Assembly: GCA_013995675.1 (NCBI GenBank)
Contig: VWRR01000010.1
Location: forward strand, 545,872-609,871
Direction: 5' to 3'
Origin: Cyanidiococcus yangmingshanensis
Taxonomy: Eukaryota > Rhodophyta > Bangiophyceae > Cyanidiales > Cyanidiaceae
DNA: 64,000 nt
Shown: piece after piece, positions 1 through 64,000 of the stretch
Layout: every line of letters starts with the position of its first letter
How positions within the stretch are numbered: position 1 is the first letter of the stretch
The notes under the pieces: model-generated
What the model saw: only the letters and a program-made list of their open reading frames with translations
Databases searched by the model: none
Told to the model about the DNA's origin: nothing
Program-made: the position numbers and the translations under genes

Positions 1-1768
1 TGCGCTTTGACGTGAACCGAACTCATTGGTAGGCCAGCGATGTACCCTCGGCGATAAAGCATGTTTATCATTCGCAAAGTCGCTTCTGGAACTCGCGAAA
101 TTCTTCTGAACCTTCAGAAGGTCATCCATGAATCTTGATCGACCCAGAACCGGACGATGCATAAACACGAGGCTTCCTTCGAATCCGTGAAGATACCAGC
201 GGAATTGCTTTCAGAGCGGGGTCGCCAAAATACCATTCGCAGACCAAGTAGGCGTAGAGTGTTGAATAGAGTATCTTTGGATCGTTTCCGCTCTGTTCAA
301 GCATTTTTCTCATCGATCAAGGCAGGTTTCCTCGAGGCTGCTCCTTGAACTCTTTCGGAGCAGGTTCCTATGTTGCAGGGTTGACCGGTTTCGCAAGTAC
401 CGAAGCTGAAGAGAAACCAAAGTGGGACCGGCGCGCTATCATAAATCGATCACTACCATGCTCCGTTGCGTGGGCCTGGGTCGACTTAGCCGCGCACGAA
501 TACAAAACCCAAGATTCTCACTTTCTCACACGATCGGAACCTTGTCGTTGCCTGGGCTGCATGAGCTCCAAGATTCAATCGTCGATGATGTCCGCATCTA
601 AAATCGACAGCGATTTGTGACCGTAGCAGGTGGTGCAGAATGCGCTGTGCGCTGTGAAAAATAAGGCAATGCCATATCCTGTGAACAGAAACAGGGCGCG
701 TTGAACATTGCTGATGTTTCTGGTTCGATCGATACCCTAACGAATATCGAATGGGTCTAGGCGTTCAATTGTCGACTCCCCGAAGCGCCTAGCTGGCTAG
801 TTGACGCTCGAAATGCCATCTGCCCAGCTTCTACTCGCTCATGAGAGCATATGTTGGAGTGGTGAAAGCCGAGCCCCAGCAAACCACAACTAGAAGAAAC
901 GAATAGCTTATGCCCTACTCGCTCTCCTCCCTTCCCACCATCTATCTCCACTGTAATCACATAGTTGGCGCTGTCATTGACCAGAGCGCACTGCTTCAAA
1001 GACGAGTCATGAGGAGCTCTGGAAACCCGAATTCTTTTCGAGCCAATGTGCGTCGAAACTATGCAAGAGTTTAGCTGGATTTCGCCAGACGTTTCACTTC
1101 AAAAACGCGACACAGTTTCAGGAGTCTAATTGACGTCTACCAGTTGTAGACATGGTATGCCAACGAAGCATTTGAGCTGAGCTCGCCCATCACGGATTCA
1201 TCGAGAATCTAAAGTTCGCGTCTCTCCGATCTGCGCAAGCGAGTGCCCGCGACAATCGACCGGCCGCCTCGCATCTCAAGTCGGTCATATCCTGTTGTCC
1301 CGGCCACAAATCTTTGCTTGTGTGGTGCTACAAACATCCGTCCCTCGGAACGGACGCCGCCACGTCATCGGACGTCGCCGCGGTCCCCTAGTCCCCCAGA
1401 AACGTCCCCGTTGAGCACGCGACTCATCCGATCCTCCGACCGACATAGGCCTCCGGTGTTAAAACGCATTTCGCGGAGGTTTCTGGGCCGTCTGTTGATA
1501 ATGCGACAATTTCAACCCGCGAATTCTTCGAGGCCACTCGTTTTAAGCACTCTGTGGGTGCAGGACTTTCCTGAGTCGAGCTGTTGCCGGAGAAAACCTG
1601 AACCTACCGGCGAGGAGTTGGCTCAAGATCTCTCGCGCTCACCCTAGCGGTGGAAACCTTGTCAAACTGCTGCAAGGAAGTTGCTTCTGCTTCCGGCTCG
1701 AGCATTGCGTGGATCACGTTCATTTATTTCCCTCGTCTGCATTCGTGTGCGTGCCTAGCGCTGAAGTT
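1..1768. other. Intergenic or unassigned left flank
   Basis: Only short ORFs in conflicting frames occur here, none longer than about 135 codons, several opening with GTG or TTG rather than ATG, and none resembling a family I know. I see no tRNA-like B box, repeat or other structured element. It may include the promoter and 5' leader of the bHLH gene that follows. Confidence 0.4.
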
Positions 1769-2873
1769 ATGGTCGCTCGTATTCATGAGAAGTCGTCTCG
1801 AGCGACGGCTGGCGGAATCGCAAAGCCTCTAGAACCGGACGGACGCCCCGAGTGGCGCTTATGCGGTCTCGTTCCTCGTTTTGAACAACAAGAAGACCAC
1901 CATCATGCTTATTCAACGATACCTTGCTTGGCGGGCGAAACCAGTTGTGGTACAAAACCTGCCGCTGGACAGGCGCTCTCAACCGAGTGTTTCTCTGCGG
2001 ACTCCTCACCGGCTCCTGGGTCGCTGAACCTGAGTGAAACTCACCGCACGCTGCAGCTACTGCTGGACGCAACAGCTCTAGCCAAGAGAGATTCCCATGC
2101 GACAGGCGAAACCCCACAGAATGGGAAGCTCAACCGAGACGAGCAGACCGAACTCGAACTCACGCTGGCGTTGCTTCGGAACGCTGGCAAGGAGTGCCTC
2201 AGTCGCTATCCAGGAGAACAGAGACGCGGCATATCGAAGCCTAGCTCTTCCCGGGCTGACGGAGATACTCCTAGAGATTTTGACAAAACGCGTCGACTCT
2301 GGCGGTTACAACAACCCAGCACCTGCTCGGTTTGCGAACTCGAATTCAGGTCCACAGTTGGGCATACAGCCTGCGCATGACTGTGTATCCCAGACCGATA
2401 GTAATGCACCATACGCCCGGGGGAACGCAAAATCTCGCCAGCGAAATGTTTGTGAACCGCCCTTTCTGAGCTGTAATGGAAAGAGCAGAGTAGAAGAAGC
2501 TGGTTTTCAAGACTTACCCATTGAGTCTTGCCGTGACGGAATCGAGCAGCCCGAGTCGTCGATTTGTAATCGCCCCGAGTCTGAAGACTCCGCTCGCATC
2601 TCTCACCGACTGAATGAGCAAAAGAGACGGCGGGTTATCACCTCGCAAGTTGATATCCTCATGAATCTCGTGCCGGTCGCTCGTGAATACGCTGAAAAGT
2701 TCGGTCGACGACTCGACCGAGCAACTATCCTTGAATGTGCTTCCGAGCATATTCGGGCGCTAGAGGCAAACATCGTCTCACTCAAAGCACGAATTCACGA
2801 GCTTGAGAACGCTAATCATGGAGCAAATTCGAGCAAAATCGTCACCAGTCCCATAACTGATTCGAATATGTAG
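1769..2873 (+). CDS. bHLH transcription factor (frame-shifted)
   Basis: A probable DNA-binding regulator. The C-terminal quarter (about 2600-2800) is a basic helix-loop-helix domain: a basic region with the H-x3-E-x3-R pattern (HRLNEQKRR) that contacts E-box DNA in this family, helix 1 with LMNLVP, a loop, then helix 2 beginning RLDRATILE and running into a heptad-like stretch ending near HELENA. The bHLH part lies in the frame open from an ATG at 2097. The region just upstream reads better in another frame, from ATG 1769, through a leucine-rich segment (TLQLLLDATALAK). One extra base around 2180-2260 would join the two into one protein of about 365 residues. Alternatively the gene simply starts at 2097 (258 residues). 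The bHLH assignment is firm; the N-terminus is not. Target genes cannot be inferred. Confidence 0.75.
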
Positions 2874-4306
2874 CCTGCCTTCCACGAGAAACGGGCCTCA
2901 GCTCGTGCAATATTCGCCTGATTGCAGCGATCGCGTGAGGGGTAATGAGGTCGCGCCTATGAGCAATCTGGTTTTTGTTTTGAAACGGTGGCCTAGGAAC
3001 TCCTCTGGGTAAACGACAGAGCCAATGCCAAGTCCACAAGAGTTTTTCTTTCCAGTTTTCAGGAACGTTCTCATTAGAAACTAAGGGCATGGTGATAGGG
3101 AGGCGGCCTCGAATCCTGTCGAGCGTATGGACGAGTATCAAATACAGAGAGCCCCTGCCTCTGAATCAGTAGATGCGGGGTAGCATCTTTTCCACACCCG
3201 GCAAGCGATCCGAAGAAAAAAGTTTCGTATGGCCTCGCGTTAAATACCAGTGCATAAATGCCGCAGAACACTTGTAATCTGATAACTCGGGGTGTAAAGA
3301 TTTCAAGCCAATCAAGTTTCTGGGTCGGTACTCTACATTATGATTTTCGTTTATCGTTTAAAGAGTTGTCCGAAATTCGCCGTGTTCGCAATCTGAGTTT
3401 TACGTCGTGAGACAAGGATTCATGTCTAATAGCGGAATCCATCCGAAAGACGCTGGAGAGTCGCAATCCCTCTTGGTCATATCACCCTGTTGCTTATTTC
3501 TCTCAAGCTTACACGGAGCAACGACATATCATAGCGTAAAAATCCAGGCTGGAAAAAACAAGGTCAGCATGCCAAGCCAGAGGTACGTTTTTTCCAACGA
3601 GGATGCGGTTCTTTGGGTTATCTTGCAGCCGGGAGGAGTATTAAAACTCAGAACATCCTCATCGCCATGCAAATTTCAGCTCACGAGGTTTAGAATATTC
3701 CATCAGAGTTCCTTTTACCTCCATTAACGGTTTGCTCTCATCTATTGCAATCGAACTGGAGGCGACGGTGAACGATACACTGAGTCCATATTTGCCCTAT
3801 GAAAGCAGTCGGCAAACTTGCTCTTCATTCAAGAGGCGATCGTCTCCAGATAGATCTATTTATCGCAGGTTCTCTCATTCGAAACCGACCCAGTCCGCTG
3901 TAGTCGCCTAAACTCGAGCTGCTTCCAGTGCTGGTCCCACTGGAAGCAACCGACTCCAAACATGGTATCGCCTTGTTTATTACTCCGACAGTTCATGCTG
4001 AAGAGTCAAAGATCATCCGGCCAACGAGCATGAAAACGCGTTCGGTTACCGACGCGAGTCTGATGCATAATGTTTTGGTGCTCTGGGGAGCAGCGTGACC
4101 GCAAAAGCACGGCGGCGGGTTGCTCGACTCGGCCAGACTAGGCCACATGGACGCGGTGTTCAGCAGTGATTGTCTCTATCTTCATAGAGGACTTTCGCGG
4201 GCAACGCTCTGGTGAAGGCCAGTCGAGCATACGAGGCGCTCTCGTTTCCTGTTTCTTGCTCTCACGTAGGACACAGACGAAACAAAAGATTCGGGTCCAG
4301 AGACTC
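2874..4306. other. Intergenic, no recognised feature
   Basis: Between the bHLH and TatB-like genes. The longest ORF here (3407-3727, 106 codons, plus strand) starts at a non-ATG codon, has no recognisable domain, and is not supported as a gene. Confidence 0.4.
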
Positions 4307-4863
4307 ATGTACAGCGATGGGGGGCTTGCACAGTTTTTAATACTAGGATTGGCCCTTGGTTTGGTCCTTAAACCGCAGGATCTTCCCAGAGCTGCCCACT
4401 TCTTCGGTCGTGTGTGTGGTCGAACGGTCTCGTTCGCCAGAGAGCTCCGTCAAGGAGCGACTCAGCTGACTCGACTTGCTGAAGAGGAGTCCAGGACCTT
4501 CAGCAAGTAGCAAACAATCAGACTCTATCGCAAAGTGCCCAGACTAACCCATTCCAGTTGCACAAAGAGCTTCAAGAGAGTCTGGCAGAACTGCGGCATC
4601 TGCGTATCTTGCTGCGACGCGAGTGGGACACCGCGCTTGCTTCGGGGCGCAACGAGTCCCCTTTGGTGATTACCAGAACGTATCAGCCAGCTGTTTCATT
4701 GAGAACTCCGTCTGGAAAGACAGGATTACATTCCGCACATCAAAATGGTGCGGATATTGTGCTGCGTGCGTTAGAGGAGCAGGCTTTTGTGTCCGAAGTC
4801 GAACGCACGCTGGGCCCCAGAGAGTCCTCAGACATATCGAATAGGCCGGAAACGAAACGTTAG
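4307..4863 (+). CDS. TatA/B-family protein, probable mitochondrial TatB
   Basis: Seen: from ATG 4307 the protein has a very short N-terminus, one membrane helix (FLILGLALGLVL), the hinge KPQDLP and a long amphipathic helix rich in Arg, Glu and Gln. This is the classic TatA/TatB layout. After 4506 the frame changes; from 4558 it continues LHKELQESLAELRHLR, resembling the conserved segment after the helix in plant mitochondrial TatB-like proteins. A candidate 51-nt intron (4507-4557) with an ACTAAC branch site lies exactly between them, but GT-AG removal is one nucleotide out of frame, so an indel or non-standard boundary must also be invoked. Known: Tat components move folded proteins across energy-transducing membranes, and red-algal mitochondrial genomes encode TatC. 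Inferred: a partner for that TatC; a plastid Tha4/Hcf106 role is possible, but no transit peptide is visible. Total about 168 residues. Confidence 0.65.
4507..4557 (+). other. Candidate short spliceosomal intron in the TatB-like gene
   Basis: It begins GTAGCA, contains GACTAACCC with an ACTAAC-type branch point nine bases before the 3' end, and ends TTCCAG. It sits where the two parts of the protein meet. Removing 51 nt leaves the downstream part one base out of frame, so either the sequence lacks one base nearby or the donor is elsewhere. Read without splicing, the downstream frame is also open back to about 4483, so a simple indel without an intron is the alternative. Confidence 0.45.
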
Positions 4864-4948
4864 GATAGCTGGAGGCATTCATATATTTTGCTACCGATAC
4901 CCCTTAACGTCTTCCAAGGTCAAAGCAGACGATCCAAGGGGTCTCGAG

Positions 4949-7150
4949 TCATACTGCCTGTGCGTATTGCTCCTGGAGCGGCTTTGTCAGGAAATACTCT
5001 ATCGATGCGTCATTTGATGGAGACCTGCAGAGTTCCGGTGGATAACTCCGGTGCTGTGATCGAACGATGCCGTACATTTCGAGCAATGCGAGTGCTTCTG
5101 TCTCATCCTCGTCACCTGAAAGCACCAACGCACCGGAGGGCTTCAGGGCGAGCTGAGAGGTTAGTAGCTCCAAAGCAATCATTCGAGTGTGACGACTCTG
5201 TGTTAAACACTTGGTTGGTGACGTTACGGTGTCGAAGAGTAAGTGCAGCATTGCGGCAGCGCGCTGCTCGGCTTGCTCACGCTCTCGGCTGAGCGAGAGA
5301 ACGAGTTGCTCTAATTGCTCGTTTGGATGCGTCTCGGGAGAGGCACTGCTCGAGAGGGTTTCTGTACATAACATGGGTTCAGCAATCGAGCTGTCTGCGT
5401 TAGCGCATGGGTGAAGCTGGCTGCCCCGCGCTCCATGGTGTCGCTCCGTGGCCACAGTTGGAGACATCTGCGGAGCTGCAAAACCGACAGGAGCGCACAA
5501 GCCTGCAGCTGGCGGCATCTCCTCAGAGGGTTTGGTTTGTTTCGGCTCCGAGAGGTCATTGTTCGCAATATTTGGGCCATCGTTTGGGAAGCGACAATGT
5601 CGGCTCTTTTCGAAATGGCTCAAAACTGCTGCAAGTCGATCACATTCCTCTACAAGGGTCTCAAGTTCCACTTCGTCGGCGCCGATGGAGGCTTTTAGCA
5701 ACCCGATCGCACGCATCAACTCGTCCTCTTCCTCCATAGCGACGAACGATTCCATATCTGCGGCGTCATCAAATGCTGACATTGATTCCGGGCAGGCTTT
5801 GCGACTCGCCGCATCGGACAAAGTGCGTTCGCAAACAATCTCATGAAGCAGCTGGTAGCGCTGACGCTGGACCTCGGCTTCGAGTGCCTGAATTTCCTGC
5901 CGCAACGTCTCGTATTCAGATGGTAGCGATCTGAAAGAGTCCGTTTTCTTGACTGATTGCAGATCATCTATTGCGATGAACGGGTTCTGCGTCGTAGGGC
6001 ATTTTGTGCTGTCGGGCACGATTCCACCTGGTTGCCTATCACCGGGATCCGTCCAGTCTGACGTACCGCAAAGAAGCGGCGTCGAGATGGAAACGGACTC
6101 TGCATGATGAGTTGCGCTGGAAAACTCGCAAATATTAGCGGTCTCTGTGGAGCAACATCGAAGGTTCTGCTTTCGGAGAATCGCATGGAAGCGATCCGCA
6201 ATACGCAATAGATATTTGCCCTTCGCGATGGCCTCGGAGCTCTGTTCATCTGATTCCAGTGAATGTAATGTGCTTCTCTCGGCGCCACTCGAAAGGCGCG
6301 CACGACCGCAGCAGTTTGCGTTCTCCCAGACGCTCGCGACCCGCGAGGCCAGGCGAGCACAAAAGCGCGTCGCGCGCGAATCGAGAGGCCCGTATACGTT
6401 TCCTCTGGAGGAAATGCGTCGTTGGATCGTCTCAAGTGCATCCTTGGCCTCCGCCGCACAGAGGCGCGCATAATTCGCAGTCGAAACATTCAATAATGCC
6501 TTCGCGGTGCCTATCTCTGACGCACGTTGGTCCGTAATTCCCAACTCTCCGGTGACTGTCGGTGTTGACAATGATCTTGGACGACCCAAACGCGAGCCGT
6601 TCGATGGAGCGGCCGAGTCCCGTGCCCGTTCATCGATGTTTAGAACTCCTCTCTGTCGAGAGGTCACTGAGGACACGACTTTGGAAGTCTCGCTCGGCTG
6701 ACTAACTTTCTGATTCTCCGCCCTCACCCCAGAAGGAGCACAAGTACTCGAAATCATTTTCCATTTGTTGGTTCCGTCAGCATGAAACAAAGGTGAGTCA
6801 ACAATAGGCCCCAACACTCGCTGTTTCGCGCCGAAACAAGGCAAGCTCGTCCGTGGTGATCGCAACGTATGGTAGCTGAACGACGTTTGACTTCGAAAGC
6901 TACCTTTTTCGAGTCGACGTTCGGCAGCGCCTTTGATTCCACTCATGATGTGCAGTTTCAGGCTCGAGACTGGGTCTCCGCTGGTTGTTCTTGAAACGAG
7001 GTATTCACGCGGACGAGTTCCTGCAGAGTCTGCGGTGTATTCAAATCGCTTGAGCGGAAGCAGCGCTGCGCTGGCGGCACACGCCCGTGGCCATCGATTC
7101 GAATTCTCGTCTACGAAGATCGTCGCCGGTCTACGATGAACATTTCGCAT
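4949..7150 (-). CDS. Coiled-coil protein of unknown function
   Basis: I do not recognise a family. The start is ATG at 7150; an in-frame TTG at 7201 extends the ORF but is an unlikely start. The protein (about 733 residues) has a long low-complexity Ser/Thr/Arg-rich N-terminal half, then a probable coiled coil near the middle (heptads around ETLRQEIQALEAEVQRQR), an acidic segment (AMEEEDELMRAI) leading into a second coiled coil, a Pro/Ala-rich linker, and a third short coiled coil (LSREREQAEQRAAAM) followed by a more globular-looking tail ending QEQYAQAV. No signal peptide or membrane helix. The layout suits a structural or scaffold protein such as a cytoskeletal or centrosomal component, but that is only a shape argument. 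It is convergent with the TatB-like gene, with 85 bases between stops. Confidence 0.65.
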   Translation of the reverse strand: MRNVHRRPATIFVDENSNRWPRACAASAALLPLKRFEYTADSAGTRPREYLVSRTTSGDPVSSLKLHIMSGIKGAAERRLEKGSFRSQTSFSYHTLRSPRTSLPCFGAKQRVLGPIVDSPLFHADGTNKWKMISSTCAPSGVRAENQKVSQPSETSKVVSSVTSRQRGVLNIDERARDSAAPSNGSRLGRPRSLSTPTVTGELGITDQRASEIGTAKALLNVSTANYARLCAAEAKDALETIQRRISSRGNVYGPLDSRATRFCARLASRVASVWENANCCGRARLSSGAERSTLHSLESDEQSSEAIAKGKYLLRIADRFHAILRKQNLRCCSTETANICEFSSATHHAESVSISTPLLCGTSDWTDPGDRQPGGIVPDSTKCPTTQNPFIAIDDLQSVKKTDSFRSLPSEYETLRQEIQALEAEVQRQRYQLLHEIVCERTLSDAASRKACPESMSAFDDAADMESFVAMEEEDELMRAIGLLKASIGADEVELETLVEECDRLAAVLSHFEKSRHCRFPNDGPNIANNDLSEPKQTKPSEEMPPAAGLCAPVGFAAPQMSPTVATERHHGARGSQLHPCANADSSIAEPMLCTETLSSSASPETHPNEQLEQLVLSLSREREQAEQRAAAMLHLLFDTVTSPTKCLTQSRHTRMIALELLTSQLALKPSGALVLSGDEDETEALALLEMYGIVRSQHRSYPPELCRSPSNDASIEYFLTKPLQEQYAQAV

Positions 7151-8670
7151 CGACGAGGCTCGGCTCTGCCAGGCTGCGAGACAAAACTGTCTGAGTTTCA
7201 AACGTTGCGCTCTAATGAAAAATTTATTGAGAAGTTCGACCGTTTCGATGATTCAGGTTACTGAGAAATGCATATAGACGCTTTATTGACTTTGGTGAGT
7301 GCTTTATGGGAACGCCGCGCTTTGGGGATCGATAGAGGTCGTCGAAGCCTGGTCTTGTCTTCTTACAGTACGGAAAAAGTCTTTTCAGATGAGCCGGGCG
7401 CCGTCTATATATAAATACCGGTGACCATATCTTCGATGGTTGACAAAGTTCTTTCGTTCCGTGAACTCTAGACGAGTTTGCAGTGAGAGCGTTCGCGCAA
7501 CTCGGAGTGTTGTTGTATTCTATGCCTTTTTTCTGTTGCGCTACGAGAGCATCCGAGTCGACCAATGTAGCCCACATTCTTGCTTTGATATCTTTTATGC
7601 GCAGCACAACACTCTGTTGATGCTCGATCCTGATATCGTGTGCGTTGTGATCAGATCAGAAGATTCTTCCGTTTCGGCAATTTTGTCGGCAACATTCTCC
7701 AGTCCTTTCTTTTCTCTTCCACGAGCGGTTTTGAGATGGCTTGAAGACGCATTCTAAACAAATCAAAACCTAGTCCTAAGACGACCTCAGACAGGGCAAT
7801 CTTCGCGTTCTCGCACGGGAAAAAAGAAACATCCCGGAAAATTCGAGCCAGCCGAGAAAATAGCATCGAGATCAGTGACGAATAGGGGCACCTTTTTGTT
7901 AGAGACAATTGCAGTGTCGAAAGAGGTGAAAACAAAAGGTCGAGCTCTTTGAAGACATTGAATGAAAGGAAACTGCGGACAAATCACTCGAGCTTTCATG
8001 TTGAGCGTTTTGACGAGGCTACTCACCAAAGCGTTGCGAACCGTCCGAGGGCCTGACCAGAATTTTGCCACGGGTACATAGTATAGTCAGTATTGCGCAT
8101 TTCTCCTGATCGCTCGCGGTCCCAAGCGCTTCGCAGTAGCGTGAACGGGAGCGTGACGTACTCGCCTCTCTTCAGAAACACGACCCCGTTTTTGCAAGTC
8201 GTCGATGTTGAAACTATATCAGCTGCATGGACGACCCAATATAAATGTTTCCCTCTCTTCCGAGGCTTTTTCGGAGCAAAGGAAACTTCCTATCCTCCGG
8301 ATGCGAATTTCCTGCTTGGTCTTTGGTCCGTTCAGAGCCGTGAATCGATGGCATGATGGTTTCCTCTTGGATGAACGCACTGATCGTTACAGCCTCAACG
8401 ATTACGGTGTTTCATCAACACGTGTTTATACCCATGAGGAGACCGTTTGGGTCCGGCAACTTACGGGAGCTTCACCCAAAGCCATCATCCCATGCGCAGT
8501 AGGCGCAGCCCCAAACTACAGAGCGTCCCTCTCAGCCATCAGGGACACGGCCACCTCTCAAAGATCTCAGACAAAGCCTCCGACCGATTTCGAACGGGAA
8601 CACGATAGCCTCTGTTTACACTGGACCGTTCAGCGTGTGCCAAAATCCAGCTGAGCATACGAGGTGTCTC
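7151..8670. other. Intergenic with weak ORFs
   Basis: Several ORFs of 90-150 codons overlap on both strands. The longest begins at ATG 8205 (plus, 149 codons, to 8654). Two minus-strand ORFs (7651-7935 and 7787-8071) overlap in different frames and could be fragments of one small gene broken by an indel. None shows a recognisable domain, so I call no gene here. Confidence 0.35.
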
Positions 8671-9024
8671 TTATTCCCCGGATTCGATGAGCTCTTGCCT
8701 CTTCTGTTTCAGCAGCGCAATTCGCTCGCGCAAATACGGGTTCCAGACGTCTTCCTGTTGAGCAATATCCTCCGCCAGGTAGGTTTTTTTCATAGAGAGA
8801 TCCAGTGCGCGCTTCAAGCGCTTCCAGCGCAGCTCCTGCTCAATTGGTGGTAGCTGTTCCAACGCAGTCTGAACGTCCACGTCAGCTTCGACAATAAGAT
8901 CGTCGTAGCGAAGACCATATTTTCGGAGTTCCCGCTCCACCTCACGCCGATACCAGCGGGCGAGCGCGCCTACAACGGGGCGAGCACCTGGCAAACTCAA
9001 GACGAGTTCCGCAAAGCGACCCAT
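8671..9024 (-). CDS. QCR7: Cytochrome bc1 complex subunit 7 (QCR7/UQCRB, 14 kDa)
   Basis: A small matrix-side subunit of mitochondrial complex III, which passes electrons from ubiquinol to cytochrome c. The 117-residue length fits the family (about 110-130). Diagnostic stretches are KYGLRYDDL near residues 35-42, the acidic segment after it (IVEADVDVQTAL), LP..EQELRWKRLKRA in the middle, and PYLRERI near the C-terminus. The start is ATG at 9024. As usual for this subunit there is no cleavable presequence; it has no membrane helix and sits against cytochrome b. It is divergently arranged with the MFS gene, with about 215 bases between the start codons, so that gap should hold both promoters. 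Confidence 0.93.
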   Translation of the reverse strand: MGRFAELVLSLPGARPVVGALARWYRREVERELRKYGLRYDDLIVEADVDVQTALEQLPPIEQELRWKRLKRALDLSMKKTYLAEDIAQQEDVWNPYLRERIALLKQKRQELIESGE

Positions 9025-9240
9025 AACTTCCCTCGGAAAGCAAGTGACACTCTATGACTGCACCCTGTTGAGTCTCAGTCCTTCGACTCCCACGCAAAGG
9101 TCACGATTCACGATAAACTCTTGGTTTCGCGCTGAAAATACTAGCGTGCTCAGCGGCCAAACGCGATAAGCAACTCAAAGCATTGCTCGATCGCATCATG
9201 AGCCCGGGGCGATTCGTTACGGCCCCGCTTGCAACCGCCT
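9025..9240. promoter_or_regulatory. Shared 5' region of QCR7 and the MFS gene
   Basis: A 216-base gap between divergent start codons must contain both promoters. I see no clear TATA box or repeated element, so this is a positional call only. Confidence 0.35.
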
Positions 9241-10645
9241 ATGATCCCGCTACAGACGCTTGTTGCGAACATGCTTGAAAAGAACCAGACCGAAACGCTT
9301 CTGTTCCTTGCAACATGCAGCTCATTTGTTTGTTTAGGAATTTCAGTCGCTTTCTTGGGCCCAACCTTGCCCAAACTGCACGAAATGTTTTCTAAGCAAG
9401 TGGCAGTGACCCGGGAGGGTTGGCTTTTCTCCGTCGGCGGAGTTGCCTATTTCACTGGCGCAGCTCTCAACAGCGTTCTTTCCCGCAAGTCGAGTGTGCT
9501 CTACTTTGAGGCACTGCTTTTGACTGCTTCTCTGACCGTTTCAGGTGTATCTCAAGCGCTCCTGCCGTTTGGTCGTCGACGTTGGCTCCTTGGAGGGTTG
9601 CTGTTCGTGTCCCGACTCGGTGCCGGCTCGATAGATGTGAGCGGAAACAGCATTATTGCGCAAGCAAACCACGCTTCTGATTCCTGGATGCAGTGCTTGC
9701 ATGCATTTTTCAGTATCGGTGCGTTCCTAGCTCCATTGATTATCGCTTTCTCATTACGAAGTGCGGCAAATGATATCTACCTTGGTTTTGCAATCTATTC
9801 GGTGATTGTGCTTTTTTCTCTAGCGTTATTTTTAGCGTACGCTCTGGCCTTGCGTAGCGGCTCCCGGGATGCCCCTCTAGATGCGCAGTCAGCGATCGGA
9901 AACGGTTGTGGGTCAGGAAAAGACGGTTAACGTCGCGACAACAGAGATGGGAGTGGGGTTTATTTCTGGTCTGCATCGAGGAGGTGTGCGCCGACATCGC
10001 TGGCTTCAGTTTCTTTATCATTTCGCTCGGGTTTGTATTGTGCTTCTAATTTTTGCCAGTTACGCCGGCTATGAGGTTTCCCTTGGCGGATGGCTGGCGG
10101 TATATGCGAGAGAGTCTGGTCGAACTGGAGCGAGCCTCGCACGGGCAGACGATATACCAGCCTTGTTTTGGGCGGCTATGATGGTTGGTCGGCTGCTCGC
10201 AATTTGGGTATCACTCCATGTGAGCGCGACGACAATCCTCGAGGTCTGCGTTTTGACGTCCCTGATGATATGGCTTGCAACGCTATGGATACCATCGCAT
10301 GTTTATGGAATGGCCTGTGGTCTTGGCCTAGCGATGTCATCTGCGTATGCTGCACAGATGAGTGTTTCCATGGAGCTTTTTCGGGACCGGGCACATGGCG
10401 CTGTTGAGGTCGCAATCTGGGCAACCATCGGATCTACTTTGGGCGAGGCGATCCTCCCCTGGTCAGCAGGTGTTCTCATGAATCGTTTCGGACTCGAATG
10501 GTTCCTCTATACTGGTATCGCATATACAGTGCTATGGTCCATATTTGCAGCGGCGTTGATTACGCTTCAGAGAGTTTTGTTGCTCAGACAGCATGTTTCA
10601 AATCCAGCTGGAGCTCGAGCTCCGCAGGCAGCCCGTACTCCTTGA
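9241..10645 (+). CDS. Major facilitator superfamily transporter, 12 TM (frame-shifted)
   Basis: A probable sugar or small-solute transporter. The first ORF (ATG 9241) gives six membrane helices; the second, in another frame from about 9881 to 10645, gives six more, so together they make the standard 6+6 MFS fold with the break in the cytoplasmic loop between helices 6 and 7. The helix 4 region (SRLGAGSIDVSGNS) and helix 5 (CLHAFFSIGAFLAP) resemble the FucP/MFSD4-like branch, in which G..D..GN and H..F..GA are typical; the substrate cannot be fixed. One surplus base between 9881 and 9927 explains the shift (for example in the AAAA run at about 9918). The last 62 bases overlap the end of the convergent TBC gene. 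A real split into two half-transporters is unlikely because the second ORF lacks a convincing start. Confidence 0.8.
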
Positions 10646-12707
10646 ATAACAGCTCCGCCTTGGCGATGACGAGTTCCGCATCGTTTCGCATAGCCATTCG
10701 ATTGGTATATGAGAACAATTCATCAGATGTCAGATGATACTCCAGAATAATATCCCGATGCAGCTCAAGCAGCGCTGCTGCAATGTACAGGTGGAACAGA
10801 CCGCCACCGGCGGTACTGGGGGCAGCCCACATCACATCCCAGAGATAGAGTACTTGCTCGAACTGGAATTCCCTCTTGAAGCGGACAAGGAGCCAGCGGA
10901 AACAAAAGTAGAATTTTTCTGCCTGCTGGTCTCTAAGATAATTGTACAGCTTGGGATCAATGTGCCTGATGACGAGCGCGAGGCGCGAAAGCTCTTCATT
11001 CATTCCAGACTGGTCTTTGCGGAAATCGCGCTCCAGCACGTCCATTAGAGAAGCGAAGCACCAGAAAGCCAAAGCCTCTTCCTCGCCACCTAAAATATAC
11101 ACAATCGGAGCTGCAAGATCGCTCATACCTTGACAGTAACCGAGATCAAAATTGAAGAACGCATGAGTGAGAAGAATATTGAACAAGTGCCTCAGCGCCG
11201 TGCTGTTGTCATCACGGAAAAGCTCGATCCCTCGGTCTGTTCGAATAACATCCTTTTCGATTTGGACACGACGGTCACGATACTTGGAGAAGCGTCGTTC
11301 CTGCTTCTCACTAATGCTTTTCCATTGTTGTTTCAGTACGAGGTACTCATTTTCCAGTAGACGGCGCTGCTCCTGCTCTTCTTCCGGTGATATTGTCCAG
11401 TCAAAAACGCCGAGCAGGTAAGGCCAAGCAACGGCACGGGCGTCATGCTCGAGGCCGCCAGCAAAGATCGCGTGTCGCATCGCAAGCGGGTCGAGTCGTC
11501 GACCCCGCTGAAACGCTTCTCGTGAGACCCGTGGCGCTGAACGCAAGGGCCGATACACCTGAAAGTCTCGATCGAGCGTCCGTAATGGCGGCACGATTTC
11601 CCCGTTCTCAAATTGTACTGCAATCGACGAGAACGGCTCCTGTTGGGCAACGTCTTCTTCATCAGCATCATGCACAGTCTCCGAGATGAGATCATCCGCA
11701 GCGTTTCGCTGCTTGGATCCCTGTCTCCGACGATAGGCCGAGCCAAGCGAACTCGTTGCAGCCCGAGCGAGTCGCGTGATTTGCGAAAACCGTTCGAGAA
11801 GATGAAAGGTGAGTTCTTCCTCTCCTTCAGGGCTGGGTCCAGGGATTGATTCTTCTCTTGTTTCTGCCGAGGTCGCCGAAGAGCTGGACGCGTCCGGGGC
11901 AGTCGCGTTCCGTTCATGAAAGGAGCCTTGACTAGAGCCCTGAACATTTGGCATCGGAGCGGAACCGATCTGAACGTGAGCTGGCTGTTCCTGGACAAGC
12001 ATCGCCAAGGCTGCGGGCGAAGCAGAAAGTCGGCGGATAGCTTTGCGATGACCGATCGATTGTCGCGAAGAATGCATTTCAAAGCCGTCCGCAATCTGTG
12101 GCTGCGCATTAAACCGCACTGCACGCACGTAAAAAAGATCAGGATCTGTTGCATCAGCCTCTAATTCAACGCACTTGCGGAGCGCATTCAGAAAATCCCG
12201 TAATCCCCCTGACTGAAAAGCCAATTCTGGATAGATTTCGCCTCCTTTCCGCGTGAAACGAGCACGAGGATAGCCGATGGCGGGCAAGTAGCGCCTGATT
12301 GCCAATAGATCATCGATACGAACCTGAAACGCCTGAGAGTCTCTGCGGTCTAGCGGGCGAATGTTGATCTCTCTGCGGTTGAGCACACTTGGAGACTCAG
12401 TCGTCAGAGGCGATGAACTGATTTCGCTATGAGTTGAGTCTCCGTCATCGGTCACGTACGGTGCCCAGAATATCCAGATAGAATCTGATTGGTTTCTATT
12501 TCGGGCGCCCAACTCGCTCGCGCTTGAGCCGTGCTCAGCCAGACGCCGTCGTTCCAGACCCAAACTCCCAGGACGGCGCTCCTTGGTTGAAAGCACGAGC
12601 AGCACTTGTTCGCGCTTAAAGAGGAAAAGCGGCGAACTCCAGCGCGTGCTTTCACGCTCAGGTTCCGGAGGCTGAAGCTTGAGTTCGTCTTCGCTGAAAG
12701 CAGACAT
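10584..12707 (-). CDS. TBC-domain Rab GTPase-activating protein, TBC1D15/Gyp7 type
   Basis: It stimulates GTP hydrolysis by Rab GTPases and so switches off vesicle-traffic steps. The start is ATG at 12707, just after a run of nine A in the transcript; a TTG at 12773 is in frame but less likely. The protein is about 707 residues. The N-terminal ~400 residues are variable and Ser/Pro-rich, in the place where TBC1D15 and Gyp7 carry a PH-like domain. The TBC domain occupies the C-terminal 300 or so. Its two catalytic fingers are visible: the arginine finger in IEKDVIRTDR (about residue 485) and the glutamine finger in GYCQGM (about residue 524). Further family marks are WPYLLG near the domain start and YLWDVMWA near its end. 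No membrane helix. The specific Rab target is unknown (Rab7 and Ypt7 are targets in animals and yeast). Confidence 0.9.
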   Translation of the reverse strand: MSAFSEDELKLQPPEPERESTRWSSPLFLFKREQVLLVLSTKERRPGSLGLERRRLAEHGSSASELGARNRNQSDSIWIFWAPYVTDDGDSTHSEISSSPLTTESPSVLNRREINIRPLDRRDSQAFQVRIDDLLAIRRYLPAIGYPRARFTRKGGEIYPELAFQSGGLRDFLNALRKCVELEADATDPDLFYVRAVRFNAQPQIADGFEMHSSRQSIGHRKAIRRLSASPAALAMLVQEQPAHVQIGSAPMPNVQGSSQGSFHERNATAPDASSSSATSAETREESIPGPSPEGEEELTFHLLERFSQITRLARAATSSLGSAYRRRQGSKQRNAADDLISETVHDADEEDVAQQEPFSSIAVQFENGEIVPPLRTLDRDFQVYRPLRSAPRVSREAFQRGRRLDPLAMRHAIFAGGLEHDARAVAWPYLLGVFDWTISPEEEQEQRRLLENEYLVLKQQWKSISEKQERRFSKYRDRRVQIEKDVIRTDRGIELFRDDNSTALRHLFNILLTHAFFNFDLGYCQGMSDLAAPIVYILGGEEEALAFWCFASLMDVLERDFRKDQSGMNEELSRLALVIRHIDPKLYNYLRDQQAEKFYFCFRWLLVRFKREFQFEQVLYLWDVMWAAPSTAGGGLFHLYIAAALLELHRDIILEYHLTSDELFSYTNRMAMRNDAELVIAKAELLFKEYGLPAELELQLDLKHAV

Positions 12708-13238
12708 AGTTTTTTTTTGAGGAGCTGAACTCGCTGCCCGGTCAAAGAGCGGGCGACCGCTTAGCTCCGTCAAAGCTCAACTTTGTCGTCTGCCGTGACT
12801 TTGACTAGCACTGAGTATGCCGTCTTCATCCAGTCTATGAACTCGTCAAGTAGACACCGTCTGTCTGGGCAGCGCAAGTAAAAAACAGGTTTTCCTCAAG
12901 CTCTGCTACGGCGATTCGCCCAGAGGCATTTCTCTTTGATTTACCGTGTCCGCTAAATCCTCAATGTTCCACTTGATGTACTCGGAGCAGATTCGGTTGG
13001 GCGCCGGCGTTCCATCCACGGGTGTCCCTTCCAGTTTCTTCCCTTTTCAAGCGTCGCGCTGCCACGGGGAGCGTCCGCGCCGCGAATCGTTCGCGCGCCG
13101 GTGACGACGGCGCACCGCCGGCCGCGGGTGTTCCCTGACCGACGACTGGCATCGAAGGACGTGCTAACCCTGCGTGTCAGGACAAGGCGCGTCGAGTTTG
13201 TGTTCTGTGAAGACGCTCGAGACACTTTTTTGTGAAGT
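12708..13238. promoter_or_regulatory. Divergent 5' region of the TBC gene and eIF4A
   Basis: A gap of about 530 bases between two divergent starts should carry both promoters. A T run of nine (12710-12718) lies directly upstream of the TBC start. The ORFs here (for example 12953-13411 minus) overlap the eIF4A start and are low-complexity, so I treat them as chance. Confidence 0.4.
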
Positions 13239-14492
13239 ATGGCGGATGCAAATGGTACAGGATCAGCGACTTTTGCGAAAGGTTCCTCTTTTAGGGACGA
13301 GGTTGAGCAAGGTGAGGCACCTGAAGGCAGTGGGGAAATCGACTCCAACGTGACGGAGGTGTACGAGTCGTTCGATGACATGGGTCTGCGCGATGAGCTT
13401 TTGCGAGGCATCTACGCCTACGGATTTGAGAAACCCTCGGCAATACAGCAACGGGGAATCGTCCCTATGGTGAAAGGTCGAGACATGCTGGCCCAAAGCC
13501 AGTCCGGCACCGGAAAGACCGGGTGTTTCGTCATCGGGATGCTCCAGAACGTAGACACGTCCCTGCGCAAGGTCCAAGGGCTTATACTGGCGCCCACGCG
13601 TGAACTTGCGCAGCAAATTCAGAAGGTTGCGCTGGCGCTTGGTGATTACATGGGGGTCAAGGTTCACGCGTGTATCGGTGGCACGAGGGTTGTAGACGAT
13701 CTGCGGACGCTGGAGCAAGACACACCCCACGTGATAGTTGGCACGCCAGGACGAGTGTACGATATGATTCAGAGGAGAGCGCTTGATACGACAACGATCA
13801 AGTGTTTTGTTCTGGACGAAGCGGATGAGATGCTCTCCCGCGGTTTCAAAGAGCAGATCTATATGGTGTTTCAGTACATGCCTGCGAACTGCCAAGTCGC
13901 CCTCTTTAGTGCGACAATTCCGGCCGAGATTGTAGAAATGGCCGAAAAGTTCTTGCGTGATCCCGCGCGCATCCTCGTTCGGAAGGATGAGCTTACGTTG
14001 CAGGGCATCCGGCAGTTCTACATTCTCATAGAGAAGGAGGAATGGAAACTAGAGACTTTGATTGATCTGTACGAGACGATTTCGGCATCACAAACCGTTA
14101 TCTTTGTGAACAGCAGGCGCAAAGCGGAATGGCTAAGTGAACGCATGCGCGAACGCGACTTTACGGTCTCAGTTATCCATGCCGACATGAGCCAAGAGGA
14201 ACGGAATCTGATTATGCGCGAGTTCCGCTCGGGTTCATCGCGCGTTCTGATCACAACAGATCTGCTCGCTCGCGGTATCGACGTGCAACAGGTGAGCCTC
14301 GTCATCAATTACGATCTACCAACGAACCGTGAGAATTACATTCATCGCGTGGGCCGTTCGGGACGCTTTGGACGCAAGGGAGTCGCAATCAATTTTCTCA
14401 CAAACGATGATGTACGCACTCTGCGGGAAATTGAGGCCTATTACAACTGCGAAATTCAGGAAATGCCTGTAGACATAAGTGATATGTTGTAG
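13239..14492 (+). CDS. eIF4A: Eukaryotic initiation factor 4A, DEAD-box RNA helicase
   Basis: An ATP-dependent RNA helicase that unwinds mRNA 5' leaders within eIF4F. At 417 residues it is the normal family length. All core motifs are intact: the Q motif (KPSAIQQRG), motif [11 protein letters not shown] (85-94), PTRELA (119-124), GG (147-148), TPGR (169-172), DEAD (193-196), SAT (224-226), then in the second RecA domain [17 protein letters not shown] and [11 protein letters not shown]. The choice of eIF4A over its exon-junction paralogue eIF4A-III rests on [10 protein letters not shown] and TNRENYIHR, which are eIF4A-type, although [10 protein letters not shown] and RDELTLQGI recall eIF4A-III. 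The start is ATG at 13239. Nothing unusual is seen apart from a ~40-residue acidic N-terminal tail. Confidence 0.95.
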
Positions 14493-16579
14493 AACGCTCA
14501 CGCCATCGCTCGCGATTGCCAGACTAGATGGTGCCAGCATAAAAAGTGGTAGCATGCTATTTGCATCCGACAAGATCGTAACCAGAAACACCCGTGAGAT
14601 CCGTGTGTGACACAGGAGGTTTTGCATGCCGCTATAGAGTCCGTATATGGCATTGGGCCGACATGGCACCTGAATCGAAGCATGCTCTGTGCTGCTAGAC
14701 GTTCAGTCTCATCGAAGTACGATGCCACCGGTTGCGCTGTGGATTTCGCACCTTCCCGCATCGGAATTCCATACGGTTGACTGAGTCGGCAGAGTTTTCA
14801 GCAGCACACGAATGGTTGCAGTTTCTGCTTGGAGCGCTTGGTTGGATGTTCGAATTTGTGGAGCACAAATGCGGCGTTCCAGCATGCGATTCTGCCGGCC
14901 ACCTGAATAGAGGCAAGGAAAATCGGAGATGGTTTCAACGACAGAGCACAAGCACTCACGGAAAGTGTATATCAATGACGCACACCTCAGGGGGCGCTCG
15001 CTTCGCTCACGACAAAAAAGTTAACTCCATCTCATCTTGAGCGAAACCGTTCGTCCTTCTGTCCTGCATGGTGAGGTCAGTGTGGCCAACGTTGCGGTCC
15101 AGCAACCAGAGGATCATCGGTGGGTTCTCAAGCGCTCGATTCACGATCATACCAAACGAAATCAAAAGTTTTGCAAAATGCCGAGAACAAAACTAATTTT
15201 AGGCCTCGAAACACTCATGAGATTTCATGTTGGATCGTTCCGATGAGTGGGTCGATTACGCCACGAAGATGAGTTCGTCACGTTGGAATTCCGTATGCAG
15301 ATTCCCATGTCACAGTCAGTGATCTCGTTTCTCGAGTTGTAGCTAACAAATCAGTTCCATCGAACTGAATGAGCAACGCACGACTCATGCGTTGGATGTT
15401 ATGCCAGCGTGTCTGCGTTTGATTCCACACGCAACTTCACTCGGAAGGATCCCATCAATCGCATTCCATCGCTCAAACGTTCTCAAACTCGATGTCGAGT
15501 GATTGAGATCACGACCTGGAATGCTTTCCACCCAGCAGGGGGCAGATACCATGCGTCCTCTCAAGTGAAGCGGTGTACTGCTTCCATCCTCAGTGGTCGA
15601 GGTGTCGCATAGCGGCAAGTGGCGCTCCGAGACGGTGCGGCGCTCGACGGGACCTGTTTTTCCGGCGCCATTGAGGGAAGATATGCATTTCCCGTCTTGT
15701 GCAAACAAGGGCTTTGACAGGACACAGAATTCACTCTGAAAGTACCGAAAGAGATAAGGATATTCGGAAGAGGACAAGCAGTGATCGATGAAGAGCGACG
15801 TGAGCGCCTCGCTAGCACGACTTGTCAGCCGACACTGCTGCTTGTCGCAATCGGGCTGTTTTCAGCGTTGACGTTTTGAAAAGCAGTTAGGCCCACTGCT
15901 TCAATCACGAGACTAGGAAGTGCATACTTTTCCAGAGCTACTTCACACCGACGAGGTGTGCATTCGCGAAGCGATCTCTCCCGAGGCAAATCACGTACCG
16001 AGAGTGCCCCAAGGTCACCGGGGTCGAAGTTACCCAACAACGCTACCGCAACTCCAGAATTCTGCCAGGAAGAGTTCGAAACTGTCCGCGCTCACTCGCT
16101 CCAAATATCGCTCCAGGCAACGCTTTCGAGTAGTCCTCGAGTTGTGTAAAAGCCGGACTCTGTTCAAGCTGTTCGAAATTGTTGTTGGTTGCAATCTCGC
16201 TTTGACGAAAGCAGCGCTTCATCGCGATCAGGATTTCGACGAGCGCTGGTCACCCGCGACCTGGACACGTGGCGCCACTCGCTTCGGCGTCGGGGCGCAC
16301 TGCACGTGGTCCAGATGTCGATCGCTGATCTCGAACGCCCTGTTCGAACGACTGCGGCATCGCGGCGCAACGAGCTCCCATTTCGAATGAGATGTTTCGC
16401 GACTCATCAGACGCAGGCGTGATCACGGCGGTTTCAGGCATTCGTGCGTTTCGCTGAATCATTGTTTGGTCCTGTCTAAGCACAACTAAGTGACATTTCC
16501 TACAGGGAAAAAGAAATAAAACACACCAGAAAACTTTCGGTTCAGCGAGCAATATTCATCTATACAAAGATTAATCAAC
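14493..16579. other. Intergenic, about 2.1 kb, no recognised gene
   Basis: One of the longest gene-free stretches in this arm. ORFs up to 156 codons (15920-16390 plus) lie on both strands in overlapping frames with no domain or consistent start. I saw no tRNA B box or tandem repeat. A non-coding RNA cannot be excluded from sequence reading alone. Confidence 0.4.
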
Positions 16580-17098
16580 ATGGCGCTTGATATTGGACGT
16601 GCCTTTCGCCTTTTCTGCTACTTTGTTGTTATCACCTTCTCTATCACGTCGTTCGCACTTATCGTGCACGACTTGAAGCCAATTATTTCTGGTGTGCGCT
16701 ACTGCTTCCCTCATCTCTACCCAACTGGTCGCGTAGGCACCTCAACAAGTATCTGCAACTTTGGTATCGCGGACAATGTCATAATGTTTGTCTTCGCGTT
16801 GTTTACGTTCCTGTTCGTACTGGTTGGTAGCTTCGTATCCTCACTGGAACCACACATTTTCATCTTCGAAGTGGTCGTGAATGGGTTCAACACCATCTGG
16901 GCTATGATCTGGGCTATTGTAGTTAGTGCGAGAATTGGTGGAAATCGTTCACAGAAGGAGAACGCCGTGTTGGGTTTCTCTTGGATCGACTTTGGGCTCC
17001 TACTGTTCGCGCTTATCGTGACCTTGGCAATGGAGCGGGGTCAAAAGGGAGAACTTGCCGATTCTGGTGAGACGGAGACGGAGCGCGCGGAGGCGTAA
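16580..17098 (+). CDS. Four-TM membrane protein, MARVEL-like
   Basis: A 172-residue integral membrane protein starting at ATG 16580. Four helices are clear: near the N-terminus (FCYFVVITFSITSFALIV), about 65-90 (NVIMFVFALFTFLFVLVGS), about 95-120 (VVVNGFNTIWAMIWAIVVS) and about 137-157 (DFGLLLFALIVTLAM), then a charged acidic tail rich in Glu. The spacing, with a longer first loop carrying two Cys (YCFPHLY..., ICNFG), and the NGFNTIWAMIWAIV helix are reminiscent of MARVEL-domain proteins such as fungal Nce102 and related tetraspan organisers of plasma-membrane domains. That is a topology-level resemblance, not a firm family assignment. It could instead be an orphan cyanidialean membrane protein. 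The reading frame is intact. Confidence 0.75.
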   Translation: MALDIGRAFRLFCYFVVITFSITSFALIVHDLKPIISGVRYCFPHLYPTGRVGTSTSICNFGIADNVIMFVFALFTFLFVLVGSFVSSLEPHIFIFEVVVNGFNTIWAMIWAIVVSARIGGNRSQKENAVLGFSWIDFGLLLFALIVTLAMERGQKGELADSGETETERAEA

Positions 17099-17863
17099 GT
17101 TTGCTACTTTGTAGTCGCTGGTTGGAGTCGAAGCGTTTTTGCTGCTGCGCTAGGTTCAGCTTCGAATGGATGGTTGGAGTGTGGTGGAAGTCTGATGGAA
17201 CGCTTTCTGAACGAATGACGTCATAAACACATCTCATTCATCTAAACTTGAAGAATTGACCTTTACCCAAGCACAGCGATTTTCGTCTGCACTGTTTACG
17301 GCACTGGCGGGGGGCGCGGAATGGTTCTCGAGATTTTGCCGGCGTCGGTGCGCTTCGAAATGTATCTCGGCGCCGACGACGGCCCGGCGGGCGCTGGGAC
17401 CCCGCGGGGACCCATGTCACGCGCACGCGCTTTCCCGCCACACCGGGGACGTCACGCTGAGCGACGGACGGATGAACGCGCGACATGCGTTCGTGGGCAT
17501 CCATCGTTCGCGGGTGTGTCTGAGATTTCCATATCTGTCGCAAGAGGCAACCTCCTGTTGCCGCCGCTGCCTCTCGACCCAGCCATGCTGCGAGCGTCGC
17601 TACGCTAGCCATCTTGTCCGACGACCTTTCGGACCGCCCTCAGCGATGGGAGGCGGCGCCCGATCATCGAGCCGTGCTGCCGCTCTCATGCAGGTCCTGC
17701 TCGCGCCGGCTCCGACACGTTCGATGGCGTCCCAGAGATAGACATCATTGCTCAAAGGAGACCTCAGTCGCTTGCCAACCGTGCAGCTTGAATGTGACCG
17801 GAATAAGTGGTTCTTTCAGCGAGTGAGCAATTCAGCAAACCCGACGACCCGGTTGCGCTTCAG
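17099..17863. other. Intergenic, GC-rich middle part
   Basis: No supported gene. ORFs 17256-17741 (plus) and 17238-17612 (minus) run over each other in Arg/Ala/Pro-biased composition typical of chance frames in GC-rich DNA. Confidence 0.4.
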
Positions 17864-19165
17864 ATGTGGACCCAGTTATATACTGTAAGAAGGAAAAGAC
17901 GAAGCGAGCGCTTTCTGCGGCGTGCGCTTTCTGTACACCGACCGCGTTCTGCAACCTTTCGAGAAAACGTTCGAGTTCGTCGGGGTGTACTCGCTGCTTT
18001 GGCTGACGACGAACGATCAGACAGTAAACGCCTGCAGGAGCCATCACCTCTCTCGTTCAATGACCAACCGGAACGCATTTTTTTGGCGGACTTGCCTTTG
18101 CTGTCTATTACGGAGACCTCGCGGAAGCCGGAGCGCTGGGAGCGGGTCGGCGCGTATGCTGTGTTTGACGAGGAACGCGTCCTGCAGTACGTCGGTTACA
18201 CGAAAAACGTACTTGTGAAACTGCAACTACATCGCAAGTTGCAACCATCGCTTTGTCGCTACTTTAAAGTGTTCTTCCCTGCTCCTGGTACGATACGGGT
18301 GGAACCGGACTCCCTCGAAGCTGTTCTGTGTGACTGGATAAAGGAGAATGGTCGCGTCCCGAACGGCAACTACCAACCCGAGCGCTGGGAGGATATTTCA
18401 GCGCGAAAGGTAGCGTTCAGGGCGAATGCCTCATCGACGAAAATGGCGGGTGGAGCGAAAACAATGCCAGGACCGAGCAAACGTTCCAGAGCTGCCCCAT
18501 TCCGTGACGAGTCGGATACCGTACCGGGTGCAAGCGAGTCGTTCACTGGTTATCAAACAGAGAGAGCGGCAGCTTTCTACGAGGAGGATGAGGAGGACAT
18601 GTTTGATCTGCGAGATCGGGACTTGCAACAGACAGGTACAGACTGGTGGAACCGCCTTGTACAGGTTTTCACCGGCCCCAGCGTTCCACTACCAACGGGC
18701 ACGATAGCAGACGAGTCTGTTCGAATTCGGGTTCTGGACAAGCAAGGCAACGTTCGCAGTGAACGCGCTCTTATGGATACAGATCCCTCAAATGAGGGTA
18801 CTGGTTACGGGAGCAGTCGCGACCGACGCATGCGTGTTGCCAGAGCGAGTTCGCAAACGCGGGATCCGTATCTAGATCAAGTCATGCGCATCGAGAGAGA
18901 AGAAGCCGAGCGTCGAGGTACGCGCAACGCCCGGCGTGCCGGCACCAGGAGCAGCGATGCTCGCGATGAATTTCGGACACGAGGTCGCCAGGGATTTCAA
19001 GATGAAGACGACCTCTTGGACGACTGGGACGAGCCGTTCATTGACAACGGGCTCCAGGACTGGATGCCTTTTCTCGCATTCGGCGGCCTGGCGCTTTTCC
19101 TTTATCTTCTCAGCTCTATAACGAATGGAGGCTCCAGCGTCCCCCCTGAATCGTTGGGGTTCTGA
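17864..19165 (+). CDS. GIY-YIG-like domain protein with C-terminal membrane anchor
   Basis: ATG at 17864 gives 433 residues (an in-frame GTG at 17807 directly follows a stop). The N-terminal ~60 residues are Arg/Ser-rich and poor in acidic residues, as in organelle-targeting peptides. At about residues 94-180 there is a GIY-YIG-like fold: GAYAVF, then YVGYTKN ten residues on, and an SLEAVLCDWIKENGRVPNGN tail. This resembles the N-terminal domain of plant plastid GRXS16 and related proteins, where GVYAVYD, FVGISRN and GKVPPGN are typical. No glutaredoxin domain follows. Instead comes a long disordered Arg/Asp/Glu-rich region, then one hydrophobic helix (FLAFGGLALFLYLLSSI) about 20 residues from the end. 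I infer a plastid, tail-anchored protein; nuclease activity is uncertain since the catalytic residues of true GIY-YIG enzymes are not all evident. Confidence 0.7.
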   Translation: MWTQLYTVRRKRRSERFLRRALSVHRPRSATFRENVRVRRGVLAALADDERSDSKRLQEPSPLSFNDQPERIFLADLPLLSITETSRKPERWERVGAYAVFDEERVLQYVGYTKNVLVKLQLHRKLQPSLCRYFKVFFPAPGTIRVEPDSLEAVLCDWIKENGRVPNGNYQPERWEDISARKVAFRANASSTKMAGGAKTMPGPSKRSRAAPFRDESDTVPGASESFTGYQTERAAAFYEEDEEDMFDLRDRDLQQTGTDWWNRLVQVFTGPSVPLPTGTIADESVRIRVLDKQGNVRSERALMDTDPSNEGTGYGSSRDRRMRVARASSQTRDPYLDQVMRIEREEAERRGTRNARRAGTRSSDARDEFRTRGRQGFQDEDDLLDDWDEPFIDNGLQDWMPFLAFGGLALFLYLLSSITNGGSSVPPESLGF

Positions 19166-20023
19166 TCTTGTCCTCAGCGTCCTCAGGGGAGTCACGCTCA
19201 CGGGGATTCTAGACATGTTCTGTGCCCCATTGAATCACTTTTCTTGGCCCGCCTAGACGGAGCACGAGAAAAGCATCCTTGTGTTTCGCTGGGTTCTACG
19301 CCGCTTCGATCCAGCAACCACACTCAGAAGCTCGATGAATGTGAATAAAATTGCTCTCTTCCCATTGCCTGTCTCGGAGGATTCGGGGATTTCTGGATCA
19401 TTTGCGTGTCAGGGGCTCCCCAGTATGGCGGGTGTCGGGGCTCGTGTTGCGTTCGGTCGCACGCGGCTCGATCGAGAAATGTACTAGGCTACATAGCTAG
19501 GTTTGTCCGCCTGTTGGCAATACGCCGAACGCTGTGCGCGCTGTATGCGGTGCCTCATACGCCGGTTGCTGTCTAGAGCTGTGACCATTTTGACGATCCG
19601 TATCATCAGCAGTGTCGGAGTGTCAATGGTTCGTCTACTGTAGGAGAGCGAATCATCTCGAAGCATCAGTTCGGGAGCACCACGCCAATTTGTGCGTCAA
19701 ACATACCTGTAGAAACTCAGCGGATATTTCCCAGCGGGCTCTGCAGTCGTAACAATCCCCTTGCAGAGCGCTGTCGGCTCAGCAGTTAGATACAGCTCCG
19801 TCTCTGTATTTCATAAATTTATTGAAGTACATGGCTTGGCTGACGCCTTGGGATGTACATGGCAGCTCTGAATGTATCTTCAAATAGGCGACTTTGGTCT
19901 ATGATCACGTGTGATCGCTAGCGTTGCTCTCTATTGAGCACATCTGTGTGTCTGTATGAGTTCCTCCTCCAGAGCAACCCTGCCAGCGCATCACTCTCGT
20001 CTTCGCGACAACTCCGTCTCCAG
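19166..20023. other. Intergenic, no recognised feature
   Basis: Only short ORFs (at most 68 codons). Parts are comparatively AT-rich, for example around 19800-19900. Nothing RNA-like was recognised. Confidence 0.4.
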
Positions 20024-20269
20024 TTAGTGGGACGCCAAACGGTCTTGTTTATCGGAAACAGTGGTCTTTGATGTTGCGACCACCAGAACGTGTTCTCCTC
20101 GAATGAGAACCATACCCAAATATCGCTTCACGTTCTCGTCTCGTCGCTCCGTACAGCGACTCAGTAGCAGGTTGTTGTGGTTATCAAACGCAAGCAACGT
20201 GCCAGTCAACAAACGGCCATCAGTCGTGCGTACTTGAAGCTCCGTCTTCAGAGCGGGTAAGAGGTCCAT
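20024..20269 (-). CDS. Sm/LSm-fold protein, SmB-like
   Basis: ATG at 20269 gives an 81-residue minimal Sm protein; a longer in-frame ORF begins with GTG and adds no domain. The Sm1 motif is visible as DGRLLTGTLLAFDNHNNLLL, and Sm2 as RYLGMVLIRGEHVLVV. The RG after the I/L pair in Sm2 and the FD.H.N of Sm1 contact RNA in Sm rings. Among Sm proteins the pattern GMVLIRGEHV and the DNHNN loop are closest to SmB (LGLVLLRGENV type), but LSm proteins such as LSm8 or NatC-associated LSm cannot be excluded. There is no C-terminal Pro/Gly tail as in animal SmB. Sm proteins form the heptamer on spliceosomal snRNAs, relevant in an organism with few introns. Confidence 0.8.
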   Translation of the reverse strand: MDLLPALKTELQVRTTDGRLLTGTLLAFDNHNNLLLSRCTERRDENVKRYLGMVLIRGEHVLVVATSKTTVSDKQDRLASH

Positions 20270-20661
20270 TCGAACTTGCAAACTAGAGGCGGCTCTGGGC
20301 TTGTGACTCGTTAGCGTGGGTGCAATGACGCCCTGAGCTCCAAACAAGGGTACTGCGTGCACGTTGATCGTGACGCCTCTGCGAACAGCCCTGGATCACA
20401 ACGACGGTAGAGGGCGGCTCACAAAATATTTTCTAGGCCGAGAAACTACGGGACCAATAGAAACCGTTGATGGGTTGCACCCTACAAACATAGCATAAAC
20501 TTCACAGAAAGGATGCCCGTATTTGGAGAGATTCCCGGCGGCAGCCCAGGAGCGACGATCGTCGTGAATTCTGCGGCCTACGAAGAACATTCCATGGACG
20601 CTCCCTCTGTGGCAGTCGACGTCTACACTCGTCGAGTGGGCAGTGGCTTCCAACGATCTTT
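20270..20661. promoter_or_regulatory. Divergent 5' region of the Sm-like gene and the GT8 gene
   Basis: About 390 bases between the divergent start codons. No specific element was recognised; the promoter role is inferred from position. Confidence 0.3.
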
Positions 20662-22405
20662 ATGCGGTTTCAAACACTCGCTTTCGCGTGCTTTTTCTTT
20701 CTAGCGTTAGTCAGTGTGGTGTCGACACGGAGTGCTCTCAGCGCGCAGGATGCATCGAAACAAACGAGGCCAACAACTGGACGTTCCGCAGAGGACAGCT
20801 CGGTGACTGAGCATACGAAGCTGCCGCTCCAAACGGGGGTACGTCTAGCCCTAGATCAGACCGGGCTCGATAATTCGGGGAGCCCCAAACTGCGACCTTT
20901 GGCTTTCGTTACGTTCTTATACGGAAACGCGTACGTCCTCCCTGCGCGAGTTATGATGTACTCGTTACGTTCCCATCAGTTAAAAGGCGCATTGTTCGAG
21001 CCGCCTGGAGGAGTTGCCGGCGAGCTCGATGAAGACGTATTGAGAGCTGCTGCAGCGACTCGAGCGCGGGATGAAGCTCGCATGCCGCACGCGCTCGCGC
21101 TCGCACTCGTTACCCCGGATGTTTCAGCACAAGCGCGTGCGCAGCTACATCATGACGGGGTCTACACTCTAGAGGTTCGTCGTGTCCGCAATCCATATAC
21201 CGGTGGTGACAGATATAACAGTCGTTTTGATGACGTTCTCGCGAAACTGCAGGTTTTCGGGCTGGAGCAATTCGAAAAAGTTGTCTACGTTGATGCTGAC
21301 GCGCTTGTGCTCGGCAATATTCATGACCTATTCCAATGTGGCGATTTCTGTGCAGCGTTCATTAATCCATGCCACTTTAATTCAGGAGTTATGGTCATAC
21401 AACCGTCGCAAGCTCTTTTTGAAGATATGCTGCGAAAACTGGCGACCACGGAATCCTACGACGGCGGTGATCAGGGGTTCTTGAATGTTTACTTCTCTGA
21501 TCTTTTCTATGCACCGGGCTTTGGTGAGGGAGACCAACATCGCGGTGGCCAGCTGCGTCGCTTTGCCGTTCGGTTACCACCTGGACCATATTATCTATTA
21601 CCCAAGATTGCGATGGGAGGTGCCTGACCGATGCGGGGGTCTTCGCATCGTTGAATTCATGGGCGTGCCACTATTCAAACCGTGGCAATGGTGGACCTAT
21701 CCGGTCATGGACCTCTCCTGGGAATGGTACTCGATGCGGTCCCAACTGCCATACCCGTATCCCCCGAACTATAATTTAGGGGCAAGATGGGTTGCAGCAC
21801 GTTTTCTGGGAGTCTACGCGTGCATGTACTTGCTCTGGGTTTTTATGACAAATCGCTTGGGACTGTCTGCGGGAAATCGTCGACGGCGCGCTCCGTTCCT
21901 CGCCATTGAGAACTGGCTCCTACAATCCCGAATCGTTCGCGCTCTCTTTGCGCTCGACGATCGTCTGTATCTGTACATCATGGTCATTATTGGAATGATC
22001 GGCTGGCTTGCGACGACCATAATGGCGGCGTTTTGCATACCGATGTTGACCACGCCGTACTTGGCTATTGCGATCTACATCCATTTCAAAGTACTCTTCA
22101 CGTTCGTTTGGATGCTGGGTTTCGGCTTGATCTGCATGCGACGGCACCGGCTGCCCGATGCGAAACATGCTCGAGGAGGAGTTCTTTTCCGCTTACTCTG
22201 CTACGCGCTCGCAGATGCAAGCGCTCCACCTATCGTTTTTGGCATTGCATGGCATGTCCCGTGGAGCTCGTTCTTCGCCAAGGTGTTCGGGCTCCTCTTC
22301 TGTCTTCCGTTTTATCTTATCGGACTGAATGCGACCTACTGCGCATTTGGTGCTGCTTTGGGCTCGGCAGGGCGCAGCCATATCCGAGCGAGACCGTGCT
22401 CGTAG
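20662..22405 (+). CDS. GT8 glycosyltransferase, IPUT1/PGSIP6-like, polytopic (frame-shifted)
   Basis: A probable Golgi glucuronosyltransferase acting on inositol-phosphorylceramide, by resemblance to plant IPUT1 (PGSIP6). ATG 20662 is followed by a signal-anchor (TLAFACFFFLALVSVVS). The GT8 catalytic domain follows: VTFLYGNAYVLPA, the metal-binding DAD at residues 211-213 (VYVDADAL), then CHFNSGVMVI and YDGGDQGFLN. The frame breaks at the TTT run 21562-21564. Dropping one T restores RRLPFGYHLDHIIYY, the expected RLP..YN segment, and the second ORF continues with LRIVEF...LFKPWQWW, matching the LRIVHY...LKPWDWW region of IPUT1, followed by about five membrane helices. Multiple C-terminal helices after a GT8 domain are characteristic of IPUT1 rather than glycogenin. 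It ends at 22405; total about 580 residues. Confidence 0.85.
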
Positions 22406-23819
22406 CCGCAGTCTGAACGCCGCGCCGGATGATCCCGACCTGGCACTGGTATTCTCGGATCTGGCTCGAGAGAATCATGCAGCAGTCTTATTTGAAGAGT
22501 CACCAACGACAAACGCTTCTCGGCGGACTCCGCCGAACTTGTCAGGGCCTGTGAACGCCACTGGAGCTCGATATCAGCTGCGCAGCCCGTGACTTGCACT
22601 TTGCCATACCGCCTAGTTGCAGACTTGCCTATGAAAGGAGTCTCGGTATTTGTCTCTGCTTGCGACAACTAGGCATGTGTTCAAGCGCCCTAGATGGTGA
22701 AGTCTTTGTTGCGCCAAGAACGAAGAGGCGCCCTGATGTTGCGAAAGTAGCGACTGCTAGGGCTTGGCGCACTGCTGTATCCAAAACCTTGTCTCCATGA
22801 ATCAGAGCGCACAATGCTTAGACCAGATCCGACTCATAGTTCTGTAGCTATACCAGAAATTGGGTCCCAATTCCTGAATCAAGACCTTGTTGTTTCCGAC
22901 GTAGACAGACACTTGGTGCAACTATTCATCCCCGACCAGTCATCTAGCGACCGTATCAAACCCACACGGACGCCTAACGCGGCAGCTTCCTCCAGAACGC
23001 TCTCGGGTCAGACTTGCAACGCTCCTGGACGAGTTCGTGCGGGACAGTTGCGGAAACGAGAAAGGCCAGCGCTCGATCTCGTTCAGAAACAGATGATTGA
23101 ACTTGAACGATGATCTCGGTATATACGGAAGCGACGACGCATCTATGCGCGAAGCGAAAGAATGCACAACAAGCACCACCGAATGTGTGCCACAAAGAGG
23201 CACTGTTCAAGAGCACAAACAGAGAACATGGTAGTTGCAGCTGCGAATCAGTCGTCACACCGAGTGCAGCCAGTCCAGACCGAGCCCTCCACTGAAGCCG
23301 CTTCAGTCAGAGGCAGCCGCAAGGGACGCCTTGATTATCGCATCGAAATTTCACTTCTTACTTTGAAGGGAGTCTCTTCCAAGATGATCCAGGTGAGACG
23401 CTTCATCGCCAAACCAAACTGACGGAATGATGCACCTCATCCAAACCGAGCTAGCTTGTTATAGCAGGGCGGTTGTGTCGGTGGTGTCCGCCGGCATCGC
23501 CACGTGCATGCGACCTGCCGTCTCTGTTTTTTCTTTGTGTTTGTGGGCAGTCCCCCGACGATAACTTCGCTCGTTCTTCTTCCTCTTCAAAGGGGCTCGC
23601 TCGCGCTTGTCGCGGTGAGCTTCAAACAACTTGTGTGCATTGATAGTGACGAGTCGCTCGCGCCCATCATTTTTTGGTAAGGAAAGCTTCACGTTGGTAT
23701 GGAGGCTCAGTCAGGCGTTCCCCTCGAGGCGGTCTGGCGACGCAGTTGGAGCGCCCGAGACAGCCCCGCGAGAACGGAAGGCAATTTCTCCAGGTTATGT
23801 GTCGGTTGAAACAGGGGCG
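22406..23819. other. Intergenic, no recognised gene
   Basis: ORFs here are at most 110 codons and conflict between strands. The last ~190 bases are open in frame with the Trk gene from a TTG at 23631, but the first ATG is at 23820, so this is more likely its 5' leader. Confidence 0.4.
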
Positions 23820-26179
23820 ATGGAAAGGGTTCAAGGAAGCGTTTGGGGGCCATTAGACGACCAGTCTGGAGTTGTACCTGCGTCGGAACCTCGCCAGAGC
23901 CCACTGCGGGGCGTTCCTGGCGAGGAGCTGTCCAGTTTGCAGTCACCGTCGTTGGAGAACGGCCGCGCAACGAGCTCGCCGAGCAAAGGGAGCAAGGAGT
24001 GGCGACTGAGCCAACTGGACCTTTTGTCATCAGCGAACGGGGATGTTATCCAGGAAGGAAAACCAGGCAGTGCAGCGAACGCTCAGCTTCGTCGCGTTCC
24101 AACCGTCATAATTCCGTGGCATCGGCGGTTCAGTCAGTGGTTCCTCCGACATCTTAATTACCGGTGGATATTCGTCTGCTACGTTGTCTTGGTCCCGCTG
24201 TTGGCTGCTGGATTTGGGGCGGCGATTCTCCACGGGGAGATTCCCTTCATCGACACGTACTACATGACAACCTCGGCGTTCACAGAGACTGGTTTGAACT
24301 CAGTCAACATGACGACGATGAACAATGGTTTCTTGGCGTTGCTTTTCATCATGATTATGATCGGAAGCCAGATTTTCACAGTCTTCTTTCCGCCACTCAT
24401 TAAAAGACGGCTGTATTGGCATTGGTACGGTGCACTGATTCGCCGAGAGCGGTATCTGCGCCAGGAACTTTCTCAATACGCTGCTCGCGGTGAGGACGAT
24501 CTTGATGAGGATGACGAAGAGAGCATTTACGGCGTTGACGAGAGCACACACGATCGGGCGGCGAGCATGTATGCGAGTTTGTCGTACACTCAGGACACCG
24601 AGCCGCCCAAGCCGGTACATGCTGACCATGAATTCATCAGCCGTGAACGCTCGACCTCTCTACGAATCACAGACCTGAGTAGGTCGATCTCGTACGATGA
24701 CGGTTTGGCGCCACCTGATGTGGAGGCTAATGGCGTCGACAACCAGTCCAGGCTCGACACACAGGATGCCGAAGGGGATCGCGCCGAAGGGGATCGCGCG
24801 ATGGTGGTGTTCGAGCTCGACCGAGTGGGCGCGCCATGTCCAAGGACTTTTCCGGTCGCAATGCTTTGTATCAACGTCGGAGCATTTGTTTGGAAGGAAA
24901 CGAGTTTGCCCGAAACGCCGTTTTGGAATTCGAGGCAATGGGCAAATTAATCATGTTGAACGCTATCTTTTATGGTGGCCTGATGGCCATTTTTTTCCCT
25001 CTCGTGTACGCCGCTGTGGTCTCACCGCCAGGGCCGTCCCCGGCCATTGCGGAGAGTGGCGCAACAACTGGATGGTTCTCCGTTTTCACGAGTCTGTCTG
25101 CACTTCATAATTGCGGATTGACCCTTGTGAATACGAGCCTGGTACCTGTCGCAAACCAGCCTGGTGTTTTGTTCTTGCTCGGCACCCTTATTCTTATCGG
25201 CAATACCGGCTTGCCTGTGGTGCTCTACCTCTTGGTGCGTATTGCTCGTCGGTTCGCTCGCGACAAGGCTCCATGGGACTACCTACTGGTTCACGGTCGT
25301 AAGTTCTCCATCTTTCTCTTCAACGGCGCTCAGACATTGCTCCTCGGCATTATCTTGGTGATTTTATTGCTCATTCAATTCGTCGCATTTTTGGCACTGA
25401 ATCTGAACCGCTCCGATCTGCTTGTGTCGTACTCAGCAGGGAGCCTCGTTTACCTTGGAGCGTTCCAGAGTGTATGCACCCGAAACGCAGGATTTGTGGT
25501 TGTGAGCCTTCGAGCAGTCTCGCCGGCGCTCCTGGTCCTCTTTGCTGTCATGATGTATCTTTCTCCGGTGCCATATGTGTTGACGTTGCGGACTTCGATG
25601 CCTTCATCATCCTCTGAGCGAAAGCGCGCTGAACCAATTCAGCGCAATGATGCGGAGTATGCTTCGCTGACAACAACGCATGGTGCCGCCTCCGGCACGA
25701 CAACCTCCCCAGTTCTCTACGAGATCGGCAAAACCTTCGGCAACCTCCTCGTTTTCGATATTGCGTGGCTTTTCATGGCGCTTTTCGTCATATGCATCGC
25801 TGAGAATTACATTCTCCGCAATTCCATCCAAGAAGTGGAGACTCTAGGAACTGTAACCGTCTTTGATATCCTTTTTGAAATTGCCAGTGCTTACGGCAAC
25901 GTCGGCTACTCTGTTGGCGTGAACAACAACGATTTTAGCTTGTCTGGTATTTTCTCGGTTTTTTCCAAGCTTGTAATCATCGCGACTATGTACGGCGGCC
26001 GCATCAGGTCGATTCCGCAGAGCAGCGATGAGGCTGCGCGCTTCCGCTTCGACCGCAACATGATGGATGTGACCCAGTCTTCGTTACTACGGCCAACACT
26101 GCGCTTGCGTGCGCTCGAACGTCGAAGCTCTCGCTCGATCCAAGCGGAACGGCCAATAGCTCGCGGAAAGCAGAGGTGA
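23820..26179 (+). CDS. Trk/HKT-family K+ transporter (frame-shifted)
   Basis: A plasma-membrane cation transporter of the Trk/HKT superfamily, built from four M1-P-M2 units. First ORF from ATG 23820: a disordered N-terminus, then RWIFVCYVVLVPLLAAGFG and pore loop 1 (SAFTETGLNSVNM), M2, and a long acidic intracellular loop (about 24450-24830) as in fungal Trk. The second ORF, in another frame, carries pore loop 2 (SALHNCGLTLVN), loop 3 (FQSVCTRNAGF) and loop 4 (ASAYGNVGYS). The filter position has Gly in all four loops, the arrangement of K+-selective rather than Ser-containing Na+-permeable members. The break lies between 24836 and 24950 and needs one missing base. The upstream loop contains a 15-bp direct repeat (EGDRA twice, around 24773). 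In an acid-living alga such a transporter would serve K+ uptake; that is inference. Confidence 0.88.
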
Positions 26180-27402
26180 ACAGACGGTTGTTTGGGTGTG
26201 CAAGCTCTCCTCATCAGCTGAATCATGCGTTTGAGGAGTGGCTTGGGGTGGCTGCCTGAAGGATTGTGTCATCAAGGAGGCGAGATCCGCCGCCTCTCCG
26301 GGGTAGCTCTATCTTGGCTGTAGGCGCCCCAGAGAGAGGCATATCTGAGAAGGTTTCTCAAGTCAGTGGTGGGACGCCTAGAGTAGGCTCGCGAGACCGA
26401 CCAAGTAAAGCTGGTGCCGATTTTCTGCGTCGTTTATGAAGGATCCTCTAGTCCAGAAGCAACGCCAAAGAACTAACGAGTTTTGACAAGGCAGATCACG
26501 GATGCGATTTGTATGGGTTCATTGTGGCTGTCAGGTCAGAGCCAATGTGACGGTATGATCCTCCTACGTGTCCATAAAGTTTCGTTTTTTTGATCTTCTC
26601 AAAGCCGGCGAAACGGCCTTGCAGCGTCCAGAGTTATTGCCCAAGACGTGAACATCGAGGCATTTCACGTAGATAGACAAGGAGAGCACTCCCTTTTGCG
26701 ATCCGCATAGCTGCAAGTTTGTTGTAGGTTTCTTTCAGCATTTTATATGAATATATCTGGCAATGCGATCGAAGGCTGCCTGCAAAGCATGCCCGAATTC
26801 CAAGGGCGACTGTATTCTCTGTCCAAATCAAGGTTTTCGATTTGATCGACGCATTCCCGCGACTTTCTCGTTAACGAAGGTTTCTTCTCAGTTTCATCCA
26901 GGGGCATCCATGCGGTGTTCTTACCTGGAGCTCGATTCGTGTTTTGGATCGACAGAGGTCTTGCTCCTACCCAAAAAGAGAATAACACCCCGACGATGTC
27001 GCGCCGAGCAAGAACAGTTCGGAAACGTCTAGTCTGGATCGAGAGCATGGAGTTCGAGATCAACAACATAGCGCTGTGATGTGGGCTGTTGACGCTGTAG
27101 ATATTTGCATGGTTCAGGTCAAGGCAGACTGGGAAGCTCGATTGGTGAGACTCGCACCGAGTCCACTGCAACCTGCAGGCAGATCCTGATAGCATCGATC
27201 GCGACAAGTGGCGGCTGGGTCTCTGGCCATAGACGATTGTAACGTCGCTCATTCCGTGGCTTACCTTTCAATGGCCCGGTCGAGTGGCTTTTCGCAACCG
27301 ATAAAGATCAATTAAAGTTTAAACTGGTATGATTCTGTGTTGTCCAATTCGTCGAAGCGGTTTGCGGAGCGATCTTCAAGGTTTTTCTGTACTGCGTTGA
27401 CC
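26180..27402. other. Intergenic, no recognised gene
   Basis: Some 1.2 kb with only chance-like ORFs (longest 26743-27252, minus, 169 codons, low similarity to anything I know). Confidence 0.4.
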
Positions 27403-30400
27403 ATGGAGGGCGAGCGCTCGCCGTCCGACGCCTTCGGTTTTGCTCTTTGGAGAGCGTTGCAGGGTGCCCTTCGAGCCAGACGGAGTTCTTCGAAGATAAC
27501 GCTAGCGAGTTCGGAAAACTACGAATCGCTGGACTCGAGTTCGGTGAGCGCTTCAGACCGAGGCGCAAGTACGGGAACCCAAACGCTGCCCACATCTTCA
27601 GCTCGAGCATTGCCTGCTACAAGCCCTTTTTTAGGCGAACCCAAGCTTCGCTCGACTCCGAAGAATTCTCAAGGTAAGCGTGAGAAATCTGCAGGGTTTG
27701 TTCGCGAACATAGTCGTCGTCGTGCTGTGTCCCAGAGCTTCCCAGAAAGATCACATGAGCTCGGTGCCGCATCCAAGACTTTCGTGGCAGATAGCGATGG
27801 ACCTACTCAATTGACCGCCGTATACTCAAACGCTCAACGACGATCAAGCGTTGACTGCTCAAAATCAGTCGATAGGAGCCCGGCAGTGGACAAGGACAAG
27901 CACGATGAGGCGATTTGGAGAGATGCGAGCAGTCTCTGTGCTGAGCTGGAGAGGGTTGCACTGGATCTCGGTGGTTGCAACGGGCCTCGAGGCATTGCGC
28001 TGGCTCGCAAACGTTGGCCCATGTTGCGCCAGCGAGCATGTGTTCATGGCGATGCTTCTCGAACAGGCCAGCAAGTCGCTTTGCTCACGTCCTCGGAACG
28101 ATCACTCACAGACACAAAAGTGGTTTCGAAATCATCGATCGACCTTTCTGAACTTGTGATGCAGTTCACTGATCGAGTGAATATGGCGGCGAGTGCATGG
28201 CTATCGAAGGTTGTATCAGGAACTCGTCGTACAGCAACGAAGGAGATCCATGAACATCAGCCGACATCCTCCGCGGATCCTGCCTCTGGACAGCTCACGG
28301 AGATGAGGACGCAGGCGATGCAGCGAAATCTCTGTGCTTTGGAATGTCTGACGCTATTGGATCTCTTGGGAATCTCGCCTCAGCAGGCAAAGAAAATGCT
28401 TCTTGATCACTGCGCTACATCAATGAAGCTGGAGAGCGACGCGGCGCTGTTCAGAGGCTTCTGGGAACGCTGGGAGTGTTTGCTCAGGGGCTCCTCGGGG
28501 TATTCGATCTCGGATACGTCGGAAGCTTACTCGTCTAGTGAATCGCAGCGCACTTGGCGCAGTGTGCTGGAGGTTCCCCGAGAGCTCTTCCTAAGACTTG
28601 AACAAGTTGACATGGTGCGAGTGCTGTGTTTGTTCGAGCTCGTGGATATTGAAGTTTTCAAGTCTATTGCGGTCGAAGACATCTCTTCCGCTGTGCTCTT
28701 GTTGTACGCAATCGGTGTATCGGCCAATGATAGAATTGCAAAGTCCCAGGATGAGACTGCTGTTCGGATATGTTTGAGCGTTCTGGAAGTGCTCTCGAAA
28801 TGGCAACAGGCTCTGACACAATCATGGCGCGATCACGTGATCGAGCTCGAGACCGCACTCCTTTCGATAGAGCATGCGATCGCTGCGTTTGTATCGATAC
28901 TGTGCACCTCGTGGCGTTCTGCTCCCAGCGTGTCGCTATGGACCCGCCTCGACGAACTGTCAACACAAAGAGCATACTGCGCAATGCAGGGCGTCTTTGA
29001 AACAAGTGTGAAGGCTTTGGCATTTCATGCAGAGAATCCGTCCCATGGTCATCATTACACGCTCTGCTGCAGTGTACTAAGCAGCTTTTGTACCTTCTTG
29101 TCTTCAGGCAATAGAGAACGACTGACTTGGTTAGGCAATGCTTTGTTAGAAGGGCACTCGAGCGTTACGGCAGATGTGATGCGCTCTGTGGCGGTCGGCG
29201 CTTGTCTCGTGGTCTTTCGCGATATCGACGCCGCCCGCGCAGCAAAGCGCCTCTTTCTTCAGCTTCTTGGAACACCATGGCGATATCGGCTACTTGAAAG
29301 CGCCTCCCGCCTTCTAGAAAGCGACCCGAGACCTTTGGAAGCCGAGATTTTGGCAATATCGAGTCGAGGAGAACGAGACGTAGGATCGAATGCCAAAGGT
29401 GCGACCTCGGGCGCTACGTCAAGATCAGTAGAAGCTGAAATCAAGGGTCACCTCGTCAGCGCGGACAAGGAGTGGGCGCTTGGCTCGCAACCAGCTGCAA
29501 TGCAACCTGAGACTCATTCTCATCCGTTGCCTTGGTTCAAGAACAGCGAAGAGCATCATGTGCAGTCGCTTGCACTGGGCTCGTTGCACTGCCTGCTTTG
29601 TGCACTCTATCAAAAGAACTTGTTCGGCATCGCGGAGGGACATGGTCTATCGAGCGCTCTCACCCTACGGATTGGTCAAGGTGCGAGGTACTGGACACGA
29701 AGATCCATCTACTTTACGTTTGAAATGATTGCGGCACTCTGCTACATGTTGCGCGCTGGCACCATCTCTTTGTATGCAGATGGCACAGCGCTAGCGTTGC
29801 TCGTTGACATCTCCACCAACGCAATCGCGCATGAGCTTCGATTCAGTGAAAAAGACACCTTGACTCCAAGCGCAGGTGGGTCGGCACCGCTGCATCGTGC
29901 GCATGAGACATCACGCCCAGGGGTCGCGTTTGAGACAAGAACATGGCGCACTTGCTTAGAACCGAGCGCGGAGCGACTAGTACCTCGAACAATCCCGATC
30001 CCCGAGGGTTCAAATTCTCAAGCGACAAGCGCTCCGTCAGCGGAGGCATCCGTGGCTGCAACACCACTGCGGGAATCTGCGCTCACCGGAGACGTGGCCG
30101 TTGGCTTGCAGAATGCCATACAAATCTTCTCGGAGTCGATCTTGGATTGTATGGAACAGGCCTCAGTGGCGTTGTTTGCAGCGGAGCCCGCGCTCCTATC
30201 ATTCCTAGAGCGACTAATTCCATTTCTAGCCCAACGTGACCGCTTGCGAATGCTTGCTTTACGGGAACGTTACGCACAGCCGGTTTTCGACCTGGAAACC
30301 TGGGTGGATCGTATGCAGTATATTCTGACGCTCTACCTTCGAGATGAGAATGCGAGGGCGGTCCGTTTACGTGCTGTTCGTTTTCTCCGCGACACATTCA

Positions 30401-33400
30401 GCACGTGGAAGGGTCTTTATGCAGACTCGTTTGTGGCTGAACTGGTGCAGCCGGTGCTTCTGGGCTCCTGGAAGGATTTGCGTGTCACAAGAGGAGGCTG
30501 TGAGAATCCGCTCGATCAAACTCAGCCGGATTCGGAGCTAGAGGAGGAGCTTTTGCACACCATCGCTGTCGCGCTCAGTGCACCAACGAGCCTCCCAGTA
30601 TTTCGACGTTTTATCAATGAGCTTGTCGGCTTGGATGAAGCCGTTATACCAGTAGTTTTTGCGGCTTTGGAGACTGTTTTACGAGAGAGCAACATCACGC
30701 GTGCATCTCTTCTTTTAGCAATATTAACCGGATTACTGTCTCCCTCGAACTTCATGGCCCATGGATTTGGCAACTGGAGCCGAAGAATCGAATGGTCGAG
30801 TCGCAACACAACGGCGCTTGAACGCTTTCTGTGGCTTTATTCTTCGGCTAACGCAGGACGCTCCTGGCTCGCGTTTTCTCCAGCTGGACGGGCGCATGCT
30901 TTCGATTCCGATCCGACTCGATGAATCAATACATGGTATTGCTGTCCGAACCGGAGTCGATGGAGACAAAAGCGCTCCTCAGTATGCGGAACTGGAAGCG
31001 CACGGACTCATGGGATGGGGCGCCTCCGATGAGCACGCCCCATGCCCAGGCGGTCACTGCCGAACCTCTTGAGCCATACCTGGCTGATGGAGGAAGACAT
31101 GGAGCATCCGCTGAAACGCGTATCGCTGATCGACCAGAGACAAAGAGGATGGATTGTCTCCAGGTTCCCGTCGCAACCTGGGTTCACCGCCTGCTGGGAT
31201 TGCTTCTTGAATCGGCGTCGACAACCTCAGCAACTGATTCACGCACATTGGTCCCGCTAGAGACCGTCGTAAGCTGTCTTTTACACCTGAGCACGGATCC
31301 TGGGCTTGGTCCAGTAGCTTCGTTGCCGTCGCTGAACGTGTACGATCAACTTTGCCAGTGGCTTGGGCGATCGCGATCGTCCGCGGTCAATCAAGCTGCC
31401 ATGAAACCGAATATGGTTGTGCGTCATCTCGCTTTTGAGGTGTTGTTTACGATTTGTTTGCGGCAGGCAGCGGTTGCACATGAAGGCAAGAATCGATTTG
31501 GACATCTCCTCGAAATGGTGCTTGCTGAACTCGGCTGGCAGGTCGATCAAGCGGAACACTTGCTACTGCATCCGCCATGGATAGACTTGTTGCTGCGAAT
31601 CATCGTGCACGGCTGGTGCATGTTTAACGAGACGCGTCGGGAGGAAAGTATGTTCTCTCTGACCAAGACCTTTCTCATTGCGTTGCAGACTTTCGCGGTG
31701 AATTTGGTGAGTGGTTTCCTCGAAAGCGTCGCGGCGGGCGACCATGGTGCAACTTCGCCGACGCAGTGCTCAGAGAACGCGGCTGCCATTCTGGAGAGCG
31801 TTCATGGATTGGCGCTCTGTTTTCGAGAGTTTATCACCGACGCTGAGATGGATCTGCTTCAAACGTTGTCAATCAGGCGATCTGGCTCAACAGCTACTGG
31901 GTGTACCGTCGAAATGCTGGCATCGTCCGACGCTGCTGCAACTGAATCTGGCGCAGCCTTGTTTTCGAGCATGGTGGCGTCCAGAGAGGCGACCTATATT
32001 GAAACCGCACTGAGTATTGTGATCACAATGGTCCCTTTGTGGGGACACCCCAGCGCTCACCAGCATTCTGAGCAGCCTGTACACGCTTTGGGACAGAGCG
32101 TGCGTCTACGACGTCTCGCGATGGCGGCATGGTGCAACTGGGTGACACAGGCCAAAGATGTGGCCGCTGTTCAGCCGCTTGTACAACTTTTGGAAAATTA
32201 TTGCCGGAGATACTCCTGTGAGTGGTTTGGCATGATTGCTGCTGAGTTCACGAACTGTTTCTGCACCCGGAGCCATATTGATCGAGGGCCCGGGTACTTG
32301 TTGGACAAGTCTGTTCAACAGGCTCCAAGTGTAATTACTTGGGCGATCATCGCGAAGGATGCGCTCCCTCTGATCGTGACAGCCATGCTGGATGGAGATA
32401 GAGTTATTTTGGCGATACGAAGGGTAACTGGTTCCACCTGCCTGGAGGTACTGCTCCGCCAGCCACCATGGAGCTGGTATCCGTTGCGTGCTGCGTTTTC
32501 GTGCGTGCCCTCCCAGTGGTCTCTGTCGGCAGGCTGGGCAGAAGCGCAGCGTTCTGGAGCACGATCTTCTTCGCATGCTCGCGCACAGACGTCGTTGCCG
32601 CGCGAGCCTGCGATCAAGCTAGAGCGCGAAACGTTGTCTCCTCGCACTGGAACAGAGCGAGACGAAGCATCAACGTTTGCCGAGACTGTTGAACCGGCCA
32701 ATGCAGCATCAGAGGATAGGTCCACGACGCCGAAGCAATTTTCGGACGCTTCGGAGGCGTTGGCGAACCGGCTGCAAGGTGTTGTTGCGCTCTTGATGCA
32801 CCGCCATCCTTTGGAAGAGTGGCGGCGTCTCTCCCAGGACATGCACGTCTGGCAGGTTTTGGATCGGATGCCACCCGAGGATATTCATCGCATTGGGCTC
32901 CTGTATGTTGGAGCAGGGCAACAAGGCGAGACCGAAATACTCGCCAACATTGCCGGTGACGCCCCCTACAATGAATTCTGCGCGAGCCTCGGTTGTTTTA
33001 TGAATCTGACTCAAGACTGGATGTTCGCCTATACTGGGGGCCTCGATTACAGTGAGCGGCGCGCTGATGGCGCTTTCGCGCTCTATTACCGTGACGCTGC
33101 CGCCCAGGTGATTTTCCACACCACGACGCTGATGCCGTCAGAGACGATTGCGGGCGCTGCGGACCTCATCATGACTGGCGCCGGTGCAGAGCCAGATACG
33201 ACAACTTCCACGGGACGCAACGACGGCCGCAGTGGTGGCCTCACAAGGGGACGATCAACGGAGATCAAGAGTATCATTAGAAAAAAGCGCCACGTTGGCA
33301 ATGATCATGTGAAAATTTTCTGGTGTGCTCGCCGAGAGGAAGCGCGAGTCGCTGCTGCACCAGGCCTTTTGCCGGGGGCGTTTAACTCGGTCCATTTTAC

Positions 33401-33785
33401 GGTTACGCCTGCACCCGCTGAAAATGTGGACGGGGAAAGGCTCTCTGGGCGATTACTCTACGCACAAGCGCATTGGCATCGAAGTGAGATACCTCGTTGC
33501 GGTCCGTTGCGTGCTTCAGAACTATATCTACTCCGCGAAGCGAGAGCTGCCGGATTTCTGGTTCGTCTCTCGGCCATCCATGCGAATATTCTCTGTGGTT
33601 GCTGGGGAACGGCAAGCCGTCGAGGCGCTGCAACTGTTACTGCTGGGGCGCCAACCACGAGCGCATTGAATCCAACCGCTGGGTCGCACGCGGTTTTCTC
33701 CCTGGGAATAGAGCAGGAACCATGGCTTCGCCGCCTGCACTATATTCGTCAGCAAATTGAACGTCTGTCCGGACAAGCGGTCTGA
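27403..33785 (+). CDS. Tuberin/RalGAP-alpha-like Rap-type GTPase-activating protein (frame-shifted)
   Basis: A giant signalling GAP of about 2100 residues. The first ORF (ATG 27403 to the stop at 30924) is helical, Leu-rich and low in obvious motifs, consistent with HEAT-like solenoids. The second ORF, open in another frame from about 30852, continues the helical part and ends in a Rap/Ran-GAP domain. That domain shows YNEFCASLGCFMNLTQDW, YTGGLDYSERRADGAFALYY and FHTTTLMPSE, then the catalytic asparagine-thumb segment RHVGNDHVKIFW (about 33290-33325), FNSVHFTV, CGPL and LVRLSAIHAN, and finally LRRLHYIRQQIERL. These correspond to the C-terminus of tuberin (TSC2), which inactivates Rheb upstream of TOR, and of RalGAP-alpha. 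Which GTPase it acts on is unknown. The stop and the next ATG overlap as ATGA, but in a nuclear gene a one-base indel in 30852-30924 is the better explanation. Confidence 0.82.
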
Positions 33786-34727
33786 TTCCACTACTCAAGA
33801 ACCGATCACGAAGGGTCCGTTGATGTTGACGTATACGAGAGATCTGCGTATTCCCGATCTGAACTGAGCGTCAGTCTCCTTTGTGCAGTGACACCACCGT
33901 TTGCCGGTCAATGCGTTCCCGAGCACCCGAGTCGTGGTTGACTGTCGTCGATACCTCGATAACACCGGAGGCCATGATCACCAATGAGCCAGGAGGACGA
34001 GCGCCCAAACCTGTCGTGATTGATGCTTGGCTTGTTGGCACTGACTCGCCCGTCCAGCAAGGGAGCGCAACGGCGATCGGACCGTCGGGTCGGGCCAGTC
34101 ATCTGCACCACTCTCGAACGCTAATACGTGCGCCAAAAGCCAACAGTAACCCACGTATTCCCATACGCTAAGGGTAAACAACTCGACTGCAGCTCGATGA
34201 CTGATACGAGAAACCAAGCACAACGACTTGGGGTGTAACGGCTCTGCCACACGAGCGCAGCGTCGCAAGGAACGAGAACGCGCCACGCGGCCTCAAACCC
34301 TTGGTCTCCCGCGCTCAACGAATCGGTTCAAGCACCGACAGCGTCAGAGATCTTTTTCCAAATCGTTCTCAATATTCACTGAATGACGATTCACCAGTCC
34401 GAGGAAACAGAATGCTGCCGTATACTTCGTTGCACGGTTGCACACACAGTACGCGGACCCAGCCTCGACAACCCAACCCGCCACCCTTTGATTCAGATTT
34501 TCTCATTCATCCAGTTGTCGGTGCTTGAATGAACTGTCAGAAGTTCCATTCGCTTTTATTGATTGCATGGTGCGTGTCCTTGAGAGCGACACCAGCTCTT
34601 GTCGACAAACTACCCGACCTTCCGTCAACTTGATTCCGAAGTGAGCAAGCGAGTGGGTACAGAGAGCCCACGCGACTTGACGCGCGAGGATCCCCAAGTC
34701 CATGATTGACCAGAAAAGTCGCAGACC
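33786..34727. other. Intergenic, no recognised gene
   Basis: ORFs of up to 183 codons on the minus strand (34503-35054) run into the adenosine kinase gene and are shadows. Nothing else was identified. Confidence 0.4.
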
Positions 34728-35942
34728 ATGGAAACTAGCGCCTTCGCATCCCTGGCAGCCGATGCCGCCTCTTTGAACGGCTCCTGTATGCAAGGCTGTT
34801 GGCGGCACGCGCAACGCAGGCTCGCGACGACGATGGGCATCCGTGACACAGTGCGTATTTTGGGTATCGGAAACCCTCTTCTTGATGTTTCCGCAAATGT
34901 GCCTACAGATCTGCTGACCAAGTACGGACTCGAGGCAAATAACGCGATCCTCGCGGAGCAACGTCATCGGCCGCTGGTGCGCGAACTGCGTGACCACTAC
35001 GCTGCAGCGTACGTTGCCGGCGGGGCAACACAGAACGCCATTCGAGTAGCACAATGGATGTTACAGCGGCCGGGCAGCACCGCGTACTTCGGGGCGGTTG
35101 GTAACGATGACTTTGCGGAGCGAATGCGGGCCGCTGCACGACAGGACGGTGTTCACGTGCAGTACCACGTTGACGAGGTCGAGCCTACGGGTACTTGCGC
35201 GGTCCTTGTGACGAATCAAGGTCAATGTCGGTCATTGGTTGCTGATCTGGGTGCGGCGAACACTTACAAGATTGAGCATCTTCAGCATCCTGATCAGTGG
35301 CAGCTCGTCGAAGCTGCTCAATGTTTCTATATCGCGGGTTTTTTTCTCACTGTGTCACCCGAGTCTGCGAGTGCTGTCGGAGAACACGTGTCCCGTAATC
35401 CCGAAAAGACCTTCTGCATGAACCTGTCTGCACCGTTCCTCCTCCAAGTTCCTGAGTACTGGGATCGTTTCTGCGCCATACAACCGCATGTGGATGTGTA
35501 CTTTGGAAACGAGGCTGAGGCGTGTGCCCTGGCCCAGCGGCTGGGACTCGTCAGCGACGAGGTGGAAACCCTCACTCGCGCTCAGCTGATCGAGACTGCT
35601 GTCGCGCTTGCAACCAAGACACCGAAAATAACGGCTAGACCTCGCACGGTAGTCTTCACATGCGGTGCAGAACCGACTGTGCTCGTGATAGGCGACCGTC
35701 AACGCATCTGGAGTATGACCGAGTATGGTGTCATTCCATGCCCGGAAAATGAGATGGTGGACACGAACGGGGCCGGAGATGCGTTTGTCGGTGGTTTCCT
35801 GGCCATGATGGTTCAGGGCCGCCCCTTGACGGAATGTGTGGCAGCCGGCAACTATGCCGCCTACGTTGTGATCCGACGCTCGGGATGCACTTTCCCCGAG
35901 AAACCCCACTTTCGGTATCGCGGTGTCCAAGTCATGGTCTAG
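34728..35942 (+). CDS. ADK: Adenosine kinase (PfkB/ribokinase family)
   Basis: It phosphorylates adenosine to AMP, salvaging adenosine and removing the by-product of S-adenosylmethionine-dependent methylation. 404 residues from ATG 34728; a second ATG at 34833 (MGIRDTVRILGIGNPLLD) would give the usual family start, so the first 35 residues may be a targeting extension or untranslated. Family marks: GNPLLD at the N-terminal substrate site, the GG-A-Q-N motif (YVAGGATQNAIRVAQW) contacting the nucleoside, YFGAVGNDDFAE, NLSAPFLLQ, FGNEAEA, and the anion-hole and catalytic-base motif DTNGAGDAF with the base at Asp351. The reading frame is intact. It lies downstream of the tuberin-like gene on the same strand with its own ~940-base upstream gap. 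Confidence 0.95.
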   Translation: METSAFASLAADAASLNGSCMQGCWRHAQRRLATTMGIRDTVRILGIGNPLLDVSANVPTDLLTKYGLEANNAILAEQRHRPLVRELRDHYAAAYVAGGATQNAIRVAQWMLQRPGSTAYFGAVGNDDFAERMRAAARQDGVHVQYHVDEVEPTGTCAVLVTNQGQCRSLVADLGAANTYKIEHLQHPDQWQLVEAAQCFYIAGFFLTVSPESASAVGEHVSRNPEKTFCMNLSAPFLLQVPEYWDRFCAIQPHVDVYFGNEAEACALAQRLGLVSDEVETLTRAQLIETAVALATKTPKITARPRTVVFTCGAEPTVLVIGDRQRIWSMTEYGVIPCPENEMVDTNGAGDAFVGGFLAMMVQGRPLTECVAAGNYAAYVVIRRSGCTFPEKPHFRYRGVQVMV

Positions 35943-36431
35943 TAGGAGAAAAGAGGCCATGTTTTGATGTCGGGTTGGCGCACAATCGTTGATTCAGCTC
36001 AAAAACCATCACTTTTAGGTCTATCCACATGAACGTTCCAGTCCACGGCCTGCGTCGCAAGGTCCTCGTTCAACCAGTAAAGTAGAGCTCTCCTCGGAAC
36101 GTCGTCACCCATTCTCTTGATTGTCTGCTTGAGAAGATATGCGTTTGAGTCTGCTTCCAGTTCCTGTCCGCTGCCATCGGTTGCATAGAGCGAGGCAGAC
36201 CCGGCGCCAGATCCCGTCTTGGTTCATGGCGGCATCGCGTGCAGATGCCCGGCTCCAAACCGCACCACGGCTCCATCTTGAGTCGTTTTCGAGGCAACAC
36301 CGTACTTCCTCCATTAGTCTTGATCGGCGGGACTTAGAGCCATTTGCCTAGATACTAACCCCGTCCACGTTGCCAGGATTCATTCTGTTTCTTTGGGTAG
36401 CGAAAACCCGGAAGCGGTACCGCCTGCGCTT
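35943..36431. other. Intergenic between convergent ADK and PDI genes
   Basis: A 489-base gap between stop codons, presumably both 3' ends. No clear terminator or poly(A) signal was recognised and no supported ORF. Confidence 0.4.
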
Positions 36432-39265
36432 TCACTCAGTTTTTTTTGCAGTCGTATGCGCAGCCCTTTTGCGCGTGCGCAGCGGCAGAACCCTCATGAT
36501 CCCGTACAGAAGCAGTACTGACGAGAGCGAGAGCATTGCTAGCAACCACGATCCAGACGACTGTAGAGGCAACAGATCCCTGCTGGCGAAGACAAGGTTT
36601 CCGCTTTTGGCGAGAGCGACCTTGGCACGCTTCATGAAAGAGGGTGCTTTGGCCACACCAGCGTGCTCTTCTACAAAGTGGCGCAAGGCATTGAGCTCTA
36701 CATCATACCGCAGTTCGTCAATAGACTCGTCCATAGCACGCTCATCCACATTGCCCTTACGCCAGAAGCGGAAAGTTGGGTAGTGTTCGATTTTGATGCG
36801 TTGCTCAATCTCCGACGCGTGCTTATCGGCATCCAACCGAGCGATGACCACATCTTCACGTCGCGCAGCAAAGTACTCAGCGAGCTTCTCATAGGATTCT
36901 TTCAGTCTCTGACACGCGGTGCACCATGGGGCGTAGAGCATCAACAGGACCGCCTTGTCATGCTGCTCCAGTAGCGCATCGAGCTCACTTGGCTGTAACT
37001 CGACCACAAAGCTGCTGGCGCGTTTCGTATCTCGAGGGATTCCAGCCCGTTTGCCACTCGCATCCTCCGCTGCCTTGTTTTGGATGTATGACAGCAGGTC
37101 GGCGGCGCCTGCGACCTCCTTGGTAGTCTTCAACATAATTATCCCCTGCGTGAAACAGCTTAATGGTTGGAAATCCTTGGATGGCATACTCGTCACGGAT
37201 CTTCTCAAACTTGTCGGCATCGATTGTTGCCATCACAACCTTGTTAGGGTCCAGCCCCTTACGACTGAGCATGGATGCAGCTTTCTGATATTCGGGCTTG
37301 AGACGCTTGCAGTGGCCGCACCAGCTTGCAACGAACGCCACCATGACTGTTTTGCTCTTGTCGAGCGCAATCGTCGCAAACGTTTTGTCGGTCAATTCGA
37401 CGACGCTACTTGGCGCTGGAGGCTGCATGGCCTGTTCTAAGTAACGCATCACGGTCCCTAGATCAGTGGCATCCTCGGTATACCCTAGCGGTTCGATAGG
37501 CGGTCCTTGCGTCTCCGCACCAGCTTTGTCATGTTTGGAGTAGAACGCGAGCGATAGTGGAGTATCCTCATCACTCGATGCTGGGCCCAGAACGACGACC
37601 AGATCAGGGAGCTTGCGTTCCGCCACTTTGAAAGCCACCTCGCTGGGAATGATGCTGCCTTTCGGGACAACCCATACATGCTTGTCGGGAATACCCGCGA
37701 CGGCTTGAGCAATCGATACCTGTCGTGCTCGGTATGGTTGCCCACGAGATGCTGCGTCGACCGCCTCACGCCGTGCTTCACCGAGCTCTCGGGCGCGTTC
37801 CGCGAAACGCTCTCGAACTTGGGGCTCGCCTTGGAATTTGTTGTCCAAGATGTCGAGCGCGACAGATTCCGCAACCAGGCTCTTCACACGCGTTGTGAGC
37901 TTCTCTGCCGCTTGCGTCAGGTATTCAGAGTGCTCTTCAAAAGCACGTAAGAGATTCCGCATGCGAGCAAATTCACGCAAGTGCGTCGCTTGCATGGTCT
38001 TCTTCAGAGGCGCTTCCTCCAGCGTGTGCGCGTATCGGCCAATCATATGCACGATCTCGTCGAGGCCCTTACCTGTGGGATCAACAAGCTTTTCAAAAGT
38101 CTTCAAGTAGAAGTTGCCCTGCACAGTGGCAAGACGTCCGTCACCAACCAGTTCATAAACCTTATCTTCGAGTTTCTGGTCAGCAGCCTTAATAAGCTCT
38201 TCCACACCAGTAAAGTTTGCCGCGCGAGCCTCATCGAAACTCTTGTACTTACGTTTGAACTCCGCGCTCGTAAAGCAGCTTCGCACGATCGCGTCCAGTT
38301 CCGGGATGCGACCTGCCTGTGGATGCAGTCCGCCGCCCACTGTGATCTCCGTCCCTGCCTTCTCATTGACCAGCTCGACGATCGATTGGGCTGTCGTTTT
38401 TGCAGCAGCAGAGCCGTCTTGGATAAGCGTCGCTATTTTCTCCTTCTTCTCGGGGCCTCGTGGCAGGTAGATGATGGTCGGCGTTGAGGCCAGTACCGGC
38501 AGCGACAACGTTTCCCGCATCTTTTCATAGGTTAATGCATCGGCCTGAGCGAAAACAATCTCGTTCGGCGAGTGCCCCGCCACAACAAAAGATGCAGCTG
38601 CCTTGGCGAATTCAGACATGAACGGGCTCGCGGCATTGTCATTCGCTTTCGTCACTGCAAGCACAACGTCTCGACTACGATCGAAAGCGACGGCCGAGAA
38701 CGACTCCTCGTCCAAGCTGATCACGGGTGAGTGCTTGGTCACTCTCGCGTAACGGGCTCGGTATTCTGCCAACAGCGTCGGGGACTGAGGAATAGAGACC
38801 GTCTCCATTTCGCGAGCAGTAGCCCCGCCAGCTTCCTCGGCCATGCGTTTCAGCTCCATGGCGATGACTCCCCAGTTACGTGTATATTTCCAGTCTCTCG
38901 GTTTCTCGGCACCTTTTTCGTAGAAATAGATCGCGGGATAGCCGGTAACACCGAGGGACTCACGGAGCTTCACATGCTTGTCGCCGTTGACTGCTCGCGA
39001 TCACCACATTCGACAGATCGGCAAAGAGGTTACCAACGATATTCCAGTCGTCCTCCATCTCCTGACAGTGATGACACCAAGGCGCATACACTTTGACGGC
39101 AGCGATTGTGTCTTGACCACGATTTTCGATATAGCGCTGAAATCCTGTCGGAGTGAGATCCGGAAGGAACAGACCCCAACCAGGTGTACTTGCGAACAGG
39201 AGGCCGGCGAGCGCCAGAAGGCAGAGTCCGGCCACAGAGGAGCGCCGAAACCTTCTAGCTGCCAT
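36432..39265 (-). CDS. Multidomain protein disulfide isomerase, ER membrane-anchored (two frame shifts)
   Basis: An ER thiol-disulfide oxidoreductase of about 940 residues. From ATG 39265: a signal peptide (VAGLCLLALAGLLFAS); thioredoxin domain 1 with active site WCHHC; a second thioredoxin-like domain without CxxC; a helical segment resembling the ERp29 C-terminal domain (YLKTFEKLV ... LREFARMRNLLRAF); another non-catalytic stretch; a thioredoxin domain with WCGHC (about 37315); a third with WCTAC (about 36920); one membrane helix; and a cytosolic tail ending KKTE, which fits the KKxx ER-retrieval rule. Two single-base insertions split it: base 38995 (removal restores VIAAVNGDKHVKLRES) and base 37110 (removal restores YQGGRGAADLLSYI). 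Both repairs give expected thioredoxin-fold sequence, so I read one gene. The order of domains is unusual; see findings. Confidence 0.88.
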
Positions 39266-40064
39266 TACCGAGTCGATCAGTCGTCGCTCCACGCCGGAAT
39301 CTTTTAGAATCTGCAACGAACGCTCCACTGTTTCTCAACAGATGTGTCGGAACGGAACAAATATATATGTGTTTGGAGGGAGGTCTAGTGCAACGGACTG
39401 CGAGGAATCCTGCAGCCCCAAAGTCGCACGATGAATACAATCCCAACAACGTCAATCAGTGTTCAAACGGGCGTGGCGGCGCCAAGCCTTCGGAAGTGCA
39501 CCTCGACGCAGCTTCATGGATCGCGCTTTTGATTGAAACGGCTGGCCGAGGCTTTGTCGCGGCCGAACGTTGGCGCCAAACTCGGCCGGTCGCGGGAGAA
39601 ACGCGTGTAAGGAATTCCTTATTTCAAAGGGAATTCCATAACGAAGGTGCGCGTGGTTCGTCGGGCTTCTCGCCGATCGAGGGGCTGGCGTGCGCTCGAG
39701 GACACGCGCGACTGTCTTGTCCAGCAAATGGGCTTGTTCTCTGGTGCGTTCCGTCGGCGGACCGCGATGGCCTCGGCCGGAGCCACGCAGAGAACGTTCC
39801 CCAATTCGAATCGCATCCTGGATCGACTAGGCGTACTGTACGGCGCTTTGGTTTGAGTGTCCGGACTTGAATAGGTTAGGTTTCGTTTGAGTTTCCAGAA
39901 CCTAGGAACGCTTACCCTGGACCGCCCTCTAGAGACTATTCTGGGTCCACGACTTGAGCAGAGAACGAGACTCAGCGTGGCCTGCTTTGATTTTTCAACC
40001 TCAGCCTCTGTGCCACGTTCGCTCTTCTACTGTTGTTGGCAGCAGTGTCTTCTAGGCTGCCGAA
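39266..40064. other. Intergenic between divergent PDI and the first motif-pair gene
   Basis: About 800 bases, expected to contain both promoters. ORF 39367-39870 (plus, 167 codons, starting ATG) has no recognisable domain and is heavily overlapped by minus-strand ORFs, so I do not call it. Confidence 0.35.
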
Positions 40065-40469
40065 ATGGTTTCTGTCTACAGTGATTACTCGGACGTTTCG
40101 ACTTGTCCACCACCGAAACCCTTCCCTGCTAAGCGTTTGCGCGTTGGCGAAGAACGAACGACGAGCGCCCGAGTGCTTTCGAAACGCGCTTCGTCGGCGT
40201 CGGCGTCGTCAACGCAGCTACCCAAGTCGAAAGGGCAGGCTGCGCCTTCGCGTCCGCAGGTGGCTCTGGCTCGCGCGGACTCCTCTGCTGCCCCTGCGGC
40301 CCACATGAAAGTTGGCGAACAGAGACGTGTTCTTTTCGTTGAACTGAATGGAAAATTTAACGATGAATGCTCAGCGGAGCTGCGGGCGCCGTATGCTCCG
40401 ACGGGTGTCGATATGGCTGATCTGACTTGGGGCGGGATGGAGCGCAGACATCTGGCCCTGGCGAAATAG
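40065..40469 (+). CDS. Unknown protein, short member of a motif-sharing gene pair
   Basis: 134 residues from ATG 40065. I do not recognise a family. The N-terminal two thirds are disordered, rich in Ser, Ala, Lys and Pro, with basic patches (PAKRLRVGEE) that could be nuclear-localising. The C-terminal ~45 residues form the only ordered-looking part: VLFVELNGKF, then LRAPYAPTGVDMADLTWGG and a basic end. The same C-terminal pattern, YAP-x-GVD-x2-DLTWG, closes the next gene (to 42087), 0.5 kb downstream on the same strand. The two are therefore probably paralogues or share a peptide docking motif. No signal peptide or membrane helix. The gene call is supported by this conserved motif rather than by ORF length. 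Confidence 0.55.
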   Translation: MVSVYSDYSDVSTCPPPKPFPAKRLRVGEERTTSARVLSKRASSASASSTQLPKSKGQAAPSRPQVALARADSSAAPAAHMKVGEQRRVLFVELNGKFNDECSAELRAPYAPTGVDMADLTWGGMERRHLALAK

Positions 40470-40941
40470 ACTTTCCTCTCTTGGTTAACGTTGCATTTTG
40501 AAGGTGTTGTGTGCTTGGAAATTCGCTTAGATAGCTTAACCTCCGATAGAAAGGATCTCCGCAACAGGCATGTGAAAATAACACACTTGTTTGGTGTCAC
40601 GTTCGAGGCATCGTTCTACAAGTGGATTTCTCTGGAGGATCGATAGAAACCGCCTCTACAGACTCGTTCTTTGATGGCGAGCTACCGACACTGGAGGGAG
40701 CGAAGACTGCTTGTGTGCGCTCCTGCCTCGAATCTACCCCAGAGCACTACCGCTGGCTCTCTAGACTCCCACCTAACGTATACACATCAATTGCCGGTTC
40801 GTAAAATCATCCCGGGGATATCTTTCATTCTGGATACGCACGCGAGCATCTGCACCGAAGCCTGGTGGCGTTGGCAGTGAGCGATTCAGGCGGGTCAGCA
40901 AGCGCCCCGCATCGGATCTGGATGGTGACGTGTCCACGCTG
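40470..40941. other. Gap between the two motif-sharing genes
   Basis: A 470-base spacer with no ORF above 70 codons of interest. It presumably contains the 3' end of the first gene and the promoter of the second. Confidence 0.35.
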
Positions 40942-42087
40942 ATGGCGGCCCAGCACCGCGGTGCTGTCCGCTGCGCCGTCGCCGACGGGTTCTTGCCCCC
41001 GGAACCGAGGCACGACGCTGGCTACGCCAAGTTCTCCGGTGCGCAGTGCCGTGACAGGGGCGCTAGGCCCACTGACTCTGAGTCCTTCTCCAGGCGTTCT
41101 GTGAGAACCATGACTGTCGTCAACAAGGACACGAGTTTCATAGACGCTCTGGGACCACGGCCTCAAGCTCTCTTTCGAATAAGGAAGGTACCGTTACCTG
41201 CCTGGGCGTGCGTATTCGATACCTCAGCCTGTCGTCGGGACGTTTCCCAGCTGCACCAGGAACTCGAGGCAGATGGCTGGAACGTCCGCCTACTGCTGGG
41301 CGCAGAAGTGATCCCACGGGAGTCTGGCGCTTACCGACCCGGGGATCGGGAGAAATGGGTTGAGGTTCTCGAGCAATGCCTTGGCGCTTCCGGCGCCGCC
41401 GCTGCCAGAGGGAAACGAAAAGTAGGTTCCGGACGAGAGGCGACTGCCGCACCAGACGCTGCCGGTAACGATATACACAAGGTCCCGGGTGCTGATTCCG
41501 GATCGCGTTCGCTCGAGCCAACTCCTGACGGAAAAATAAGGAAGAATAATGAAGAGGGACCTGCTGATACCACCGCGTGTTCGGTGGAAACCGGACTGAC
41601 CGCGGCAGGTTCGGCCGCGAGCCATACGCATACAGACGATAGGTCGCCTAAGGAGCCGTCAGCTCCGAACCCGAGGGGCACTGCATCCGAGGTCAATGGT
41701 CAGACCCGTGCCGAAGGAGCAGACAGTGATCATGCTCGCGCGTTGGTCTCCGCGTCGGAACGTCACATGGCCGATAGTATGACTGTTTCGATGGATGGTC
41801 AAGGCACACAGGTTGCTGATGATGCGACTCGATATGATCAGGAGAACGTGGGACGCCCTCAGAGCAACGGCATCGGACTCTCCGCGAATCACGCCTCTGC
41901 AGCAGACAGGACGCGAAACGTTGAGCGCGATACGCGGCAGCCGTGGAGGCTGCTACATCAAAGCATTGATGAGGCCACCAAGAGGGAGATGCTAGCACGA
42001 TACGCACCCATTGGTGTAGATTTGCAAGACCTGACTTGGGGCGCCTTTGTGCACCGATCCAAGCACAGTTCGCCACTGACTAATTAG
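40942..42087 (+). CDS. Unknown protein, long member of a motif-sharing gene pair
   Basis: ATG 40942 gives 381 residues; ATG 41110 (MTVVNKDTSF) is an alternative start that would place the ordered part at the N-terminus. A segment of about 85 residues (ALFRIRKVPLPAWACVFDTSA ... WVEVLEQCLG) looks folded; the strand ending in FDTSA, followed by a helix and a second strand (NVRLLLGAEVIP), vaguely recalls the start of a PIN-type nuclease, but other catalytic acids are not evident and I do not claim it. Residues from roughly 160 to 330 are low-complexity and disordered. The last 45 residues match the C-terminus of the preceding gene: WRLLHQSI, then LARYAPIGVDLQDLTWGAF. At the DNA level the shared core includes ctgacttggggcg in both genes. 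No membrane helix. Confidence 0.65.
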   Translation: MAAQHRGAVRCAVADGFLPPEPRHDAGYAKFSGAQCRDRGARPTDSESFSRRSVRTMTVVNKDTSFIDALGPRPQALFRIRKVPLPAWACVFDTSACRRDVSQLHQELEADGWNVRLLLGAEVIPRESGAYRPGDREKWVEVLEQCLGASGAAAARGKRKVGSGREATAAPDAAGNDIHKVPGADSGSRSLEPTPDGKIRKNNEEGPADTTACSVETGLTAAGSAASHTHTDDRSPKEPSAPNPRGTASEVNGQTRAEGADSDHARALVSASERHMADSMTVSMDGQGTQVADDATRYDQENVGRPQSNGIGLSANHASAADRTRNVERDTRQPWRLLHQSIDEATKREMLARYAPIGVDLQDLTWGAFVHRSKHSSPLTN

Positions 42088-42982
42088 ATGGGCTGATTTT
42101 CCAACGACGCTTGCTATTTCAGAATCGTAAATTGCCAAAGCTTCCTCCAGCTTGCGCTCGAGATACATCCCGACCCTGTTTCAAGGAACGTCGGAGACCC
42201 TCTCCCCGGGGATCTACATTCAATCATTTCTTAGTCAATGTTCCAGCTCGTTCTCTCAATGATCATCCGATTTTCGGTCGAAAACATCGTATGCCAGCGC
42301 AAGGGCCTAGCTTTCGGCAAGTTCAATGAAACCCTGAGACAGAAAACTCGATCATCATCTCCTCCCGGAAATTCAAGACAATCAAGTCGACTGGCCATGG
42401 GCCATAGCGCCCTAGTGAATGATACCGTCAATACGGCCGGTTTCGTTCGTGCTCGGGACGTCACGGACCGATCACCACCACGCCCCGTCCTTGACAAGAC
42501 AGAATTTATCTAGCATGCGCTCCACGCAGCAAACGATAAGCAACATTCATCGTTCAGAAATTCGTATTCAAATCAAACGTATTTCCTGGATTCGTATCGC
42601 AGAGTCCGCGAGCTCCCAGGTTTGATATCGCAGCAGTCGCCAGGAGGGGCTGGCGTGACTCGCCGCTGAGATCGGCGTTAACGGATTCGGTTGGCGACTT
42701 GTCCAGCAACGTCAGTATTCCAAGTTGTGGACTTGGGAAGCGAGCGGTACGGTCAGCGCTTTGTTGGGCTCGTTCTAGGCTAGTTGCGGAGCGCATCTAT
42801 ATCGAGAGAGCGGTGGATTGAAGGTCAGTTCGGTGAGCGCAACTGTGCCAAGGGTTTGACGGAGGCTCACTGGTTGGGCGCTCGAGTCGGCAGGCGTGGC
42901 TGCTGCAGACACTTGGTACCAGGGTTGGCCTTTTCAGCGCTTGGGGTTGTACGTAGTTTGGGTCCCGCATCTGAGTCGCGTC
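42088..42982. other. Intergenic upstream of the Yippee gene
   Basis: About 900 bases without a supported ORF. An in-frame extension of the Yippee ORF from a GTG at 42896 lacks an ATG and is taken as leader. Confidence 0.4.
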
Positions 42983-43321
42983 ATGGGCCGAGTTTATCAG
43001 AAGTACCTGTGTGGGTCGCGCATCTACTCGTGTGCGACTTGTAACGCACACCTTGCGCTGCACGAGGACGTTATGTCGAAATCGTTTCAAGGACGACACG
43101 GTCGAGCATACTTGTTCGCCAACGTAGTCAACGTGAGTGTTGGACCCAAAGAGAATCGAATGCTGATCACGGGTCTGCATACGGTCGCTGACTTGCACTG
43201 TACTGTCTGCAATACGCTGCTCGGTTGGAAATATCTGGAGGCGTTTGAGCAGTCCCAGAAATACAAGGAGAACAAGTTCATCCTCGAGAAAAATAAAATG
43301 TCCAAAGTGGACTGTGAGTGA
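42983..43321 (+). CDS. Yippee-like zinc-binding protein
   Basis: 112 residues from ATG 42983, the usual start (MGRVYQKYL) and length for the eukaryote-wide Yippee family. The two zinc-binding pairs are present: SCATCNAH near the N-terminus and [13 protein letters not shown] towards the C-terminus, about 50 residues apart. Between and after them are the invariant stretches [31 protein letters not shown] and [11 protein letters not shown]. The fold is related to CULT and MIS18-type zinc beta-folds, and family members work in ubiquitin-ligase (GID/CTLH) and cell-cycle contexts; the exact role here is not deducible. The frame is intact and the C-terminal tail short. Confidence 0.93.
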
Positions 43322-44401
43322 GGTCTTTTTCGGTCTATGCGCATGGATGAAACCTGCACTCTGTGGCGTGCACGTGGTAAGGTCGATTAAGGTTGCCTCG
43401 CCGAGTGCTGGTATTGGACAAAACAGAGCATCTCGTGGGAAACCTGTTCTTTGAGGAGCGCGGAAACCCCCGAATAGGTTCTTACTCCGCGGAACGCCAT
43501 CGCCGTGGGGTGCAAGTACAGCACCCGCTGTTCGATCAAGGGAGCGCCTGCTGCATCGTCCAGAAACGTTCGATGATTCGGATTTTGCGGAAGCGCCGGA
43601 AATGCGTTACCAGACGCAATCTCACTGACGGCAACGTTGAATGACGTGAACTACCATGTAACCGGATTGATCGCTATCTTCGCTGCAGTTGCTCTACGGC
43701 CCAGGGGGGTGCATTTGTTTCCCGACCCACCGAGCTGGACCTGGGTTGAACGTGCATCCGCATCACGTCTTATCCTGAGTGGTCTTTCATCGTTGCCTGG
43801 GGCAACACGTCGTTGCTATCGAACCGATGGCTTCGATTGAGTTTCATGGCTCTCACGCTTCTATGGAACTTCCATGCAACCATTTCTCTCTTTGTGGCAG
43901 TTCTCGCCCGGAGCAGCCTGCTCGTCTAGATGCATTTTCCGTGGACCAAGAGTTGCAGGTACTTTCAGCAACGAATCTATATCTGGCTCCAAGCAAAGCC
44001 GTTGGATGTGATGCATCGTTGGCGTCGAGTTCTCGGCATGTCTATGAGACGACGTGCACGTGAGCGCCCGGATGAAAGCGGTATCCTCTCTACTATGCGT
44101 GATCATTTCACCTGAACAGATCAGCCTCTGATCGCTGAGGCGAGACGAGGATGCCGACAGGCCATGCTAATTCATGCGGATCAAAACCTCTTCTGACAAC
44201 TTTACGTTTCGCTCACCATGCATCTGGCCTGAATACCGTGGTCGGACATTGTGCTGACAAAATCTGACGATGCAATTCACACAAATAGGCGCACCTATAA
44301 GGTGCCGCTTGACACAACGAGCAGGTCTCTGTTATAGCCCCAACTGTCGCGCTGTTCCAAGCCATTGAAACGATCGCGCGGCCGGGACGGTCTCACCAGC
44401 A
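43322..44401. other. Intergenic, no recognised gene
   Basis: About 1.1 kb between the convergent Yippee and DHQ synthase genes. ORFs are at most 94 codons. Nothing recognised. Confidence 0.4.
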
Positions 44402-45890
44402 TCATGCGCATGGTTGCTGGCGGGCATTCGTCGGCTGAAATCGACTTGGATGCCCAGAGCTCTGATAGGTCAGCATACGTGCTCCGCGCTCGCGATTCTC
44501 CTTGTCCAAGATCGCGCCTATGAGCATGACTTTTATGAACCAACCCTTTCGGAATCTCTCGGGCGTAAGTGCGCAAGACGCCTCTCGTAGTTTTCCGGCT
44601 GTTCTTGGTAAAGCTTGTCGAAAGTATTGGATGGTATCCAGAAGCGTTTGGCGATCGTAATTCGCTGTCACGATTGCTTTGCCGATTCGTTCAAGCAGCA
44701 CGAGGCGCAAAACACCGCGCTCTACCTTTTTGTCCGTAGCCATATATGTTAGAAAAGTTTCGACTTGCATGCTTGGCGGAGGACGTACCGGGAGCGCCGC
44801 CGCACAGAGCACGGCCTCAATTCGACGAACCGTTGTGTCATCAATGTAGCCCAGGCGCCGACTCATTTCCGCCGCCATCACCATCCCGGCCGCAACTGCC
44901 TCGCCATGGAGCCAGGTACCGTAACCCATTGCGGCTTCGATCGCGTGCCCAAAGGTGTGTCCGAGATTCAGAATCGCTCGGACGCCGCTGCTCTCGCGCT
45001 CGTCCATCGCGACCACGGTGGCTTTGCATTGGCAGCTGCGTTCCATTGCATACTGGAGGGTGGTTGGGTCGCGCGCGACCAAACCAGCGATATTGGCCTC
45101 ACACCAAGCGAAAAACTCCTCGTCGCAAATAAGCCCGTACTTGATAATCTCTGCAATCCCAGCGGCAATTTGGCGCGTGTCCAACGTTTTCAAGGTACTC
45201 GCATCAACGATTACTGCATGCGGCTGATAGAACGAGCCGACCATATTCTTGCCCAGAGGGTGATTGATTCCGGTTTTGCCCCCAACCGCAGAGTCGACCA
45301 CAGCGAGCAGGGTGGTTGGCACCTGAACATATGGCACGCCGCGAGCGAATATAGAGGCGGCAAAGCCGGTAAGGTCGCCAATGACGCCTCCGCCGAGAGC
45401 AAAGAGTGTCGACTTGCGGTCCAAGCGTTTCTGCATACAAATATCAATGATTGTGTTCAAGCTCTCCATCGTTTTGAATTCCTCACCGTCCTGTAGGACT
45501 GCACTCTTCGACTCGCTCTACCTGAGGACAGCGAGACAAGCCCTCCCGCAAACGAGCGAGGTAGAGGGGAGCCACGGTCTCGTTCGTGACAATCAGGACC
45601 GAGTTGCCAGTTATGTGCGGAGCGAAAAGCTCCGAGTCTCGCAGACTAGGTTTACTTCTAAATATGATTGGGTACCTTCTGGAGGGGCGCTCCACCCAGA
45701 GTACACGTTCCGCAGCGTCTGCGGCGAGAGCTGTCGCGGAAAGCAACGGACGCTGTCGGGGAGTGCTCAACGGCGTCACACTTCCCATTCTTCGAGCGAG
45801 TCGTTTCGAACACTCCCGAAAAGAGTTGCAGGCCGGATTTGGTTGCTGCCTCCGCCAGCCCCGTTCCGTCGTCACTGCGACCACAAACAT
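44402..45890 (-). CDS. aroB: 3-Dehydroquinate synthase, plastid type (frame-shifted)
   Basis: Shikimate pathway step 2: converts DAHP to 3-dehydroquinate using NAD+ and a divalent metal. ATG 45890 begins an Arg/Ser-rich ~75-residue leader typical of a plastid transit peptide, then the enzyme starts at YPIIFRS and [15 protein letters not shown]. The frame breaks at about 45503; removing that base restores [17 protein letters not shown], the expected substrate-loop region. The rest is canonical: [14 protein letters not shown] (NAD site), [52 protein letters not shown] with metal-binding His, HGEAVAAGM and DKKV. After the usual end ([11 protein letters not shown]) the ORF continues about 75 residues with basic, unrelated sequence; this could be a true extension or a second indel near the stop. 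As this should be an essential single-copy enzyme, the frame shift is most likely a sequence error. Confidence 0.9.
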
Positions 45891-47144
45891 GAGCCTCTAA
45901 CACGAATAGAAGACACTTGTCCCAAACGGAGCGAAACTGCGCACCAAGCAGCGTACCAGACCCGTCGGCTCCAAGCCAGAAATCGGCCCGGTCGGAATGG
46001 TACGCGCGGCCGGCTGGGCCCCCTCATTCCGACAGGGTCCCTTTGAAGCGTTCTCGGAAGAGAAGGATCTCTGACGTGGTTGCTATGGATTACCCGGATT
46101 TCGAGCGATCGGATAGCTAACCGCCGCTCGCATCAGTGCCGTAGAATCCTATGGTGATTCGATTTCGGGAGACAAACCGATAAGCGGTCTGGTGCTGCCA
46201 GCTAGCATCCGGCAATAGCGACTGCGCGGCAGCCGGAATCGGATGCAGGATACATCCCAGTGGACCACAAAACGCGTCATGGTCTGAACAGCACCGTCCT
46301 CCGACGCCTTTGATATACTCGTGATGAATCGTCAGTTTGACCATCCTCATGTACGTCCGGACGCTAATTTTACAGTCCCTACCGATTCAGGGAGGATATC
46401 GAATAGCCGCAGTACCGGAACGCTATTGAGGCGCTCACCCAAACCAGGCGATTCATCCAGATCTGCTTGTAGACTCTGAGTTTAAGTAATTGTTTGATCG
46501 CGCAAAGATCCAAGATCATCCGAATATCCACCGGTCAGGACGATCACGTCCTTCGCGCGGAAGCAGCAGTACACGCGTCTAGCTGAGAACACAGGATGTG
46601 GGACGATCTCGGTAAACCTGGAGCCGTTCCGGCATAACTGCTTTGTCGCATATTCATACGGTCCATGAGAAGCGCGCGGGCGGCACCGCTGCAACCAGGC
46701 TGGCATCCCGCCCCGGCGGCCACAGATGCAGACGCTGGCGGCGGTTGCGGCGGCGGCGGCGGCCCTGTCTGTTCCAGTTTCGACGACGAAACGACCCATC
46801 GCCCCCGATGCGTGTCACAACGGATGCGGCCGCCGGGCCATGTGTTCAGGCAAAATCCGTAAAGATTAAAAAGGGACATTCTGGGACAGTCGTACTGCCA
46901 TCGCTTTGGACCGCCGGTCGAGCCCCTGACGTGACGGATCGAATGCCTTCCAGAGCGCGAGATCGGCTTCACGGCGGCAATCGGCCAGCAAGGTGGAGGC
47001 GTCGCGTCCCTCGGAGATTTTTGCCCTAGAGATTGAGCCTGTGCCACCGAGCCAAACGCGCTCGCTTCAAGGAGTTGTTGAAGTGACGAGTCTGGTTCGG
47101 ACGTTCTGTAATAGCTCGTAAAGTGTTTTATCTGATCTTGGAAT
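45891..47144. other. Intergenic with a GC-rich triplet tract
   Basis: About 1.25 kb. ORF 46544-47236 (minus, 230 codons) has Pro/Ala runs made by a (CGG)n tract at about 46737-46764 and overlaps the start of the next gene; I regard it as chance. No other feature was identified. Confidence 0.4.
46737..46764. repeat. Short imperfect GGC trinucleotide tract
   Basis: About nine GGC/CGG triplets with one interruption (GGTTGC). It gives Gly- or Pro-rich readings in chance ORFs on both strands. Confidence 0.8.
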
Positions 47145-48519
47145 ATGGGGACACATCGAGCAAGCGTTGACGAGCCAAGCTCTCCTCGTAGCAGTACCGG
47201 CTTCGACAGTAGCGATGGCGAGAGCGGGAGCGTCAAAGCGCCGCGCTCGCCACTTGGTCGGCTTGTAGCTTCTTTCGCAAACTACATGGGCACGGGAAAC
47301 CGCGCAACGGTGGTGGACGCCTGGAGCAGCGAAAACCGCTCACGGCCTCTGATAACGTATGGGGATATTGTGCCTAGCGAGACGGAGTTGGAGGCGGACA
47401 GCCTCGACCAGGAGGCGTGGCTGGCTGAGGCCGCCGGTGAGGCGACGACACCAAGCACTGAGCTCAGACGAACGGAAACAAGCGACGCTGGGCTATCGCG
47501 TACTCGCCGGTGGCGCTTTGGTCACGCTCGCCGGCTCGAGGGAGCATCCCTCGCACGAACTCGAGTCCTCGGACTCGAAAGCCGCGCCCTCGGTCACCGA
47601 CGTGTTCACCGCTCCGGAGGTGGCATCGATGGCTGGCTGCCCGGCCCTGAGTGCAAGTGCCCCGGGCGAACGGCGCGTGGACTTGAATCAAACTGCGGGA
47701 GACTTGGAAGAGTTTGGGGTAATGGTACCTGGCAGTGTACCTTACCATGGGATGCCGCACCGGATTCCGAGCAAGAGCCGTGGCCACCACGCTGAGGAAA
47801 ACCCCTCGCTGGACCACCGAGATGGCTACCCCACAACTTCAGAGACATCTGGTCTTAGTCAGAGTGCGCCGTCGACATCCAGTGGTGGGCTCTTGCACGC
47901 CCTATCGGATAACGACACCATATCCGAATCGACTCGTAGCAGCGTGCAGGCTCCGGTTATGTCGCCGTCCCTGGTATGGCGCAAACTGGAGCAATATTTT
48001 CAGCGCGCGCCGTCCGCGAAATCGCAGACCAATGAGTCTCGAGAGGAGACGATAGCGTCTTTTCGATCGAGCCGGGGACATTCGGCTCGTGAGCGGCCTC
48101 CAGGCTCGGTTCCACCAATGCATGATCGGAGCATGGATGCAGGATATCATGGGCGCGAGACAAATCAAGAAGCAGCACGGCAGTCAGCTGGGACAACAAT
48201 GGATGCTGCTAAAGCGTCAAGCCAGTGGTCTGAATTGCCGACATCGCCTGTGACGCCACCCATCGACATCACCTCGCCAAGGCGTGGGCAGACATACGCT
48301 CAGGCAGTTGGCGCAGAAATTGCCGCCGAGATTGCAGCGTCACATGTTCGTCGCCAGTATGAGGCGCAGATGACTGGAAAATGCAAGGTGCAACCCGAGG
48401 CGCAAACTGCAACGGCGATGAGTGAAGCGAGTCAGCGCACCCGTGGCAGCCACCTGCAACGTGCTGGAAAAGCGACGGAGCAATACCGCGATCTCTGGCT
48501 GTACTCGACGGGGATGTGA
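47145..48519 (+). CDS. Disordered protein of unknown function (frame-shifted)
   Basis: Two overlapping plus-strand ORFs (47145-47795 and 47359-48519) read best as one protein of about 457 residues with a single extra base near 47470-47560. The N-terminal part, from ATG 47145, is acidic and Ser-rich (SSDGESGSVKAPRSP). The C-terminal ORF is Ser/Thr/Pro/Gln-rich and predicted disordered, with one short ordered-looking helix (PSLVWRKLEQYFQRAP) and an Ala-rich helix near the end (AQAVGAEIAAEIAASHVRRQYEAQ). The protein ends YRDLWLYSTGM. I recognise no family. Frequent SP and TP dipeptides make it a plausible phosphoprotein, which is inference only. Alternatively the second ORF alone (from ATG 47359) is the gene. 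Confidence 0.5.
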
Positions 48520-49163
48520 ATCTGAATGGGTCCTGGGATAGTACCTGAAGATTAATGGTATACTGGCATGAATCGGGTTATGTGTCCGTTGCTTGGTTCG
48601 GCTTCAGTGTTGGATATTCATGGGAACTAACAAACGTGACAGGTGAAAAGTCGTTTAACCGGGGGAATGGGATTTGTAGTGACGAATGCTTCCGAATTCT
48701 TGTGATGAATTGCGGCGGATCTCACACCTGAGCTTATTCGGGTGAAGGTTCCCGCATGCTTGCAGCGAGCCCAACCTGTATCCCAGCCGCGCGTTTGTAT
48801 CTAGTTGCAGATCGATTTTCGGCGCCAAGATGCACGTGAGGGAAATCTCGTTCCTATGCCGAATATGAACGCCGCGATGAGACATGGTCTCCAAGGTTAT
48901 TCCTGTCTGTGGCGACTCCTGATGCCAGGGCGTTCGCTGAGAAGGGTCTCCCCCGAACCACGACCTATGATTGTGTCCAGCCAGCAGGAGCGATCTTTCG
49001 GCTCGCGAGACTGCTTTGCCGCTCGTCTGCTTTGCCGCTCGTCTGCTCACCAGGTGCCTGAGCATTCCTGCCGAGGGTATGCGATCAAACGGTTCTTCGG
49101 ATACGCGACTGCGATGAGAAGGCTGTCACAGACTCTCCGCGCTGCAGCGTCGGCACGATCGCC
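48520..49163. other. Intergenic between convergent genes
   Basis: About 640 bases. The only distinct element is a 16-bp direct repeat at 49011-49042. No gene seen. Confidence 0.4.
49011..49042. repeat. Two-copy 16-bp direct repeat
   Basis: The unit ctgctttgccgctcgt occurs twice head to tail, followed by a partial third copy (ctgct). Small and probably of slippage origin. Confidence 0.85.
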
Positions 49164-51962
49164 CTATTCATGCGAAGATTTCTTGCGACGCTGCGCCTGG
49201 TGCTTCGCAATACGCTCGACAAGCATCTCCAGACGCGCATGTTGTTTCTCTAATAGTTCAAGGAATGACTCTTCATACAATTCTTTCATCAAGACCTCCA
49301 TGGCATCTAGTAATTCGAAGTATCGTTCGCACTGGCGTTTTCGAAGACTTGCGTCATCTTCGGGAGCAAGCGGCGCGTCGGCATCCTGCACGCTTGGACG
49401 GCGGCCGTATTTCGATTTGAACTGCTCACTCCATTTTCGTAAACTCCTCCGTAATGAAATAAACTCGTGCAGCTCCTCAGTGCCTAGGAGGCGCACTCGA
49501 CCAATGAGCCGATAATCTGCTGGTCCCAGTTCCAGGTTTGAGGCGCTCGGGCCCAGCAACTCATCGTCTTCGTTGCCGACTGCTTCGAATGAATTCAGCG
49601 AGGCCTCTGGCTGTGATACCGCCGCCACCGTATTCGTCGATTCGGATTGGTTACGACTCGCTTGCGCAGCCGGCATGGCGTCTCCTGGCACGGTGGTCGA
49701 TTCCTCGGCTGCGCCCGGAGCCGTTTCCTGTTGCGAGTCCATTTGCGCATCCGATTGGACTTGTCGAGCACTCAGCGTTGGAGGCTCAGGGTTACGCTCA
49801 GAGACAGACTTGTCCATCGGGCGGCGGTTGCGGCTCGTCGTTTTGAGGTTTGCTCTCCTCGAGGTCTTCGCATTGGCTTGGCTGGAGGTAGCGCAAGACA
49901 GATGCGCCTGCTCATCGTTCTTTTTCGCAGTACCAGCCTCCAAGCCGCTATGTGACAAGTCAGTCGTTTGTTCGTCATCCGCGGCCAAGTTGGTCGTCGT
50001 CCACTGATCTGCGTTTGCTTTTTCGACGTCTCCTGTTCGAGAAAGCTTGCTTTCACTGTTCAGCTGAGACTGCTTCTTGTACGCCCTTTTTGCCGAGCCA
50101 ACCGAGCGGCTGGGTTTCATCTTGACGACCTCGTTGATTCGAGTGCTCTCGTCAGCACCGCGCACTGTCGACGAGGCGGCAATTTCATCGGTTTTGGGAC
50201 TGGCATGACCATTGTCGTCGCGGATAGAGCGGCTCCACGCACGTATCTCTTCTGGCACGGCGCTGTTGTGGAGGCCTCTGTCATCTGCGCCCAGATTGTT
50301 GGACCAATGCGCTGCTATTGGGTCGCTCGATAGCTTGTTCGTGTCCTTTGAACGCGATCGGCCTTTCGCGCGTCTGCGAGGGGCGTCTCGAGCACCTGAT
50401 CCATGATGTTCCTGGGAACCTCCTTTTGTGGCTCCTTCGTTCATCCTCATGTCGATGATCGTCTCATGGTCTCCTGAAAAGGGCGGGATTTTTGGTCCAT
50501 TTGAGGCATATCTCTGCTCTTCCGACTCCGCATCGCTCGAATGCATCAGAGCCGTGCGGGAGCGACCCCGTTTGAGGGCTCCAGCGTTCGCCCCAGAATC
50601 CGGCGCCTCAATAACCGCAGCATTGGCTTGTGATTGGCTCGGCCACAACGCGATTGGTCGACGAGCATTCCGACGCATGAGCTCAACCGGGCTTGCTGGA
50701 GTTTTCTTCAGCACTCGGGGCGCACCAATAGACACCATCTTGGCCGGGCTTTGATCTTCATCACTGGTCGTATCCTGCGTTAGGCTGTGGGTTAGCGGCA
50801 TGGTTGCGCTCACCGACTTTGCCAGCAACTCCTTGTCCGCCGGTTCATCCATCGATTTTTGCATTCCTTTCCGATTGATGCCGGGAATCATTAGCGTATC
50901 CCCTAGAACTTCATCAGCAAAGTTTCGCAACCGTTCCCGTAGTTTCAAATACATCTCGAATTTTTCAATGACCTCTGGAGATGCCATTCGGCGGACGTCC
51001 ACCAGCGTTGGGCGCCGGCCAGCATGAAAACGAGCAAAGAGTTGACTCCATGCGCGAAGCTCCGCCCGAAGACGAGTGAAACGCTGCACATCGATGGCAA
51101 CTGAGTCGAGGCAGGATGTTTCCGAGTTGGGACGTTTTGAAGAGACAGATTCATCTGCACGTTCGTTGTTCTGAGCTCTAGTCTCGGCAGTATCATTAGC
51201 TAGTTCCGCTGCGTCCAGCGTCTCCGCATTTTGTTCCCCGTTGTGATCAGTGCGGAATGAGCTTGGTTCGGACATCATGCTCACGTCGTGGTCTGCAGAC
51301 AAAACCAAAGATTGCAGACGACGAAACTCCTCCTGAGTGGACGCATCGAACGCGCATTCTGGAAAGACGCCGCCCCTCTCAGTGGAGAGCACGTCGTCGG
51401 GACGACGCCTCATACCTTTGGAGATACGCTGTCGATGTTCCTCGCTTAGCGAACGACCCTCGTGTGAAGCACTTATTTTCTGCCGGTGTGCCTCTGATAA
51501 CGCCTTGCCTTTGTTCCATGGAGCGATGCCACGTCTAGAGGCGGATATACGCGCCCGAACCTCCGGAGGGTGCGGCAGTCCTTTGTTCCACGGTTGGCTC
51601 GTAGCCGTCGACAGCGAACGCGACTTGGTTGCCGTCCGCGCTCTCGGCGCTCTGGTTGTGCCTCGCTTTGCCACAGTCTCGGCCGAAACGTCTCTAAACT
51701 CACCAGAGCAGGATGTATTGGCAACTCCTAAAGCACGGTTTCGCTCACTCATTCGAACTATCCGGGATTCTCTACCTGCCAAACCAACTTGTCCAACTGA
51801 CGCAGCGTCGTCCTGCCGCCAAAGTTCGTTCGTCATCGCCCTGTGCAGACCCAGTTTCCATTTACTTCTCCTCCGATCTCCTCTGTTGCTACCACCGAAA
51901 CTTGCTTCCAAGAGTGTGCCTTTTGCATCTCTTTGAAAAGGCGTAACACTCACAAAAACCAT
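49164..51962 (-). CDS. NUMOD3 protein with two Sld2/RecQL4-like modules
   Basis: 932 residues from ATG 51962, frame intact. Residues about 124-186 are NUMOD3-type DNA-binding repeats: PWNKGLPHPPEVRARIS, PWNKGKALSEAHRQKIS and SLSEEHRQRISKG, the modules found in homing endonucleases and in some plant proteins. Two copies of another ~60-residue module follow: one near residue 300 (LRAWSQLF ... GRRPTLVDV ... FEMYLKLRERL), one near residue 830 (LRKWSEQFKSKYGRRPSVQD ... YFELLDAM). Their pattern, L-x3-W-x3-F-x4-GRRP-x3-D followed by a Y-x3-L helix, resembles the N-terminal Sld2 homology region of replication-initiation factors Sld2/Drc1 and RecQL4. Between the modules lies ~450 residues of charged, Ser-rich disorder; the C-terminus is a coiled coil with basic end. 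No helicase or nuclease catalytic domain is visible. Likely a nuclear DNA-associated protein. Confidence 0.75.
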   Translation of the reverse strand: MVFVSVTPFQRDAKGTLLEASFGGSNRGDRRRSKWKLGLHRAMTNELWRQDDAASVGQVGLAGRESRIVRMSERNRALGVANTSCSGEFRDVSAETVAKRGTTRAPRARTATKSRSLSTATSQPWNKGLPHPPEVRARISASRRGIAPWNKGKALSEAHRQKISASHEGRSLSEEHRQRISKGMRRRPDDVLSTERGGVFPECAFDASTQEEFRRLQSLVLSADHDVSMMSEPSSFRTDHNGEQNAETLDAAELANDTAETRAQNNERADESVSSKRPNSETSCLDSVAIDVQRFTRLRAELRAWSQLFARFHAGRRPTLVDVRRMASPEVIEKFEMYLKLRERLRNFADEVLGDTLMIPGINRKGMQKSMDEPADKELLAKSVSATMPLTHSLTQDTTSDEDQSPAKMVSIGAPRVLKKTPASPVELMRRNARRPIALWPSQSQANAAVIEAPDSGANAGALKRGRSRTALMHSSDAESEEQRYASNGPKIPPFSGDHETIIDMRMNEGATKGGSQEHHGSGARDAPRRRAKGRSRSKDTNKLSSDPIAAHWSNNLGADDRGLHNSAVPEEIRAWSRSIRDDNGHASPKTDEIAASSTVRGADESTRINEVVKMKPSRSVGSAKRAYKKQSQLNSESKLSRTGDVEKANADQWTTTNLAADDEQTTDLSHSGLEAGTAKKNDEQAHLSCATSSQANAKTSRRANLKTTSRNRRPMDKSVSERNPEPPTLSARQVQSDAQMDSQQETAPGAAEESTTVPGDAMPAAQASRNQSESTNTVAAVSQPEASLNSFEAVGNEDDELLGPSASNLELGPADYRLIGRVRLLGTEELHEFISLRRSLRKWSEQFKSKYGRRPSVQDADAPLAPEDDASLRKRQCERYFELLDAMEVLMKELYEESFLELLEKQHARLEMLVERIAKHQAQRRKKSSHE

Positions 51963-52840
51963 CGCTCGAACGCTTGGCGTCTAGCTGGCCAGTACGTGAG
52001 CTCGCACAGCTGTGTGCGCTGAAGCAGCGACTTGATCGTGACCGAGCCCGCACGCCGCCGCGATGGCGCCTGGCTCCGTCGCCTCGTGGCCCGTCGACTG
52101 GCCCGCTGGCGCTGATGGAAGGCGTTCGAACGACCCGCACAACGGTCGCTTCGCCAGGCTGCTTGTATGTTCGGCTCAAGGTGCGATGAGGTCAGTTTGA
52201 TATCCGTTTCTAGCGAGTTTTTCGTGGAACGGTTCTTCTGTGCGTTGAGGTTGTATAAAATTCATCAAAAGTCATCTGTCGTTAGGTTTGGCTGCATCTG
52301 AGATGCTCGCTTGTATGGGGCGCTTCACTATTCCGGCACTGGGGAGCGCGAACAGGAAAAGTGAGCATAACTGGGGAGCTCTAGCAGCGTGCGTGGAGTG
52401 TTAGACGCTCTCCAGGTACTTGAGCTAGCGCGTGGACACTGTTCTCTTTTTCGTACTGATTGAATTTGATTGCGCGCCCGGGTGCTGATCAGAGTGTGGC
52501 AAGGTTTGTTTCGTACCGCGGTGGCGTCGGCAGTTTGTCAAGCGATAGAGTGAGCCGCCAACGAGGTTCATTGGCGTGTGCTCTGTAACGCTCGAGATTC
52601 TGGTGCTGCAAGGTGTCAGTTTCGACCTTTGGTCCAGAACGGAGCTCGTCGTGAAGAATGACCGATTTACACAAGTCTCCCTATCCGTGAAGCGGGTGTG
52701 CGGGCTCGTATGCTGCTTTGTTCCGTCCAGAGGGCGAGTACGGGTTCATATTCACCCGCGTCATCACTCGGCGATGCGTATTTCCGAGATCCCCATTGAC
52801 TTTGGGCCAAATGTAGGCGTCGCCCCGCTCGAACGAGCAT
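51963..52840. other. Intergenic, no recognised gene
   Basis: Upstream of the NUMOD3 gene and downstream of UFD1 (both minus strand). ORFs are below 100 codons and unrecognised. Confidence 0.4.
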
Positions 52841-53860
52841 TCATTCAGCGCTGCTGCTCAGCGTAGTGTCCGGCCTGTTCCGGAAAAAGGTACAAACTTT
52901 TTGGTGGTGGCAGCATCTGATCTCGCTGGTTCTTGGGTCGCCGCATCCGCCCGTGCTTTCCGCCTCTGCATGATTCCCGAATCTTGGTGAAGGAACTTGG
53001 CGTCCGCTGAGTGTACGACCCCCAGGCAGCCTGTCCCAGTAATTTTCTCGCTGGTTCGATGTTTCTCTTAACGTGCTGGATGTACTCGTGTCAGGGGCTT
53101 TCGTACCATTCAGCTTTCCTTCGGGAGCCTTCTCGTTTTTTCGCCGCCAGAGCGAGCGCGATGTCGTTGCCGTAGACGTAACCTCACTCGTCGACCCGAA
53201 TTCAATTGAACCGGGGTCGGTGGCGGCACTACTAGCCACATCGTTCGACGGTCCTGCCATGCTTTCCGGTGGCAAATCACGCGGTGGCGCAAACTCAACG
53301 CTCACGTCGGTATCCGTCACACATACTGCCTCGGCGGGCTCGCAGGAAACTACGGTAACCCAGTATGTCTTCCCATTGTACTCTATCGCGATTTCGTCTC
53401 CTTGCGTCAGCGCAGTGAAGTGCCGGAGCCTCGTCTCTAGTACTGCACGGGGGTTGGTCATATACGTAAACTCGGTCAAGTGTGGCTGCAGCTTCACGTA
53501 GCGGGCTTTTGGAAGATTGGCAGTTTCCAGCCGAACTATGTCACCTTCCTGTAGAGCGAGGTTCTGCATCAGCCAGTGAGGCAAGTAACATCTGCCTTCC
53601 TCTGCTGTGAACTCGATAACTCCCCCGTGAGTGACTCGCCCAGATCGCTGCGCGGTGATGCGGAAGATCATCGGGTCTGTGCTGTTCCACTGGAGAAGCT
53701 CAGCGAGAAGCGACTGTGGTAGCAGAATCTTGTCGCCAAGCTCGTACTCCGGCCGTGCCGCCGAAGAAAAAGCGAGAGAAAAGCTCTCCAGCTCGCGCTG
53801 GATAGGCCGAAGCGGCCTAAAAGGGCCCAAAGCATCAGCCGCTAGCCCTTCGTCGTCCAT
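52841..53860 (-). CDS. UFD1: UFD1, ubiquitin-fusion degradation protein 1
   Basis: Partner of Npl4 that recruits the AAA ATPase Cdc48/p97 to ubiquitylated substrates, notably in ER-associated degradation. 339 residues from ATG 53860. The double-psi-barrel N-domain is clear: FSLAFSSAARPEYELGDKILLP, then MIFRITA, THGGVIEFTAEEGRCYLPHWLMQNL, EGDIVRLETANLPKA, and the second half YVKLQPH, FTYMTNPRAVLETRLRHFTALTQGDEIAIEYN, with a hydrophobic VTVVSCEP and a FAPP near the end of the domain. The C-terminal third is disordered; RLPGGRTLSG there looks like a degenerate p97-binding SHP box (usually F-x-G-G-G/R-x2-L). The tail after it is Cys/His-rich and not conserved, so a late frame shift is possible. 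It functions with the ER quality-control proteins encoded nearby only in a general sense. Confidence 0.93.
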   Translation of the reverse strand: MDDEGLAADALGPFRPLRPIQRELESFSLAFSSAARPEYELGDKILLPQSLLAELLQWNSTDPMIFRITAQRSGRVTHGGVIEFTAEEGRCYLPHWLMQNLALQEGDIVRLETANLPKARYVKLQPHLTEFTYMTNPRAVLETRLRHFTALTQGDEIAIEYNGKTYWVTVVSCEPAEAVCVTDTDVSVEFAPPRDLPPESMAGPSNDVASSAATDPGSIEFGSTSEVTSTATTSRSLWRRKNEKAPEGKLNGTKAPDTSTSSTLRETSNQRENYWDRLPGGRTLSGRQVPSPRFGNHAEAESTGGCGDPRTSEIRCCHHQKVCTFFRNRPDTTLSSSAE

Positions 53861-55329
53861 GGAAGCCGTGGTCCGTGCGCGAAAACGTATCCAAAAGCGT
53901 AAATAGATGGTTGCCGAACAGCGCTTGCCTGCGCGGATCTACCGGACTCGGCCAGCGTCATGGGTTGTCCGCTCTGAGCAAACTGTTTTGTTTGATGCTG
54001 TGCGTGTGTCTGGCCGCTGGAGGTGAAACAACGTGCTCTTCTGGTTCAACACGATCGTATTCTTGGATCTTGTGACCATGAGCACATTCAAGATGGTCAC
54101 TTACGCGGTTGCTCGATTTAAAAGGATCTTTCAAGTGCGGTTGTTTTGTGCACCCAGACGTTTCGCTAGGGCCCTGCACCCTAACATAAAGAAGCAGCAT
54201 GATTTGTTCGTTCGAAAAGAGGAGGAATCGGCACTTTTACGATACAAGTCCATTCTAACGCAGCATAAGCATGATGTTGTTTGGTGATTGAGGATCGACT
54301 GTATCGCGATCCAGTGACCGTGTCGATCTGTCCAGAATGATTGGATTGCACGAAGGCTGCTCCTGACACTCAGTGTGTTCGTGATGACTCTGGGGAAACC
54401 TTCGTGCCACTCACCGATACAAATCTAGATACGGTCTCTACGTGGCTCATTGCACAACTTGTCGTGCAAAATTGTCCAAAAACTGCCTAAACGATGGTTG
54501 TTTCGTGTTAGGCAGAGTCGACGATGAGATCGAACCTCTCCTGACTGATTTCATAGGATCATCATAATGGAAGTCAGGAACCAAAGCACGGGGCCGAAAA
54601 CGGCGGAACCTGAGCATGCGATTGGCAGTTTACGTGGTGGAATCTCCATGCCTGCCATGAGCATGCGATGCGAGGAACTCTGCAGGACTAGATGGATGCA
54701 TTTCTACAATGAGGGCCTTCGAAAAAAAGCGCGCCTCTCCCGCATTCACATGCCCGTACCGGATCACATTACTGATTTCTTCTAGGATACCAAGAGCGGA
54801 CTGGAAAAACCGAGATCTGACGTTTGCGGAAGTGGCTTTTCCGCTGAGACCTACTGGTGATTCAACATCAGGAGCAAGCTCTGATTGCCTCGTCAGCCTC
54901 CGCCCGGGTGGGGTCAACGCTTTGAATCCTAGAGAGAGTGCTTAGGCGGCTGCAGTTGCCATGCTGCGATTTCCGAGATACAAGGGGCAGCTAAAAAACG
55001 AGTCTCCGATCTGGATTTGCCAATCGCAACAGCGACCTTGCCTGAGCTCCGGTGCATACGGTTGGCGCACATCCTCGTTTGGGTGTACACCGTCCATGCT
55101 ATCGCAAGGCGGGTCGCTGGACCGGCGCCACCCCCAAAGGTCCTGAATCCACGCTGCGTTACCTCATCAGCAGTGCGCACTACCGAGGTTTCCGCCGACC
55201 CCTCTCTTTACACATCCAGCTTGTGCATCTGAGGCGGTTCGCCGCTGTCGCACAATGCCATGCTTACGGAGATGAGGTGCGCGTACCCGTGCACACACAT
55301 ACACCCATGCATTGGCCATGGGCATGCGC
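53861..55329. other. Intergenic, about 1.5 kb, no recognised gene
   Basis: Upstream of UFD1 and downstream of the PMT gene. Several ORFs of 60-110 codons on both strands, none with recognisable features. Nothing repeat-like was found. Confidence 0.4.
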
Positions 55330-56964
55330 TCAATGCCATCCCTTGTTGTCGCCGACCTTTTTGGTGTGCTTGATCCAACGCATCCCCTCGTGATCATCGG
55401 ATGTCAGCGGGATGTGGCCATAGACCCAGGCGCGAAAGTACCAGAAACACCAGAAAACAACAATGTAGAGGGCGCCAGCGACGGGAACTTGGAGTGTGGC
55501 TGGCAGCGCCGGCATGTCGAGCACCACATGCGCAAACAGAAGCTCCGCGAAAAGCAGCGCCGGCAGGTAGTGGTAGATAAACGTGCTCCGCTCGATCGGC
55601 ATGTAGGGCAGGATACCGAACGCGTAGCCCAGCAGCAGAAAGGTCGCGAGACGGAGGTAGCGCTCCCAGCAACCCGCTTCCTGTCCATGGCGTTTCCTCA
55701 GCCGTATCAGGCGCAGCACGAAGGGCGTCGCCGCAAGCAAAAGCAGGATCGCGCCCAGGCAGGCCCAGAAGAGAAGCGGGTTACCAATCAGGTAGATCTG
55801 CATGGCGTAGCCGGGCCGAATGAGCCGACCATCGGCATCGGTGGTGCCCTCCTGCCAGCGATTCCAGTACAGGAGGCCGCGGCCAATATACGGCCACGTG
55901 TACCATCTGGACTGCCACTCGTGCTCGTCCAGAATCCGCGCATTCGCCAGGAACATCTCCTTGTTCAGTTGCCAGACCAGTTTCAGAAAGGCCGGCCGTC
56001 GCGCCTGTGGATCGTAGCCGTCGCGCCCAATGAGGGTGCGTTGAAACTCGGTGCTCATGAAATCGCCACCAGGCCCGTTGTAGATGAGGATCCGAAAATG
56101 CGGGTACCAGAGCGATATGTAGAGCGCGATCGCCGAGCCAGCCACAATGAAACAGTTGCTCCATTCGAGCGGCTCGGTGGCCAGCACTGCCCCAGCGACC
56201 GACTCCAGCCCAAAGAGGCCGGGGACCACCAGGGTTGTCCATTTGACAGAGAGCGCCGCGCCGCTCGCTAGCCCAGCCCAGAACGCAGCCCAGCGTCGTT
56301 GGCGACTGTTCGGCGGAGTCTTCCACAGTCGCAAAAACGCGTCCATGCAGAGCGCACAGTAGAAGATCAGCTGCGAGTCGGTGAGGATATGGCGCGCCTC
56401 GATGAGGTTGAGCATGTCCCAGAGCAGGAAAACCCCTACCGTGGTTGCCGCCACCATGGACATGCCCATGCCGCGGGCGATTCGAAAGCCCAGTGCCGGC
56501 AGCAGGGCCCCAAAGAAGGCTGCGCACGAGCGCATCACGTAGTACTTGCTCTCCGGCGGATAGGTCTTGTCTTCGTACCAGTCTCGATTGGGAATGTCGC
56601 CAGCCAGCTTGGCCACGGTCGCCAGCGTCAGTTTCGCCAACGGCGGATGGATGTCAAAGAAGTAGGTGCGATTCAGGTAATGGTGCGCGAATGAAGCGAA
56701 ATGGACCTCGTCGAAGACACACTCTGGTGGCCAGGTGATGCGGTAGAAGCGAGTCCAGAGCCCGAGCACCAACAGCATAAGCGTGATGATGGTTTCGGGA
56801 GCGGCACTCGCTCGGGTTACGGCCTTCTGGATGAGCCGCTCCAGGAACGGCACCTGGTGACTCTTTCGAAAGACGTCTGGTCGCCTCGGCTGCGGGCGGT
56901 CGGTCTCTGGCAACCGAGAGCCAGTAGGCGACTCGGACGCTCTTCGTCTAGCAACTGGAGCCAT
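55330..56964 (-). CDS. Protein O-mannosyltransferase (GT39/PMT) lacking MIR domains
   Basis: An ER membrane enzyme that transfers mannose from dolichyl-phosphate-mannose to Ser/Thr of secretory proteins. 544 residues from ATG 56964. After a basic cytosolic N-terminus comes a first helix (IITLMLLVLGLWTRFY), then the catalytic luminal loop with the Asp-Glu pair (FDEVHFASF) and FFDIHPPLAKL, both invariant in PMTs. At least ten further hydrophobic helices follow, with HILTDSQLIFYC, SVKWTTLVVPG and, near the C-terminus, PIERSTFIYHYLPALLF, the PMT_4TMC region. Fungal and animal PMT/POMT proteins are 700-900 residues because a MIR module sits in the central loop; here the central luminal loop (about STEFQRTLIGRDGYDPQARRP to YAMQIYLIGNP) is too short to hold one. 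The region is GC-rich, producing long antisense ORFs that I ignore. Confidence 0.93.
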   Translation of the reverse strand: MAPVARRRASESPTGSRLPETDRPQPRRPDVFRKSHQVPFLERLIQKAVTRASAAPETIITLMLLVLGLWTRFYRITWPPECVFDEVHFASFAHHYLNRTYFFDIHPPLAKLTLATVAKLAGDIPNRDWYEDKTYPPESKYYVMRSCAAFFGALLPALGFRIARGMGMSMVAATTVGVFLLWDMLNLIEARHILTDSQLIFYCALCMDAFLRLWKTPPNSRQRRWAAFWAGLASGAALSVKWTTLVVPGLFGLESVAGAVLATEPLEWSNCFIVAGSAIALYISLWYPHFRILIYNGPGGDFMSTEFQRTLIGRDGYDPQARRPAFLKLVWQLNKEMFLANARILDEHEWQSRWYTWPYIGRGLLYWNRWQEGTTDADGRLIRPGYAMQIYLIGNPLLFWACLGAILLLLAATPFVLRLIRLRKRHGQEAGCWERYLRLATFLLLGYAFGILPYMPIERSTFIYHYLPALLFAELLFAHVVLDMPALPATLQVPVAGALYIVVFWCFWYFRAWVYGHIPLTSDDHEGMRWIKHTKKVGDNKGWH

Positions 56965-57537
56965 GACTTGCGTTGACTGCGTTTCACGCAGATGATGACT
57001 GGAGCAGAGCTGCGTCTCGCCGTACGTTTCAATGCAGGTCTCGAGTCAGGACTCCTCGGGCCTTGGTGGCCGAGCGCGTGCAGTGTTCCTCGCGACGCGC
57101 TGCTGTGCTGGTGCCCCAGCAAGCTGTCTCGAGCGCGACCAGTTTTGCACACCCGAGTGCTTCCAGTCTAGCGCCTCTATACGCCAGCGCCAGCGCTGCG
57201 AGCTTGATGGCAGCGCCCAGACGGCACCCGTGTCGCCGCCGTCCCCGCGGGTGGGTCTGTTGGACGCCCACGAGGGGGCGCTACCTGCAGATTTTTTCCC
57301 TCTTCCGTCACAGAGACGACAAGTATGTTTGTGTACTTGCTTGCGTCTCTTGGTCGAGACACTGTTGATCAGTTCGACGAATGGTTTTTGCGGCCCGCCC
57401 TGTCGTTAGACTCGCTCAGCGACTCAAACGCCGATGGCTGTACACGAGGAGAGCGTTTGGCTCATGCCGGGGCGAATCGGTCGATCGACGCAATCGTCTC
57501 GTGGGAGGCAAGCGCCCCCCAGTTTGCGACCCCTGCT
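56965..57537. other. Promoter-side gap between PMT and the minisatellite
   Basis: GC-rich, about 570 bases, with conflicting short ORFs on both strands. It is taken as the PMT 5' region and the boundary of the subtelomere. No RNA gene was recognised. Confidence 0.4.
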
Positions 57538-58095
57538 TCGAATGAGTGCCTGACGTTTCCTCTGTGAATTGAATGCGACGATGAGGATGACAGCCCAGTG
57601 AGGGAATGACTGTTTCTGGTTGCGCCCGCTTCGAATGAGTGCCTGACGTTTCCTCTGCGAATCGAATGCGATGCTGAGGATGGCAGCCCAGTAAGGTAAT
57701 GACTGTTTCTGGTTGCGCCCGCTTCGAATGAGTGCCTGACGTTTCCTCTGCGAATCGAATGCGATGCTGAGGATGGCAGCCCAGTGAGGGAATGACTGTT
57801 TCTGGTTGCGCCCGCTTCGAATGAGTGCCTGACGTTTCCTCTGCGAATCGAATGCGATGCTGAGGATGGCAGCCCAGTAAGGTAATGACTGTTTCTGGTT
57901 GCGCCTGCTTCGAATGAGTGCCTGACGTTTCCTCTGCGAATCGAATGCGATGCTGAGGATGGCAGCCCAGTGAGGGAATGACTGTTTCTGGTTGCGCCCG
58001 CTTCGAATGAGTGCCTGACGTTTCCTCTGTGAATCGAATGCGATGCTGAGGATGACAGCCCAGTAAGGGAATGCCCGTGTCTGGGTGTACCCTTC
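57538..58095. repeat. Minisatellite, six 93-bp units with alternating A/B variants
   Basis: The marker aatgagtgcctgacg begins at 57541, 57634, 57727, 57820, 57913 and 58006, an exact 93-base period. Units differ mainly at one site, reading gtgaggg in units 1, 3 and 5 and gtaaggt or gtaaggg in 2, 4 and 6, so the array is three copies of a 186-bp dimer. The outer units carry extra differences (tctgtgaat and gatgacagcc in units 1 and 6). A decayed partial seventh unit ends near 58105 (cccttcgagcaggctgcc). As 93 is divisible by three, all minus frames stay open, giving three long ORFs (to 360 codons) of repeated 31-residue blocks; at least two of these must be chance. Confidence 0.95.
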
Positions 58096-61000
58096 GAGCA
58101 GGCTGCCAAAGTGTAGCCCGTATGCTGGGCGTTGCCTGCGAACGCTGTACAGCATGATAGATGTACAGTGTTGTAGGCTCTGTGAAAGGGCCTCCGTCGT
58201 CGAGCCGCAAACGGGAGCCAGGCCACGGCCTCGGTGCCGTCGCCTGTGTCCGCGGAAGCATTCCATGTGATAACGCGCTTGCCGCTCGCCTGAGATGGGC
58301 GCCCTAGGCCATACCCACCCCGGCGGGTGTCTGATTCCGACAAACTCGAGCATATCTATGGTGACGGGTCTGGGAACATGCCTCTCCGATTTCGTGAACC
58401 GAGCAAGAATAGAAGCAGCGCGGATCGCATCACGATTGCGGACGACGAGGCGCCATGCGTCCCTGGTGTTCGAGATCGCTCTCCATGTGTTCCGGCAGCC
58501 GTCCACAATTGGGGCAATCGCCGGAGCGGCGTGCGATTGCCTGGGCGCAGCGCGATGCGCCTCCCGGGATGATCGAGCGAGCGCATCGCTGCCAACAGGG
58601 GACGGTCGCGACCCGGCATTCCAACCGAGAGATGGCGTCGGTGCGTGCGACCTTCTTCTGGGGGTCTGCCCCTTTGGATGCGAGCACCCATCGACGCCAG
58701 GAGGCCGCTGGGGTCACGAACGAGTCGCCAGCACCGACGCCATCGTTCATCGACCATGGGAAGACGACTGGTCTGGACTCACGAGCGATTCGCCCTTGGT
58801 GCGCGTGCAGACTGAACGCGTTCTCCCAGAGACGGATTGGCGGCGAGGGTGCCATTCGGCAGAATCAGATTGCGGTCCCTGGCCGGGTCGAGATTCGGGT
58901 ATCCGAACGGCTCGATCCGAGAGAAAAAACCAGTTGAGCAGAACGGACTGGGCGGGACCAGGACTCGGTCCTCGTCTGAGCGCTGGCCACCGGGAGTCAC
59001 ACACACGGAGGCATTCAACACTGAAAAAAACAAAAGAAAAGTGATCCCGAACAGACAGGGCCAAACTGAAACGAACTGGAGAGAGCGCGTCCATTAGGCG
59101 GCTCGGTCCGATGCCGGATGCGCCGTCTGCTACAGAGAGAGCGCTCGATTCCAGCGTGTTGGAGTCGGCGCGGGGTATCGGTGGACAGGGGGCGCTGACG
59201 CCGATCGATGCGCTCCTCGATGTGCAACCGTGAACTCGTTGGCCCGGGGCCCAGAGACAGATCCGCCCGGGTACTGGACTTTCAGCAATCTGGATGGAGC
59301 TGAAGAAGATCGAAGCGCGTAGCGATGGAATCAGGATGGTGCCATGAGTTGGAGCGAGATGAAAGCGGATCGGCAACCTGTCGTCGATGATTGGCCAGGT
59401 GACCCCCAATCAGCAGCGTCCAAGGCAGTGTGTGGGAAGCGATGAGAGGAGGCTCGATGCCGGCATGGTTGCGGGCCCTATTCGAGAGACCCACGTATGC
59501 CGAAAAGGCAACATGACTGTAGATGGTCGGTCCGAGAGGGTCCAAACATTCCACGGATAGCTGCTGCAGAGGACGCCAGGCCGGGCGGCGCCCATGGGTG
59601 AACCGACGCACGGATGGAGAACGGCAACCGCGGGAAGCACAGTACGGGCGGGGGCGATGTCGCGCCAAGCAACGTGCATGAAACGAGCTAGACCGAGACC
59701 GGTAGCGCGAAAGAGTGGTGCCACGGAATCAAGATGATCGAAATTTTTCAGGAGAAATGAGTTCAGTGAGGGCACGCCTGCATGCAGGCATGGGCACAGT
59801 GCCCGGCCTACCAAAGTCATGGTGCATGCTGGAAACCGACCAATAAACATGATAGAGTGGCTCAAGGCGTGATGCCAGCGCTCCAAAACAAGAGAAAGAG
59901 CCAGAATCTGTGGCAGGCCGAGCAGAAAGAGTCGATCGAGTGGCGAATGACGATAGCGTCTGGCGAGCGCTGGCGCAAGTGCTGGTAGAGATCGACCCTT
60001 GCGCGCGATCGAGGCGTGCAATTCGCTTGCGGCGCGGAGAGCACTGCATCACAAACAGTATTGGATTCAGCGGTAAGGACCTTGGGGCACACCTGCCTAC
60101 CGAGGAGAGACAAAGAGCCAGCCTGAAAATCCGGAAGCGGAGAAGAGCGTGCTCAATGAGGAAGCCATCGAAGAAATCGAGGATGTTGTGGACAGAAATA
60201 CGAAAAGCACAATCCGGGAATCAGCTCTTACGAAAAGGGTCACGCGAAGGACGAGCCGGTGGCGAGAGAGTGCAGAAAAAACCCGCGGTAAGAAATAGCC
60301 ACGATACCAGCAGACTCGTAAACAGACGAGTGCCTCGACATTTGTGATCGATTCTGACTCGGCCACGTAGTCATTGCGTAGGACCGGAAAGCACAAACCA
60401 ACAGAGTGCGGCAGCTCTGGCGCGATCAATCTGTCGAGAAAAAAATAGGCATGGGGCATCAAAGGGACATGGTAGCGGATCGTATGTCTTCCAGCACTGG
60501 AATGGGAACGACTCGGTCCGTTTCGCTACGATTAGTCTGGGCCTTTCCAGAGGAACCTAGCTTCCTATCGACCGGAGGCGACTCGATTCTTCAGGGGTTT
60601 GGGGTGGTGGTAGCGCCTTCGACAACGGCTGAGATCGCTCGATCGGGCCTGAATCAATGATTGGCACTCTGGCGACGGGGGCCGTCTCTACGCTCGGCCA
60701 GTGCCGTGGCTAGCCCGGCGGCTCCGAGCCTCGGGATATTTGTTTCTGGCGTCTGTCTCTTAGTTGTTCTTTGCGAGTTTCTCTCTGTCTAGTTGTATCT
60801 CGAGCCTTTTGTGAACAGCCTAGAGAGACGCGTTGCCTAGACGATGATCGTTGGTGACCGAGTCCGCTGGCGCTCCGCGCGTGCCCTGTTCTGGTGTGTC
60901 ACAGCGTAGCGCTATACCAGGTTTTCGACGAGCGCCTAGGGACCGTTTCAGGACTTGTGCTTTATAATTCGTTGTTTTCTTTTTAGAGACTTGTTACTAG

Positions 61001-61270
61001 GACCACTAGGGACGGTTTGGTATGCTTCACTGTGATTTTGGGGATCGTCGGTGATTGTGTGCACTAGCTGGCCGCAGCGCTCGGCGTGCTCTACTAGGTG
61101 TTTGGCCGGGGCCGGATCGGTGCCTTCAGAGGCACTTGCGGTGCGTTTCTGGCCTTGTTCTTTTGTTTTCGGCCAGTTTCATTTGACGTATTTGGTATTG
61201 GGTATATATAGGCTGGTCTGGTATGTTCTATAAAGATTGTCGAGATTGTTGGAGATTGGGAGCGCACCCG

Positions 61271-61365
61271 AGCAGAGCCGAGCCGAGCCGAGCCAAGCCG
61301 AGCCAAGCCGAGCCAAGCCGAGCCGAGCCGAGCCAAGCAGAGAGAAGCCGAGCCGGGCAGCCAAG
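61271..61365. repeat. Pentamer-based array of AGCCG/AGCCA units
   Basis: Alternating agccg and agcca five-mers organised partly as 10-bp units (agccaagccg), with a degraded right end (agcagagagaagccg). It produces the Arg-Ala-Glu-Pro-Ser and Gly-Leu-Ala-Arg type low-complexity ORFs on the two strands. Confidence 0.95.
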
Positions 61366-61609
61366 CATCGCCGTCGAGGGCGGTGTCAGCGCGCGCCGAC
61401 AGTGGGGCCGAGTATAGCGCGATCGCCGACTGCACGTTTTCTCTCGCCAGCAGCTTGAGGGCGCATTCCCATTGTTTTCTCTTGCTTCTGGGGAGATGGT
61501 GTCCTCTTATTTCTGCATCTGTGGGTCCAGGCAAATCGCTCTCGTTGTTGGTGGATGGTGATCGTGTTCACACCAGGTAGCAGTCAGTATGTACGCCAAG
61601 CTACACCGC

Positions 61610-61690
61610 GGTGCTTCCAGAGTCTGTAGTGCCTCCAGTGTCTCCATAGCTTCCAATGCCTGTAGAGCCTCCAAAAACTGTACAGCGTGA
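61610..61690. repeat. Degenerate ~12-bp tandem repeat
   Basis: Variants of gcctcca-tgtag recur (tctgtagtgcctcc, tgtctccatagcttcc, tgcctgtagagcctcc). Units are imperfect and the boundaries approximate. Confidence 0.6.
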
Positions 61691-62227
61691 GGTGTTCATT
61701 ACTGCAAGGCGGTTGTTATGACTGCATTACGAATCGTTTTTTCTGCTGATTCGCAGAGTTTATTCCCACTGGTTTGGAATCGGTTGCCTAGCTTCCCAGT
61801 TCTTTTAGAAGATTCTATACAGTATCTTTTGATTGTCGCCAACTGTGAGATCGGACCATGCAGCAGGTCCCACTGGGGAGCGGAAATTCAGTCCTACGGC
61901 GGGCGCGCGCCATGACAAACAGCTCATATAGAGGAGCGAGAGTCCGATACCAGGGAGATCGGTCATTTAGTGTGGTCCTGGCCGCCGCCCTTGTCTGGTG
62001 TCTCGCCTGTCCAGAACAGTATAGATGCCTGGCCCAGTAGGTTTTGGTTTCCCTACAGAAATACGGTCAGTATGTTTCATACAGTAAAATCGTTCAAGGT
62101 CTCTTCTATGTGTTCTTGGCATTGGCTCATACTAGCATCGATCTTGACGACTGCCATCGTCGTCAATGGAACCGTCTCACTTTGGCGTGTCAACATGATC
62201 GGTGATCCATGAATTTGGAGGGAAACT

Positions 62228-62248
62228 GCTGGCGCTGGCGCTGGCGCC
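62228..62248. repeat. Short GCTGGC hexamer run
   Basis: About three and a half copies of gctggc in a row. Minor slippage-type repeat. Confidence 0.85.
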
Positions 62249-62420
62249 TGGGAATCGAGCGACCATTGCGCGGCGAATCGGGGTCGGATCCCCGAATGGG
62301 CAGCTGGCGCCACTCGGTCCGTCTGTCGTAGGACGTTGGGGCTCTGGCGCGCTGTCCCGCTAGAGACAGCGGCGCATCAATTGCGCGTGCGGGCGGTGGC
62401 GTGCAATCGCTCGAACGCTC

Positions 62421-62460
62421 GGTGGCGTCCGCTGGCGTCCGCTGGCGTCCGCTGGCGTCC
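62421..62460. repeat. Four-copy 10-bp tandem repeat
   Basis: Unit gctggcgtcc, the first copy reading ggtggcgtcc, and the array ending at gcgtgcgg. Exact 10-base period. Confidence 0.95.
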
Positions 62461-63724
62461 GCGTGCGGCATCACAGCGTCTGTCCATTTTCGGTCAGGCA
62501 AAAGCGTGCGTGCGCCTGCGCCTAGGCATTGGCGGGAAATGCGCGCCGCCCGCTGGATCTGTCGCGGCCAATTCTGTGCTGTCCAGTCCAGTGGTAGCCT
62601 ATGGTGTCGTAGATTGCCGGCCGAACGATGGTGGCCGATGGTGTCCGATCGTGACCGTTTGTTCCAGCTCCGTGTCTCCAATGATTGATTTTCGATCTCC
62701 AAGCGCCGGTGTGTTTGTTGTCTGCTCGTATGAAAGAGCACTCGCCAGTGGCGATCGATGCCTGATATCGCTTGAGAACCATGGATTGATTAACATGACG
62801 AACCGATGATTGTTTGACGAGTTCGTCAATAGATAGGTGAGTGTATGGGAAAAAGACTTAAACGCCCCGCCGCTGCAGTGCCAAGGCTCGTCCCAGCAAC
62901 TAGAAAAAAAAGCAGCCCCGTGGCATCCCAGGCGGCGCCCTTGAGTGAAGTGCGCCGCCTAGCTCGGGTGGGACGGCGGCGCCCGATGCGATGGAGGCGG
63001 CGGCGCGCTCAATCGCCGGAAGGAAACGCATGGAGCGCAGCGCGGCCGGCGCCAGCGTACCCATCCTCGAAATCGAGTCGATCTCGGTGCGATCTGATCG
63101 TCGGCGCCAGCAGGAGACCGATCGAGCCGGGTATCCATTGATCAGCGGCGATAAATGAATCTGGAAGCGATCAGATTCGGCAGCGTGCGAGAGCGCCGTG
63201 TGCGTAGCAAAGCCCCACGGCAACGAACGATCGATAGGGAGAGAGGTCACCAGCAGAGCGCTGAGAAAGAGCAATCCTACAAGTATACCCAAAGAAGGAA
63301 GCAGGCTATTGGAAAGAAACTAGACCGCTATCGTTGCCCAAGATTAAACCCAGCGCCGAGCAGAGCAAACGCTCGCAGCAATCGTAAACAAAGACACTGC
63401 TGACCGATTGAATTCAGAGCAACGAAACCATCCCAAGCGATAAAACTTACCCAAGTCATAGTAAAGGTAACGGCCAAAAAAGAACACTAAAAATAAAAAA
63501 GAGCCAACGGCAGCAGCCCAACAGAGCGCAAAAAGAAGAGACAACAGATCTCGGCACAAAGAAAAAAAAGGTAAAGAAGCGATCCAAAAACACGATGCGA
63601 TGTGATAGCCTAAAACTGGTAGGAGAAAGCGAAGGAGAAAATCCAGAGAACGATCCATGATGCACAGGGCGCAGAGCCAATGATCGATCTGACCAGCGTC
63701 ATCGATGCAAGTCTGTTGACACGG

Positions 63725-63786
63725 GGACTATGTGAAATGAGACAACTGAGCGAAACGTGTGGACTATGTGAAATAAGAGTAAATGT
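63725..63786. repeat. Telomere-adjacent direct repeat
   Basis: The stretch ggactatgtgaaat occurs at 63725 and again at 63761, the second copy leading through aagagtaaatgtgggg directly into the telomere array. Confidence 0.85.
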
Positions 63787-64000
63787 GGGGAATGGGGGGA
63801 ATGGGGGGAATGGGGGGAATGGGGGGAATGGGGGGAATGGGGGGAATGGGGGGAATGGGGGGAATGGGGGGAAATAAGAGTAAATGTGGGGAATGGGGGG
63901 AAATGGGGGGAAATGGGGGGAATGGGGGGAATGGGGGGAATGGGGGGAATGGGGGGAATGGGGGGAATGGGGGGAATGGGGGAGGGGGGGAATGGGGGGA
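63787..64000 (+). repeat. Telomere, AATGGGGGG repeats
   Basis: About nine perfect 9-bp AATGGGGGG units from 63791, then an interruption at about 63871-63890 (gaaataagagtaaatgtgggg) identical to the junction sequence at 63770-63790, two 10-bp variants with AAAT, and about ten more units. The last part is irregular (a G run with one A near 63983). The G-rich strand runs 5'->3' to the end of the window, as expected at a right-hand chromosome end. The unit equals the one reported for Cyanidioschyzon merolae. Confidence 0.97.

Follow-up and report, generated by a model that had tools for sequence, protein, structure and literature searches.

We observed that the Cyanidiales red alga Cyanidiococcus yangmingshanensis encodes a 932-residue protein (P0001) that, as judged by sequence comparison, combines a NUMOD3 array near its N-terminus with two helical modules, related to each other and separated by a long linker of low complexity. 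By the same comparison, the nearest known relative of both modules is the N-terminal module of RecQ4/Sld2. We cautiously favor reading the product as a nuclear-encoded, DNA-tethered scaffold with Sld2-type modules. The combination of NUMOD3 with two Sld2/RecQ4-like modules in one protein looks new. In the open-licence literature, we found no paper joining NUMOD3 and red algae, six NUMOD3 papers of which none names Sld2 or RecQ4 in its title, and no paper with both Cyanidioschyzon and Sld2.

The gene lies in the 64,000-nt stretch of DNA that we analyzed (contig C2, 545872-609871), hereafter the window. It is a single intact open reading frame (ORF; 49164..51962, minus strand) of 932 codons without a stop, as the sequence-only reading of this DNA had claimed. 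When the window was shuffled 20 times by mononucleotide, no stop-free frame exceeded 280 codons. GC content by codon position (0.60, 0.50, 0.55) resembled the values for the ORF of UFD1 and for two large ORFs in the window. We rejected a frameshift or a two-gene chimera because one frame is open throughout and its codon-position GC matches the neighbors. Further candidate starts are offered by in-frame ATG codons (residues 43, 71 and 184); NUMOD3 similarity begins at residue 124, which argues for a translation start before that residue. NCBIfam contained no family matched by the protein.

Upstream, across a gap of 878 bases, the neighboring gene is UFD1 (52841-53860, also on the minus strand). 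The mean intergenic length reported for the C. yangmingshanensis genome is 929.7 bases, with 36 introns, and strain 8.1.23 F7 is described as having 12.0 Mbp, 54.6% GC and 20 chromosomes (PMC9812998). The genome that we searched comprised 12,072,675 bases in 20 contigs (GC about 55%). Contig C2 ends at 609871, the last base of the window. A tandem array of AATGGGGGG (24 copies, 219 bases, window 63782-64000) occupies this end, and we take the repeat to be the C. merolae telomere repeat. The contig end with this array is telomeric, and lies ~12 kb from the gene. Elsewhere in the window, a 1195-codon ORF (27337-30924, plus strand) with no Pfam family at E 0.01 directly precedes a Rap/Ran-GAP ORF (30921-33785).

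The NUMOD3 repeat region spans residues 124-186 (51405..51593, minus strand) and includes two PWNKG motifs (residues 124-128 and 148-152). NUMOD3 (PF07460) was the sole Pfam family matched by the whole protein at E up to 10 (34.5 bits, best stretch 130-164). Residues 101-194 alone scored 42.5 bits over three stretches. Both scores pass the curated cut-off of 20.4 bits, and the NUMOD3 repeats previously read by eye at residues ~124-186 are thus borne out. It is this passing of the family cut-off, with three stretches, that likens the red-algal protein to homing endonucleases. It differs from them in that no GIY-YIG or HNH nuclease domain was found (Pfam, E up to 10), and on this ground we rejected a domesticated homing endonuclease with its nuclease. 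Compared with PDB sequences, the NUMOD3 region matched angiogenin-2 only (E 0.1), which we took as chance. A putative N-terminal NUMOD3 domain has been reported in the animal DNA-repair protein SHLD2/FAM35A (PMC6138439). Here the likeness is NUMOD3 in a nuclear eukaryotic protein, by description only, and the word Sld2 is absent from that paper.

Genome-wide, one further site besides this gene was above the NUMOD3 cut-off, on contig C12 (match 558283-558393). This second NUMOD3 gene (L010:883-2385, minus strand) has a ~500-codon frame scoring 48.8 bits. Its product has an arginine-rich start and C-terminal CxxCxGxG motifs, with the DnaJ CXXCXGXG domain under cut-off (17.4 versus 32.7 bits).

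Module 1 (residues 295-355; 50898..51080, minus strand) carries WSQLFARFHAGRRP, including the motif WSQLF-ARFHA-GRRP (residues 305-318; 51009..51050, minus strand). Module 2 (residues 829-900; 49263..49478, minus strand) carries WSEQFKSKYGRRP, including WSEQF-KSKY-GRRP (residues 844-856; 49395..49433, minus strand). The sequence-only reading had proposed two copies of W-x3-F-x4-GRRP. Both motifs are present, the first with five residues rather than four between F and GRRP. A strict search for W-x3-F-x4/5-GRRP over all six reading frames of the window gave two occurrences; in loci L001-L029 it gave nothing other than overlapping copies of the same gene. The two modules are related to each other by alignment: their Smith-Waterman score was 63 (shuffles: mean 24.5, SD 4.7, maximum 54; 0/5000 reached 63), and BLASTP gave 15 identities in 36 columns (E 5e-7). 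Between them, the linker (residues 356-828; 49479..50897, minus strand) is rich in S, T, Q, N, G, P and charged residues, a composition from which we infer that it is probably disordered. The C-terminal tail (residues 901-932; 49167..49262, minus strand) contains the end of a long helix in the AlphaFold2 model, followed by basic residues.

We compared the modules with known families. Among 24736 Pfam families, module 1 matched Drc1-Sld2 (PF11719) alone, with 20.0 bits for a 74-residue query (E 6.3e-4) and 20.8 bits for a 61-residue query (E 3.5e-4). These scores fall under the curated cut-off of 28 bits, and the alignment covers profile positions 3-48 of 416. The remaining 368 positions, including the C-terminal DNA-binding part, were unmatched in the Pfam scan, in which HMMER filters drop weak matches. 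Neither module 2 alone nor the whole protein matched PF11719 at E up to 10, and module 2 matched no Pfam family.

Against 177635 PDB sequences, the RECQL4 N-terminus (2kmu) ranked first for module 1 (E 0.044; next 1.7), for module 2 (E 0.0063; next 0.28) and for a profile of the two modules (E 2.6e-4, 24.2 bits; next 0.04). It also ranked first for the whole protein (E 0.26). The two-module profile did not exceed 7.8 bits in 2000 shuffles of the protein, and its best match outside the gene in six frames of 26 sequence sources had E 0.34. None of 10 control sequences (five shuffles of module 1, three of module 2 and both modules reversed) matched Drc1-Sld2; two of them weakly matched other Pfam families (E 0.13 and 0.033). 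By these sequence measures the resemblance to Sld2/RecQ4 is real and confined to about 50 residues, and it is a resemblance rather than a family assignment. The proposed match to the Sld2 homology region therefore stands for both modules as likeness to the RecQ4/Sld2 N-terminus, and does not extend to Pfam membership: in the profile check NUMOD3 was above its cut-off, module 1 was under that of Sld2/DRC1, and module 2 was unmatched. Placement of the module in an unrelated Pfam family, which had been named as a refuting outcome, did not occur.

Searches for homologues of the protein confirmed none in viral contigs, other genome contigs or phages. In viral contigs, 60 stretches matched the pattern of the two-module alignment and none was confirmed.

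We predicted structures with AlphaFold2, using the two modules as the alignment. Module 1 was modeled with a mean pLDDT of 91.7 (helices 2-30, 38-44 and 47-72, model numbering), and residues 821-932 with a mean pLDDT of 85.5 (helices 8-32, 38-42 and 51-111). Each model has three predicted helices, a long one, a short one and a second long one, with GRRP in the loop between the first two. The first 54 residues of RECQ4 are described as a helical, homeodomain-like DNA-binding module (PMC4757822, PMC4747346). In shape, the module models are as close to long helical hairpins as to a compact homeodomain. In two Foldseek searches with the models no E-value fell below 2.6, and neither Foldseek nor VIA-align listed 2kmu among its matches. 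The likeness to 2kmu is accordingly one of amino acid sequence.

The likeness to RECQL4, whose N-terminus (2kmu) is the top PDB sequence hit for either module, consists of W-x3-F-x4-GRRP and about 40 aligned residues. The red-algal protein differs in having two modules, internal and C-terminal, whereas in RECQ4 the module occupies the first 54 residues. It also differs in that Pfam (E up to 10) showed no RecQ helicase domain, in line with the earlier claim that the protein has no helicase, and in that no zinc knuckle is present (five cysteines, all far apart, with no CCHC pattern). Yeast Sld2 is not known to have a helicase either, and with Sld2/Drc1 the protein shares this lack together with the match of module 1 to the start of the profile. 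It differs from Sld2/Drc1 in its score under cut-off, the unmatched remainder of the profile, the position of its modules and the absence of an S/TP excess. We counted six S/TP sites compared to a shuffled mean of 7.5 (78% of 5000 shuffles had as many) and one full CDK site compared to 1.1. Three of the six S/TP sites (residues 405, 421 and 424) lie within 120 residues after module 1. We did not file the protein as Sld2 or RecQ4, given a score under cut-off, modules placed internally and near the C-terminus, no enrichment of S/TP sites, and neither helicase nor zinc knuckle. The suggestion that it is a stand-alone Sld2-type factor has the module resemblance in its favor and each of these points against it, and in that form it is not supported.

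We also assessed the replication genes of the genome. CDK-phosphorylated Sld2 is reported to join Dpb11, and the animal counterparts are RecQ4 and TopBP1 (PMC3520825, PMC4747346). CDC45 is encoded (E 2.6e-35), and two sites were above cut-off for the Sld5/GINS family. A 789-residue ORF on contig C1 (L027:2838-5207, minus strand) contains four BRCT and three PTCB-BRCT stretches and is a fair candidate for Dpb11/TopBP1. For Mcm10, a RecQ4 partner, nothing in the genome was above cut-off, with one match of 16.6 bits.

Three RecQ loci stood out, on C13 and C6 above cut-off and on C8 just under it (217.5 versus 219.8 bits). The C13 RecQ was closest to BLM, and the C6 RecQ and the C8 piece were closest to bacterial RecQ. 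For C6, the best eukaryotic match was RECQL4, 5 bits above BLM. In the C6 gene (L003:388-3171, minus strand), the helicase is preceded by a weak match to a GRF-type zinc finger (18.8 bits, under the cut-off of 25.9), and a loose W-x3-Y-x3-GRLP string on the C-terminal side looks like chance. The C8 helicase (144373-145456, L004/L005) is spread over two frames of 339 and 554 codons, which reflects an intron, a frameshift or an assembly error.

A separate canonical RecQL4 N-terminus, poorly aligned with the module, had been named as a finding that would refute the proposal; none came to light. Around the three RecQ loci, the 10-kb stretches contained no Sld2-type module. Searched genome-wide as a protein query (E up to 10), each module found only itself. 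A whole-genome search with the PF11719 profile was silent, missing module 1 itself, and was also silent in 14 control genomes. This genome-wide silence on another Sld2 means little, because the searches, started from either module, overlooked its counterpart within the protein.

Could the likeness to Sld2 be a chance convergence of Arg/Leu/Trp-rich helices with a GRRP turn? The single-module E-values against the PDB are modest (0.044 and 0.0063), the segments were picked on a hint from the sequence-only reading, and two controls drew weak matches to other families. We nonetheless consider this very improbable: Pfam and the three PDB queries, over two modules, point to one family, the controls never matched Drc1-Sld2, and the shuffled proteins reached at most 7.8 bits against the 24.2 bits of 2kmu. 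A likelier rival, though still an unlikely one, is that the modules are members of a wider group of helical hairpins that contain a GR loop and serve in protein binding. Their function would then be no nearer to that of Sld2 than to that of FAM13-type repeats. The C-terminal repeats of FAM13 proteins are, we presume, hairpins of this kind that resemble the modules. Against this, both modules keep the W, F and GRRP of the RECQL4 segment, and 2kmu ranked first every time.

The protein might also work in an organelle, for example in the plastid nucleoid, with NUMOD3 binding organelle DNA and the modules organizing it. The second NUMOD3 gene lends this some weight, joining NUMOD3 to DnaJ-type zinc-finger motifs behind an Arg-rich start that by eye is transit-peptide-like. 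In the 932-residue protein, however, inspection by eye gave no clear transit peptide at the N-terminus, and the modules resemble nuclear replication proteins; we rate an organellar role as somewhat less probable than the hairpin family.

Under the favored reading as a DNA-tethered scaffold, the NUMOD3 array would hold on to DNA in the manner known from homing endonucleases, and the Sld2-type modules would bind DNA, partner proteins or both, by analogy with the RecQ4 N-terminus. With its modules at two points on a flexible chain, the protein might recruit partners to DNA or bridge two DNA sites. A part in replication is plausible. The pathway that we favor, tentatively and with more doubt than confidence, is replication initiation, in which the protein would be a stand-alone stand-in for Sld2 or the RecQ4 N-terminus beside the Dpb11-like BRCT protein, CDC45 and GINS. 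More speculative still, and in our view unlikely, is that in this lineage the initiation module of Sld2/RecQ4 was separated from the RecQ helicase, duplicated and placed on a DNA-binding array drawn from homing endonucleases, giving an initiation factor with its own DNA anchor and perhaps some sequence preference.

How Sld2 and RecQ4 act in origin firing, and which lineages keep them, is unsettled. Helicase-free Sld2-type modules on a DNA-binding array would let the module's own role be asked. The host alga is suited to asking it, having about 4,800 genes and, in C. merolae 10D, a relative amenable to genetics. The protein would also show that NUMOD3 repeats can be kept for a cellular job after the loss of a nuclease, or without one having been gained.
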